Shown here: in pieces, positions 1-64,000 of the stretch
Layout: each line of letters begins with the position of its first letter
Numbering within the stretch: the stretch's first letter is position 1
Source: Liolophura sinensis
Taxonomy: Eukaryota > Mollusca > Polyplacophora > Chitonida > Chitonidae
Direction: 5' to 3'
Length of the DNA stretch: 64,000 nucleotides
Assembly: GCF_032854445.1 (NCBI RefSeq)
Contig: NC_088295.1
Coordinates: 92,745,805-92,809,804 of the forward strand
The notes under the pieces: generated by a model
Seen by the model: only the letters and a program-made list of their open reading frames with translations
What the model was told of the DNA's origin: nothing
Database searches by the model: none
Made by a program: the position numbers and the translations under genes

Positions 1-82
1 TGGACTTGAACTCACATTGGTGAGAAACTCCTGGGTTATTACGCTGTGCTAGCGTGCTAACCGACTGAGCCACGGAGGCCCC
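1..82 (-). mobile_element. tRNA-derived SINE head, cut by window start
   Basis: Read on the minus strand this begins with a tRNA-like RNA polymerase III promoter: an A-box-like TGGCTCAGTCGG (plus-strand 61-72) and a B-box-like GTTCAAGTCC (plus-strand 2-11). The rest of the element would lie before base 1. The segment resembles the head of the SINE whose body is seen at 41325-41494 and 41572-41743; 41690-41743 carries a similar tRNA-derived stretch. It is a retroposed copy, not a functional tRNA: there is no acceptor stem or clover-leaf closure. Confidence 0.7.
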
Positions 83-1726
83 TGTGGTTATCAAAGAAAA
101 ATTGATATCATTCAAAATCCAGACATGCAAGCCATTACAAGCATCTATTTCAAAGGAACTTGAAATGAACTAATATATGAATATATATGAACTAATTCAT
201 ATTAACAAAAATCTTAACCAGATTTAAACAGTTTTAAATTCATCCCAGCTATGTTACATGTTATGACACAAACCAATGTCCTGACAGCAGTGGCACCATT
301 GTTGTAAGTCGTCTAGAATGGAAAACCTCTGCTTTACATCTGACAAATATCACACAGAGATTATACTCTCAACACAATCTGAGTGTTGTCACAAAGGTCA
401 CAATGATTAGCTTGTGAGAGTCAACCATTTGTCGAGAACTGATAATTGAGTGTAAGGGTTACAAGTCACCAACAGTACACATCTCGAGAGTAAATTAATC
501 GTCATATTTATACATTATCTGCTTATTGTATTAAAAATGATTTTGCATGTATCAATTTCTGGTACAGACACTTTATTTTAGAATGACCATAATGACCATA
601 AAATTTGTCCAAGACTACCTTGCCGACTTTTCCTGATTCTGAGAGTTCTTTTGATTTTTGAGGTTTGGATTGACAGGCTTGAAACATGGGATGATATTCT
701 ACTGGAAGGTTTTAACTTTCAGCACCAAAATGAATATTTTGTGGCATTTATTTGCCTCTACATATGCACTTTTGTGGACAAAATTTTAGGTCATTTAGGT
801 GAATTCATGTCTAAAATTATCTTATAGGTCTTTCAATACTGACATCAATTATGGTAAAATACACTTCATGTAGAGTAACGAGGTCAGGGAATCATCCTGC
901 TGATAAATAATAAATTTATCCCGATAAATTTGGCCAAAGTGAGAAAGACCAGTGTCAAAACAGAAAAAAACCATATTCAAAGTTAAAGTGCTAGTTCTGT
1001 GGAAATGCCGTTAATGACAAGTTCACTAGTAATGGACATAGCTTCACATATTCATACAAGGAATATAAAAAATTATACCAATATGAGCAGTTTGGGTGGC
1101 ATATAAAGCATTTTAAGTGCATCTTGCACGGGCTGATTGTAACCGAAGTCACCTGCAAAGCATAATATAACTTGTGTGACATCACACAAGTAGACAGCTG
1201 ATCTGAGTGTACTGCTCTTCACCTTGTAAAATGGAGCACATTATAGTGACACCTGTAGCACAGCATAACTTGCCATACATGACAAAAATACCACAAAATT
1301 TATTATATTCCTTTACAATGACAGATTGTCTTTCAGGAAAATATATTTTTAGAAATGTAATTCTCTCCTGTGTGTTACTTCAGGTTGTTTGAAAAAGAAG
1401 TGAGCAATGCCCAACACTCCATCCATCAAATGACTGATGGTCCATATGTGACTTATACTTACACTGAGTTCAAACAAAGACTTTCAATGTCTTACAATAA
1501 AGTTAATCTGCAACCAGAAAAAGACCTTATGCTCTCCAAAACGTCTGCCACCAAAAGCAACACTCATTACTGGCACCATAATTTACAGTTACTTTAATCT
1601 TTGTGAAGCATTTTAACATTATAGAATATTTTTTAACTTCAGAGTACCATGTGGTATTTGATAAGATAAACATGGCAGCAGAGCCGATGACACACAACTA
1701 ATTTAGTTCTTTTTTACATATAAGCT
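83..1726. other. non-coding, AT-rich
   Basis: No convincing exon or RNA gene is visible. Open stretches are below 80 codons and lack recognisable motifs. The tract contains one arm of a dispersed repeat (625-835) and is otherwise unique or too decayed to classify. Confidence 0.6.
625..835. repeat. dispersed repeat, copy 1
   Basis: This segment aligns by eye with 12085-12290. Shared blocks in the same order include TTTCAGC(A/G)CC, TGTGGCATTTA, GCAC.TTT.TGG and GGTCAT.TAG followed by ATTCATG. Divergence is high, so it is an old interspersed family of unknown class. No terminal structure was recognised. Confidence 0.5.
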
Positions 1727-1786
1727 GTAATTTATAATGATTCTGACCTTATTGACCATCAGATTCTTCTTAAAAACTTAAATATA
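1727..1786 (+). mobile_element. reverse transcriptase stub left of MITE insertion
   Basis: Translation of 1727-1786 gives a short open stretch ending in DLIDHQILLKN. That matches the motif-A neighbourhood of non-LTR reverse transcriptases (the FDTVDHDILL type). It is in frame with 2904 onward once the intervening TIR element and one TA are removed. A stop lies at 1721-1723 and nothing further upstream resembles reverse transcriptase, so the 5' part is deleted or decayed. Confidence 0.65.
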
Positions 1787-2901
1787 CAGTCAAACCTGTA
1801 CCTACGGCCACCTGTAATCAGCGTCCATCTGCCGCAAGCGGCCACTTTTTGCCGCGACCAAACAATTTTCCGTATTAAACGACCTGTAATATACGGGCAC
1901 CTGTCCAATGTGTCCAGCGGCCAATGTATTTTGCCACCAAATTCTACATCAGCCTGTCTTGAGCGCCTGAGACTTTCAACAGTAATGATGATTCCCGCAT
2001 CAGACATTCAAAAATTTCGAAATGGCGACCACACGACTTCAATAGTTTTTGTAGTGATTAAAAGTTACAACCTGCCACTTGGTGATGACAAGTGAAGTGC
2101 GAACATTATTGGTCAATAGCACTGAAGTTTACCCTTCTTTAACCAGGCCTAGCTGGTTATTGTCCGGACACACCTGCACTGTGGCAGTGGATTAGCTCCG
2201 TGCTGGGGTCCCCGCTATGAATGCCTTAAACAGCGGGCAAACTCCGATATAATCTGACCTCCTGTGGTTCCTCCCATGAATGGTTTCTTTGACAAATTAT
2301 CTGGCTTGCTTGGCCATTACCTTTGTAGGCCATTATCTTTGTTTTCATTTCGTGTGGCCAAAATATTGCCTGTACCGGACACATGGAGAAACTGGTCTTC
2401 CTTCACTCGTACATGTTGTTGTTGTTGTTTCACCGGTAATGGCAAATATGATTGAACATCTCAGCAGTCTGTCATTTACAGTCCAAAACTTTGTTAGAAT
2501 AGTCATTTATACCTACATAGGCCAAACTAGCATATGGCTTTCTAGGCTTTCACATGACAATGATGGGAAGAAAGTTCTCTTGTCATGCTCGCCCTCACCT
2601 GAAACTCTTTCTGTAATTGCCTGTTAAATGCGTGAAGTCCATAGATCTACCCCACAAAACTTGAAATTACTGAGTTATTATTTTACCTCAATTGTTATAT
2701 TTCTATGAAATTTATGCAGTAAAACAGACTAGTGCTGTAACAATTATGTATAAGATTATTAAGTAGGCCTACATGTGTAGATTTCCTGAAACTTCAGTTG
2801 TGATTTGGCTTGGTCTTCACAACCTGTCTTATGTGGCCAACTGTCATATGCGGCCACTTTTTCTGCGTCCCTTCACTGGCCGCATACAACAGGTTTGACT
2901 G
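1787..2901. mobile_element. 1.1-kb TIR element (MITE) with TA target duplication
   Basis: Perfect 13-bp terminal inverted repeats, CAGTCAAACCTGT at 1787-1799 and its reverse complement at 2889-2901, are flanked by TA on both sides (1785-1786 and 2902-2903). Inner subterminal sequence is also related: both ends carry a GCGGCCACTTTTT block. No transposase is recognisable inside, so the element is non-autonomous. A CAGT-type end with TA duplication fits the Tc1/mariner-pogo superfamily, but that assignment is inference. It interrupts a reverse transcriptase sequence, which gives the order of insertion. Confidence 0.85.
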
Positions 2902-3961
2902 TATATGGATTCACCAATTTAACAGTGAAAAGGATAACTTCTTACCTCGAATGTCGATTACAAAAAGTTAGTATCTATAACAAGTTGTCTTCATCTGTAA
3001 ATGTCAAATCAGGAGTACCCCTGGGTTCTATTCTTGGCCCTTTATTATTCATAAAATACTCAAATGACTGTTGTTTAAAAGTTTCCAGCTGTGACATTGA
3101 GTTTTATGCTGATGATGCCATACTGTACAACCCTTCCAAATCTTTATCCGAAATTCAATCAGAAGTAAACTCTAATATGGAACTTATTAATCAGTGGTGT
3201 TTTGAAAATAAAATGCTTCTTAATGTGTCCAAAACAGTCCATCCTTATTGGAACTACCCAGAAATTATAAAATTGTCATCAGCATTCAGTCAATGTCACG
3301 GTCAAAGAACAGACAATTGAAAATGTACAAAATTTGAAGCTTCTTGGCCTGCATACAGACCATAGACTTTTATGGCAGAGTCACGTCTAAGTGTCTAAGC
3401 TATTATCAATACTGATGAGGCAGAAGCCTTTTCTTCCCTTAAAACAAGACTATTATTTTATAACAGTTATATCCTTCCTCATTTAATGTATGCTGTCCCT
3501 ATTTGGGGTAGCTGTTCCACAGGTCTACTTGATCGACTATATAAACTTAAAAAAAAAATGCTGCAAAATTTATCCTAGACAAACCTAACAATAAATCCTC
3601 AGCTGAAACTTTTGAAATGTTGAACTTAAAGACTATTCATGAAATTGTCCTATACCCAACAAATGTCACTGTTTACAAATCCTTAAATGACCACTATCCT
3701 GACTATATGAAAAAGTTGTTCACAATCAGAGAAGAGCCCCATCATGAACTAAGATTATGTAAAAACAATCAAATAAAAATTCCTTTTCCCCACACACAGC
3801 AACTTAAGAAAAGCTTGTCAAACTCTGCAGCTGTTCAGCGGAACAGTCTGCCTGCCCCTGTGCAATCTGCCTCCTCAGTTAAATTGTTTAAAAATTTGCA
3901 CCAAAAGTGGCAAAAAGTGCCAAACACATAAAGCCTTGTATCTCTCTCTCTCTCTCTCTTA
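2902..3961 (+). pseudogene. non-LTR retrotransposon 3' fragment (CR1/L2-like RT)
   Basis: Translation from 2904 gives reverse transcriptase motifs: a GVPLGSILGPLLF block and the catalytic FYADD at about 3102-3116, followed by the thumb-like QWCFENKMLLN segment. The frame breaks near 3230-3330 and again around 3400-3600. The C-terminal part, PIWGSCSTGLLDRLYKL through the LKTIHEIVLY and KSLNDHYPDYM segments, resumes at about 3470-3930; this layout is typical of the CR1/L2 group. The copy ends near a (CT)n run at 3944-3959. Stops and frameshifts make it a dead copy. Its 5' half is missing apart from the stub at 1727-1786. Confidence 0.85.
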
Positions 3962-6900
3962 AATGGTATACTTCTGACTACAGCCTTAACAGAGGTCATA
4001 TACAGTGTTGTATATGCCTACATGTACCATCACATAACTGATTCCTATAATTCCTGTGGTCATTTTGTGTTATGGTAATGACCCGTCTGGTGGACTCGCA
4101 GGGTTTGGGCAAAATCTATGGATAACTTCGGCTTTTTCTGATGTCTGAGCACTGTGTGGGATGCAAACTAGTCATGGATAATACATTTTCAAACCATTAG
4201 GGTTCACTTTCAAAAGACTTCTCTCTGCTTTTTTTTTTTGGCACATCTTTAACCATTGATGGCAGGTATCTACTTGGAACGTCATTCATGAATGACTAAA
4301 TTACTAAGACAGAAAATTTCCACAATGAAGAAATGTACTACACAACTCATAAACAAAAACACACAGGTATGGAATTACATGTGCCTGATATTTAAAGGGA
4401 ACATGCACAACTCAATAATCCTGTTACAATACAGCTTTTTTCATTCATTTTGTTGTCAGCTTTCTCCTAAACGTGGGATGTGTTTGTCTTCATGGAAAAC
4501 GGTTATATCGATTCAGCTTAAACTTACATGTAACTTATAAATTCTGATACTTTAATCTTCTGAAACACATGTATGATAAAGGAAACAAAGCACAAATATT
4601 GCCACATAAACAGAAGCGATAGAGACAGCTTTACATACGTGATTACTTGTAAAGTATTAAACACAAGTGGTGTCTTACTCTCTGTTTTCTCAAGATTAGG
4701 GATATCATGTAACAACCTGCATACCATTTGCAATGTGTTTTTAATAATAATAAAACTAAGTTATGTTCATGAAAGCAAGGGTTGCGTGGTTAACAGTGAA
4801 TGAACATATGCAGGAAGAAAAAAAGGTAGATTAGTAAGATGAAGGTTGGTCGCAGAATTGTGCCCTTAATAAGAGTGAATCCCTAAAATAGTCATCAAGC
4901 GAGCTGTTAATGAGGGTGGTAGAATTACACAGCAGTGTCATGATAATGTCTTAAGAGATATGAGGTCCTGATCTGTGGAGAAGCTTTGGACACACCGGGG
5001 AATGGCGCAGGGGAGGAGGGAGAAAAGCTAATTACATTAATATTTCAAAGTGTATTCATAGAGGAAATGAGAAGATCAGCCTGAGATGTCACTTAACAGG
5101 ACAAGAAAGGAATGCCTAAGATGAGTTTCCTTTCTCTGTATCCTGACCAGGAATTTAAAACCAGTCCTCTTTGCTACTAGTTGGCCCTCAAAGGTCAGCT
5201 TGTCATCTCCCATAGTTTATATCTGCTCCGCATATACAACATGTCACTAAATCTTTGTCTAATAAATACCATCCATTGTTTTTGGACATAACAATTTAAG
5301 GCTCACCCCTTGTCCAATCTTTCCAGCATCAATTATTTAACAGGCGGCTGTAAGCACGATGCAATTTACTGTACACACTTGTATGATAGAATATTAATAT
5401 TAATAATCTTGTTAGAAAGTGTAGAACATTTGAACCTTGTCATATTATCATGAACAATTAGAACAACTGGCAGGATTGACAATGGAATGACATAAATGTA
5501 AAATGCAGTAATTTGTGGACAGGAGGGAATCATTATCAACCAGTGATGTCTTTCTATCACCATTACCAGTGCTCCAGCTTTCTGGTCTTCTATGTTTCTC
5601 AACTCCGACTTAAATTGATGCTAAACCTGCAATTTCATAATGTCATTCTTAATTCAGATCACAATTTGGTCCTCATCAAAAAGTGCTGCGCAGGATAAAT
5701 GAACTTAATACCACCTAGGTGATCAAGCTCACCAGACATTAACTTTCAAAGTGTAGCCCATAAAAACAGGGAGGCCCTTGTTGGTGAAGTGCTGTGATGG
5801 ATGACTACAGAGTTAGACAACAGAGTGCCCAGAATAAGCTGGTGGCCTGTTTATAGCAGCAGCATATGGACAGAGAATTGGGGGCAAAAGATCAGCAGTC
5901 CAGCAGACAAAGGCAGGAACACTTGTTAAACTCTAACAGTAGCCTGTGAGAGTGGGATGGAGAGGACACAGTTTGTCCATCTGTTAGCAGTGTGGTTACC
6001 CAAGCTTTAACGGAGTGATCACATGAACAGCCACTTCATCATCAAACTGTCCCCCAGTCAATAGGTGAGCCCAACCCAGCCAACTGGACAATGCTGCATC
6101 ACCATGACGATAGGCCATCTAATTTGCAGTTATGCTGAAGGAGTAAACTATGAATACTTCACAGTGAGATGGACTTGAGGGAGTTATTAATGATGTGAGG
6201 TTCCTTAACAAGGGGGAGGTTTGTTGTACAAATCTTTTATGACTGATGGGCACCCATTCAGGCTACATGGTACATATAGGAGTTCTAGTAAACAGTGAAA
6301 TAGTCTTTATATACGAAATTCTCTACACACCAGAACACTTCACACCAAAACAACACTATTAAGAATATCAGTCAAATCAGTCAACACATCAGTCAAATCA
6401 ATAGCTTTTAATACTTATGGACCAGTGTCATCTGCATCACACGCCAGATCACTGTACCTATAAATGTATACATGTAGAGATATAAGGGGAGATTCGACTA
6501 CTGGTGGAAAGCCTAAGATTACAAAAAAGCAAACCTTCTCGTAATTCCATGTTATTTTCTGACAGCAATTTTGAGTCGTACATACACCCCGTTTAAGAGC
6601 TGGCTGAATAGGCAGCCAATTTTACTTTTGTGATGGCAGTCAGTCTTCTGGGTGAAGGCAAACCAGACTCTGGCCACACAAAACCACAGAAATTGAGCAC
6701 AATACCTCACAGTTCAAAGGCCAATTTATCTGCATGAGCCACTTATTGCCTCTCCTATTTTTAACTTATTTCAACTACTTCAAATGTGCTCATTATTTTT
6801 TTATTCAAAAGATGGTCATTTAAAAACTATTAGTTTATAAAATTGATAGTTATGTAAGACTAGAGCTGCAGTGTTGGCCACAAATGTACCCCACTTTTTG

Positions 6901-7784
6901 TTAAAGACCCCAGTCTTTAATAGCCAAGTCCTTTACACAACAAACACACTCACTTCATTTGTGCTCATCAATTTCCACTTCTGTTGTATAAATAGCCAAA
7001 CAGTAACCCTTACAAATAATTTTATTTAAATTGCAATGTTTATAAACGTTTAAATACACGTGGCCATTTTTGTGTCTTTTATACGAATGGTGTATGCAGT
7101 TACAACCCAAGAAAAAAAAGCCCATGGTCATTTATCTTAGACTGGAGATAATTGCATTGCTGCATGTCCGCTCTCGGCTCCACTCCACGAGCGTTTGGGT
7201 TTCAGCTGGTTCTGAGCTCCCGCCAGACTTGTATCATTAAACTGACAATTATTGTCTCACTCCATGGGTTCGGTTTCTCGCCATTTCATTACTCTGGCCT
7301 GTGAAATTATTTTTATATAATTGGGAAAGTCTCCCGTCACTAAGTCCATTTTTTTTCTGTTGTTCTGATATGAGACACACAGGTTAGTTATCGGACTGCA
7401 AACGTATTAGTGATAAAATATAGATGAGATTAGTTGTAAATAGCGTGTGTTAGTGGAGAAGGTGACAGTCCTATCCAGCTGTCCTCAACGATGACGCATT
7501 CTGCAGCATGCCCCTCCATTTTTTATGACTACTCACTTCCCCACATTGTCTCCTTCCAAACAATTCAAACCCAGATTTCCTCCAATTATCCTCTACAAAT
7601 TACAACTGTCTCCTCTTTTTTTATAACCAGTTAGCTAGCATATTGACACTCTACACAGCTAATTGAAAAGTTTTCACAACTTGATAGCACTAGAACTATG
7701 GTCACATACCTGCATACCGTCACATATCATGGGCAAACTCACAGCTTGACACCACCGTAAAACCCATGGAAAACAAAATATGTT
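3962..7784. other. non-coding, unclassified
   Basis: No exon with domain similarity was found on either strand. The stretches around 4950-5160 and 7140-7480 are of higher complexity and less AT-rich than their surroundings and could hold regulatory DNA, but nothing in the sequence proves it. Confidence 0.5.
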
Positions 7785-7996
7785 ACATACACAGTAACAC
7801 ATTACAGTAATACATACAGTAACACATTACAGTAACACATACAGTAACACATTACAGTAACACATACAGTAACACATTATAGTAACACATTATAGTAACA
7901 CATACAGTAACACATACAGTAATACATACAGTAACACATTACAGTAATACATTACAGTAACACATACAGTAATACATACAGCAATACATTACATCT
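7785..7996. repeat. minisatellite, about 11-12 bp unit
   Basis: Tandem copies of ACAGTAACACAT with ACAGTAATACAT and ACATTACAGTA variants. The unit length alternates between roughly 11 and 15 bp. Confidence 0.85.
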
Positions 7997-8088
7997 GATC
8001 ATCAAAGTTCAAAAGTACAAAAACCTTTGAAAAACCACAAAAGTAAATGAGCAATAATATAACCACACAAGAAAGTAAGTAAGTTATT

Positions 8089-8235
8089 GTGAAGCCAAAT
8101 GAAAGTCAGTGAATAATGGTAAAGCCAAATGAAAGTCAGTGAATAATTGTGAAGCCGCATGAAGGTCAGTGAATAATTGTGAAGCCGCATGAAGGTCAGT
8201 GAGTAATGGTAAAGCCAAATGAAGGTTAGTTAATA
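8089..8235. repeat. minisatellite, 30-bp unit, about 5 copies
   Basis: The unit begins GTGAAGCC(A/G)(A/C)ATGAA and includes GTCAGTGAATAAT. A decayed copy precedes it from about 8045. A 30-bp period keeps some reading frames open for 60-70 codons, which is an artefact. Confidence 0.85.
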
Positions 8236-8694
8236 CAGTAGTTGTAAAAGTAGTATAAAACAAACCACTCCTTGTATGATCACAAATATATCTTTCCACC
8301 ACATGTTCTTACAGTGAAGTTTCACGTCCCATCAAGCCTACATAGTACATGTTCAGGTAATCTCCACAGACTATCTTCTAGATCTATTATCCTCTACGCC
8401 ACATGTCGAGAACTAACTACTCCATTTGTTATTGCAGAATTACAGCAGGCCCAGGATCCAGATAATATAGTGCTATATCAGAGATCCAGGCAGTACCACG
8501 ATAATTTGACGATTTTCAAGGTCAACAGCTCATACATGTTCACAATTATCATTTAGAGATGTCACATGTACAAACAATTGTTGTCCATTATGATCCTCAG
8601 CAATATGGCTTTTTTACTTCAAAGTGATGTAAAGCTAATGCTGTATAATACATGTATGTCACTGATCAGTCTTCAGTGTGTGCTGTTTGTGTAA

Positions 8695-9553
8695 CATGTC
8701 CTTGTCATATCCAACATGACCTGGTCATATCCAACTTGTCCTGGTCATATCCAACATGACCTGGTCATATCCAACTTGTCCTGGTCATATCCAACATATC
8801 CTGGTCATATCCAACATGTCCATATCCAACATGTTCTGGTCATATCCAACATGTCCTGGTCATATCCAACATGTCCTGGTCATATCCAACATATCCAACA
8901 TGTCCTTGTCATATCCAACATGTCCTTGTCATATCCAACATGACCTGGTCATATCCAACTTGTCCTGGTCATATCCAACATATCCTGGTCATATCCAACA
9001 TATCCTTGTCATATCCAACATGTCCTGGTCATATCCAACATGTCCATATCCAACATGTTCTGGTCATATCCAACATGTCCTGGTCATATCCAACATGTCC
9101 TTGTCATATCCAACATGTCCTGGTCATATCCAACATATCCAACATGTCCTTGTCATATCCAACATGTCCTGGTCATATCCAACATGACCTGGTCATATCC
9201 AACTTGTCCTGGTCATATCCAACATATCCTGGTCATATCCAACATATCCTTGTCATATCCAACATGTCCTGGTCATATCCAACATGTCCATATCCAACAT
9301 GTTCTGGTCATATCCAACATGTCCTGGTCATATCCAACATGTCCTTGTCATATCCAACATGTCCTGGTCATATCCAACATGACCTGGTCATATCCAACTT
9401 GTCCTGGTCATATCCAACATATCCTGGTCATATCCAACATGTCCTGGTCATATCCAACATGTGCATATCCAACATGTTCTGGTCATATCCAACATGTCCT
9501 GGTCATATCCAACATGTTCTGGTCATATCCAACATGTTCAGGTCATATCCACT
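8695..9553. repeat. minisatellite, 20-bp unit with higher-order blocks
   Basis: Unit CTGGTCATATCCAACATGTC with variants (CTTGTC, ATGACC, ACTTGTCC, ACATATCC). A truncated-unit signature, GTCCATATCCAACATGTTC or a one-base variant, recurs at about 8817, 9041, 9285 and 9460. This shows duplication of blocks about 175-244 bp long. The three overlapping long open frames here are by-products of the periodicity. Confidence 0.95.
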
Positions 9554-11400
9554 AAATCTAAGATCCCTAAATCCCTCTTAAACAACCCATTACTCAGGTG
9601 CTGGCTAAGAGCAGAAAAGGGTCAACACCTCAAATGGCCACCACATTATATCCATACAGATATGGTATACTGTAACACAGCAATCATTGTGAAACTTTAT
9701 TCACAAAACTTCCTGAGACAAGAGACAGTTCAAAGTACTGACAGAACATGTCCTACAATCTTGACAATAGGTCCAAGTCAATGGTTCTTCTACATAAACG
9801 GGTCTACATTTGGTGCAAGTGATGAAAAATGCTTTAATATTTCATAGATTCTGCTTAAATTTAAAAATTATCAAGGTCACAAAACATGACTAGGATTTTT
9901 GGGATGAACGCTCCCCTTGTGCTGTATGCAATGAAAGGCTGGACACTATGCTGATCCCTTACTCTCCTCACCATCTCACCTGGAATCGTGGAGCCCCTGC
10001 CAAGCTGCCAAAAAATCATGTCTGCTAGTTTTGTATTTAAATGACTTTGTCCAGAACACTGAAAACATGTTCTCTGGACTTCTACATGCAAATACAGGGA
10101 TTCATAGAAGTCCAAATTTTACAAACCGAAACTCCAAAACTGAGTTTTGTCTTTATTGAGTTAAAAAAATTTAATGACCAATTTGGAGGTTTTCTTCACA
10201 TATTGAAATACGGTTAACTTAATACTGCAGTTTCTTTTTAAATATACTTTTTCTGCTTTATTTTCCATGGGAAAATGGAATTTTGTTTAGTTTAATGTTT
10301 TCAGTTCTGTATTTATAATTTGCCCAATTTCCAGTCACATTTCATTGGCTTCCTTCAAAATGGGTTGTTTTAAATATTTGACAGATAAAGTACCATATTA
10401 GAAATGTAAAAATAATAACATTTTTCCTTTGATAGATTTCTTGCCTTACTTTTTCTCCACAACTTCTGAATTCTGATTTGAATGGAATTTCTTGTGGTTC
10501 TGCTGATTTAACACTTTTCCTGTTGTTATGCCTCCATGATAAAGCTAGACTGTACCACTGACCAGACAAGCATGCATAATGTGGGGACAGCTACAAACAG
10601 CTCCCTCTATGACCTCACCACCACATACTAAAATTAACTGTGTTTTAATCCTGCTTTGTTTTTAACTTCAGTAAAACACTGCATGCTACTAGGATAATGA
10701 ATGGATGCCAAATCACCATCTCTGTTTGATCCATGATGACCCATTTTATTGTTAAGAGCCTCAGTAACGTGTGGATGTGAGGCAGCTAGGTGGTAATGGA
10801 GATAGGTAAGGTTAGCTCTACGAATGCACCTTCTCCCGGGTAACATTCAGTTACCCGTCACTAAATTCGGTATAGTTATTTCTGTCATTAAATTGTTGTT
10901 TTTTTTTTTGTACTGAAATATTCAATTTCCGATGCCAAGTTTTGGGTTCGTACACCTGACGTGTAAGAATTCCTGAAGTATGTAAAGGGCACAAAGTTGG
11001 GACATTCATACAAGGCCATGAAATCTGCTTCACCTGCACCTCCTTTAAATTCCTGGCCACAAGTTTGTAAGAAAAATTCTAAAAGTGACTTAATATTAAT
11101 TTTTTGAAGATAAATATTATGTTGAACAATGGGGCAACAATCCAATAATGAGCCTGTTCTATCTGTAACCAGAGTACTTTACTAAGCTTTCTTTGACACA
11201 GGTACAACTGCATTATACACAGATGGAGTTACCTCGTACAGCTACAGGCAGGCCTTCGCTTTTTCCAGTTCTAATGGCACAGTCAGGCCTGATGTCTCCC
11301 CATGCGGTTTTACCTTACAATGGGGATATCACACCTGATTCTTGTAGGCTTACCTATTACTTTGAACACAAAACCTCAAATGACACCTTTAGCACATTTG
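9554..11400. other. non-coding with one MITE end
   Basis: No gene was recognised. At 10095-10150 a CAGGGATTCATAGAAG end, followed by CAAATTTTACAAAC, matches the right terminal repeat of the element at 30694-31192 in inverse orientation, so this is one end of the same family. Its partner end was not found. Confidence 0.5.
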
Positions 11401-11407
11401 GTACAGC

Positions 11408-11738
11408 CTCCGCTTAGGGAGCGGTAGATACAAGGTCAATCCTGGGTCGAGTCATCTGAGACTTTAAAAGAGGAAGTTGTTGGTTCCTTGCTTGGCGTTC
11501 AGCATGAAGGATACAGTGCAATGACTGGATGACCCGTATCAGTATAATGGCTCGGGCAATGTAGCTTACTTGCCTTCAGTAAGGCATCTCAGTGAAGCAG
11601 CACTAGATAAAAGAGTGGTGAAAATCCGTCCTGCAACAAAGAGGCACATTACATACACTCTAAGGACACCTTCGTCATCATATGACTGAAAAATTGTTGA
11701 GTACGACGCTACACCCAAGCACTCACTCACTCAATCAA
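11408..11738 (+). mobile_element. SINE, family 2, with ACTCACTCA tail
   Basis: A tRNA-like head containing a GGGTCGAGTC B-box-like motif (about 11443-11452) is followed by a body of about 270 bp and a 3' end reading GTACGACGCTACACCCAAGC with an ACTCACTCACTCA tail. The same 3' end recurs at 44969-45005. That head plus short simple-repeat tail is what a Pol III-transcribed SINE looks like. Confidence 0.7.
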
Positions 11739-12084
11739 ATGACACCTGCTGGAGCACAAGGCCAAATACCGGTGATTGACGCAATCAAATGCGACTATCT
11801 GTTCCGTGAGATGTTCGCTGATCAATTACACTATAATTGACTCTTAATTTGCTGAGACAATTTTACGTTAAATGCAAACGGAAATGAAAAATAAAAATTA
11901 CTTTAAAAAAATAATAATCAATAACCACATGGAGCCTAAATTATCCAAATTTTCAGCTGATATTTTGCATTTTTATTTGAACTGACAAAGACAAAGGTGC
12001 TATTTCACCTTGGGTTCTTTCAAGTGCCTGGAAATAAACCCTGAATGAACTAAAATTTCAATGATGACCAAGTTGCTCACTTTT

Positions 12085-12290
12085 CTTCATTCTGAAATCC
12101 TTTTGATACAGGAAAGGTTTTTGAGATTATAGCTTGAAAAGCACAGGTTGATATCCTATAGGGAATATTTAAGTTTCAGCGCCCAAAGTAATACTGTGTG
12201 GCATTTACTTCCCTCCTAAAATGCACCTTTTTGGTCAAAATTTGAGGTCATATAGAGTGTATTCATGCATAAATCTGTAAATGTTGGCAG
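12085..12290. repeat. dispersed repeat, copy 2
   Basis: Second copy of the element at 625-835, in the same orientation and about as diverged; see that entry for the shared blocks. Confidence 0.5.
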
Positions 12291-15210
12291 ACAATCACAA
12301 TTAAAAGCAATTTTATACTTTTCACTATTCTTTTTTCAAAAGTACACTAGGCCACAATAATTTCACTACACTATGGGAATTTTTTTCTGTTAAAATTTTC
12401 AACTCTCAGCGTGACAACTTCTCAAATATGGCCAATTGGTTTGAGCTGAAATTTAATCGGCTGATAGAACACATCGCTGGAAATAAAGTTTGAAGACAGA
12501 ATTTTTTTATCTCAAAAACTATGTGCCTATTTGCATAATTGTCAAGTGATCTAAAGGTTTTGAATTTAAGCATCAAAAGTACTTTTCCTAGTGTAGTTTG
12601 AGCTTCTGATCAAGAAACTGTGATAATGTTTTTCTTATAAATCTGTCTTATATAGTTTTGCAATAAATTACAAGCAAACAAACGAGGGGCACAAAATTGC
12701 AAATATTTAGCAGTGTACTGACAGAATACTGCTGGTGTTTAAGGAATGAAACTTATATGACATGGAAGTTCCATCTCTGGTCTACATAATGGTCATTTCC
12801 AAACTGATCTGGCTGTGAAAGTGCCGGCGCTAAAACAACTCAAATTCAGTACTTATCTTAAATTTTGTGTAATTTTACTTTTATGTTTACTAATTTTTAT
12901 TCCTATGCTACAAAACTGTGATGTTCAGCTGTAATTGATTTTTGTAATAGAGTTTGTAAGTATATGTAGTTTTGTCTGCATATCAAAAGCCTAGATTTAC
13001 TTCTTTTCTGTATTATATAGTTTTTTGTATGTTACAATTAAAAATGGGAAAAATGTGTATTTGTTGAGGGTCACCTGACCGCAAGCTATTGCTGCTATGA
13101 AGCTGGAAGTTAGCCACAGACAAGACCTAAATATGGCCTACTTTGAGCTGAAGGTGCAGTTTGGATTATAAATGCAAAACATATAGTGGCCCAAAGTTAG
13201 CAAAATGGCTCATTCAGAATATACTTTGTAAGGCGCATATGACTGAAAAACGTATGTAGATTTCTGCTGCACTCGCTAGTATCTGAACAGCTCAAGCGTG
13301 ACGAACACTGCACTGTACAGACACAGAAGATGCAGGCTGTTTGTGAATTAAGACATCTTCAAAGTTGTAAGACTGCATGCAGATCTAGTTTTACTGTTTT
13401 CTTTTACACAACTCTCAGTTTGTTTCATTTTCCTTTCTTGATGAAAACTAACTCTTGCTTAAAAATTTATTCATCAGCAATGTTTGCTTCTGAAATTGAT
13501 TACAAATAGTGTAGGCATACTCAACATCAATTTTTGAACTTGTGGATTAAAAAGATAATTACTTTTACACTTGAACAAGTCAGTTTTTGAGGGAATTCTT
13601 CTATTACCTAACATGCTTAACTTCAAGTAATTTTATACCTTACACAATGTAAAAAACTAATAAAATTAATTTCACTTTCTGGTTCATTTCACCTTCACCT
13701 AAAAAGTGAGATACTTGTTGTGATGACTTAAAGAACATTAAATCCTTGAGTGAAGTTTACTTTCACAAATCTGTCACTTCAGCATAAAGGACTGTGGTGA
13801 TGTAATACTGGGCTACCAACTGTAGTCTAAATGATACGGTTGCGTATTAACATGGGGTTAAAGTTTCCTCATTTGGCAATTTGGCGTAAACAGATTTGGG
13901 GATAAAATACTCCTCTAACTTACTGCATTACCTTAAGAGATCACTGTTACATGGTTACAGCCTTAGCACATGGCTAAAACTGTGAATATAAAACTTTGAG
14001 CACAGGGTGACATCTCGATATACTGTAATTTTTGAACATTTTCGCATGTTTACAAGGCGTTTATTCAAGCATATTCTGAAGGCATTATTCTGGGTAGAGT
14101 CAATCTATATTATGCTTTTTGTAAAACCCTGAAACTGGTCAATCCAACTGATGTAGCTTTGTCTCCACAATCAAATTAAAAATGTGGATAAATTGCACCA
14201 CAAGTTATTCTGTTATATGCGAAAAGTTAAGGAATTAGGGTAGTGCATGTTTTTGATACCTGTATGATTTGTATAATGCTTGCTGTTTGCTGACTGCCAC
14301 TAAAGGAGCTAGGACGGGAGAAGTCTCCAGCAAGGCTAACTGCTCCTCTGGTGGTGGATTACCTGCACAAACAAGACAGGTGTAGGCATTGCACAAGCCT
14401 ACCTGACAATCTAATTAGTTTAAACCTGAATATGGTCAATCTTCAAAGACATTACCCCAGACTGTGAGCCCTCTTTTCCCATTACCTTATTAACAATAAA
14501 TCAGCGATACCTTTACTAGTATTTCTGTTTAATTTCCTCCCCTTCCTCTATGAATTCGCCATATGTGATGCCATTATTGGACATTGCTGTTATCAGTACT
14601 GTGTACCTGATAACAATGTATTAAGGGAACACGGAGTAGTAGAGGTCAACAAAGGCTGCATGGCTGCATCCCAATGACATCAGTGCTTCATACATGTATG
14701 ACACCCTAAGGCTGTGGCACTCTTATACAATGTTACCTCATCTTATAAAATCATACATGCACTACTATCCACAGCACTTAAGAACTGCCGGTCTGATTAA
14801 ACTGTCAGGCATGTCGTGAAATATGCAATTTTTGTGAACGTTGGAAGGACAGGATTGAGTTGTTGAAAATGCCTCAATGATTGTCTCCATGCCAGCAGAA
14901 GGCAGGATAACTGCTCATTACCCATAGATCAAGAAATAATTTGTAAGCTGTGCCTTGTCTCTTTGTAGCTGTTCATTACAATTTCTTGTGCTCAGATGAA
15001 CTGACTTACAGTATCGAACCCTTCATCAAATCAAAATAATAATAAAAACTAGAACTGCATGCAGTTATACGTCCCCAAGTGGTCTGTACACACAGCTTTT
15101 AGCATCCACTCTAAAACTTTCCACTTTCTCCACCACATACCTTTCAAATCTATCAGTTCTATGCTCTTTTGAAGAGATCCCATGTGTGTCTAATACTGTG
15201 AAGCACTTAA

Positions 15211-15281
15211 TTTTCGAGTGGAACTAATTTTCACGGATTTTGCTGTCAATAAGTTACCGTGAAAATTAATTCCTGCGAAAA
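15211..15281. repeat. inverted repeat / hairpin, MITE-like
   Basis: GAACTAATTTTCACGG (15221-15236) pairs with CCGTGAAAATTAATTC (15257-15272) with one mismatch. Pairing extends outward through TTTTCG and CGAAAA. The loop is about 20 bases. AATTTTC/GAAAATT hairpins of this kind are common in small non-autonomous DNA transposons; no flanking duplication was established. Confidence 0.6.
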
Positions 15282-17188
15282 AATATCTAATATTGAATCA
15301 TACTAGTATACTACAGGTAGTAGTAATAATGAAATGAAATCTATGCCATGGTGACTGAAGTTGTGCCAAGAAAGCCTGACGGGTCAGCTAAATTTTTTAA
15401 CCGCAGGGAAGGGAAATTATGGTTTAAATATCTACAAACTTTGGTGCTAAGGATTGGCGGGTATAAAACAAAGTGGGAGTTTATTCGTCTTTAGTTTGAT
15501 CAATCTTCGCTATGCCCGCAAAGTGAAAGGAAAGTAGATACCAGCATGTGCTGGCTTCTGATGAATGTGGCTCTGATGTTCGCTATCCCATTGGCTGTGT
15601 CTCTCCTGTGCACCAATGAGTGAGCTTCTAACAAACTGTGAAGTGTGTACAACAACACAATGGCCATTTGACAACTATGACAATGTTTGCGCTTTCTGAC
15701 CTGCTACAGAGGACGATTAAAACTGAAAACAATGCAAAACTTACTGTGTTGCTTCATAAAGAATGAGTGACTGGCGCCGATAATGGTAAATGCATATGTT
15801 TTGCGTTGAACTGCTCACCTTGCTAGGTGTTTGAAAGTACTCATCAATGATTGGAAAAGAGGTGACACCTGTCTGAGTACTGTTCACGATAGGGGCAAAA
15901 GTAATCTTCTCATATAGTGATAATCCATCCCCCATTGTTTTAATCTGTGATCCAGATCACGAGGATAGGCGACACCGCAGGAAACAAAGGAGGATTAAAG
16001 CCACCCATAATGATACCTGTTTGATGTGTCCGAATAATTTCAGCCATATTATATCTTGGACAATTTTAAGATCTGTATTTCAGTATTCTCTTAATTCCCA
16101 AGAACATATTTTTGGAGAAAATCCGTGAAAATAAATTTTAGCGAATAATAAGTACTTTATAGTATGAGCACAGACATAATACATATTAGACAATAAGCTC
16201 TCAGAACGAGTGAATTGCATGTAACTTGACATTCTGATCACAAATGTGGTCTTATTTTTTCCCTGCAAGATGTATTTATGTCCCAAATTGCCATCAAAAA
16301 TTGAAAATTGCAATTTCCCCCCATATTTGTACGTCACGTGACAGAAAAATTAAAACAGCTGTAAAGTTCAAAATTGATGAGTGGAAGGTATTATATATGT
16401 ACTATATGTATTCTGAAAATCTGTGAGCCATCTTAATAAATACAGGATGTACAGGGCTTCACAATTTGACAAAAGGCCGATTTACTATATTTTGGCACAT
16501 ATACTATATCTATTCGTGACTGGGATGAATATAGAAGTATTGTAAGTATGCCACCCGACATAGTTTGATGTCCTGATCACCAATCTGGTCTTAATTTTTA
16601 TCTGTGATGTATATTTTTACAGAAGGTTAAGCTTTTCTACAGCTCCAGTATACTGGGCACTCATTTATGGATTGAAATAACCTTCTGTTGCTTAAACATA
16701 CCTCAGATTAGGAGACTGAAAAAAAACTCAAACTTTAATCCATCTATGAGAGCCCATTATACAGGAGCATGAAAAAAAAAAGCTTACCCAGACACCAACA
16801 CCGACACTCCCTCCCCCACTCCCTTTCACAAAACCTCTCCTTACACCGTACAGATGAGCTAAAAAGGAGTCATCATTTGCAATGTTAATCACAATAAAGG
16901 GAACTACTTGAAATGTGTCAAGAACAATATCTAATCATTGCTTATATGAAACATTTTTTTTCATATTATTATACTCTATTTCAGAATTAAAGAACATTTA
17001 AAGAAGTGTTAAAAATACAGGAAATGAAAAAAAGATAATTGTTTAGAGGTATAGATGTGAGAAAGCAAGTAAAGGTGCAAAAACTATACATCACAGGTGA
17101 GAATGGCTGAAGAGTGGTCATGTTGCACATATTAAGTGATCAGAGTAGAACTATTATGTTCTCTCCACACGGAGCTCTGCTAGAAGCT

Positions 17189-17257
17189 GCTAATTGGACT
17201 GTCCCTGTAGGGGGTTGCATAGTAGTGAGTGGGTGATGGCCCAGCCTCCTATATAAG
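17189..17257 (+). promoter_or_regulatory. candidate TATA promoter
   Basis: TATATAAG lies at 17250-17257, with an inverted CCAAT box (ATTGG, about 17191-17195) some 55 bp upstream. The surrounding 17160-17540 block is GC-richer and of higher complexity than the AT-rich flanks. A start site near 17280 is predicted by the usual 25-30 bp spacing. A GTAAGTA donor follows at 17543. The downstream gene is not proven; the nearest plus-strand gene that starts right after a splice acceptor is the prohormone-like gene at 38243. Confidence 0.45.
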
Positions 17258-17279
17258 CTAGCGTCACCAGTTCGGAGGG

Positions 17280-17542
17280 CAAGGAGAAAGGCTAACTTGG
17301 CAAAGCGCTTCTGGGCCATCCCTTAGATCATTGCAGGGCCAAACGCTATAAGAGCTGTTTGCTTGTGAGTGCCAGGCAGATGGACCAGTCCGATTATTAG
17401 CAGTGGATATCCCTCGGTGGCGGCTGACAGGCAGAACAAAACCGCACCTGTATGCTGGGCACTTGTACAGCCACTGGCACCTCCAGCTCTCTCAGCTACG
17501 CTCAACACCATCCCGCAAGGCGGACAAACTTCATACACTAAA
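17280..17542 (+). other. candidate non-coding first exon
   Basis: The segment runs from the predicted start site of the TATA promoter to AA|GTAAGTAC at 17543, a near-perfect 5' splice site. It has no ATG-initiated frame with recognisable homology, so it would be 5' untranslated. Linking it to the coding exon at 38241 would imply a 20.7-kb intron carrying most of the minisatellites of the left half. This is inference. Confidence 0.35.
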
Positions 17543-18003
17543 GTAAGTACCTGTTTTACCTGCTGTATTATTATGTGGGACATTTCCACAAATCAAGACG
17601 TGGGAATTAGAGAAACATGCCTCAGATAATGTGACTCAATAATAATGCACTTAAATGAGAAAAAATTACTGTGGTAATAGTTAAACACATTCCATGTTGG
17701 AAATGGCTTACATGCCTAAAGGAAGAATTTGTAACAATTTTCAAATGAGCAATTTCACTTTATGGTCATGTTTAACTGACCATAAAAGCCAACCATCTGG
17801 CATGCATGTTTTTCTAAAAGAGTCTTTTTTTTTTGCAGGTAAAGAATTTTTTTTTTTCATTACTTTACGTTTCACAAGAGAGTTTCAGAATATATCAATT
17901 ACTACATTTAGATGAGGCATTTGGAATATACTTCCAGTAGTTACATGAGCAAGATGGCTTGAAAATGTATCACTAGTTATTTCATGAACATATTCAGAGG
18001 ACA

Positions 18004-18023
18004 ATATATATATATATATATAT
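18004..18023. repeat. (TA)n microsatellite
   Basis: About ten TA dinucleotides, immediately before the minisatellite cluster. Confidence 0.9.
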
Positions 18024-18059
18024 CACATCTTCTTACATGACCATTTACACGCACACAAG

Positions 18060-18330
18060 ATATCCCCTCTTGGTCCATGACCGATTAATACAATGTCACC
18101 TCTGGTTACATAACCGATTCATAGGATATCACCCCTGATAACATTACTGATTCATAGGATATCACCTATGGTTACATGACCGATTCATAGGATATCACCT
18201 ATGGTTACATGACCGATTCATAGGATATCACCCCTGATAACATAACCGATTCATAGGATATCACCTATGGTTACATGACCGATTCATAGGATATCACTTA
18301 TGGTTACATGACCGATTCATAGGATTTCAT
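18060..18330. repeat. minisatellite, 33-bp unit, about 8 copies
   Basis: The unit contains CCGATTCATAGGATATCACC followed by a TATGGTTACATGA or CTGATAACATAA half. It is the first of three related arrays in 18.06-19.35 kb. Confidence 0.9.
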
Positions 18331-18570
18331 GTCTTGTTACATGACCAGACATCATGTCTTGTTACATGACCAGGCATCATGTCTTGTTACATGACTGGAC
18401 ATCATGTTTGATTACATGACCAGATATCATGTTTTGTTACATGACCGAACATCATGTCTTGTTACATGACCGGACATCATGTCTCGTTGCATGGCTGGAC
18501 ATCATGTCTTGTTACATGACCGGATATCATGTCTTGTTACATGACCAGACATCATGTCTTGTTACATGGC
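18331..18570. repeat. minisatellite, 25-bp unit, about 9 copies
   Basis: Unit ACATCATGTCTTGTTACATG plus a short ACCGG/ACCAG joint. The TTACATGACC element is shared with the preceding 33-bp unit, so the second array probably grew from a variant of the first. 18571-18879 holds scattered single copies in unique DNA. Confidence 0.9.
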
Positions 18571-18879
18571 CAATTGGGAGCGAATCCTGCCCAAGGTGTG
18601 TAGTCTGTTGCTTATTCCTGCCTTAGCAATGATGTTTAGTGGAAAAACTAGTAACACAGTACTCATCCATTGCGAGGGAACAGTGGTCTATTTGGCATCG
18701 TCACTCTTTAGTAAGAAAAGGTACCCCGGTCAAAAGATATTACCTCCCGTTATGTGACCAATTCAGAGGGTAACATCTTGTTATATGACTGATTTAGAGG
18801 ATATTGTTACACGACCATGCAATTCAAGGATCTCGTCTCATGTTACACAACCATTTCGTAGGATATCATCTCTAGCTAT

Positions 18880-19350
18880 ATGACAACGATGCAGAGAATA
18901 TCAACCCTAGATGCAACATTGATACAGACAGACAAAAGAGGATTTCACCCCTAGAGGGAACATTGATGCAGACAGACAAAAGAGGATTTCACCCCTAGAT
19001 GCAACATTGATACAGATAGACGTAAGAGGATTTCACCCCTAGATGCAACATTGATGAAGGCAGATAAAAGAGGATATCACCCCTAGAGGGAACATTGATA
19101 TGGACAGACAAAAGAGGATTTCACCCCAAAATGCAACACTGATACAGACAGACAAAAGAGGATTTCACCCCTAGATGCAACATTGATTCAGACACACAAA
19201 AGAGGATATCACCCCTAGATGCAACATTGATACAGACAGACAAAAGAGGATTTTACCCCTAGAGGCAACATTGATACAGACAGACAAAAGAGGATATCAC
19301 CCCTAGATGCAACACTGATACAGATAGACATAAGAGGATATCAATTTTGG
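18880..19350. repeat. minisatellite, 44-bp unit, about 10 copies
   Basis: The unit includes GATTTCACCCCTAGATGCAA and ACAGACAGACAAAAGAG. The GGATATCACCCCT block links it to the 33-bp array at 18060. Confidence 0.9.
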
Positions 19351-20398
19351 TTTCATGAAGGATTCTTGTAATCATTTTTATCTGTTCTCAGTCACTAATA
19401 TGTAACTAGTGCCTTTAAAAAATTATTTCAGCATTCACCATCCAACTTTTTACTTTGACCTTTAGCTAGCTTCAGCCTAAAGATGCGTTCAACATCAGTT
19501 TACTCGTAAAGACATTTTTCAGAATAGTTCTCCTGGAAACTGGTTGAGTACTAATTAAGAAGATATATTTATTGTGACATACACATGTTGCTTAAAACAA
19601 AAATATTTATTTCTCTAATGGAATTTGTCAGAAAATCTCTTTTCTCTGCTATTAACCCCTTGAACACATAAGTGATTTATTCCAAGAAAAATAAACCAAG
19701 GGACTCCCCAAAATACTTTAGCCATGGATTTGTAGAAGTGTCACATACCCAATAAATCTTTGACGGCAGGCCTGTGTCTGGTTATATTAAGGAGTAACTG
19801 GTCAGAGTCAGAATACAATATTCAGCTTAAGTGTATACATATTGGTTTTTGCATGAAGACTTACACGGCTGTATACACAACCTAACATATATGCAGACTT
19901 CCAAACAAGCCTTGGCCATGTTGATGTTGTAATGATGCCCAAGTTTGTAGTCATTTTGGAAATAAATGAAACTGATAACAGTTAATTATTGCCACATACC
20001 GGGGTCTCTTACATGTAAAATGCTGTGAACCTGTTTCTACAGGTATATAATCTACTACGACAACATCAAGTATCATGTCTGTATACACTCATGTGGATAA
20101 TTCCAGACAGATATTCAGGTAATTATTGCACCTATTAACTTGCACGGCCTGGCAGACAAACTGCAGGTAGCTTGGTGAACACCAGATGATGAGCTCAGAC
20201 TAGCCACATCAGGCTACAATACATTATTAAGGTGAGTCTGTACACCTGGCGGGCACATCTGGTCTGTGGGAGCTTCAGTCACACCACAATAGTACAACAC
20301 TACAGACATTCTTTCACAATCACAATACAAGTGTACATCTACCAAGGTTACTATACCAGACACTATATGGACACCTGGACAATGAATACCAGTCAACA
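19351..20398. other. non-coding, unclassified
   Basis: AT-rich, with no exon, SINE or tandem repeat recognised. Confidence 0.55.
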
Positions 20399-20918
20399 CA
20401 GTGAATACAGACAAGAGGCCAAGAATGTGGGCATCAGTCACTGACACTTCACTAATAAACACACCACGGTGAATACAGACAGGAGGCCAAGAATGTGGGC
20501 ATCAGTCACTGACACTTCACTAATAAACACACCACGGTGAATACAGACAGGAGGACAAGAATGTGGGCATCAGTCACTGACACTTCACTAATAAACACAC
20601 CACAGTGAATACAGACAGGAGGCCAAGAATGTGGGCATCAGTCACTGACACTTCACTAATAAACACACCACGGTGAATACAGACAGGAGGACAAGAATGT
20701 GGGCATCAGTCACTGACACTTCACTAATAAACACACCACGGTGAATACAGACAGGAGGCCAAGAATGTGGGCATCAGTCACTGACACTTCACTAATAAAC
20801 ACACCACGGTGAATACAGACAGGAGGCCAAGAATGTGGGCATCAGTCACTGACACTTCACTAATAAACACACCATGGTATATACAGATAAGAGGCCAAGA
20901 ATGTGGGCATCAGTCATT
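20399..20918. repeat. minisatellite, 68-bp unit, about 7.5 copies
   Basis: The unit contains GAATACAGACAGGAGGCCAA and CACTAATAAACACACCAC. Copies are nearly identical (variants GGCC/GGAC and ACGG/ACAG), so the array is recent. 68 is not a multiple of three and no long frame survives. Confidence 0.95.
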
Positions 20919-21721
20919 CAATACAAGCCAATTCGTTCATTAAGGACAAGAAACTATACTTGCTGGTGTTTACAAGGTGTTTAGTCAGAGTTGAACTGTA
21001 CTTGCTGGTGTTTACAAGGTGTTTCCAATAGCGGAAACTTTATTGACTTAGGACAAAACAATGACCATGATTGACAGGTATGCAGGTCAGTGGTATGCTC
21101 AGATACTTACACACTTTGGAAAAGGACAATATACAGAGAATATTCCTTGTTAATGTTTTTTGTTTATGAGCCTGTGTGAGAATGGCTTCCTAATACTTCT
21201 TCATCCACTATTTACTTGCCATACAGTTTAAGCCACTTAAAACGCTCGTCGATGTCACTCGATTTATTTATTTATTTGATATGATGTTTTACACTGATGT
21301 CACTTGACAAACATTTGACAAGTTTCTATGTTTAAATTACTTTATAGGTCTTTAGAATTTTCTTGAACTGTTTAGGAAGCTGACTCCAAGAGCAAGAAAC
21401 ATGTTTGTAATTAGCTGAAAAGTTTACGTTCACCTGTGTAACTTAATATCCACACAATTCATTTAGATGTCACTTATTCCAATGCTGGATGCCACATCTG
21501 GCTGCCTAGAGCATCCCTTACTTCACCCAACACAAGAAGCCATTCTTGTGTCTGGTAGACAAAACTGTCACAACTACCGTACTGTAGACTACATTCACAC
21601 AGTCTTTTACCTCCAATGTAATCAGATATGGCATAATTTAAAAACAATCATTAATTTAAGATTGTGAGATAAAAACTGGCTTAATCCAATCCAAATACTT
21701 TATTTCATGATGTTTTATAAA
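20919..21721. other. non-coding with a possible SINE tail
   Basis: An imperfect duplication of TTGCTGGTGTTTACAAGGTG occurs at about 20960 and 21003. 21260-21298 resembles the reversed 3' tail of the window's first SINE family (ATTTATTTATTTG then a TGTTTTACA block), at low confidence. No gene was recognised. Confidence 0.45.
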
Positions 21722-22784
21722 CTGTACCATACATCATATTCTAATCTAAACAGGATTCTGATGCTTAGTAAAGAGTGTTTCAACCAACTGTACCATACAT
21801 CATATTCTAATCTAAACAGGATTCTTATACTTAGTAAAGAGTGTTTCAACCAACTGTACCATACATCATATTCTAATCTAAACAGGATTCTTATACTTAG
21901 TAAAGAGTGTTTCAACCAACTGTACCATACATCATATTCTAATCTAAACAGGATTCTTATACTTAGTAAAGAGTGTTTCAACCAACTGTACCATACATCA
22001 TATTCTAATCTAAACAGGATTCTGATACTTAGTAAAGAGAGCTTCAACCAACTGTACCATACATCATATTCTAATCTAAACAGGATTCTGATACTTAGTA
22101 AAGAGTGTTTCAACCAACTGTACCATACATCATATTCTAATCTAAACAGGATTCTGATACTTAGTAAAGAGTGTTTCAACCAACTGTACCATACATCATA
22201 TTCTAATCTAAACAGGATTCTGATACTTAGTAAAGAGTGTTTCAACCAACTGTACCATACATCATATTCTAATCTAAACAGGATGCTGATACTTAGTAAA
22301 GAGTGTTTCAACCAACTGTACCATACATCATATTCTAATCTAAACAGGATTCTGATACTTAGTAAAGAGTGCTTCAACCAACTGTACCATACATCATATT
22401 CTAATCTAAACAGGATTCTTATACTTAGTAAAGAGTGTTTCAACCAACTGTACCATACATCATATTCTAATCTAAACAGGATTCTGATACTTAGTAAAGA
22501 GTGCTTCAACCAACTGTACCATACATCATATTCTAATCTAAACAGGATTCTGATACTTAGTAAAGAGTGTTTCAACCAACTGTACCATACATCATATTCT
22601 AATCTAAACAGGATGCTGATACTTAGTAAAGAGTGTTTCAACCAACTGTACCATACATCATATTCTAATCTAAACAGGATTCTGATACTTAGTAAAGAGT
22701 GCTTCAACCAACTGTACCATACATCATATTCTAATCTAAACAGGATTCTGATACTTAGTAAAGAGTGCTTCAACCAACTGTACC
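21722..22784. repeat. minisatellite, 66-bp unit, 16 copies
   Basis: Exactly 16 copies of a 66-bp unit that starts CTGTACCATACATCATATTC and ends GTTTCAACCAA. They differ at a handful of sites (GATTCTTATAC/GATTCTGATAC/GATGCTGATAC; GTGTTT/GTGCTT/GAGCTT). Because 66 is divisible by three, one frame on each strand stays open across the whole array, giving apparent 371- and 445-codon proteins. I read these as artefacts: there is no start context, splice structure or domain. Confidence 0.95.
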
Positions 22785-22980
22785 TATGTCCTTGCCCAGG
22801 ACTCGGCATGCATCTGCACTGAGGACTGGCTAAAGTTTTTGCACCATGCAGCAAAGACATCAAATGGCTATTTATCCTTATGTTCTGCATTGATCTCTGT
22901 TTGAATTTCAATGCAGGGTACAAATAAATGATGAATCTAGCTGTGTGGATTACATTTGATTCATGTGGGGGAACCAGGAT

Positions 22981-23226
22981 GAACCTAGACACACCAGGGT
23001 GTACATAGACACACCAGGGTGAACATATACACACCAGGGTGAACATAGACACACCAGGTTAAACATAGACACACCAGGGTGAACACAGACACACCAGGGT
23101 GAACACAGACACACCAGGGTGAACATAGACACACCAAAGTGAACATAGACACACCAGGGTGAACATAGACACACCAGGGTAAACATAGACACACCAGGGA
23201 GAACATAGACACACCGGGGTGAACAT
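22981..23226. repeat. minisatellite, 20-bp unit, 12 copies
   Basis: Unit GAACATAGACACACCAGGGT with single-base variants (GAACACAGAC, AAAGT, GGTTA). Copies are very homogeneous. Confidence 0.95.
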
Positions 23227-24415
23227 TAGCAAAATTACACTTCTGTGTCTTTATGTAAGACTGACAATAGGACAGGAAGATCCCAAAGTATATCAACTGG
23301 AGAAAGATATGAAAAAGGTAGATGTCACGACATATGATATCTGAAGGTCAGGGATACCATCTCCCATTTACACAGACCGAGGAGCTAACACTGAAACCGT
23401 CTCCAGGTGCATCTATCCATCAGGTAATTAACTTCACCAACCTCATAACCTTTATACACACAAAACATCTGACATCACAGGCTTATCACAGGTATGCCTC
23501 AGGATCAACCTTCTCTTAACTTCACAATGAATGCCCTTATACCATTCCACAGGCTGATGACACACCATTGTTGATTCCTAGAAAGGATTGTCGGTATCCA
23601 CTGTAAAGCATGCACACATGAAGACATCTCTCATCTCTCTGGGATATTATGAAGTAAGTCTCCCTGTATTGAGCCTAGTATCCGGCATCACTTTCTCTCC
23701 ATGCCCTACTTCTGTTTTGCCTCACATTGTTAATGACACACAAGTCTCTCCACAATGAAATGGGTTTCATTAGCACCAGGCTTGAATTCCACCCTAGTTA
23801 TTACCACTCGTGTGTGTAAAAACCGTTTTGTCAAAGTACCAATACCATGTGGTGAAGAGATCTGTGGAGCTATTAAGTCATATGTTGACAGCCAGAGGAA
23901 AGGTCAAGTAATTCTCTACTCTATACAAGGAACATGTCATCTTTGTAATACACAAGTAGTGTAACTTGAAAGAAATCATTTTTGGGTAGCTAAAAGTCCA
24001 TTTCTGGCAGATGAATGGTTCAAGTCTGGCTCTGGAAGCTAAAAGACATACATGTAGGTGTTAGATCAGTCATTAATATAAGACTTGACTGTGACATACA
24101 CAATGCCATCTTTTTTATCAGCTGTATATGTGCGAAACCTGGAAATCACAACCTGCTATTTTCAGTTGGTTGCGATTAGAAACAGAAACATACCAGAAAT
24201 CTGATCAACTCAGCTCTAGTTTAACTCAAAAATACTTCATTGATCCCCATACAAGATACCGAATTTGGATTCCCAGTGTGAAACTGTATGCGTTCCATTC
24301 TCTTCATACTGCTGAAACATTAATTTCAGTGCCAAGAAAAGGCAACCAAAACTTTGATGGAAACAGCTGCAGTTTTAATAGGAATCATTATAATTCACCC
24401 TACTCCAAAGCTGAG
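23227..24415. other. non-coding, unclassified
   Basis: Open stretches up to 70 codons occur (for example 23755-23964) but have no domain, signal peptide or splice context. The 24150-24250 segment is weakly similar to 24640-24660 and 24760-24830, suggesting older duplication around the next array. Confidence 0.5.
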
Positions 24416-24610
24416 AATGAAATATGGAATTCTGTGAGAAACAGAATAACTCAGAATGAAATATGGAATTCTGTGAGAAACAGAATAACTCGGAATGAAA
24501 TATGGAATTCTGTGAGAAAAAGAATAACTCAGAATGAAATATTGCATTCTGTGAGAAACAGAATAACTGAGAATGAAATATGGAATTCTGTGAGAAACAG
24601 AATAACTACT
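24416..24610. repeat. minisatellite, 39-bp unit, 5 copies
   Basis: Unit AATGAAATATGGAATTCTGT followed by GAGAAACAGAATAACTCAG. The 39-bp period keeps frames open on both strands; I do not regard them as coding. Confidence 0.9.
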
Positions 24611-25071
24611 ATTCACACTATTCAAAACATAGAAACCAGAAATCTGATGGAACCAGTTCAAGTTTAAAGAGCCCTGCATGTAGTTCACCTCTGTGTCAAC
24701 CTGCATACAAATTATGAAAGCATTATCTGAAATGTGATGACTTCTACTGCCATTCTGTTACTAAAACTTGTTATTTCAAGCTGGTTGCTATAAAAGATTT
24801 GATCAAAACAGCTCAGATTAAATAATGTACGAACTTATGTGTCAATCTGAACATACTAACTAAAATTAGTCAATATTTATCTGGAGCTCTTTGACTTCCA
24901 TTGTGACCACACTGTTAACACTGGCTATTTCCAGTCTGTCATAATTGCAACAAGAAATAACCACATGATCCCTTCTCCATCATTTTCCGATGGGATAACA
25001 AAACAATGAAGTTGAGATCTAGTAACTATTAAACATTTGAAGTCATCCTGTCTACTGATTAAAAATCCCAG

Positions 25072-25612
25072 TTGTGGGGTAGTTTAAGACACCTCAACTC
25101 ACGGTGTGGTGGCTTCAAATACCTGAACTCATGGAATGAGAGCTTCAAATACCTGAACCCAGGGTGTGGTAGCTTCAAATACCTGAACTCATGGTGTGAA
25201 AGCTTCAAATACCTGAACTCATGGAGTAAAAGCTTCAAATACCTGAACTTGTGGTGTGGTAGTTTTATATAAAATACCTAAAGTTATGATGGGACGACTT
25301 AAAATGTCTGAAATCGGTGGGACAGCTTAAAATGTCCAAAGTCATGGTGGGATGGCTTAAAATGTCAGACATCATGGTGGGACGGCTTAAATGCCTGAAG
25401 TTATGGTGTGATGGCTTAATATGCCTGAAGCCATGGTGGGATGGCTTAAAATGTCAAGACATCATGGTGGGACGGCTTAAAATGCCTGAAGTTATGGTGT
25501 GATGGCTTAATATGTCTGAAGCCATGGTGGGATGGCTTAAAATGCCTGAAGCCATGGTGGGATGGCTTAAAATGCCTGAAGCCATGGTGGGATGGTTTAA
25601 AATGCCTGAAGT
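25072..25612. repeat. two related 30-bp minisatellites
   Basis: 25072-25265 has unit GCTTCAAATACCTGAACTCA plus TGGTGTGAAA. 25290-25612 has unit GGCTTAAAATGCCTGAAGCC plus ATGGTGGGAT. The period is the same and the cores align (GCTT.AAAT.CCTGAA...ATGGTG), so one array diverged into two subfamilies. Confidence 0.9.
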
Positions 25613-25655
25613 CGTAGAGACTGTAGCCACATTCTGGTTGTGGAAAGGCTCAAGT

Positions 25656-27040
25656 CTGTAGATGAAGCAGGTGATGTAGTGTATTGTATACACACTGAAT
25701 ACTGGACAATTCACAGGTGAGCTAAGTGACACGAGTCTGTAGATGAAACAGGTGATGTAGTGTATTGTATACACACTGAATACTGGACAATTCACAGGTG
25801 AGCTAAGTGACACGAGTCTGTAGATGAAACAGATGATGTAGTGTATTGTATACACACTGAATACTGGACAATTCACAGGTGAGCTAAGTGACACAAGTCT
25901 GTAGATGAAGCAGGTGATGTAGTGTATTGTATACACACTGAATACTGGACAATTCACAGGTGAGCTAAGTGACACAAGTCTGTAGATGAAACAAGTGATG
26001 TAGTGTATTGTATACACACTGAATACTGAACAATTCACAGGTGAGCTAAGTGACACAAGTCTGTAGATGAAACAGGTGATGTAGTGTATTGTGTACACAC
26101 TGAATACTGGACAATTCACAGGTGAGCTAAGTGACACGAGTCTGTAGATGAAGCAGGTGATGTAGTGTATTGTATACACACTGAATACTGGACAATTCAC
26201 AGGTGAGCTAAGTGACAAGTCTGTAGATGAAACAGGTGATGTAGTGTATTGTATACACACTGAATACTGCACAATTCACAGGTGAGCTAAGTGACACGAG
26301 TCTGTAGATGAAGCAGGTGATGTAGTGTATTGTATACACACTGAATACTGGACAATTCACAGGTGAGCTAAGTGACACCAGTCTGTAGATGAAACAGGTG
26401 ATGTAGTGTATTGTATACACACTGAATACTGGACAATTCACAGGTGAGCTAAGTGACATAAGTCTGTAGATGAAGCAGGTGATGTAGTGTATTGTATACA
26501 CACTGAATACTGGACAATTCACAGGTGAGCTAAGTGACACGAGTCTGTAGATGAAACAGGTGATGTAGTGTATTGTATACACACTGAATACTGGACAATT
26601 CACAGGTGAGCTAAGTGACACGAGTCTGTAGATGAAGCATGTGATGTAGTGTATTGTATACACACTGAATACTGGACAATTCACAGGTGAGCTAAGTGAC
26701 ACAAGTCTGTAGATGAAACAGGTGATGTAGTGTATTGTATACACACTGAATACTGGACAATTCACAGGTCAGCTAAGTGACACAAGTCTGTAGATGAAAC
26801 AGGTGATGTAGTGTATTGTATACACACTGAATACTGCACAATTCACAGGTGAGCTAAGTGACACGAGTCTGCAGATGAAGCAGGTGATGTAGTGTATTGT
26901 ATACACGCTGAATACTGGACAATTCACAGGTGAGCTAAGTGACACGAGCCTGTAGATGAAGCAGGTGATGTAGTGTATTGTATACACACACCTTGACTGG
27001 ACAATCCACAGGTGAGCTAAGTGGCACGAATCTGTAGATG
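25656..27040. repeat. minisatellite, 81-bp unit, 17 copies
   Basis: The unit begins CTGTAGATGAAACAGGTGAT and ends ATTCACAGGTGAGCTAAGTG plus ACACGAGT. An A/G site (GAAACAGG versus GAAGCAGG) alternates along much of the array, indicating a 162-bp dimeric higher-order unit. Each copy carries CAGGTGAG in the plus orientation, a good match to a 5' splice site. The minus-strand frames of up to 272 codons are periodicity artefacts. Confidence 0.95.
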
Positions 27041-29632
27041 ATCTAGGTTTAGTCACAGGTGTCATAATCTGATGGTACCATTATGTTGCTGCAGCTTTCA
27101 TAATCCACACCAGTTTACACCAGTTTACACCAGTGAGGCCTGTCCTGATCACAGCTATCCCTCTGGAGCATCCACCGCCCCCATTGTTGCTGGCCTAATC
27201 AGGTTTCTGTTAAACTGTTTTCTGGGTGCATCATATTGATGCCAGCCCAGAGGCGGTTTGCAGGCCCCTGGCTGGTCAGTCTTAGAAAGCTCCCACCCCA
27301 ATTACTCTGCCTACAAAAAAAGCTTGTGTAGAGAGGGAGAGTTAATGAGCAGTCCAGCACACAATCATCGTGAGTCTATGAAGTGCTGTGCCACGTTTGT
27401 CTGTGACTAGATGCCACAGTCCCACAGCCAGTCACATGATGCAATTCTCACATAGCTCTCAGCAAAGACAATAAACTATTAAGGCAGCAGGAAATCTAAA
27501 CGTTTGTCTTTGAAAGGAAAGATGATGGGTGAGGCCTGGACAGAAGAATGCCCTTTTCTCCACTCAAAACAAGGCTTTTTTCTCGTTTCCCTATCATAGT
27601 CGGCACATCATATTTCCACAAAGCCCTTTTTCCCCCCTGTAAAAACGTTGTCGTTTTTCCTATTATCGTTCAATGCCTTTCTTTGATGTTGGTCGAGATC
27701 TCCATTTGAGCAATTCTAAATGATTAATTATGTGATAGCCAGGCTAGCGTCTGCTCATTTCCGACCCAATCAGTGGCAGTAAGAATGCATCAATCTGACA
27801 GGGCTCACCCAGCATCACTCACCGACACACAAGTACAAATCTGACTAATGAAGCTGTTAACTTACAAACAGTTTGGTTCAGATTTAAGACCAATCACATC
27901 CCTCAACAAACCTCAATGACTATGACAAAATTAGGGGCAGGGTCTCTGATGTCACAATAGCTCTTCTTCCCTAAGGGAAACAAGAAAGCAACCTCTGTCT
28001 GCCAAAATTCAATACAACTCTATGCCAGAGTTTTTTGTTATTGCATGTATTTCTCTTCCTCACAGAGCTGGAAGTTTCTTTTGAAGTCCACTTAGACTAT
28101 TTATCAGCTCATGCTGTCAAATTCCCTCATAAAGTAAAATAATAATACCTGTCCTGATTAATGACCTCTCTAACGTGTGCCAACAACTCTATACCATTAG
28201 CAACCTCTCTGTTCCAGGAACTTCTCCAATTAAACAAGCTTAATCTTATAATTAAATATAAAACAGGTTGTTTTTCTCGACCCAATCTGCCTAATGACTC
28301 TCACCACAATGGTATTCATTTTGTGATACTGTCCCAACTGAAAAACTCTTGCCCTATGGGTTTCTTAGAAAGAAAAGAAATCCCTGTGCTTCTAGTGGTT
28401 TCTTGCAATTAAAACAGCATAAAACAATAATCAATGAATAATTCATAGATGTAGTTTCGGGGCTCCTTTTTTTTAATGAAACAGATGTTCAGGAAATATT
28501 CTGAAACCAAAAATGTAACAGCAAAACCACAGACAAGTTAAACATGTTTCGATTCTGCTGAACTTTCTCAAAGTCTTCCAACCCTGCCTTTACAAACAAA
28601 GTATTGTCATGGCCAGCAACAATTACCAAGCAAAAATGAAATATTAATTGTTCTTCGTCTCTTATATTCCATGATGGATGGGCCATGTAATATTTATATC
28701 TTTTGTATGGGCTTTACTCGTTAAATTCTGTGGTGACCAGCCCTATCGTGCCGGCTCTGTCGCACTTCTGTCAGACAAACATGTTACAACAGTTACAATT
28801 AAGCTGAAGAAAAATGGTGCCACACTGTTTTGTGGCAATGACTCCAAGATTACTGGAGCTAACGTGACGTTCTATCATCAGAGCCTCCTGAAACTTGCAA
28901 ACGCCTGCAAACACAAGACAAATTTGTCATGATTTCTTAAAGGGGCAGTCTGGTTAGAAATCAATACGGGCTTGGCTAGCTCTTGCGAAGTTCAGCAAGC
29001 AATCGTACACCAAAACTGGAGTCAGTCTATGACATCCAACACCGCAGTCTACATATTTCTGGATTCAATGTAACATAAGAACCAGTTCATCCTAATCTTC
29101 ATCTAAGAAGAACCAAAGTGCCATTGTGGTGTACATTATTAGCTGGTAACAGAGCCAAGAAGACCCTGTCTGTCTGTATCAATGTTACCAGTCCTCCTCT
29201 AACTCTTTGTGGTCAGTCAAATAAAGACATCAGCCAGCCACTCAATCCAACGCAACTAATACACAGTTACCGGTTAAAATAAGCCAACAGAAACATTTCA
29301 CATCAGAGTGAACAAAGATAAGCAGAGCCTACAGCAATTACTGTCTACAAGGAATCCACGACAGCTGTGCTTGTAGCTCAGTGACTCCACAGGGATGTTC
29401 CGCCATCAATCCCGTCTGTCCAGGTGGACTTATTGCTACAATCCCCAATCATATGTCCCATCAATCTACAGCAGTAGCTAGGTGTTAACACAAGAAATCT
29501 GGGAAGTGTGACAAAGACACAGACATTGGCACTGTTCAAATCCCAGACTCTTTTGTACAAGCAACTTCTAACCACAGAGTAAGATATACATGCTGACTTA
29601 ACTGACAGTTATTGTGCTCCAGTTCTACTGGT
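27041..29632. other. non-coding, partly high-complexity
   Basis: 27130-27830 is unusually non-repetitive and moderately GC-rich between two repeat fields, a possible regulatory island (inference). An 84-codon open frame at 28678-28932 with a hydrophobic start was considered and not accepted as a gene. Confidence 0.5.
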
Positions 29633-29780
29633 GAGATCTCATATACATGTACAAAATAAGTATTGAGATCCCATGTACATGTATACAGTAAGTATTGAGA
29701 TCCCATATACATGTATACAGCAAGTATTGAGATCCCATATACATGTATACAGCAAGTATTGAGATCTCATATACATGTAT
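29633..29780. repeat. minisatellite, 32-bp unit, 4.5 copies
   Basis: Unit GAGATCCCATATACATGTAT followed by ACAGCAAGTATT. Each copy contains the TACATGTA palindrome common in this window. Confidence 0.9.
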
Positions 29781-30530
29781 AAAGGTTTAGAGGCAATTAC
29801 TCCAGTTATTCAGGGCCAAAGTCTGCATGAAGCACAGAAAATATGCACTTTCGGAAACAATTTCTGTCCTGCGAAGTTTACCTTGAGTGGTCAATCATTC
29901 AACTGTGAGAAGAGACAGAGAAATTGTAGAAAATCTAGCCTAATTCTTATAGCCATAGAACTGATGTAGTGTAAAGATTGTGGAAATTTACAAGTGGCTT
30001 TACTTGATAACCAACTTTTTAACCTTCACAGATTGCATTTTCACGCTGACATTTCAATATGACTTTACCACCGTATGACCAATAAAAGGCAACTGCATGT
30101 GTGTAGGCAGACATTGCATACACTTGTAAGGCAGTGGTGGGCATTCCATTCAAGCTCATCACTTAAAACCTGTGGAGGAGTCACGTTTTAATCTTCATTT
30201 GGCCAGTCAGGTATAAATTGGTTTGGACTGATGCGAGTCACAAGGTGCTGACATGTTCACTGCAGTAGTGTACATCAATAAAGCCATGCTTTATTCCCTA
30301 AAGCTGTGTCTGTGCTGGTGATTAAATAGAGATTTGTTCATACTGGCTAGAGTCAGGTAGGAGGTGGCAGGGAGGTGACATGAGGTAGTAGGGAGGTGGC
30401 TGAGGATAAACAGTGCTGCTAACTTCCTCAACTTTGTCCCTCCACTAATCACATCCTCCAACACAGAATACACCTAAATAAAGTCTTAAACAATCCCATT
30501 ATTGGCCATTCCATAAAAATACAATCAACT
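29781..30530. other. non-coding, unclassified
   Basis: No exon is visible. 30355-30405 has a short imperfect GGAGGTGGCAGGGAGGTGAC duplication. Confidence 0.5.
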
Positions 30531-30645
30531 GACTGTGTCCATCTGATTTCCACAAATGACTGTGTCCATCTGATTTCCACAAATGACTGTCCATCTGATT
30601 TCCACAAATGACTGTGTCCATCTGATTTCCACAAATGACTGTGAC
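30531..30645. repeat. minisatellite, 27-bp unit, about 4 copies
   Basis: Unit ATCTGATTTCCACAAATGAC followed by TGTGTCC. One copy lacks four bases. Confidence 0.9.
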
Positions 30646-30693
30646 ACACACAGGTGAGAAAGGAAATTACGACTATCAACCCCAACAGAAATG

Positions 30694-31192
30694 CAGGGAT
30701 TCATAAACTCAATTTTGGCATGGGAAACTGAATACTTGGAGTAAAGGAAATTTAACGACAGAAATAACTACTGATGTACTCAATTTAGTTGCCGATAAGT
30801 GAATGCTGAAAAAAACGTGAGAAAACTGAATTCGTAGGTCTAACCTTTCAAAAACAAATTAAAAAAGTTTCTCAGGCAATGTGCTTTCACAGCACTGTAC
30901 ATGGTCCAGTTTCCGTTCCCTAGCCAGTCTGCACATCCTGACATGTTACTGGGGCTATCAACAATACACTGGGTTATTATTACATTTCAAGCTATAAAAT
31001 GGATGTTATAAGAGGTATACAGATAATGATACAATACAAGATAAAACTTACCTCAGTTTGTAAAGTACATTTCAACTCAATATGGACTTCAAATTGGTTG
31101 GTACATTTTTTAAACTCAATTTGGTAATAAAAAATTTTTTTTTTTAATTTTGAGCTTCAGTTTGTAAAATTTGCATTTCTATGACATCCCTG
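30694..31192. mobile_element. 0.5-kb MITE with CAGGGAT ends
   Basis: The left end CAGGGATTCATAAACTCAAT and the reverse complement of the right end, CAGGGATGTCATAGAAATGC, form imperfect terminal inverted repeats. A second family member's end lies at 10095. CAGGG-type ends are typical of hAT elements, but the flanking 8-mers do not match, so a target duplication is not confirmed. There is no coding content. Confidence 0.55.
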
Positions 31193-31532
31193 ATATATTA
31201 CAGCTGTATAAAAGCATGCTTCAATATTACTAAGAAGAAAATAAGTGAGCCTTTCTTAACTTTCTACACCTTTTACAACTTTCCTATTTAAACTGAAAAT
31301 ATGACAAAGAGATATCATGTACTTTTCAGGAGCTTTTTACATACGGTTAATTCAGACCTTTGGTTTGAAAATGTTTATTAAACTATACTAATTTGGAGAT
31401 TCTAATTGTTTCACAATAAAGTTCCTGACTTTTGAATCCGAATACCTCACATATATATTTGGATCTGTAATAAGGCAATCATAGTCTTCAAAGGGTCTTC
31501 AGTTTACGGGCATAGCACTCATACAGGTATGA

Positions 31533-31672
31533 TTTATTCATTTGTTTGATTGGTGTTTTTACGCCACACTCAAAAATATTTCACTTAGATCATGACAACC
31601 GGCATTTTTTGTGTGAGGAAACCTGGCAGAGCCTGGAGAAACTCATGACCATCTGCAGGCTGCTGGAAGACC
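31533..31672 (-). mobile_element. SINE, family 1, diverged
   Basis: The reverse-oriented tail (CAAACAAATGAATA on the minus strand) and body match the copy at 41572-41743: GGCGTAAAAACACCAATCAA, then the GTTTC-CCTC region and CAGCAGCCTGCAGATGGTCA. Divergence from the 41-kb copies is substantial. Confidence 0.7.
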
Positions 31673-33145
31673 CACAGCATTTTTTAATTGTTCTTTTAGA
31701 TACATTTGCAAAGAGTGACAAAGCGCATGAACAATCATGTAGACAAGCTTGCTTGTTGATGTCCAGAAGTTTTTTGCCTTTTACAAATGTACCTCACTGA
31801 AAAGCGTGGATGAAGGTTTCAAGTATATATACTCATTGACAATAATTCTAGTGGTTCTTTTTTTTTTAATGTTGTGGTCTTGTTTAGTTGGAATAGCCTA
31901 AAACCTTATTAAAGTCAAAACTCCTTAAACCAAACAGGTGTACATGTACTCTAGGCATAATTGTTGTTGTTGTAGTACAAAGCATAAAGGCATAAATGTA
32001 ATATAAGCAATATTTGCCATTTTCACATGACATTGTTAATTGGTAGTTCATACAGCAGTGTAGAACAAAATAATATAGCAGCACAGCAAGTTAAACAATA
32101 TTGATTCAAATTTCACTTGCTGTCTGAACCATATTCCACGACACCCTCCTCTGAATTCAGCCCCACCCCGAATCCCTGGTGGTAGGAATACTGGGTAGAT
32201 ATCACCGTTGGCTTATTACCACCAACCAGAAGAGCTTAACCTGTAGCTTATCCACTGATATGACGGCAACATAAGCTTTTTGGTCAAAGAGGTAATTTCA
32301 CCAGTTGCCTGGATTGTTAAACCTCTAGGTATGGGGAGATAGCTACAAATCCACTGTGACCTATCCAGCCCATCCTGCCAGCCCAGACTACCTCTAAACT
32401 TAGTGTACCTGCCCCACCCCCAGGGGAACCTGTCTAAACTTTACCCACCATCAACCCATTTAGCAGATCTCCAACAAACACTGCAGGTAAACTGTAGATG
32501 ATGGTGGAGAGCATGTGGGAGTGAATGAGGGCCTATACTGTACAAACAGCTGTCTGTAGCCTCATCCCGTACCCCAGTCACACAAGTGCTTGTGAGGGTC
32601 TCGGCAGGGATTGGGGCACATGAACCATTGCCTAAGAGCCTCAGCGGGCCAATCAGACCTGATCCTGGCCATCAGGAGGGACAGATCAATGGCTTAAGGA
32701 GAAAACACACATTTTACCTCCTAATTACACTTGACTACCCCATGTCCACATTAGTACTGTGTACACAGCAACAACAGACTACCTTAAATCTTAATGACAA
32801 GAGAAAGCAAAAGTCGCACAGAGATGCATGTGTTCCATCCATGCTGATCACAGACTGTGTGCTGAGCGATGCCTCGTGCCTAAATGAGCTTCTTCATGTT
32901 CTGTAATAGTACACCATGCACCTGTCTATAGAGATCAGACTGGTATGATAGCAATTCTGTGTATCTCTAACTGTATAACACTTGTACAAATTTAGGACTC
33001 CACCACATGTGGCACCTTTGACAATGTCCATCCAAAACACACATGACCTCTGTGTCAATGCCAACACATAACACACATGCCCAATGTATCAATGTAACAC
33101 CTGTCCACATACATGGACAACAGAAATCTTGACACAAGACAAAGG
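31673..33145. other. non-coding, unclassified
   Basis: No exon was recognised. 32110-32700 is higher in GC and non-repetitive; nothing in it can be named. Confidence 0.5.
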
Positions 33146-33360
33146 TGCACACAGTGTCAATGTTGAGACATGGCAAACATGTACACAGTGTCAATGTTGA
33201 GACATGGCAAAACATGCACATAGTGTCAATGTTGAGACATGGCAAACATGCACACAGTGTCAACGTTGAGACATGGCAAAACATGCACACAGTGTCAATG
33301 TTGAGACATGGCAAAACATGCACACTCTGTCAATGTTGACACATGGCAAACATGCACACT
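33146..33360. repeat. minisatellite, 33-35 bp unit, about 6 copies
   Basis: The unit contains CACACAGTGTCAATGTTGAG followed by ACATGGCAAAACATG. Length varies by one or two A residues. Confidence 0.9.
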
Positions 33361-33623
33361 TTCTAGCACACACATGGTACAATTAGCACAGTGTGGGCAC
33401 TTCTTTTCACTGTCATGTGCTCTGCAGCTGTTTTTTATAGGGTTGGTGGGGTGGATGTGGATGCATAATTTCATAACGAAAGTTTGGACATTCATACACA
33501 TTAGGACAGCCTTTGGGCCAGTGTTGTTACAGGGGACTCAACTCTACAGTATGGTGCACAACTTATCTCTCAGGCAGACTATCAGTGTTATTAGATGGGG
33601 AGGGGCTTAATCATCTTTACTGT

Positions 33624-33657
<34 letters not shown>

Positions 33658-34228
33658 CAGTACACCATATTTTAGTCAAATCAAACATAAACATGTTCTT
33701 GTCATGCAAAATGTAGGCGTATTTCTAACTTTATCACACACTGCCATGCCTGTAGGGTGCTCACCTGTGCTTTCTATCTGAGTCTATCATTAGCTTTCAC
33801 ACCCCAGTGAAACAGAATCAAAATCTGATATGTTCAACAACACACTTTCACCCTGAAAGCCTTCTTCTTTACTGCTATAAGCTCCTTTTACGTATATATT
33901 AAGAACCTGGTGACTTTATTCCACAATCAATTCCATCACCCTAGCTGCCTTATACATGTACACCAAACACCCATTTCTCACCAGTCTCCCAGAAAACTTT
34001 CCTGATAATGCAGATCCAATGCCTCCAGGTGTTGTTTACCCCATGCAAAATGTGTTTGGCAAATAGAGAGAAGACATATGAAGAGAAAAAGATTTGTAGT
34101 GAACATAATCACCATGAGACATCTGACAAATCTGAGCGTCTGGTTTTCCATCCGGGATTTAGGACAATCATTCAAAGTTACAGATGACGTTTTCACTAGC
34201 AGCGGTCCATTTTAATCACCCGCTTCAA
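33361..34228. other. non-coding with a (TA)n run
   Basis: A (TA)n microsatellite of about 13 repeats lies at 33627-33653. No exon was recognised. Confidence 0.55.
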
Positions 34229-34435
34229 TATATCCTTTATAGATGCATACAATTTGGCATATCCTTTATAGATGCGTACAAGTTGGCATATCCTTTATAG
34301 ATGCGTACAAGTTGGCATATCCTTTATAGATGCGTACAAGTTGGCATATCATTTATAGATGCGTACAAGTTGGCATATCCTTTATAGATGCGTACAAGTT
34401 GGCATATCCTTTATAGATGCGTACAAGTTGGCATG
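34229..34435. repeat. minisatellite, 29-bp unit, 7 copies
   Basis: Unit CCTTTATAGATGCGTACAAG plus TTGGCATAT. Copies are nearly identical. Confidence 0.95.
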
Positions 34436-34811
34436 ACATTTCAATTTTGGAGGTCAGTCTGTTTTTTTTTCTTCTTATGAACAATACAAGAATACTGCGA
34501 TTCTTTCCTTTCTTTGCCTCAAGTATTACGCAAAAATTATCCACTTGAGCATACAGCCCCAATCTGCTTTCTGAACGCAAGTTACCGGAGTGGCCAGTTT
34601 AATAATAGAATCCAGGTATTCTAGAATCCAGGTAACTGAAAACTAAGAAAACCTTAAAAGAACTGACAGGATGTCATGTTGCTTTATAGTTTGGTTTCAT
34701 ATAGCTTGTTTCATAGACCATTCAAGGTGTGCATGGATTACACTACTGGTGCGTCCAGTTTGAATGGAGAAATGTAGCCATCAGAAGAGAGTACACTGTC
34801 CATGAATGGGA

Positions 34812-35175
34812 GTAATTATGAAACCAAGTTATCTGATTGTAATTAAACTTAGGCATGCACAAGTGTAGATGACAAGGAAGATGTTTGTTAAATTTCATGG
34901 AAATAGGTTTAATACTTTAAGAATAGTTGCATGGACACAATCTGAATACACTGAAAAGCCTCATTATGGAAAGTCCTAAATGGAGATAATTAGGAAAACA
35001 ATTACCCAATTGTCATTAAACTTAAGCATGCATAAGTTACGATAACAGGCAAGATGTGTGGCACCTTTTATCGAAATCGGTGCAGTTATTTGAGAGAGGA
35101 CACACGAACAAAATCGAGCCTACACACAGACAGATGGACAGACAGGGTGACTCCAGTATTTCCACTCCTTCTAAC
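34812..35175. mobile_element. tandem-dimer element with ACAGACAGA tract
   Basis: Two diverged copies of a block of about 160 bp (34830 onward and 34995 onward) share ATTAAACTTA.GCATGCA.AAG, then GGAAGATG/GGCAAGATG and ATGGAAATAGG/ATCGAAATCGG. The second copy runs into an ACACAGACAGATGGACAGAC tract and TTTGTTGATGGGGGTATAA. This layout (core dimer plus short microsatellite) recalls the small Helitron-associated elements described in bivalves; the class call is tentative. Confidence 0.45.
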
Positions 35176-36867
35176 TTTGTTGATGGGGGTATAAACACAC
35201 GAGGGGGCCTCACATTATTAATTGTAAGCAAAATTAACAATATATCATGACTTTCATTGGGTAATTACATGAAAACCAAAAAGACAGCATTTGACGGTTT
35301 TTCTTCAGTAAACTTTTGAAACATACAAACGTGAACAGATGTGTGCAACCACAACATGGTGACCAATGATGACATAAGTTGGACACCTGTGTTACTGAGT
35401 GGTGTATAAAACCAAGGCCTGTGATGTTAGCGCGCCACATGGGTAAACTTTGGCTGTACATGAAGTCCTTATCCCACAATGGTTTCCACTGACTCAGACT
35501 GACTGAATGAATGAATTACTAAGATTAACGCCACGCTGCAGACTTACTGATCATTCACAACCAAATCATCTTCAAACCATACACCGGATATTGCAGTGAA
35601 GGTTGAATATCATATATATTTATCGAGTGAGAGGTGAAAATAATAAGCGTCCAATGGGTTATCACTTTCACGACATTATCTATTATTCATATTTTGACAA
35701 TATCGTGACTTCACTGACTAGTCTATATAGCAGGACGTCGTACAGTTGGCTGAACTTGTATTATGACATCATTCCCCTTGAAGCCAGAAATGGAACATCA
35801 TAAAACAAAATGTTTCTTTCTTGATGACATGGCATCTGGGTGTATAACAAACAAAAGTGATACCTCACTGAGCCAGTGAACTATCATCTTCATTAGTGAA
35901 GAAAATCCTGACATTTCACCTTTATAGAAATAATAAAATAAAGTAGTTCACTCGACAGACGATGAAGTATTATGTTTGACTGCTGCTGGTGCCTTAACCA
36001 GACAACTGACTGAGTTAGAAAGTTATGCTTCATGGGTTAGTGTGGAACACTGGTCTATGATCACCACAGACAGTTGTACAAAACAGAAATAACTTCCAAC
36101 AGTGTCAGGCATGTTAGATTTTCTGGCAGATGTGCAAAATGGTCAAATGCTTCCTAATGCTTTCTTCGTATGTTTACTTTCTTCGTTGTAGTCTTTGTGC
36201 CTTAATGAGGTTAGGAAGAGGTTACAAACTGATCACTCTCATGCATGTAATTGTGCGGCCATAGAAAATCCAGTTCCATTCTAGTGGTACAGCCACTAAA
36301 CAAGAATAATTTAGCCAGAAGTGTAACTAAATACAACTAACCATATGTGATTCTCTGAAAAGATGGCAGACTTGAGCTTGTTCCAGAGTCAGCCAAAATA
36401 CAGTGTCTGCTGGCCAAGAATCTCATAGGCTTATATAAGTGGGCAATTTGATGGAGCGAAGATAACCATTACACGAAGGCTACATCACCCTGGATTAATT
36501 TATGTAAGTAGATAATAAAGACTAGTGAGGAGGAGGGCGAGGCAAACACCATTATCAGAATTGAATGCTGTCAGGTGTATAATGTGAGGCTCCAGTCAGC
36601 ACTCTTTTCCCCTACCCCACACTTACCTGTCTGGGCCAGAGGACAAGTGTACTCAACCATGCACAAAGTTAATATTAGACCAGGGATCAGGCTAAACACA
36701 GGAAGCCCACAGAAAACCCTCACACCTGTTTACCCAAGACATCAATTAGTCAAATTAAACATACTACATGCATTTCTACCAGAGCCCAGAATAAGCACAT
36801 TTCATGCACAGCATGTGCATCACGCTATGTATGAAGTTGCTCAATACACTTGCCAACATGACTACAG
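35176..36867. other. non-coding, unclassified
   Basis: No gene was recognised. 35615-35800 and 36480-36660 have open frames of up to 127 codons, but without domains, and the latter runs into the next array. Confidence 0.5.
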
Positions 36868-37066
36868 GGTAACAGTAATGCACGGTATCAGTAATGCACA
36901 GTATCAGCCATGCACAGTATCAGTAATGCATGGTATCAGTAATGCATGGTATCAGTAATGCATGGTATCAGCCATGCACGGTATCAGTAATGCATGGTAT
37001 CAGTAATGCATGGTATCAGTAATGCACGGTACCAGTAATGCATGGTATCAGTAATGCACGGTATCC
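36868..37066. repeat. minisatellite, 15-bp unit, about 13 copies
   Basis: Unit GGTATCAGTAATGCA with CATGG/CACGG and GTAATG/GCCATG variants. Confidence 0.9.
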
Positions 37067-38240
37067 CACATTTAGGCCTAACATACATGTATACATTTAC
37101 AAAATATGATTCACATGCTAGCTTACTTATCTGATTATGACTAGACTTTGTGATTTTTCACTAATATGGCAGCCGTCACAGGGTAAACAGATCACCTATT
37201 CTGGTAAAGTTACAAATAAACTTTTCCACATGAGGGGCACAGATGCTATATTGATGGCACGTAAAGTGTTCTTCACACGAACTTCAAATAAGACCCCCTA
37301 AATGGCCACACAAGCCCCACTGACCATTTTTTGCCACAGTGTAAGCGAAGGGATATCAATGATACTCTCTCATGTCTGTCCTACTGATCAAAAGAAAAGC
37401 ATCTTAAAAACTCGGTCAAAACTCACTCAACAATGTAATAATTGGTATTTGGTAATTTAATACACAACCACAACAGAGCTTTTCAATTTAACAACTAGAT
37501 TATAATGCTGGTACAAAGAAAAAAATCATAACTCACAACGCAATAGAAAAGAAAGTTAACAAGACTAAAAAAAAAAACTAAAAAAAAAAACATAACACAT
37601 GTACATTAGATGAAACGGCTTGTTGCATTTAAATCCATTTAAGCTATGCCTTCATCTCTGTATCCAATTAAACAGGAAATTATTAATACTAAGACCCCAT
37701 AAAAACGTAGGCGGAGGATGTGTATCAGTAAACGTATAAAATCAGGGGAAATGGGTGTGCAGATGACTCTTGATGAGTGGAATATCATCAGAATATTAGT
37801 GAGAGCATTCATGAGAGTTTTATGAGGAACGCAGCATGATCCAGCTGCTATGTGAAGTCGCACGGAGCTCTCCTTGTAGCAGCCACAACCCGGACCCTTT
37901 TATTGATTATCATCCACTATGATCATTGCACTTGAGTTAGCAGGGAGGAGAGAGATATGTCTTCAAGAGTTATCCCCCTTTGCCTTCAACATCAGACTTC
38001 AGTTTGCGACTGAAATACGAGTGATCACCACCTGACTTGGATAAGTGCTGATCAAGTTTCACAGTGTGTGATAAGGCAGAAAAACATTCACTGGAAGTTC
38101 TTAGTGGATCACAATATTGTCACACCAATAAACCTGTTACCATCACTCAAACTATCAATGAAGAACAGGAAGCAAAAAACTGTTTTTAACGTTCATATTA
38201 TCACTCTAAGTCTCATTATTGTTTTTTCATTATTTTTCAG
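37067..38240. other. non-coding flank of the prohormone-like gene
   Basis: 37495-37600 is A-rich. 37690-37960 is non-repetitive and could be regulatory. The tract ends in a pyrimidine-rich stretch and TTTTTCAG at 38233-38240, which reads as a 3' splice site directly before the coding exon. Confidence 0.5.
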
Positions 38241-38242
38241 AA

Positions 38243-38632
38243 ATGGCGATTTTCAACAAATGGGTATACAGTGGAATTGTTGCCATAGTAACATTGACAG
38301 CCATTGTGATGACGGCGGACGAGGAGGCAGAAAACTGGTCGGAACAGTCGGGCAGCTCTAGGCTGAATGAACTAGCTAGCATAGATAAAGCCCTGCTGGC
38401 TCGCTATCTGGCCGATATGTTGTCACGGAATCCCTCCTATGACAGCCCTATTCCCCCAGGAAGCACCTTACAGGCCAAACTTCAGTCCTACATCAATGCC
38501 CAGTCTCCAATGGCCAAGCGTGATGGCTACTGGGTCTGGATGCCAGCTCAAGGATTCGTGCCCATCCCCAAACAGAACGGCGTTGGCTCCTCAAAGAGCG
38601 CTTCCCACACAAAAATCCTGCGTTACGGTTAA
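38243..38632 (+). CDS. neuropeptide-like secreted prohormone (possible ILRYamide)
   Basis: The 129-codon exon starts with ATG two bases after a strong acceptor (TTATTTTTCAG ending at 38240), so an upstream 5' untranslated exon is expected. Residues 1-25 form a signal peptide with a hydrophobic core (YSGIVAIVTLTAIVM) followed by an acidic start of the mature part. A dibasic KR near residue 93 precedes DGYWVWMPAQGFVPIP. The frame ends in ILRYG and a stop; a C-terminal Gly is the donor for peptide amidation, giving an ILRYamide. Short peptides ending in LxRF/LLRYamide are known from molluscs (LFRF/LFRY, short-NPF-related), and that is my best but weak family guess. The GYWVWMP peptide is unfamiliar. 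The stop sits exactly where a one-base deletion would give a GKR amidation/cleavage site and 58 further codons (next entry). A neuropeptide function is inferred from architecture only. Confidence 0.6.
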   Translation: MAIFNKWVYSGIVAIVTLTAIVMTADEEAENWSEQSGSSRLNELASIDKALLARYLADMLSRNPSYDSPIPPGSTLQAKLQSYINAQSPMAKRDGYWVWMPAQGFVPIPKQNGVGSSKSASHTKILRYG

Positions 38633-38807
38633 GAGGCATGCTCCCGGCTACTGGACCCCCATGGGCTCTGCCAGGGCCATGGCAAACCATTCCATTGACA
38701 CAAGAGACATTCGCAACACACCTGGGTGCTCTGCCTTCTGGGGCCCCCATCACAGACTCCACTCATTCTTATACCCGATTCTACTAGACCTATCTGACAC
38801 TCACTGA
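38631..38807 (+). pseudogene. out-of-frame continuation of the prohormone-like gene
   Basis: In the +1 frame relative to the upstream ORF, translation from 38631 reads KR, then HAPGYWTPMG, then about 46 further residues to a stop at 38805-38807. Its start repeats the logic of the upstream KR-DGYWVWMP peptide (KR followed by GYW and a Met/Pro pair). This suggests it is genuine prohormone sequence separated by a one-base insertion at the TT of 38629-38630. Alternatives are a sequencing error, a null allele, or chance. Confidence 0.4.
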
Positions 38808-39067
38808 CTACTCTCTGGATACAACATTCTCACCAACGGCAGAGCAGCTGTAAAACCCGGAAGAATATATTTTTGAAACCAAAAGTATGCAGCAGTGTAT
38901 TTAGATGGGGCGCAGCCTGAACAAGCAGCACAGTCCAGTGCTGAGAGAGCCTATTCAGCACTCTCTGCAGCGCGCCTTAGCGCCCACCTTAAACCCTGTG
39001 TTCACACTCTGCAGAGCATCCTATTACCCATCATAAACTGTGTGTTCACTAGAAATAAGAAGCTGGT

Positions 39068-39073
39068 AATAAA
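39068..39073 (+). terminator. candidate polyadenylation signal
   Basis: AATAAA lies about 260-440 bp downstream of the two possible stop codons of the prohormone-like gene, ahead of the next minisatellite. Confidence 0.4.
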
Positions 39074-39221
39074 GAGAAAGGGGACTGCCCTTTGGCCATA
39101 ATATGCAAGTTTTATCAATTAAGTTTCAACATTCAGATTAAAGAGATGTTAGAAAGTACTGTAATTGTGATGCCAGTTACTGTGTCAAGGTGTGCTTGGG
39201 GTGAGCCTCTGGCTGAAAACT

Positions 39222-39480
39222 CATGAGGTGAACCTCATGTGGTGAACCTTATGTGGTGAAAACTCATGTGGTGAACCTCATGTGGTGAACCTCATGGGGT
39301 GAAAATGCATGGGGTGAACCTCATGGGGTGAAAATGCATGGGGTGAACCTCATGGGGTGAAAATGCATGGGGTGAACCTCATGGGGTGAAAATGCATGGG
39401 GTGAACCTCATGTGGTGAAAATGCATGGGGTGAACCTCATGTGGTGAAAATGCATGGGGTGAACCTCATGGGGTGAAAAC
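39222..39480. repeat. minisatellite, 29-bp unit, about 9 copies
   Basis: The unit alternates GTGAACCTCATGGG and GTGAAAATGCATGGG halves; GTGG/GGGG variants are frequent. It lies in the 3' flank of the prohormone-like gene. Confidence 0.9.
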
Positions 39481-39764
39481 TCCAGCAAGCAGGAGTAATG
39501 TACATACTATCAGATTTGCCCAAACACTGCAATCTGGAGGGAAGACTCAAATAAGTGAAGAAATTGATCGATCAGATGACCAACAGGCACACAGATGACT
39601 TGATTGACTTCATGTTAGCTCTCTGTTAACAAAAAATAATTGATATTTCACTAGGCGGAACACACTCAGTAAAAGGTTGTCATCAACCCTCTCACTACAG
39701 AGCTCATATAGTTCTAAGCAAAATAAAATGTGAACATCAAAAACTTATCTGATGCTGGTTAGTT

Positions 39765-39985
39765 CATTGATTGATTGATTGATTGATTGATTGATCGACA
39801 GCACTCTGGGGGAATTAAGAGTTACCAGGCTAGTTGGCTGATGGATTCATTGTACACTGAACCAGTTGACAGAATCCAAAGTTACCAGCCCGGACGGGTT
39901 GATTGATTGACTGTACAGTGAATCAGGTAGAGCATCCAACGATGCCAGGCTGATTGGTTGACTGAACCAGATAAAAGTTGATTCA
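39765..39985. repeat. (GATT)n with three decayed copies of a unit of about 70-80 bp
   Basis: A GATTGATTGATTGATT run is followed by three diverged copies sharing GTACA.TGAA.CAG, a CATCCAA/AATCCAA block and ACCAGGCT/GCCAGGCTGATTGG. Confidence 0.65.
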
Positions 39986-41324
39986 AAAGGCAATAGCCAT
40001 CCACGTAAAACAAAATTCACAGATAAAAATGCAAGGTGATGATTTAAACAATTGTTTAATAAAGCATGTTAACACAGACACTTGTTTATGTAAAGTTTGT
40101 TCAAACATGTTAAAATGTCTCAAATTGACCAAAAAAAAATGTTTTATATCCTGTAAACAAAAAATAAAATACACTTTTAAACCAAAGCACACACATACTT
40201 CAAACTAATATTCAAAACAACACAAATGACAATCACAAATGATAACACATTAACCTCAAATTACTTTAGATCTGTGCGAGATTTCATTTACAGTAGCATA
40301 TTTGCCTGAGTACAACATCTTTGTGAGGGTTATCAAAGTAGAGTAGAGCATGTCTGCTTATGATGTACTGTTATGCTCAATTATACAATTTATTCATATA
40401 ACTGATTGGTGTTTTACACTCTACTCAAGATTCTAACATACCACCAAAAACCTTAAAACTAAAGGCAATGGTGAGCGAACTGTGCTCAAATTGATAATCT
40501 ACAAACAGTTGCCGTCCTCGTCATTAACACTGGGGCGGTTTCATTTTGCTAATCAAATAGGGGGGTTGGGTTATGCTGTCAGAAGATCTGTTTTCTTCAA
40601 ATCTGACAGCTCACTTTTTCCGAGAACAAAGGCAAAATGAATTTACATATAATTGGTCACGCAGTTACGTTTAAAGATGAACTTTTTACCATTACCAACA
40701 TCATGTGGCCAATAGGCAGTTATCCCGTGTATGAGATATTAAGAGGTGGCACCAAACAGGCATCCAGGCACATGTACTGTATCTGGATAAGCACAACATG
40801 GGCAACGTCAATGAAGAACAACGCCGCTCTTAGAGCAGTGTGTTATACTCAGCTGTTGTTTCCTCCCTGTCGACGAATGCCTCTGTGTCGACTTGTGTCC
40901 ACGCGTCTGGCTCCATAGATACCGTCACATGGTCACCAAATTCTCGCCACCACTACCATATCAGGAAGCACCTTCCATTTAAGCTTCAGCTGAATCTACA
41001 AGTTTCTCCATGAATAGATCATTCACTTCTGCCCCTTTTTTTTTAATTAGTTCAACTTCTTAAACTTCTTAGATTTCAACTCCTTAAAATCATCAATCCT
41101 CTGTCGTCGCGTAACTGTTGTGTTCCAATTTAGAGCTCGAACTGATACGCAAAAGGCGCTGGCAGGAAATGTGCATTTATTAGTCTATTTCATAATGGTA
41201 TGATAGAATGGAAAGAATAACTAGTTTGCCATGTTCCAATCACCAAGCTAATGGACAGCAGATGGGAGTTGTCCACTGTCTGGTAACTCTGTAGGCCTGC
41301 CTCCCCTCATTCTCAAACAGTGGA
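39986..41324. other. non-coding with a SINE tail
   Basis: 40389-40436 reads as the reversed tail of SINE family 1 (GATTGGTGTTTTACACTCTACTCAAGA). No exon is supported. The open frame at 40637-40918 lacks homology. Confidence 0.5.
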
Positions 41325-41494
41325 TGGCTTCCTCTCCGGCCGTAAGTGGGAAGGTCTGCCAGCAACCTGCGGATGGTCGTGGGTTTCCCCCGGGCTGTGC
41401 CTGGTTTCAAGCCAACCATAATGCTGGCCGACGTCGCATAAGTGAAATATTCTTGAGTACAGCGGAAAACACCAATCAAAAAAAAAAAAAAATC
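41325..41494 (+). mobile_element. SINE, family 1, body and 3' end
   Basis: Characteristic body: GGCTTCCTCTCCGGCCGTAA, then GCCAGCAACCTGCGGATGGT, CATAATGCTGGCCG, and TTCTTGAGTACAGCGGAAAA with CACCAATCAAAAA at the 3' end and a poly(A) run. It is the best-preserved copy in the window and the reference for the others (31533, 41572, 44043, 53795). Confidence 0.8.
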
Positions 41495-41571
41495 AAACAG
41501 TGGACAACAACTCCTGTCTGCTGAGCATTTTCTTGGTGATTTGAACATGGCAAACTATGTTTTATTTCTTA

Positions 41572-41743
41572 AAAAATTCACTTATGCAACAGCGGCAGCA
41601 TTACAGTGGGAGGGGAAACCAAGCAAAGCCCGGGGGGAAACCCATAATCATCTGCAGGCTACTGGCACATGACGAGGAAGGAAGCCAGCATGACCTGGAC
41701 ATGAACTCACAGCCATCGTATTGGTGAAAGGTTCCTGAGTAAG
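41572..41743 (-). mobile_element. SINE, family 1, inverted neighbour
   Basis: Minus-strand copy of the same SINE. It retains part of the tRNA-derived head (GTGAGTTCATGTCCAGGTCA on the minus strand) and lies 77 bp from the plus-strand copy at 41325-41494, forming an inverted pair. Confidence 0.75.
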
Positions 41744-41750
41744 AGGCAAT

Positions 41751-43361
41751 GGGAAGACAACCACTCCACTGGGATGACAACCACTTCACCGGGATGACAA
41801 CCACTTCACCGGGATGACAACCACTTCACCAGGATGACAACCACTCCACTGGGATGACAACCACTCCACCGGGATGACAACCACTCCACCGGGATGACAA
41901 CCACTTCACCAGGATGACAACCACTCCACCGGGATGACAACCACTTCACCAGGATGACAACCACTCCACCGGGATGACAACCACTCCACCGGGATGACAA
42001 CCACTCCACCGGGATGACAACCACTTCACCGGGATGACAACTGGGATGACAACCACTCCACTGGGGTGACAACTGGGGATGACAACCACTCCACTGGGGT
42101 GACAACTGGGGATGACAACCACTCCACTGGGGTGACAACTGGGGAAGACAACCACTCCACTGGGATGACAACCACTTCACCGGGATGACAACCACTTCAC
42201 CGGGATGACAACCACTTCACCAGGATGACAACCACTCCACTGGGATGACAACCACTTCACCGGGATGACAACCACTTCACCAGGATGACAACCACTCCAC
42301 CGGGATGACAACCACTTCACCAGGATGACAACCACTCCACCGGGATGACAACCACTCCACCGGGATGACAACCACTCCACCGGGATGACAACCACTTCAC
42401 CGGGATGACAACTGGGATGACAACCACTCCACTGGGATGACAACTGGGATGACAACCACTTCATTGGGATGACTACTACTCCACTGGGATGACAACCGGG
42501 ATGACAACCACTCCACCTGGATGACAACTGGGATGACAACCACTCCACCGGGATGACAACCACTTCACTCAGATGACAACCACTCCTCCGGGATGACAAC
42601 CACTCCTCCGGGATAACAACCACTTCACCGGGATGACAACCACTCCTCCGGGATAACAACCACTTCACCAGGATGACAACTGGGATGACAACCACTCCAC
42701 TGGGATGACAACTGGGATGACAACCACTTCATTGGGATGACTACTACTCCACTGGGATGACAACCGGGATGACAACCACTCCACCTGGATGACAACTGGG
42801 ATGACAACCACTCCACCGGGATGACAACCACTTCACTCGGATGACAACCACTCCTCCGGGATGACAACCACTCCTCCGGGATAACAACCACTTCACCGGG
42901 ATGACAACCACTCCTCCGGGATAACAACCACTTCACCAGGATGACAACTGGGATGACAACCACTCCACTGGGATGACAACTGGGATGACAACCACTTCAT
43001 TGGGATGACTACTACTCCACTGGGATGACAACCGGGATGACAACCACTCCACCTGGATGACAACTGGGATGACAACCACTCCACCGGGATGACAACCACT
43101 TCACTCGGATGACAACCACTCCTCCGGGATGACAACCACTCCTCCGGGATAACAACCACTTTACCAGGATGACAACCACTCCTCCGGGATAACAACCACT
43201 TCACCAGGATGACAACTGGGAAGACAACCACTTCACTGGGGTGACAACTGGGGATGACAACCACGTCACCAGGATGACAACCACTCCACAGGGATGACAA
43301 CTGGGATGACAACCACTTCACCAGGATGACAACCACTCCACTGGGATGACAACTACTCCAC
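41751..43361. repeat. minisatellite, 20-bp unit with 268-bp higher-order repeat
   Basis: Unit GGGATGACAACCACTCCACC with TTCACC, TCCTCC and ACTGG variants. A rare variant, TTCATTGGGATGACTACTAC, recurs at 42460, 42728 and 42996, exactly 268 bp apart, marking at least three tandem copies of a complex block. The minus strand shows several overlapping open frames of 110-180 codons (repeats of a short Ser/Gly/His/Pro/Val-rich peptide), considered artefacts. Confidence 0.95.
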
Positions 43362-45468
43362 CACGGAGGCTGCCACCACCATGCAAACATGTCCACATAT
43401 ATTTGCAGCACATGCACCGTGCTCATTTTACATTATTGCTACCAACTGTAATTTTTGTTATCAACGCAAAAGTCACTGAAGTCATTGTGATGAGACAGGA
43501 TGTGATAAGAAAATGGAAAAACTCCCTGAGTGTTTGTTTCTGTTGGTACGTGATATGTACATGTATGCACTTTTTAATAAATACATGAAACGCATGGTTT
43601 CAGTTTCTTAAGATGGGGCACAAATAGCACAAAAAAGCTTCAGTCTCATTTTTCTTCTTCCAGCATAAATATGGCTTTAAACTGCTGTTATCCTAATACC
43701 CCAGCAGTTCATGTACCCCTTAAGCCTAAAAAGCTCTGAAAGGTCAATTTGTCTGGTAGTATCAGTGATGTACCAGCAAGCATAGTGTTACAGTGTATGG
43801 GCAGTACAGGAATAGGATGCAAATCCAGACAATATTCAAGTTTTACGGTGTACTCAGGCTACTCATGCTTTTGCTCATGACATATCACACTAAGGAGCAT
43901 TTTTTTGATCTGAATTCACCTCAAACATCAAAGACTGAAACCTGATTTAAAAAAATCAAAAAAAATCTTCACCATACGAAATCGTTAAGGCTGAAATCTG
44001 GCTCCATCTAGTTAGGCTTTCTCGCACTCTAGGGTATCTGTCCTCCCACCATGATGATGGCAGCTGTCATATAAGTCAAATATTCTTCAGTACAACTTAA
44101 AACACCAATCAAAAATAAACAAATAAGTAAAACATTTACCTAGCATGTTCAAAGTCACAAATCTTACCTGAAGAAGTAAATCTGAAGTCAAAACCCTTTA
44201 TCAAAAACCCTCTAAAACCCATTATCAGTAAACCTTAACTTAGACAGCTATGATGCGCACCAACATGGGCATGCTATCCCCCCACACCTTTCCACCCCTG
44301 ACACTAAATCTAGGTGTGCTAATAACACACACTTGGCACAATCACACCTCTAGTCTTCTGCAAAGGGGAACCTACCTGCTCAAAAATAAAAATCAACCTG
44401 TTACTCTGCATGTATCTACTATTTCTACTCACCGGAGGCTTGAACTTATTTCGGTATCCTTTTCCTTCTAAATGTCTATCCCAGTCATCTATTCTTTCTT
44501 TCCTCTTCTCTTCCTCTTTCTAACAATCAAACATGAACCAATGAGTCACAATGAGTACATGTCATACATGCATATGTACAACTATAAAGGTCAAATGGTC
44601 TGATATTGCAAATAATCATGTATCATGTAAACAAGTAAAACATATCTCACGATTACATCCAGGTTACCTCAAGGTCAGAACAAAGCAAATTATCCAATGT
44701 CTGTCATCAGTTCAATGGTCCACCACAAAACACAATGTAAACCAACACTCATGTCACCAAGCAAATGTAATAACCCATATAAAAGAATAATGCTATCAAC
44801 TAATGATACAAATCGTTTTGTTGACATTGCTTGTCATACTTTTTAGACTGCTTTATACGGTAAATGACACGCATATAATGTTTATGATATTCTCCTCTTT
44901 GGATGTTGTACAATAAGTTTTAAAACACATTCATTGAATAATTTACTGTTTGAGGAATGCTCAAAAAAGTGGTACGACGTTAAACCCCAAGCACTCACTC
45001 ACTCAAAAAAGTACAAATCCTAAGATGAATAACAGATCAGACAAAGGGAGATCATCCAGTGAAGCCAGTCAGAACTACATGTGTAAATTACCAGAATATG
45101 GTACATACCCAAATTCCTCAACCTTTTCAACCACCCCTATGCCCAATACTTTGAAAATTTCTGACAGAACTATGAGGTGTAGAAAATAATGTGCACAGTT
45201 TTATAAAGCCTGGATCTTTAGTGACAGAAACAAAGCATTGTTGGCATCACTTTCATAATGCTTTAGAGGTGTACTTACAGTAGTCAGTTTTAATACTCTA
45301 CTCATTTACCACCAGAATTTTAGTCAACAACAGTGACCGTATGTTCTGCTAAATTCACTCTTAACACAGTTAGTTGCACTGAGAACATATTCAGCCCAGA
45401 ACACAGGAAATATGTAGTGCACAGGTACATTTCAGGACCCCAAGTTACGACCTCAAGCCCCAGAATAA
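43362..45468. other. non-coding with SINE remnants
   Basis: 44043-44107 (+) is the 3' part of SINE family 1 (CTCCCACCATGATG then CACCAATCAAAAATAAA). 44969-45005 (+) is the 3' end of SINE family 2 (GTACGACGTTAAACCCCAAG with ACTCACTCA). I searched this tract on the minus strand for the missing C-terminal exons of selenoprotein S and found none. Confidence 0.55.
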
Positions 45469-47379
45469 AGCACTGTGAAGCACAAGAACAGAATCTCCTG
45501 TACATGCAACATTGCACGGAACACTGTGAAGCAAAAGAACAGAATCTCCTGTACATGCAACATTGCACGGAACACTGTGAAGCAAAAGAACGGAATCTCC
45601 TGTACATGCAACATTGCACGGAACACTGTGAAGCAAAAGAACAGAATCTCCTGTACATGCAACATTGCACGGAACACTGTGAAGCAAAAGAACAGAATCT
45701 CCTGTACATGCAACATTGCACGGAACACAGTAAAGCACAAGAACAGAATCTCCTGTACATGCAACATTGCACGGAACACTGTGAAGCAAAAGAACGGAAT
45801 CTCCTGTACATGCAACATTGCACAGAACACTGTGAAGCACAAGAACAGAATCTCCTGTACATACAACATTGCACGGAACACTGTGAAGCAAAAGAACAGA
45901 ATCTCCTGTACATGCAACATTGCACGGAACACAGTAAAGCACAAGAACAGAATCTCCTGTACATGCAACATTGCACGGAACACTGTGAAGCAAAAGAACA
46001 GAATCTCCTGTACATGCAACATTGCACGGAACACTGTGAAGCAAAAGAACAGAATCTCCTGTACATGCAACATTGCACGGAACACTGTGAAGCACAAGAA
46101 CGGAATCTCCTGTACATGCAACATTGCACGGAACACAGTGAAGCAAAAGAACGGAATCTCCTGTACATGCAACATTGCACGGAACACTGTGAAGCAAAAG
46201 AACGGAATCTCCTGTACATGCAACATTGCACGGAACACTGTGAAGCACAAAAACAGAATCTCCTGTACATGCAACATTGCACGGAACACAGTGAAGCACA
46301 AGAACGGAATCTCCTGTACATGCAACATTGCACGGAACACAGTGAAGTACAAGAACAGAATCTCCTGTACATGCAACATTGCACGGAACACAGTGAAGTA
46401 CAAGAACAGAATCTCCTGTACATGCAACATTGCACGGAACACTGTGAGGCAAAAGAACAGAATCTCCTGTACATGCAACATTGCACGGAACACTGTGAAG
46501 CAAAAGAACAGAATCTCCTGTACATACAACATTGCACGGAACACAGTGAAGTACAAGAACAGAATCTCCTGTACATGCAACATTGCACGGAACACAGTGA
46601 AGCAAAAGAACAGAATCTCCTGTACATGCAACACTGCACGGAACACTGTGAAGCAAAAGAACAGAATCTCCTGTACATGCAACATTGCACGGAACACAGT
46701 GAAGCACAAGAACAGAATCTCCTGTACATGCAACATTGCACAGAACACAGTGAAGCAAAAGAACAGAATCTCCTGTACATGCAACATTGCACGGAACACA
46801 GTGAAGCACAAGAACAGAATCTCCTGTACATGCAACATTGCACGGAACACAGTGAAGCAAAAGAACAGAATCTCCTGTACATGCAACATTGCACAGAACA
46901 CTGTGAAGCAAAAGAACAGAATCTCCTGTACATGCAACATTGCACGGAACACAGTAAAGCACAAGAACAGAATCTCCTGTACATGCAACATTGCACGGAA
47001 CACTGTGAAGCAAAAGAACGGAATCTCCTGTACATGCAACATTGCACGGAACACAGTGAAGCACAAGAACGGAATCTCCTGTACATGCAACATTGCACGG
47101 AACACTGTGAAGCAAAAGAACGGAATCTCCTGTACATGCAACATTGCACGGAACACAGTGAAGTACAAGAACAGAATCTCCTGTACATGCAACATTGCAC
47201 GGAACACTGTGAAGCAAAAGAACAGAATCTCCTGTACATGCAACATTGCACGGAACACTGTGAAGCAAAAGAACGGAATCTCCTGTACATGCAACATTGC
47301 ACGGAACACTGTGAAGCAAAAGAACAGAATCTCCTGTACATGCAACATTGCACGGAACACTGTGAAGCACAAGAACGGA
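45469..47379. repeat. minisatellite, 51-bp unit, about 37 copies
   Basis: The unit spans GCACGGAACACTGTGAAGCA, then AAAGAACAGAATCTCCTGTA, then CATGCAACATT. Variation is almost confined to a few two-state sites: CTGTG/CAGTG, GCAAAAG/GCACAAG/GTACAAG, ACAGAATC/ACGGAATC, GTGAAG/GTAAAG. 51 is a multiple of three and five of the six frames lack stops, producing five apparent proteins of 639-707 codons. Five mutually overlapping frames cannot all be genes, and none has a domain. If SELENOS continues toward lower coordinates, this array sits in its intron. Confidence 0.95.
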
Positions 47380-47380
47380 A

Positions 47381-47930
47381 GAAAGCTAAGACAATTACGT
47401 CATCAACACAGACTTGGCTCCCCAAGCTTATTTGATACGGCAAAACTGAGAAAGGTGAAAAAAGCCAAGACGATCACATCATCAACATAGACTTGGCTCC
47501 ACAAGCTTTATGTGATAAGGCAAGACTGAGATAGATGAAGAAAGCTAAGACAATCACGTCATCAACATAGACTCGGCTCCACAAGCTTATGTGATAAGGC
47601 AAGACTGAGATAGATGAAGAAAGCTAAGACAATCACGTCATCAACATAGACTTGGCTCCACAAGCTTATGTGATAAGGCAAGACTGAGAAAGGTGAAGAA
47701 AGCTAAGACGATCACATCATCAACATAGACTTGGCTCCACAAGCTTATGTGATAAGGCAAGACTGAGATAGGTGAAGAAAGCTAAGACAATCACGTCATC
47801 AACATAGACTTGGCTCCACAAGCTTATGTGATAAGGCAAGACTGAGAAAGGTGAAGAAAGCTAAGATGATCACGTCATCAACATAGACTTGGCTCCACAA
47901 GCTTACCTCATAAGGGAAGACTGACAAAGA
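47381..47930. repeat. minisatellite, 79-bp unit, about 7 copies
   Basis: The unit includes GCTTATGTGATAAGGCAAGA, GAAGAAAGCTAAGACAATCA and CATAGACTTGGCTCCACAA. It abuts the 51-bp array with no gap and ends about 105 bp from selenoprotein S exon 3. Read on the minus strand each unit contains a pyrimidine-rich CTTTCTTCACCTATCTCAG, an acceptor-like sequence. Confidence 0.95.
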
Positions 47931-48036
47931 ACGTTCTTATCATTCCTATGCATGCTTTTGTGGAGTTTTGGAGTTTTCCCTCACAGTTTATACCAAGTGT
48001 GATTTGCTATGACTGATACATGCATGGTTGTCTAAC

Positions 48037-50160
48037 CTTCCTCTGATGTTCTGCAAACACTCTGGCCTCAGAATCGTACTTCTCCTGTAGTCGCTGCCGT
48101 GCTGCCGCCATGGACTCCAGCCTTCTCTGTGCTGTGTTAGAATCTACAAACACATTTGAATTACACGCCAGGCAAGAAAAGCTGAACATTTCTTATCATA
48201 TCTCTTACATTTCTCACCATATCTCTTACATATTTCATACCATCTCTCTTACATTTCTCACCATATCTCTTACATATTTAATAACATATCTCTTACATTT
48301 CTCACCATATCTCTCACATTTCCTAATAGGTGTATATTTCTCCTTTATACATGTACAGTATATTCTCTAACATGGATATCTCTTACACGTCTTTTGTCCT
48401 ATTATTCACACAATATGTAACAGGGTGAATATAAGTGATGCTACCTCTAGGATGATAGGAATTTCCCTTAGTTGAAACAGGGACTAAAAACCCAAGGGCT
48501 GATGGTTCACACCCCAAAAGGGGCTCCTTGTAACAATTGGCACTGCCAGCAGAGCGAGCTGGGGCAGCAATGGCACAGCCAATAATTTGAAGGTGGTTCC
48601 TGTGGTTGTTTCACTGCCCTTGTGATGGGGATATGGTGGAACATAGGCACCAGTTACATGTGCTTGCCGGCAGAGGGGAATTTCTCTTTCCTCCAGCGGT
48701 AGAAGCATGACCCCAGATTTGAAACCCAAAGGTTGATGGCTCAAACCTCAACAGGGTCACCCCAACAGGACATGATATTGGGGTATCTAACAATGTTTAC
48801 CATATCTGAATCCTGTGCTTATGATATTATATATATAAACAAAACAAATAACTTTTTTTAATCTTCAGAAAGCTAACAACTTGGATAAAGACTTGACTAC
48901 AGATCATATGATATTTACATGGATTACCCTATAATCTTACCATACTTCTTCAGGTTTTTCTCTTCCTGTTTCTCCTGAAACTGCCTGAACTTCTGCTCTA
49001 GCTTTCCCCAGAAGAAATAAATCAGTATTGCCCCAAGAAGAAGAAACCAGCCATATTGTTCCAAGACTTGAAGAACTGAAAGGAAATGTCATATATAATA
49101 CATTTTCAGCATCAAGAAGCCCGACAAGCTTTACAGACTAAGACTGGTACTGTTTGTAGCACGATCTGATATCTAACACACAATGTGCCACCAATAAATC
49201 CCATTTGCACATCACAACAAAGCAGAGGTCAGATTAGCATCCAGTGATCAGATTAGCATCCAGTTGTCAGAATTTTTTTTTCAACTTTGGGCAAGTTGAT
49301 GGGGCACGAAAATTTTATCGTACCAAACATTCTCTTTTCAGAGTTGAATGCCCTGTAAACAGCATGTTGAGTGGGATAAATTTTCGTGGCCCATCATACT
49401 GCTTGAAGATGATAAAAAAAATTGTAAACATGGCAGACATTGATTTTAGTTGTCCAATTCGAAAGTTTGAATGGCTGGATTACTGTTGAAGGATGGTTAA
49501 CCAATGCTGGCTTTCACATACTGTATTTTGGGCATTTTAGGAAATCGGTGAATAGCAAAATTAAGGTAGGGTTTGAGCCGTTTTTTTTTTAGTGAAATTG
49601 TCCACTTGGAAGTCTTTAGGACCACAGCTTGGCGTTATGGTAGGAACGTCCAGCTTAGCTTAAGGCTAGGACTTAAACAGCTACCAGTACATTTACAGTC
49701 AGTAATGATATATTGGAAATGTTCAGAAATACTATAGATGCACCTGTACTGGCTTTAGGTCTGCTTTTAGCCCTATTCAATATGACTCCGTGACTTGTTT
49801 AGGTGAGTGAGTGGAGGTATTTCGTTCTTACATGATGCAGGGAAAATATGACATGGGAACACTTCCCCAGTGTTGTAGCGAGATCGGTCCTAAATTGAAC
49901 TGTGCGGGGACGAGCTTCCAGCCTTAAACCAGGTAGCATCTGCAGCGATATTGCGTACGGTAGTAGTTCAGAAATCGTTGGAGCAGTTACGGCTAGTTGC
50001 TGAGGTGAAACAGACAGTGGTAATGTTGTTGTTGTTCTTAACACCGTGGTTTGGCTACCAAGAATGAAGTCAGATAATCACCTATTTGTGAGGTTGAGGG
50101 AGACATGGGCGGAGGTGGAGGTTGCTGGGCTTCTCCGGCTTCTCGGCCCTGAGCATCCAT
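48037..50160 (-). CDS. SELENOS: selenoprotein S (VIMP), N-terminal three exons
   Basis: Selenoprotein S is a single-pass ER membrane protein that recruits VCP/p97 for ER-associated degradation. Exons are 50160-50082, 49075-48941 and 48143-48037, with junctions at ATAG|gtgatt, ttcag|TTCTTC, TATG|gtaaga, ttgtag|ATTCT and GGAAG|gttag. Frames join cleanly and give 107 residues. Residues 1-26 include a PPPPP stretch. YGWFLLLGAILIYFFW at 34-49 is the membrane anchor, followed by a charged coiled coil. R79-x5-A85A86-x2-R89 is the VCP-interacting motif (RX5AAX2R), at the same position as in vertebrates (78-88). The rest, about 80 residues including the Gly-rich tail, the selenocysteine UGA and the SECIS element, should lie at lower coordinates but was not found. 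A CCACG core (plus-strand 50231-50235), the half-site of ER-stress elements, lies 71 bp upstream of the start. Confidence 0.85.
48187..48330. repeat. minisatellite, about 21-bp unit
   Basis: Imperfect copies of CATATCTCTTACATTTCTCAC lie in the intron just upstream (minus-strand sense) of selenoprotein S exon 3. Confidence 0.75.
48430..48790 (-). repeat. two tRNA-like repeat modules in SELENOS intron 2
   Basis: Two direct-repeat modules share AAACCCAAGGGCTGATGGTT / AAACCCAAAGGTTGATGGCT (48489 and 48721) and nearby GGAATTTC blocks. TGATGGTTCACACCCC resembles a Pol III B box. This is possibly a dimeric SINE; orientation and class are uncertain. Confidence 0.4.
49076..50081 (-). other. SELENOS intron 1
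   Basis: The intron is bounded by the donor at 50081 and the acceptor at 49076 (minus strand). A duplicated AGATTAGCATCCAGT occurs at 49231-49265. No other element was recognised. Confidence 0.7.
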
Positions 50161-50235
50161 CCCGAGGTCTCTGTACCGGCAACGATAATCAAAGTCACTG
50201 ATGAGTTAGCTATCTTTCAAATAAATGCAACGTGG

Positions 50236-53200
50236 AAGTGTTTGGGTTTATCCTCAAAATAGCACAGGAAGTGACGTTAAACTTTTAAAGCCGGGGCTCA
50301 AGTGGAGGGGACTAGAGATAAGTTCACTGGGTGATCCGCTGTCATTTCGGGTTTATGAAGATATTTTCCCCATATCTACACAAGTGCACGAAAGTAAGAA
50401 CAATCAACAGTCTTTAAATAAAGTCAATATGTAATACAGTTATTCGAATAGGTCTATATATCAAGACCTATTCATAGTTTCAAGCCCCCAAGCTGGTTCC
50501 AAGCGATTTATAACATGGAGCAAAATGGACGAAATGCTGATTTTGGCTTAGGCCTATTCCTAAATTTCAAATTACTACAGGAAACCTGGGACTAATGCGT
50601 ATACCGGTACTAGTGTTAGATGACGCTGAAACTATCATATTTGAAGGCTAGGCACGCACTGAATACTTTCCCAGAGAGAATTTCTTACCTAAAAGCTATA
50701 TTTTCATTTTTTTTTTTTATGTTAAGATCTACTTCAATGCCTATCTCGTTCACCAGGGTTAAATTCGCCTTGTTTTCACCTCCAGTACTTTAGTCATGTG
50801 AACAAAGAGTGTGCTGCTGGTTGGCCCAGAGTAGCAATGACCACTGTCACCCTTCAGGAGGTTCTGGAGCCAATGACAAAACCATCAGCGATATATATGT
50901 TGTCCTTGGCGTGAGGACACGAAGAGTTGGCATATAGTGTGTGTGTGTGTGCGTGTGTGTGTGTGTGAGAGAGAGAGATCAATACACGCAGTGACAAGAT
51001 TAGGTTTCCAAATGAAACGCGCTCTGACATTGGTTTGGGGCCATCCTTGGCCGAATAAATTTATTATTAAGTTCTGCCAAGTCTATCATCAGAGCAATCT
51101 CGGATTATCACAAGATATTCCGCAAAACACGCTCAGGGAATCAATGTCACATTCACAAAGTAATAATTGTAGCTTGCTTTGAATTATAGCGCAAATATTT
51201 TTAACCTAAAATCTTGGTTGTTATATTTGGTCATGAGATTCTTTGTTCATTATATAGTGTAGTGTACAGATATTTATCTCAGTATTTTTTCCAGTGGTAG
51301 ATTAAGATACCACCCCCACCCTACCGCCATGCACCCCCGCCCCCGTTGCACACCCACCAATCCTTCTCAGATAATACAGAGTCAGGGCTCTTCTTGTCGT
51401 AAATTTACATAGCAACATTAATCATATTGTTGTTTCCTTCGATTCCATTTCTGCGCAAAACTAGAATGTACAGAAATTTGAAGAAATGAAACATATCATC
51501 AGGTAGAAAAATAAAATGTTTCATTCCTGATTGGTATGTTAATATGTATTTATTTGACTATTGTTTAACAACATGCCCAGTCTACAAACTCCCATCCCAA
51601 GTCCAGCTTTGAACCAGCACTTTGCGAGTTCCATCAACTTAAAGACAGTAAAGCAGCTTTAACCATGCACGTGTAGGCTACTATAGACCACGCATGCATG
51701 GCCTGGTCCCTGTCGTCATTTTTTGGTATAGTCTCAGTGGGTCAGACTATTATTCACTAAAACTCTCCACGTTTGTTGCAAAACAGTGCTTGAGTACATG
51801 CATATTTTATTATAAGAACGGCTTTGTTTCATTAATGAATCTGTGGGATTCCTTTAATTGCCATTCCTTTGTGGAAATGATCGAAAGTCTGGCATTGCCA
51901 TGTTTTCTTGTGCTTTAATGATTCATCCAGTTATCCACTTCGCTTTTATATTTAAATGTTCAGTCGTATGTAATGGAGAGTTGTACCTAACTGAAATGAG
52001 TATAAATTGATGACTTATATTATAGTCCTTTTTTTGACTTTCAATTATACAGTGAAATTTCCCAACATGGACACTTCTGAAAAACTGACATCTTGTTGAT
52101 GCTGGCTATGCCTTATGGGTGAGGCAGCCGAGCAACATATAGCGCTGGGCGCATACTATTACAACTCAAAAGGCAAGGATCCATGGGCCCAGAAAAAAAA
52201 GCAAGCATTTCTGGCGACAATTTTTCATTGTTTTGTGTTCCTTTGGTTTTTTTTTTTTTTTTAATTTTTTTATTTTTTCGTTTTTCACCCTTCTGTGGTA
52301 AACTGTATACAGCATGAGGGCTCCGTCCGGGTAGGAGGCAGGTTAATGTGTTTTCACCCATTCTCCCTCTAACATTTGGCTTTATTGAAGAATTATCTTC
52401 AAAATTAACCTAAATATAGAGTATAATGTATAGAGTGTAATTATACTCTAATAATGTATAGAGTGTAATTATACTCCAGTATATTTTTGAAATGCTATAT
52501 ACAACAGTTTATTAACAAATTAAAACTTCCTTTTCAGCTGATTATCTGACCTTAATTACATGGGTATAGTCCTGTGTTCTTTTGGTTCAATATATGTTTC
52601 ATATATATGCTTTTAAATATACATTGGAGCTTATGTCGCTATGGGCATTGAACTGTCTGGTAGGCCGTATTATCTTAAAATAAAAATATTCTCATAAACA
52701 ATTTGTAATGGGATGACAAGTTTTGCAATAGTAATGGATGTTTCAAGATATGTAATGTTATATTTTTCCTATGAAGATAATTTCTAATTTTTGAAAAAGC
52801 AAAATAAAAAAATGCCGTAACAAGAAACCACAGCATTTCCAATATTTCCAAATTTTAAGAATTTAGAGAGGGCTGGTTTGATTTTAAACTGCCAGAGAGC
52901 AGAATATATTTCAGACTAGGGTGACAAATTTGTTGTCATCCTCCACAAACGCAAATGCCAGTCGTGGTCTAATAGATGGTCTTTTCCCCAGCCCAGAAGT
53001 CAGGGTATTGGAGGAGAAAATTGGCTATTGAATTCTTGCACAGTTAGTGCTTCCAATGTTCCCTATATCATTGAAAAACTAATGTGGCAAAATAATGAAT
53101 GATTAAAAGTTTGTATCCAAACATACAAGAAGAAAACAACAACAAGAAAACCCTTCTCAGTTTTCTGCATCGTATTCAAACTACAGTTGCAGACATTTGT

Positions 53201-53794
53201 TCTCAGGGATACTAAATGCAATGTATAAATCATCATTATATACACTAAATGTGTTGCCGTGACTACGCAGACCAGAAAAAGTGAGCACAGACTCAAATTA
53301 ACCATTATTACTTAACAAATGATAGATCAAATAGTATATAATCCTAGTAAAATAAGTATTATAGCAAGCCTAAATAAGTGTAGTATACAGTTGTAAGTCT
53401 GTTAAGTTAAACGTTACTTAAGGACAGTGGTATCCATGTAATACAGGCCTGTATTTTTCAATAAATAAATAATGTGCCTTAACAAGCATAAATCTTGATT
53501 TTCATCTCGCACCTTATAAAGGGGTAGAAAGTAAATGGCGAGAGAGAAATTGCACATCGTCCAAGAGAAAGAAACCTAAAAAACAAAGTATCAGGGTCAT
53601 CAGAAGGGCGAATGAAAACTTTACAAGTAAAAATATTTTCCATATCTATTTACTTATTTTATCAAGATTTAAATTCATTCAAATGTTTGAAGTTTATTTT
53701 GGGCTTTAAGACTTGTGACGTCACAAGGTTTCCTCATGCTCAACACAGCCTTCTTTGTCAGAAAAACTCCTATTATATACCAACAAGTGGCCGT
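50236..53794. other. intergenic, AT-rich
   Basis: This is the spacer between divergent SELENOS and the IkappaB-like gene. It contains (GT)n then (GA)n at about 50937-50978, T-rich runs at 52240-52280, and a duplicated TAATGTATAGAGTGTAATTA at about 52420-52480. No exon was recognised. Confidence 0.55.
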
Positions 53795-53925
53795 ATGTGA
53801 GAAGGGCTGATAGCAACCTGTGGATGGTCGTGGATTTACCCAGGGCTCTGTGCGGTTTCCTTCCACCATAATGCTAGCCGCTGTCGTGTAAGTGAAAGGC
53901 ATAAAACACCAATCAAATAAATAAA
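53795..53925 (+). mobile_element. SINE, family 1, 3' half
   Basis: It reads GTGAGAAGGGCTGATAGCAA, then CCTGTGGATGGTCGTGGATT, CATAATGCTAGCCG, and CACCAATCAAATAAATAAA. This matches the copy at 41325-41494 with a small deletion near the 3' end (TCTTGAGTA region missing). Confidence 0.75.
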
Positions 53926-54354
53926 ATATACCTACAGGTAGAAGATTCCATAAATAATCTTATACGTTCTACGTCTGCTGGTGGTGTGAGTTTGGAGTAC
54001 CTGACACTGCCTTTCAAACATATAAATGCATTTTAATTCCATTTTAAAGGTGTAAAAATATGAGGTCTGTCGTTGATACATGGCACCCCGGTTTCCTCTA
54101 CTCATCAAAGTGATCGCCAGGCGTGTAAGTGAAAACTTCAGGCCCAATAGGGCTTTCCCTTTCGCAACATTACAATAATTGTAACATTCAGACATGCAGA
54201 GTAAACTGAGCTTGTGGTACTTCCCTAAATTATGTAATCTGTGGTCCTACTGTAGCATTTACCCAAATAAAAACGGCATACAGCACATGACTCTGCAGCT
54301 GTATGTCAACACGTGCACGCAATTGTACACGGAAGGTCTGGCGATAAGCGGGAG

Positions 54355-54364
54355 GGGAAGTCCC
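54355..54364. promoter_or_regulatory. kappaB site upstream of the IkappaB-like gene
   Basis: GGGAAGTCCC matches the NF-kappaB consensus GGGRNNYYCC at every position. It lies 1.33 kb before the start codon at 55691, in a GC-richer block (54290-54600). NF-kappaB control of IkappaB genes is a general rule of the pathway; occupancy here is inference. Confidence 0.5.
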
Positions 54365-54378
54365 TGCCGACGTAGACA

Positions 54379-54386
54379 TCACGTGA
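54379..54386. promoter_or_regulatory. TCACGTGA E-box
   Basis: A palindromic TCACGTGA core (USF/MITF/TFEB type) lies 14 bp downstream of the kappaB site. A CGAAACTTTCG palindrome follows at about 54534-54544, overlapping an interferon-response-like GAAACTTTC. Confidence 0.4.
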
Positions 54387-54599
54387 CTGTCCTCAAACTT
54401 CTTCCCTGCGGTCGCCGTAGTTGTGGCAGAGCTGAGGTGGAGGTTGGTAAGGCACAGGTGTGTAACGGCACAGAGTTGACCAGTCATGGGAGGGGTGTTC
54501 GCCCCAAAATAATAAGTAATTGTTATCGTTTGGGCGAAACTTTCGGTCGTTATGGCTTGTAGTACAGTAGTATCCAGCATGGTTTGATTTCAGTGCTGG

Positions 54600-55204
54600 A
54601 TACGATATTTAACGGTGTACAGGTATTAGTGTTACCTTTTTAGGGGAGCGATAGTTCATTACTAGTAACAAGCACGGGGAATCAGTGAAGCAGATGTGAA
54701 CATTGTGGAGCCTTCTTACTGGGTCAGACCATTTTCGAACATAGCAGATTTATATTTAAAGAGGGACTTTAAATCTAAGCAGGGTTATGATTGACATAGC
54801 GTAGCGGGTGACCTCATCACGGTGTGTTGTGCTGTGACAACACTGTTGGAAGTGAAATATAATCCCATATTCTTTGTTGACACTTCCTGTATATCAATTG
54901 GCCTATTGTAGCCTGATGGGATTGCATGGCAGTAGTCTTACTGTATTTCTTGTACTTAATACTGGACTAGAGCTCTTATTCACTTTACGTTCCAGTGAGG
55001 ACCTGGTAAATGTGAGGCTCAGCAGCAGGACTCTGGCATCTTATTCATGTTAAATGTTCCTTTATGATGTAACAGTGTAACTTGGGCTGGAAATTGTTAA
55101 ATGTGTGACAACAGTGGAAGTGGTATATATTGTGTACCCCTTCAGCTTTGGTTTTTTTTTTCTTCTTCTGGATTTTGTGTGTCTGGTTTTGTTCTGAGTG
55201 GAGG
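54600..55204. other. 5' flank or 5' untranslated region of the IkappaB-like gene
   Basis: No tandem repeat or coding signal is seen. The transcription start could not be placed. Confidence 0.45.
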
Positions 55205-55572
55205 CAAGATTTGGTCACACTGCTTGTAGGACATGCATGGATTTGGTGTGACTGCTTACAGAATTTAATCTGACAGCTCAGGGGATTTGGTCTCACTGCT
55301 CAAAAACTGTCTTCACTGCTCAAAGAGTTTTGCCTCTCTGCTCAGAGGATTTGGTCTGACAGCTTAGAGGATTTGGCCTGACTGCTCAGAGGATTTGATT
55401 TGATCACTCACAGAATTTTGTCTGATTCTTCACAGGATTTGGTCTGACTGCTCAGAGGATTTGGTCTGTTTGGTCAGAGGATTTGATCTGACTGCTCAGA
55501 GGATTTGGTCTGACTGCTCAGAGGATTTGGTCTGACTGCCCAGAGGATTTGGTCTGATTGGTCAGAGGATTA
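55205..55572. repeat. minisatellite, 22-bp unit, about 15 copies
   Basis: Unit CTGACTGCTCAGAGGATTTG plus GT, with decayed copies on the left. It lies only about 120 bp before the IkappaB-like start codon, so it may be transcribed in the 5' untranslated region. Confidence 0.85.
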
Positions 55573-55690
55573 AGGCCTAGAGAAAGTGGTACAAAAGCCA
55601 CAGAAGAAATCAAAATTACAGAAGAAGAGAAGCCTTTTTTGATGACAGGTAATATAAATAGAAAAGTTGGGAAAGTGATCACTGTGCACT

Positions 55691-58600
55691 ATGGATGAGT
55701 GCACACAAAGTACGAGGGAAGACTGCAGTGTCTTCAAAAATGCAGAGAAACCAGACAGCGGTCACTGTAAGCTTTCTGTCAAACAGGAAGATGCCCATGA
55801 TATCATCCATAGGTTATCAACCTTATCGTTGACAAAGACCAAAAGTGAAGACACTTGTCCACATCTAATCTCACGAGGTCCACATGGAGGTCGAGCAACT
55901 GCTTTTGGGCAGGCTGAATATCAAGGCAACTGTGACAGTTTTACATCCCAGTCTGACAGCACAGATAAGAAGACTGTATCAGGGAAGAGGGTCTGCGAGG
56001 CTGCAAACGACCAAAGCTACAAGTATAGGCCTACAGAACCGGTCATGGATGAAGACCTCATCAAAGAAATTGTTCATCAGCTTTGTTCCCAGAACTACTT
56101 TCCCGAGCACCTTCTGGCCCCACAGGTGCAGAATGGTGCAAGTCCCTGTGAACAGCCAGCAGTTAATGACAGTGTAACATCAAATGATGATTGTCTGTTC
56201 TCTGACATCACACAGGAAGACCCCGTACCTGTTGGTTGTACAAGTGACACTTGGGGTGCTGAAGAGCTCTCATGTGATGGCCAATCAATGTCATCGGATG
56301 TTATGAATGACATTTTATTTAGTGAGTTAGACAACGAGCTACTGGGTATTGGACACCAAGGAGAATACTCGACCCAAACATTGAGAGGCAACACTTATTG
56401 TTCTGAAACTTTTCTACCAAATACTGCCTTGGGAAATGCACACACAAATATTTTTGTTTGCCGTAAAAGCAGGTCTCTAGATTCTTTACCCTCATTGGAG
56501 GGAGCCCTGGTGGACTCTGGAGTGAGTTTGGAGTGTCAAGAGACCCCCCCTGTGGACAATTACCTATGTTCAGATGGGAGACTGCCCACTCATGGCAGGC
56601 TCGAGGCTTTCCAAAAATATTCTGATCTGAAAAACAGGAGCATCTCCCTAGATCATTTAACAGCACTGCAGCCAAATAACAACCCACTCCAAGATGCCCC
56701 GAAAATCAGCCACATATTTATGGAAGACATTGAGAAGAGTCCAGCTACAAGTGCTAAAAAAGTGGAAACAGAATCATTTGGAAAAACAACAGGGTTAAGT
56801 GGCAATATATCAACAACATGTGCTGAAACAAATGCGCAAGTGATAACAACTCGGACAACATCAAAGTTGGCTATTGCTCAAAAATCTTTTAGTGCTCAGC
56901 TTCCCTGCCCCTTGAACAGACAGGACATCTTAGAACGAGAGAAAAGATGTGATGTGTACAGCAACATTGTTAGTGACTGCAAAGTCTCCGGGGCAAGTTC
57001 CAGTGAGAGGTGCCTTGGTAAATCGAGTGTGAAATTAGACACACCTGTGGAAGAGAACTTTGCTGGCCAGGTGAACTTGAAGCCATATATTGGTGGAAAT
57101 GTTCTTGGAAACCCAAATGTCACAGCAACAGTGGTTGCTCCGATCAACAAATCAGGCATGGCTATCAGGCCAGACATAGTTATCAAATCAGGTATGGCTG
57201 CTCCTGGAAACCAAAATAAGAAGTCAGTCATGGCTGCCCCTGGTAACTCAGTTCAAGCTCTCATTCTCCCACCACATTTTTCTTGTCATTTACCTCAGGC
57301 TCGACCTCCAGTATGTATCTTCCGCTCACCTCCCAAAAATTCTTCACGTACCCAAACACCAAAGCTGATAAAAATTTTGCCAAAGCCGCCTAAAGCACCC
57401 CAGCCAACTGTCACTAATGGAAATCTCTGCAGTACCAGTATTCCCTCAAACCTCTGCTATATGCCTCCAAGCTCATGCAGTATGCCTTCAAACTCCAGCA
57501 GTGTGCCATCAAACCTCTGCAGTTTGCCCACAAACCCCAGCAGTATGCCTCCAAACCCTTGTGGTATGCCTCCAAACCCTTGTGGTATGCCTCCAAACCT
57601 ACAGTCCGCTTACAGAACATTTCAACAACCCATGATTGTAGCAAGAGATAACAAAGACTTACAAACCAACACACAGGTAACTGATGGTCTGATATGGGAT
57701 AACAGACAATCCCACAGCTTATCTGACTCTTGTCAAAGGGTGACACCTGCAGCACTGATGGCCCAACAAATTCAACTACCGCAGAATCCGCGCAACCAAG
57801 GTAAGTAATTTATGTGATAAAATAAGTAGCAGGTATGAGAAAAGTGTAAATCTGTACTGACTCGTCAATTAATTCATTTCACCACAGGTCTTGAAGAAGT
57901 GAGTGCAGGTTTCGCAGTATTGATGGTATGCCTGACTAAATGGGACAGTTCTCACTCAGTTGAGGGTAGTTCTTACACAACTGAGGGTAGTTCTTACACA
58001 ACTGATGGTAGTTCTTACACATCTAATGGAAGTTTTCACACAACTGGTGGTAGTTCTTACACAACTGATGGTAGTTCTCACTCAACTGAGGGTAGTTCTT
58101 ACACAACTGAGGGTAGTTCTTACACAACAGATGGTAGTTTTCACATCACTGAGGGTAGCTCTGACACAATTGAGGGTAGGTCTGACAACTGTGGGTAGGT
58201 CTGACACAACTGTGGGTAGGTCTCACACAACTGGGTGTAGGTCTGACACAACTGAAGATAGGTCTGACACAACTGAGTGTAGGTCGGACACAACAGAGTG
58301 TAGGTCGGACACAACTGGGGATAGGTCTGACACAACTGATGGCAGGTCTGACAACTGTGGGTAGATGTCACTAACACAACTGAGGATAGGTCTGACAGTT
58401 ATGGGTACGCCTGACACAACTGAGGGTATGTCTGACACAACTGATGGCAGGTCTGACACAACTGAGGGTAGGTCTTACACAACTGTAGGTAGGTCTTACA
58501 CAACTGTGGGTGGGTGTTGCACAACTGAGGGTAGGTCTGACAACTGATGGCAGGTCTGACACAACTGAGGGTAGGTCTTACACAACTGTGGGTAGGTCTT

Positions 58601-61600
58601 ACACAACTGTGGGTGGGTGTTGCACAACTGAGGGTAGGTCTGACAACGGAAGGCAGGTCTGACACAACTGTGGGTAGGTCTGACTGACACCAATGAGGGT
58701 AGGTCTGACTGACACCAGTGAGGGTTGGTCTGACACAACTGTGGACGTAGTTTCTTGTGGATGAGTGAACTTGAAGTGCGGTGATTTGTGAGATGTGGTG
58801 CTATGGTTTCCTCTGTTCTCAGTTGGATCAGCAGTGGTGAGATTCAGTTTTCTGTAATTTGACATTATGGTGCCCTCTGGATTGGCATAGGTGTCATGCA
58901 GTGAGGTGTGATGGTTTCTTCGGGATTAGCAATCGTGTGGTGCAGTGAGGTGTGATGGTTTCCTGTGGCTTAACAGTGGTGTGGTGCAGTGAGGTGTGAT
59001 GGTTTCCTCTAGATTAGCAATGGTAAAGTGCAGTGAGGTGTGATGGTTTCCTTTGGATTGGCAATGGGGTGGTGCAGTGATGTGTGATGGTTTCCACTGC
59101 ATTAGCATTGGTGTGGTGCAGTGAGGTGTGATGGTTTCCTCTAGATTAACAGTGAAGTGTGATGGTTCCTCTTGATTGGCAGCGGTGTGGTGCAGTGAGA
59201 TGTGATGGTTTCCTCTGGGTTAGCAAAGATGTGGTTCAGCAAGGTATGATGGTTTCCTCTTGATTAGTAGTGGTGTGGTGCAGTGAGGTGTGATGGTTTC
59301 CTCTTGATTAGCATTGGTGTTTGTCAATGAGGTGTGATGATTTCCTCTGCATTATCATTGGTGTCGTGCAGTGAGGTGTGATGGTTTCCTCTAGATTGGT
59401 AGTGGTAATGTGCAGTGAAGTGTGATTTTCTCTTTGGTATTACCATTGGTGTGGTGTAGTGAGGTGTGATGGTTTCCACCGGATTAGCAGTGGTGTGATG
59501 AAGTGTGATGTGATGGTTTCCTCTGGATTAGCAAAGGTGTGGTACAGTGTGATGTGATGCTTTCCTCTGGATTGACAATGGGCTTGTCTGGGCTCTGTAC
59601 GGTTAATTCTGCCAGTAATCCTGTAATCACAATTCAATCTATCAGTAGGAAATGACAACATTTATGTCCCTTGAATCTTTAAAAGGATTAGATTAATTTA
59701 GCATCATCAGTGACCAGACCAATTTCCATGTTTCAGTTAATCATGTTTGAATGAATTATGATCATGATTGATCTGTTTGTGATTACCAGTAAATGTTTTT
59801 CGAAGTTGGATACAATAAATTCAACTGCACGATTTGCATTTATTATTGATATTACGGTTCTTGTTGTCTGAAACCGATGTTTGGTTCCCAGGAGAGTTTC
59901 CCATCCCTCGGTGTGCAAATCCTGAGCCTGTGCAGCTAACAATAGTTCGTCGCGCAGTGGCTGAACTGAAACTGGAAGATTTGTTTTGCCAGAACGAGGA
60001 TGGTGACACGTAAGTGCATGCCAAAGCCAGCTACATGCTCATCTTAAACATGCAGAGAACAAATAAGCATCAGTGGAAAGACCAAGGAATTCAATATCAC
60101 AAACTGCCTTTGAAAGTATTTGTTTTTTTAGAGTTTTATATCATGTGCCTGCCTGTCTGTCCATCTGCAGACTTGATTTTGCCCACTCAACTAAAGTAAA
60201 GTATTGCACTGATTTCTGAAAGGACTGAAACCTTGCATACATCTTAGCCATAACATAATTCTCCTTGCATTTATGTCAATTTTTGAAGAGTTACCCCTTC
60301 TCAGGTACTAATACATTTACAGATGTTGTCTTCTTTACATCTGCACAGTACTGCACAGATTATCATGGATGATTGTAAACATCTTTGTATGAAATAATCT
60401 TGTACTTTCGTAATTTTTTTCCACACTTTTGATTTACTGAGTCAGGAGGTATTTCTGACACGCATACCCTGGTGTTTACTGAATCAAATGCCGTCAAATG
60501 CTTGAATTCTGTTAAGTGCATAATGGGCCTGATTGACAGCTCTGAATGCAATTGATGTTACACTGCATTTTCAATGCTTTTCTTTTCATCTTATGAAGAA
60601 ATTTATGTGAAGATAAAGTTTGCTCATGCACATAAAGATATTCCAGCATTTAGTACAGCGTGTGTCGTGAAAGAAATTGGAGGGGCTCTCACTGCATTTT
60701 AGCTAGTCAGTCCAAAAAAAAATGTGGAAAGGAAGGACCTGGTAGTTAGATATTGTTTTCAGTAGTCATTCTACGATGACGTATGTTTGTTTTTCTTTCA
60801 CTTTGATGAGAGCGGTGAACATTTGGTAGATCATGTATTGACAGTAAGCCTATTTTTGATGTGCGCAGATGACAACTAAGTCGGTACTAGGAAGAAGGTT
60901 GCACTTCCTCCTAGGTCAGTGTAAAACATTGTGTCAGAGGACGTTTTGTTCACATGTTGTATGGGCAGGTACAAAGATCCTGTATCCTGTGCCAGTGTCA
61001 CTCCTCCAATCTGTTTGTACGTAGCTTCACCAAAATATAAAACAAAACTCTTGTTCAATATACAATATAACTGGGTTTTCCCAAGGGCACAGTTTAATAA
61101 TGCAGTTTTGAAAATAAAACTAAATGACATGAGTGTTTTTTTTTTACCTTTTATATGGGAGGATTTTCTAAACAGTTTTTATTTAACATGCTTGCTTAAA
61201 AATTGATTTTCTTTAAAAAGTGTTCAGTGGTTGAATTATTGAGGGCATTCATGTAATGTCTTACTCAACCTTTTGTGGAGTAGCTGGTACTTAGTTTTAA
61301 ATAAGTTTATTTTACTGGATGTGATTGTTCCCTGAACATTCTTGGTTGTACTACGTAACCAAAACTCTGCACTAGTGAATGGATTCTGAACAAAAGTCAT
61401 ACAAAAAGGTTCATACAAAATGTACACCATGTGATAGCACTATACAGGCCCACCCTGGTAACCTGGGGTGGAGCTTGATAGCAGCTGACAGGCCCACCCT
61501 GGTAACCTGGGGTGGAGCTTGATAGCAGCTGACAAGCCCACCCTGGTAACCTGGGGTGGAGCTTGATAGCAGCTGACAAGCCCACCCTGGTAACCTGGGG

Positions 61601-63846
61601 TGGAGCTTGATAGCAGCTGACAGGACACCCTGGTAACCTTGGGTGGAGCTTGATAGCAGCTGACAAGCCCACCCTGGTAACCTGGGGTGGAGCTTGATAG
61701 CAGCTGACAGGACACCCTGGTAACCTTGGGTGGAGCTTGATAGCAGCTGACAGGCCCACCCTGGTAACCTTGGGTGGAGCTCGATAGCAGCTGACAAGCC
61801 CACCCTGGTAACCTGGGGTGGAGCTTGATAGCAGCTGACAGGACACCCTGGTAACCTTGGGTGGAGCTTGATAGCAGCTGACAGGCCCACCCTGGTAACC
61901 TGGGGTGGAGCTTGATAGCAGCTGACAGGCCCACCCTGATAACCTGGGGTGGAGGTTGACAGCAGCTGACAGGCCCACCCTGATAACCCGGGGTGGAGCT
62001 TGATAGCAGCTGACAGGCTCACCCTGGTAACCTGGGGTGGAGCTTGATAGCAGCTGACAGGCCCACCCTGATAAGCTGAGTGGAGCTTGATAGCGGCAGA
62101 CAGGCCCACTGTTGTAACCTGGGGTGGAGCTTGATAGTAGCTGACAGGCCCACCCTTGGTAACCTGGGGTAGAGCTTGATAGCAGCTGACAGGACACCCT
62201 GGTAACCTGGGGTGGAGCTTGATAGCAGCTAAGCCCACCCTGGTAACCTTGGGTGGAGCTTGATAGCAGCTGACAGGCCCACCCTGTTAACCTGGGGTGG
62301 CGCTTGATAGCAGCTGACAGGCCCACCCTGGTAACCTTGGGTGGAGCTTGATAGCAGCTGACAGGCCCACCCTGATAACCTGGGGTGGAGGTTGACAGCA
62401 GCTGACAGGCCCACCCTGGTAACCTGTTGTGGAGCTTGATAGCAGCTGACAGACCCACCCTGGCAATCTGGGGTGGAGCTTGATAGCAGCTGACAGGACA
62501 CCCTGGTAACCTTGGGTGGCGCTTGATAGCAGCTACAGGCCCACCCTGGTAGCCTCGAAAGCTTGATAGCAGCTGACAGGCCCACCCTGGTAACCTGGGG
62601 TGGAGATGATTTGCCAGAGATGAGTCAGTGCTGGCTGACATGCCTGAACACACTGTTACCTAATGCAGAATGTGAACTAATACAGAATCATGTGAGGTCA
62701 TGTGGTATGTGTTAATTTAAACACTCAGGCAGTGTTATTTTACATTGGAATGGCATCTGTTTATTGTTTGAGTATTTTATAATGTGTGTAATCTTGTCTG
62801 TTACAGACAAAATTATGTAACTAAACTGTCATTATTTTATAAACTATTATCACATTTAGCCATCTTCACTGATATTGTTTTTCAGGTCACTGTATTGATA
62901 TGTAGTTAGTATTAAAAATTAGCTATCATAAGTATTAGCTAAATCATAGCTAAATTGTTATTTATTTTATAAGGAACAAATGAGTTTTAACCCACTATCA
63001 CTAACTGTAATGTTCAGAGGTTTACGCTGGCTGCATTCTACATGCATGTGACCATAGCCATGTGAGTACAGGTCATACTGTCTGCTGGCAGGTACTTGCA
63101 TGTGGCTGTGTACCGCACTAACGCTTACATGCTGAGGGCCCTTCTGGAGCGCATGGTGAGGGAGGGAATCATTAAGAAGATGATGAACATATGTAACAAC
63201 CTCCATCAGGTGAGATAACTTCACTGGAGTAATGACCTATGCCAGTTGAGATAACTTCACAGGTGTAACAAACTTTTCAGGTGAGATAACTTCACAGGTG
63301 TAACAACTTTTATCAGGTGAGAGAACTTCACATGTGTAACAACCTCTGTGTGGTGAGATAACTTCTCAGATGTAACAGCCTTTATCAGTTGAGATAACTC
63401 CATCTCCATCAGGTGACAACTGCATAGGTGTAACAACTTCTGACAGATGACATAACTTCACATTTGTAACAAATTCTGTCATGTGACAGCTTCACAGTTG
63501 TAGAAACTTTTCTAATATCAGGTTAGATAACTTCACGGATGTAACAGCTTTTCTCAGGCGAGATAACTTCACAGGTGTATCAAATCTGAGGGGAGAATTT
63601 CACAGATGTAACAACCTCTGTCAGGTGTGATAACTTCACAGGTGTAACAACCTGCAACTTTTGTGCCGTAATGCTGAGCCACTTCCAGCTCCTCACAAAT
63701 GAATAAACCCCATGCCACATGGAGGATATGTGCACACACGTAGTTGTATGTTGTAGACACCCCTGTACATGGCTGTGGCAGATAACCAGCCCCTGATGGT
63801 GCGAGAGTTTGTGGAGTTTGGGGCAGATCCGGACTGTCTGGCACAG
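55691..63846 (+). CDS. atypical nuclear IkappaB-like protein (Bcl-3/IkappaB-zeta/IkappaBNS type), partial
   Basis: Exons are 55691-57800, 59892-60009, 63092-63209 and 63757-63846; all junctions are GT-AG and phases agree (1, 2, 0, 0). The 703-codon first coding exon has no Rel domain. It holds a predicted helix DEDLIKEIVHQLCSQNYF (about 120-137), Ser-rich SRSLDSLPS (about 259) and a Cys/Pro/Asn tract with tandem MPPNPCG heptads (about 610-640). Exon 2 ends in EDLFCQNEDGDT and exon 3 continues YLHVAVYRTNAYMLRALLER, a canonical first ankyrin repeat; exon 4 adds TPLYMAVADNQPLMV with GADPD. The long N-terminus followed by a DGDT-start ankyrin domain is the layout of nuclear IkappaBs, which bind p50/p52-type dimers and tune transcription. 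The last ankyrin repeats lie beyond 64000. A cytoplasmic Cactus-type IkappaB is less likely given the N-terminal length. Confidence 0.8.
57888..58198 (+). other. possible alternative last exon of the IkappaB-like gene
   Basis: After only 87 bp of intron, CATTTCACCACAG ends at 57887. Joining 57800 to 57888 keeps an open frame for about 103 codons to a stop at 58196-58198, through in-frame heptads of the EGSSYTT type. Such an isoform would have no ankyrin repeats. The array is 21-bp periodic over this stretch and becomes 20-bp periodic after the stop. It may be coincidence. Confidence 0.3.
57950..58745. repeat. minisatellite, 20-21 bp unit, about 39 copies (IkappaB intron 1)
   Basis: The unit GGTAGTTCTTACACAACTGA(G) in the first 250 bp gives way to GGTAGGTCTGACACAACTGA, with some units shortened to GACAACTG. 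Confidence 0.95.
58775..59592. repeat. minisatellite, about 42-bp unit (IkappaB intron 1)
   Basis: The unit contains GTGCAGTGAGGTGTGATGGT and TTCCTCTGGATTAGCAGTG. Copies are rather diverged and some are shortened. TTTCCTCTGGATTAGCAG is a pyrimidine-AG sequence that imitates a 3' splice site in the sense strand. Confidence 0.9.
59593..59891 (+). other. end of IkappaB intron 1
   Basis: Unique DNA leading to the acceptor TTTGGTTCCCAG that ends at 59891. No other feature was seen. Confidence 0.7.
60010..61442. other. IkappaB intron 2, left part
   Basis: The intron starts with a GTAAGT donor at 60010. AT-rich, without recognised exon or element. Confidence 0.65.
61443..62612. repeat. minisatellite, 44-bp unit, about 27 copies (IkappaB intron 2)
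   Basis: The unit contains CAGCTGACAGGCCCACCCTG, then GTAACCTGGGGTGGAGCTTG and ATAG. Shortened units (GGACACCC for GGCCCACCC), base changes and occasional truncated copies occur. Long minus-strand frames across it (418, 275 and 164 codons) are periodicity artefacts. Confidence 0.95.
62613..63091. other. end of IkappaB intron 2
   Basis: AT-rich unique DNA running to the acceptor CTGCTGGCAG at 63082-63091, used by the exon that begins with the last base of the DGDT threonine codon. Confidence 0.65.
63192..63660 (+). repeat. 36-bp minisatellite built from an exon-intron junction
   Basis: The consensus unit is TGTAACAACCTCTATCAG followed by GTGAGATAACTTCACAGG. The first half equals the last 18 bases of the ankyrin exon (63192-63209) with one difference; the second half equals the first bases of the intron. 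About 12-13 diverged copies fill the intron. Candidate donors survive at 63281, 63317, 63352, 63413, 63522 and 63625; others are mutated (CAGTTGAG, CAGGCGAG). The first intron codons in frame are GTG AGA TAA, so use of any later donor truncates the protein. Confidence 0.85.
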
Positions 63847-63885
63847 GTAAGGGACTGTTGGAATGCGTAACCTTCATCATTGACA

Positions 63886-64000
63886 ATAAGCCTACATAGT
63901 ATTATAAGTGTGACATTTGCATCATTTTCGGCAGGCCTACATTATAAATGTGACATGAGCATCATTTTCGGCAGGCCTACATTATAAATGTGACATTTGC
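63886..64000. repeat. minisatellite, 40-bp unit, cut by window end
   Basis: Unit GTGACATTTGCATCATTTTC followed by GGCAGGCCTACATTATAAAT. It starts about 40 bp after the donor at 63847 and continues past base 64000. Confidence 0.85.

Follow-up and report, generated by a model that had tools for sequence, protein, structure and literature searches.

Our analyses identify, in an ankyrin gene of the chiton Liolophura sinensis, a minisatellite that spans an exon-intron boundary, the 36-bp unit being made of the last 18 bases of the exon and the first 18 bases of the intron. By its structure, this array is of the same kind as the amphioxus "mirages", and it is probable that it is largely neutral while perhaps adding some leaky, NMD-prone splicing. 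The array lies in the last part of the window, by which we mean the whole stretch of 64,000 nucleotides that was analysed.

The exon concerned (63092-63209, + strand, (T)YLHVAVYRTNAYMLRALLERMVREGIIKKMMNICNNLHQ), whose frame and splice sites were read from the sequence and which has PDB matches to BCL3 (1k1a), IkB-alpha, and IkB-zeta (9bor), ends at CAG|GTGAGA, with TGTAACAACCTCCATCAG as its 3' end and GTGAGATAACTTCACTGG as the adjoining intron start. It is followed by a phase 0 intron of 547 bp (63210-63756, +) with the acceptor TTGTAG|ACACCC and by a second ankyrin exon (63757-63846, +, TPLYMAVADNQPLMVREFVEFGADPDCLAQ) with the donor CAG|GTAAGG. An upstream exon ending in NEDGDT, with its donor after 60009, joins the 63092 exon in frame to give DGDTYLHVAV, and the joined stretch of 96 residues matches BCL3 (1k1a, E-value 9.1e-14), p100 (4ot9, 9.4e-11), IkB-alpha (1ikn, 1.3e-10), and IkB-zeta (9bor, 1.4e-9) in the PDB. 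The lowest whole-sequence E-value, 5.5e-15, belongs to the NOMPC channel (5vkq) and is a sum over many weak repeats, the best one shown reaching 11.4 bits. The ankyrin repeats of the joined stretch match the IkB/BCL3/NF-kB class, and the host gene is, as judged from its sequence, an ankyrin gene of the IkappaB type, to which we give no subtype name. Naming it IkB-zeta was considered and dropped, the best IkB-class PDB match being BCL3. NCBIfam gave three matches on the gene, each far below cut-off, and Pfam searches with the single ankyrin exons gave sub-threshold matches; the listed literature matches on IkB-zeta and Bcl-3 in molluscs offered nothing of use for the naming. The gene had been called live in an earlier note on this DNA, and the open, conserved frame is the basis on which it may be so described. 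A long open frame further upstream (55679-57808), which holds a 21-bp array (57436-57599) encoding PPNPCGM-type peptide repeats, is perhaps the N-terminal exon of the same gene, and the intron preceding the 63092 exon carries 27 copies of a 44-bp unit (61432-62605, TRF).

The copies of the 36-bp unit were defined by wrap-around alignment of 63092-63756 to the authentic unit, i.e. the source copy at 63192-63227 (+), which contains the authentic donor after 63209. Twelve further copies follow at 63228-63642, with an identity of 25/34 to 32/36 over aligned letters and with five inserted bases in one of them; a weaker copy at 63643-63674 (22/32) was counted as partial, its first ~13 bases being retained by eye, so that the derived part of the array runs from 63228 to 63655 (+) with an approximate right edge. 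TRF, run independently of this alignment, gives a period of 36 at 63192-63399 and 63418-63653. Weak alignment rows outside the array were left out (63170-63191, 13/22; 63675-63703, 18/29; 63704-63735, 22/30). The autocorrelation of the intron reaches 0.497 at lag 36, as compared with 0.225-0.329 at the other lags from 33 to 39, and is somewhat raised at lags 17 and 19 (0.374 and 0.358). At a threshold of at least 12/18, the exon-end 18-mer is found at 9 places in 63228-63756 (shuffle mean 0.26, maximum 3, 300 shuffles) and the intron-start 18-mer at 10 places (shuffle mean 0.27, maximum 3), whereas the 18 exon bases just 5' of the exon-end 18-mer have 0 matches there at the same threshold, showing that the similarity begins 18 bases inside the exon. 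Elsewhere in the 64 kb, a single match of at least 14 was found for each of the two 18-mers (at 4708 and 50313, respectively). TRF, the alignment, and the 18-mer searches thus agree on the composition of the unit that the earlier note had proposed, and the alignment together with the shuffle tests places the exon end inside the unit and supports the origin of the array by tandem duplication across the boundary. The dozen or so copies that had been counted after the authentic donor are also borne out by the 12 copies and the partial one aligned here. On the other hand, the array does not quite fill the intron, as had been stated, but occupies most of it (~446 of 547 bases), leaving ~100 non-array bases before the acceptor. 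The possibility that both halves of the unit stem from a single 18-mer was rejected: the local alignment score between the exon half and the intron half, 4, was reached by 1576 of 3000 shuffles, and that between the halves of the array consensus was likewise matched by 1781 of 3000.

A search out to 1.5 kb around eight other junctions of the window, at a threshold of at least 20/36, revealed no array. Two single places at 20/36 were found for the ank1 acceptor (63739 and 63764) and one at 21/36 for a selenoprotein-S acceptor (47975), and zero places for the remaining six. The selenoprotein S-like exon itself (48010-48192, - strand; Pfam PF06936, 2.9e-05, below the curated cut-off) lies between a 21-bp array on its upstream side and a 79-bp array on its downstream side, and neither of its junctions is repeated as an array. 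Elsewhere in the window, an 81-bp array of ~17 copies (25653-27041) carries 16 donor-like CAG|GTGAGC on the + strand, with no exon recognised by eye at its edges, and a reverse-transcriptase fragment is present at 2790-3317 (+; Pfam RVT_1, 4.5e-09). The window also holds an NKY-2 proneuropeptide ORF (38210-38632, +) with a hydrophobic signal-like start, a dibasic KR, and DGYWVWMPAQGFVPIP...ILRYG-stop. Its peptide GYWVWMPAQG matches the consensus G[YF]WIWMPAQG of PMC6425005 at 9 of 10 residues; that mollusc survey, which treats the family as specific to Lophotrochozoa, records NKY from each of the eight mollusc classes as well as from annelids and nemerteans. As a single marker gene, it points to a lophotrochozoan and perhaps molluscan host, and away from amphioxus, which the abundance of minisatellites had at first suggested.

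The end of the ankyrin exon encodes CNNLHQ, and TPLYMAV continues across the intron; at this place the solved structures of BCL3 and IkB-alpha read NNLRQTPLHLAV and NNLQQTPLHLAV in the alignment (NNLxQTPL). Because NNLHQ aligns with the NNLxQ of both proteins, the exonic letters are likely to be constrained by the protein, and this alignment makes it most likely that copying ran from exon to intron, with the exon as the source. The copies differ jointly from the source copy at two positions (T at -6 in 10/12 and A at +16 in 10/11), suggesting either that they were homogenised among themselves or that the source copy changed later.

Reading through the authentic donor meets an in-frame TAA at intron bases 7-9 (63216-63218, +), so that every donor beyond 63218 would bring in V-R-stop; all six readings taken with the donor positions of the earlier note show this stop, as it had claimed. 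With V-R-stop in the frame of its intron half, the unit cannot have come from duplication of exon sequence only. As had also been proposed, six of the twelve copies retain a GT donor, and six have lost it. The last exon bases of the retained donors are 63280, 63316, 63352, 63412, 63521, and 63624; 63352 had been given correctly, but the other five had each been placed one base too high. All six had been considered plausible, which fits best for two cryptic donors that equal the authentic 9-mer CAG|GTGAGA (63278-63286 and 63314-63322, +) and lie 71 and 107 bases 3' of the authentic donor. The other four, GTG|GTGAGA (63350-63358), CAG|GTGACA (63410-63418), CAG|GTTAGA (63519-63527), and CAG|GTGTGA (63622-63630), all on the + strand, are weaker, with scores of 2.9-4.3 on a 5' splice-site PWM as compared with 7.3 for CAG|GTGAGA, and with U1 pairing of -6.8 to -8.2 as compared with -11.2 kcal/mol. 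The copy at 63299-63334 carries GAA where the source copy has the in-frame TAA, so that a 36-nt micro-exon at 63317-63352 would be open and in frame. Inside the ankyrin exon, a donor-like ATG|GTGAGG (63153-63161, +) has a PWM score of 5.4, above four of the six array donors, and is predicted to be more unpaired than the authentic donor.

From these donors, the earlier note had inferred a switch, by copy number or donor choice, between full-length IkappaB and an NMD-targeted or truncated product, for which our analyses provide no support beyond its being possible. In addition to the loss of GT from half of the copies, the donor core (-3 to +6) is conserved among the 12 copies at a mean of 10.1 of 12 versus 9.6 elsewhere in the unit; 9 of 36 circular placements, the true one among them, give a difference as large, and hence there is no significant excess that would indicate selection, twelve copies giving little power to detect it. 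When agreement with the authentic copy is scored in place of the array consensus, the nominal lead of the core is somewhat larger, 10.1 versus 8.9 of 12, which may point the other way, and much of this lead comes from the -6 and +16 columns. Folding gives the authentic donor no advantage either, the predicted unpaired probability being 0.25 at 63209, 0.40 at 63280, and 0.27 at 63316, so that RNA accessibility offers no explanation for a preference for the authentic donor. Regular splicing is also reported to be undisturbed by comparable arrays in amphioxus, where Adh3 data and globin RT-PCR suggest that it is kept (PMC3087553 and PMC3902484).

The strongest alternative is that the array supplies donors that are used, in which case a measurable share of transcripts would come from 63280 or 63316 with V-R-stop and be degraded or cut before the second ankyrin repeat, and array length would set the productive fraction. 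Donor competition is to be expected rather than excluded, since two copies carry the authentic 9-mer and the one at 63280 shares 4 identical bases to its left and 15 to its right with the authentic site. Four array donors also reach a PWM score of at least 4, where the window rate predicts 0.47 for 450 bp (same matrix). The minisatellite of human IFI6 (6-16) is sited at an exon-intron junction. To go by the title of an article by Turri et al. from 1995, it reportedly provides multiple splice donors. Work on this minisatellite is cited or described in PMC3618361, PMC2572611, and PMC4526556, with downstream repeat units acting as donors and giving rise to three mRNA species (PMC4526556). The chiton array resembles IFI6 in offering multiple donors, which here are candidates; it differs in that the IFI6 repeat donors are used and yield different isoforms, whereas the donors of the chiton array are predicted ones and every extension to them meets the stop. 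In Caenorhabditis elegans, the minisatellite CeRep25B occurs close to regions of alternative splicing more often than expected (PMC4039745). Against these points stand the GT-less copies, the lack of a significant conservation excess in the donor core, and the amphioxus reports, and we regard the use of array donors as unlikely on balance. A more far-reaching version, in which a length-variable donor array acts as a heritable rheostat, 63280 and 63316 competing with 63209 and array length and composition setting NF-kB inhibitor dosage between individuals, appears quite improbable.

Another possibility is that the intron itself was born when an exonic AGGT segment was duplicated in tandem (the Rogers model), the array being the remnant. 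AG|GT occurs 10 times in 63226-63700, compared with 1.95 expected from the window density; PMC4974935 mentions introns of fission yeast that lie across duplicated AGGT exon segments of 24 bp, and PMC3087553 proposes mirage-driven intron gain. However, the second half of the unit holds the in-frame stop, no copies were found within 1.5 kb of the junction at 63757, and the non-array bases separate the array from the acceptor, so that the intron is not bounded by duplicated exonic AGGT segments in the way the model describes; an origin of this sort is thus very doubtful. The closest case is potato RdRp, in which a new intron arose from one tandem duplication that ran across an intron-exon boundary (PMC4974935). 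Both this case and the Rogers model share with the chiton array a tandem duplication carrying splice signals, and the potato one also crosses a boundary, but in potato a single duplication created an intron, whereas the chiton has many short copies inside one intron with no new intron or exon seen.

It is extremely unlikely that the copies serve as ratchet points of recursive splicing or as cryptic micro-exons (pyrimidine run plus AG|GT): some copies have drifted to pyrimidine-rich ends, e.g. CTTTTATCAG|GTGAG, and among the 3801 AGs of the window those at 63412 and 63557 rank at the 96th and 94th percentile, the authentic acceptor 63756 ranking at the 80th, but the matrix used for 3' splice sites is a simplified one and already puts the source exon end at the 90th percentile; moreover, only 2 of 82 AG-to-donor pseudo-exons are open and in frame (63317-63352 and 63490-63624), which may be chance, and a 547-bp intron would seem to have no evident need of recursion. 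Just as hard to credit is an intronic enhancer formed by clustered WGATAR, which we take to be a GATA-type transcription-factor motif, given that its 7 occurrences in 433 bp (0.76 expected from the window rate) belong to the repeated unit (GTGAGATAAC) and their number follows from the duplication.

The largely neutral, junction-spanning minisatellite that we favor would have arisen when a segment of 18 + 18 bases across the exon-intron boundary was duplicated in tandem and then grew, presumably through slippage or unequal exchange, to a minisatellite of ~13 copies within the intron. The copies would drift nearly neutrally while the spliceosome mainly uses the authentic donor 63209, and occasional use of 63280 or 63316 would give a V-R-stop transcript to be removed by NMD. 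We also counted toward the neutral reading that further tandem arrays abound in the window (TRF lists 77 rows, some of them overlapping, in 1-64000). The amphioxus mirages, known from Adh3, the globins BflGb6 and BflGb9, troponin C, and PGBD5, are described in PMC3087553 and PMC3902484 as minisatellite-like tandem duplications across the exon-intron boundary, with splice signals in many but not all repeats and with length instability, even somatic. The chiton unit likewise spans the boundary, and its array lies head-to-tail beside the authentic junction, with a GT in 6 of 12 copies and two identical 9-mers. It differs in its 36-bp unit (mirage units measure 150-160 bp in BflGb6, 157 bp in BflGb9, and 10-72 bp in Adh3; PMC3087553), in its IkappaB-type gene, in a host that is a lophotrochozoan and not a cephalochordate, and in being known from one sequence. 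Among molluscs, an intronic 27-bp minisatellite of abalone varies in copy number between individuals, the excerpt of PMC6905558 not stating whether it spans a junction, and no earlier report of a junction-spanning minisatellite in a lophotrochozoan was found among the matches listed from the open-licence PMC literature.

Together, these data extend mirage minisatellites from cephalochordates to a lophotrochozoan, a host group that looks new for them, and suggest that such arrays can form wherever minisatellites abound and may be more common than reports indicate. The chiton intron is also a natural setting in which to test how a 5' splice site is chosen, as three donors with the same 9-mer lie within 107 bases and only the first keeps the frame open. 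Should array length prove to vary from one individual to another, population data could reveal what splicing noise costs.
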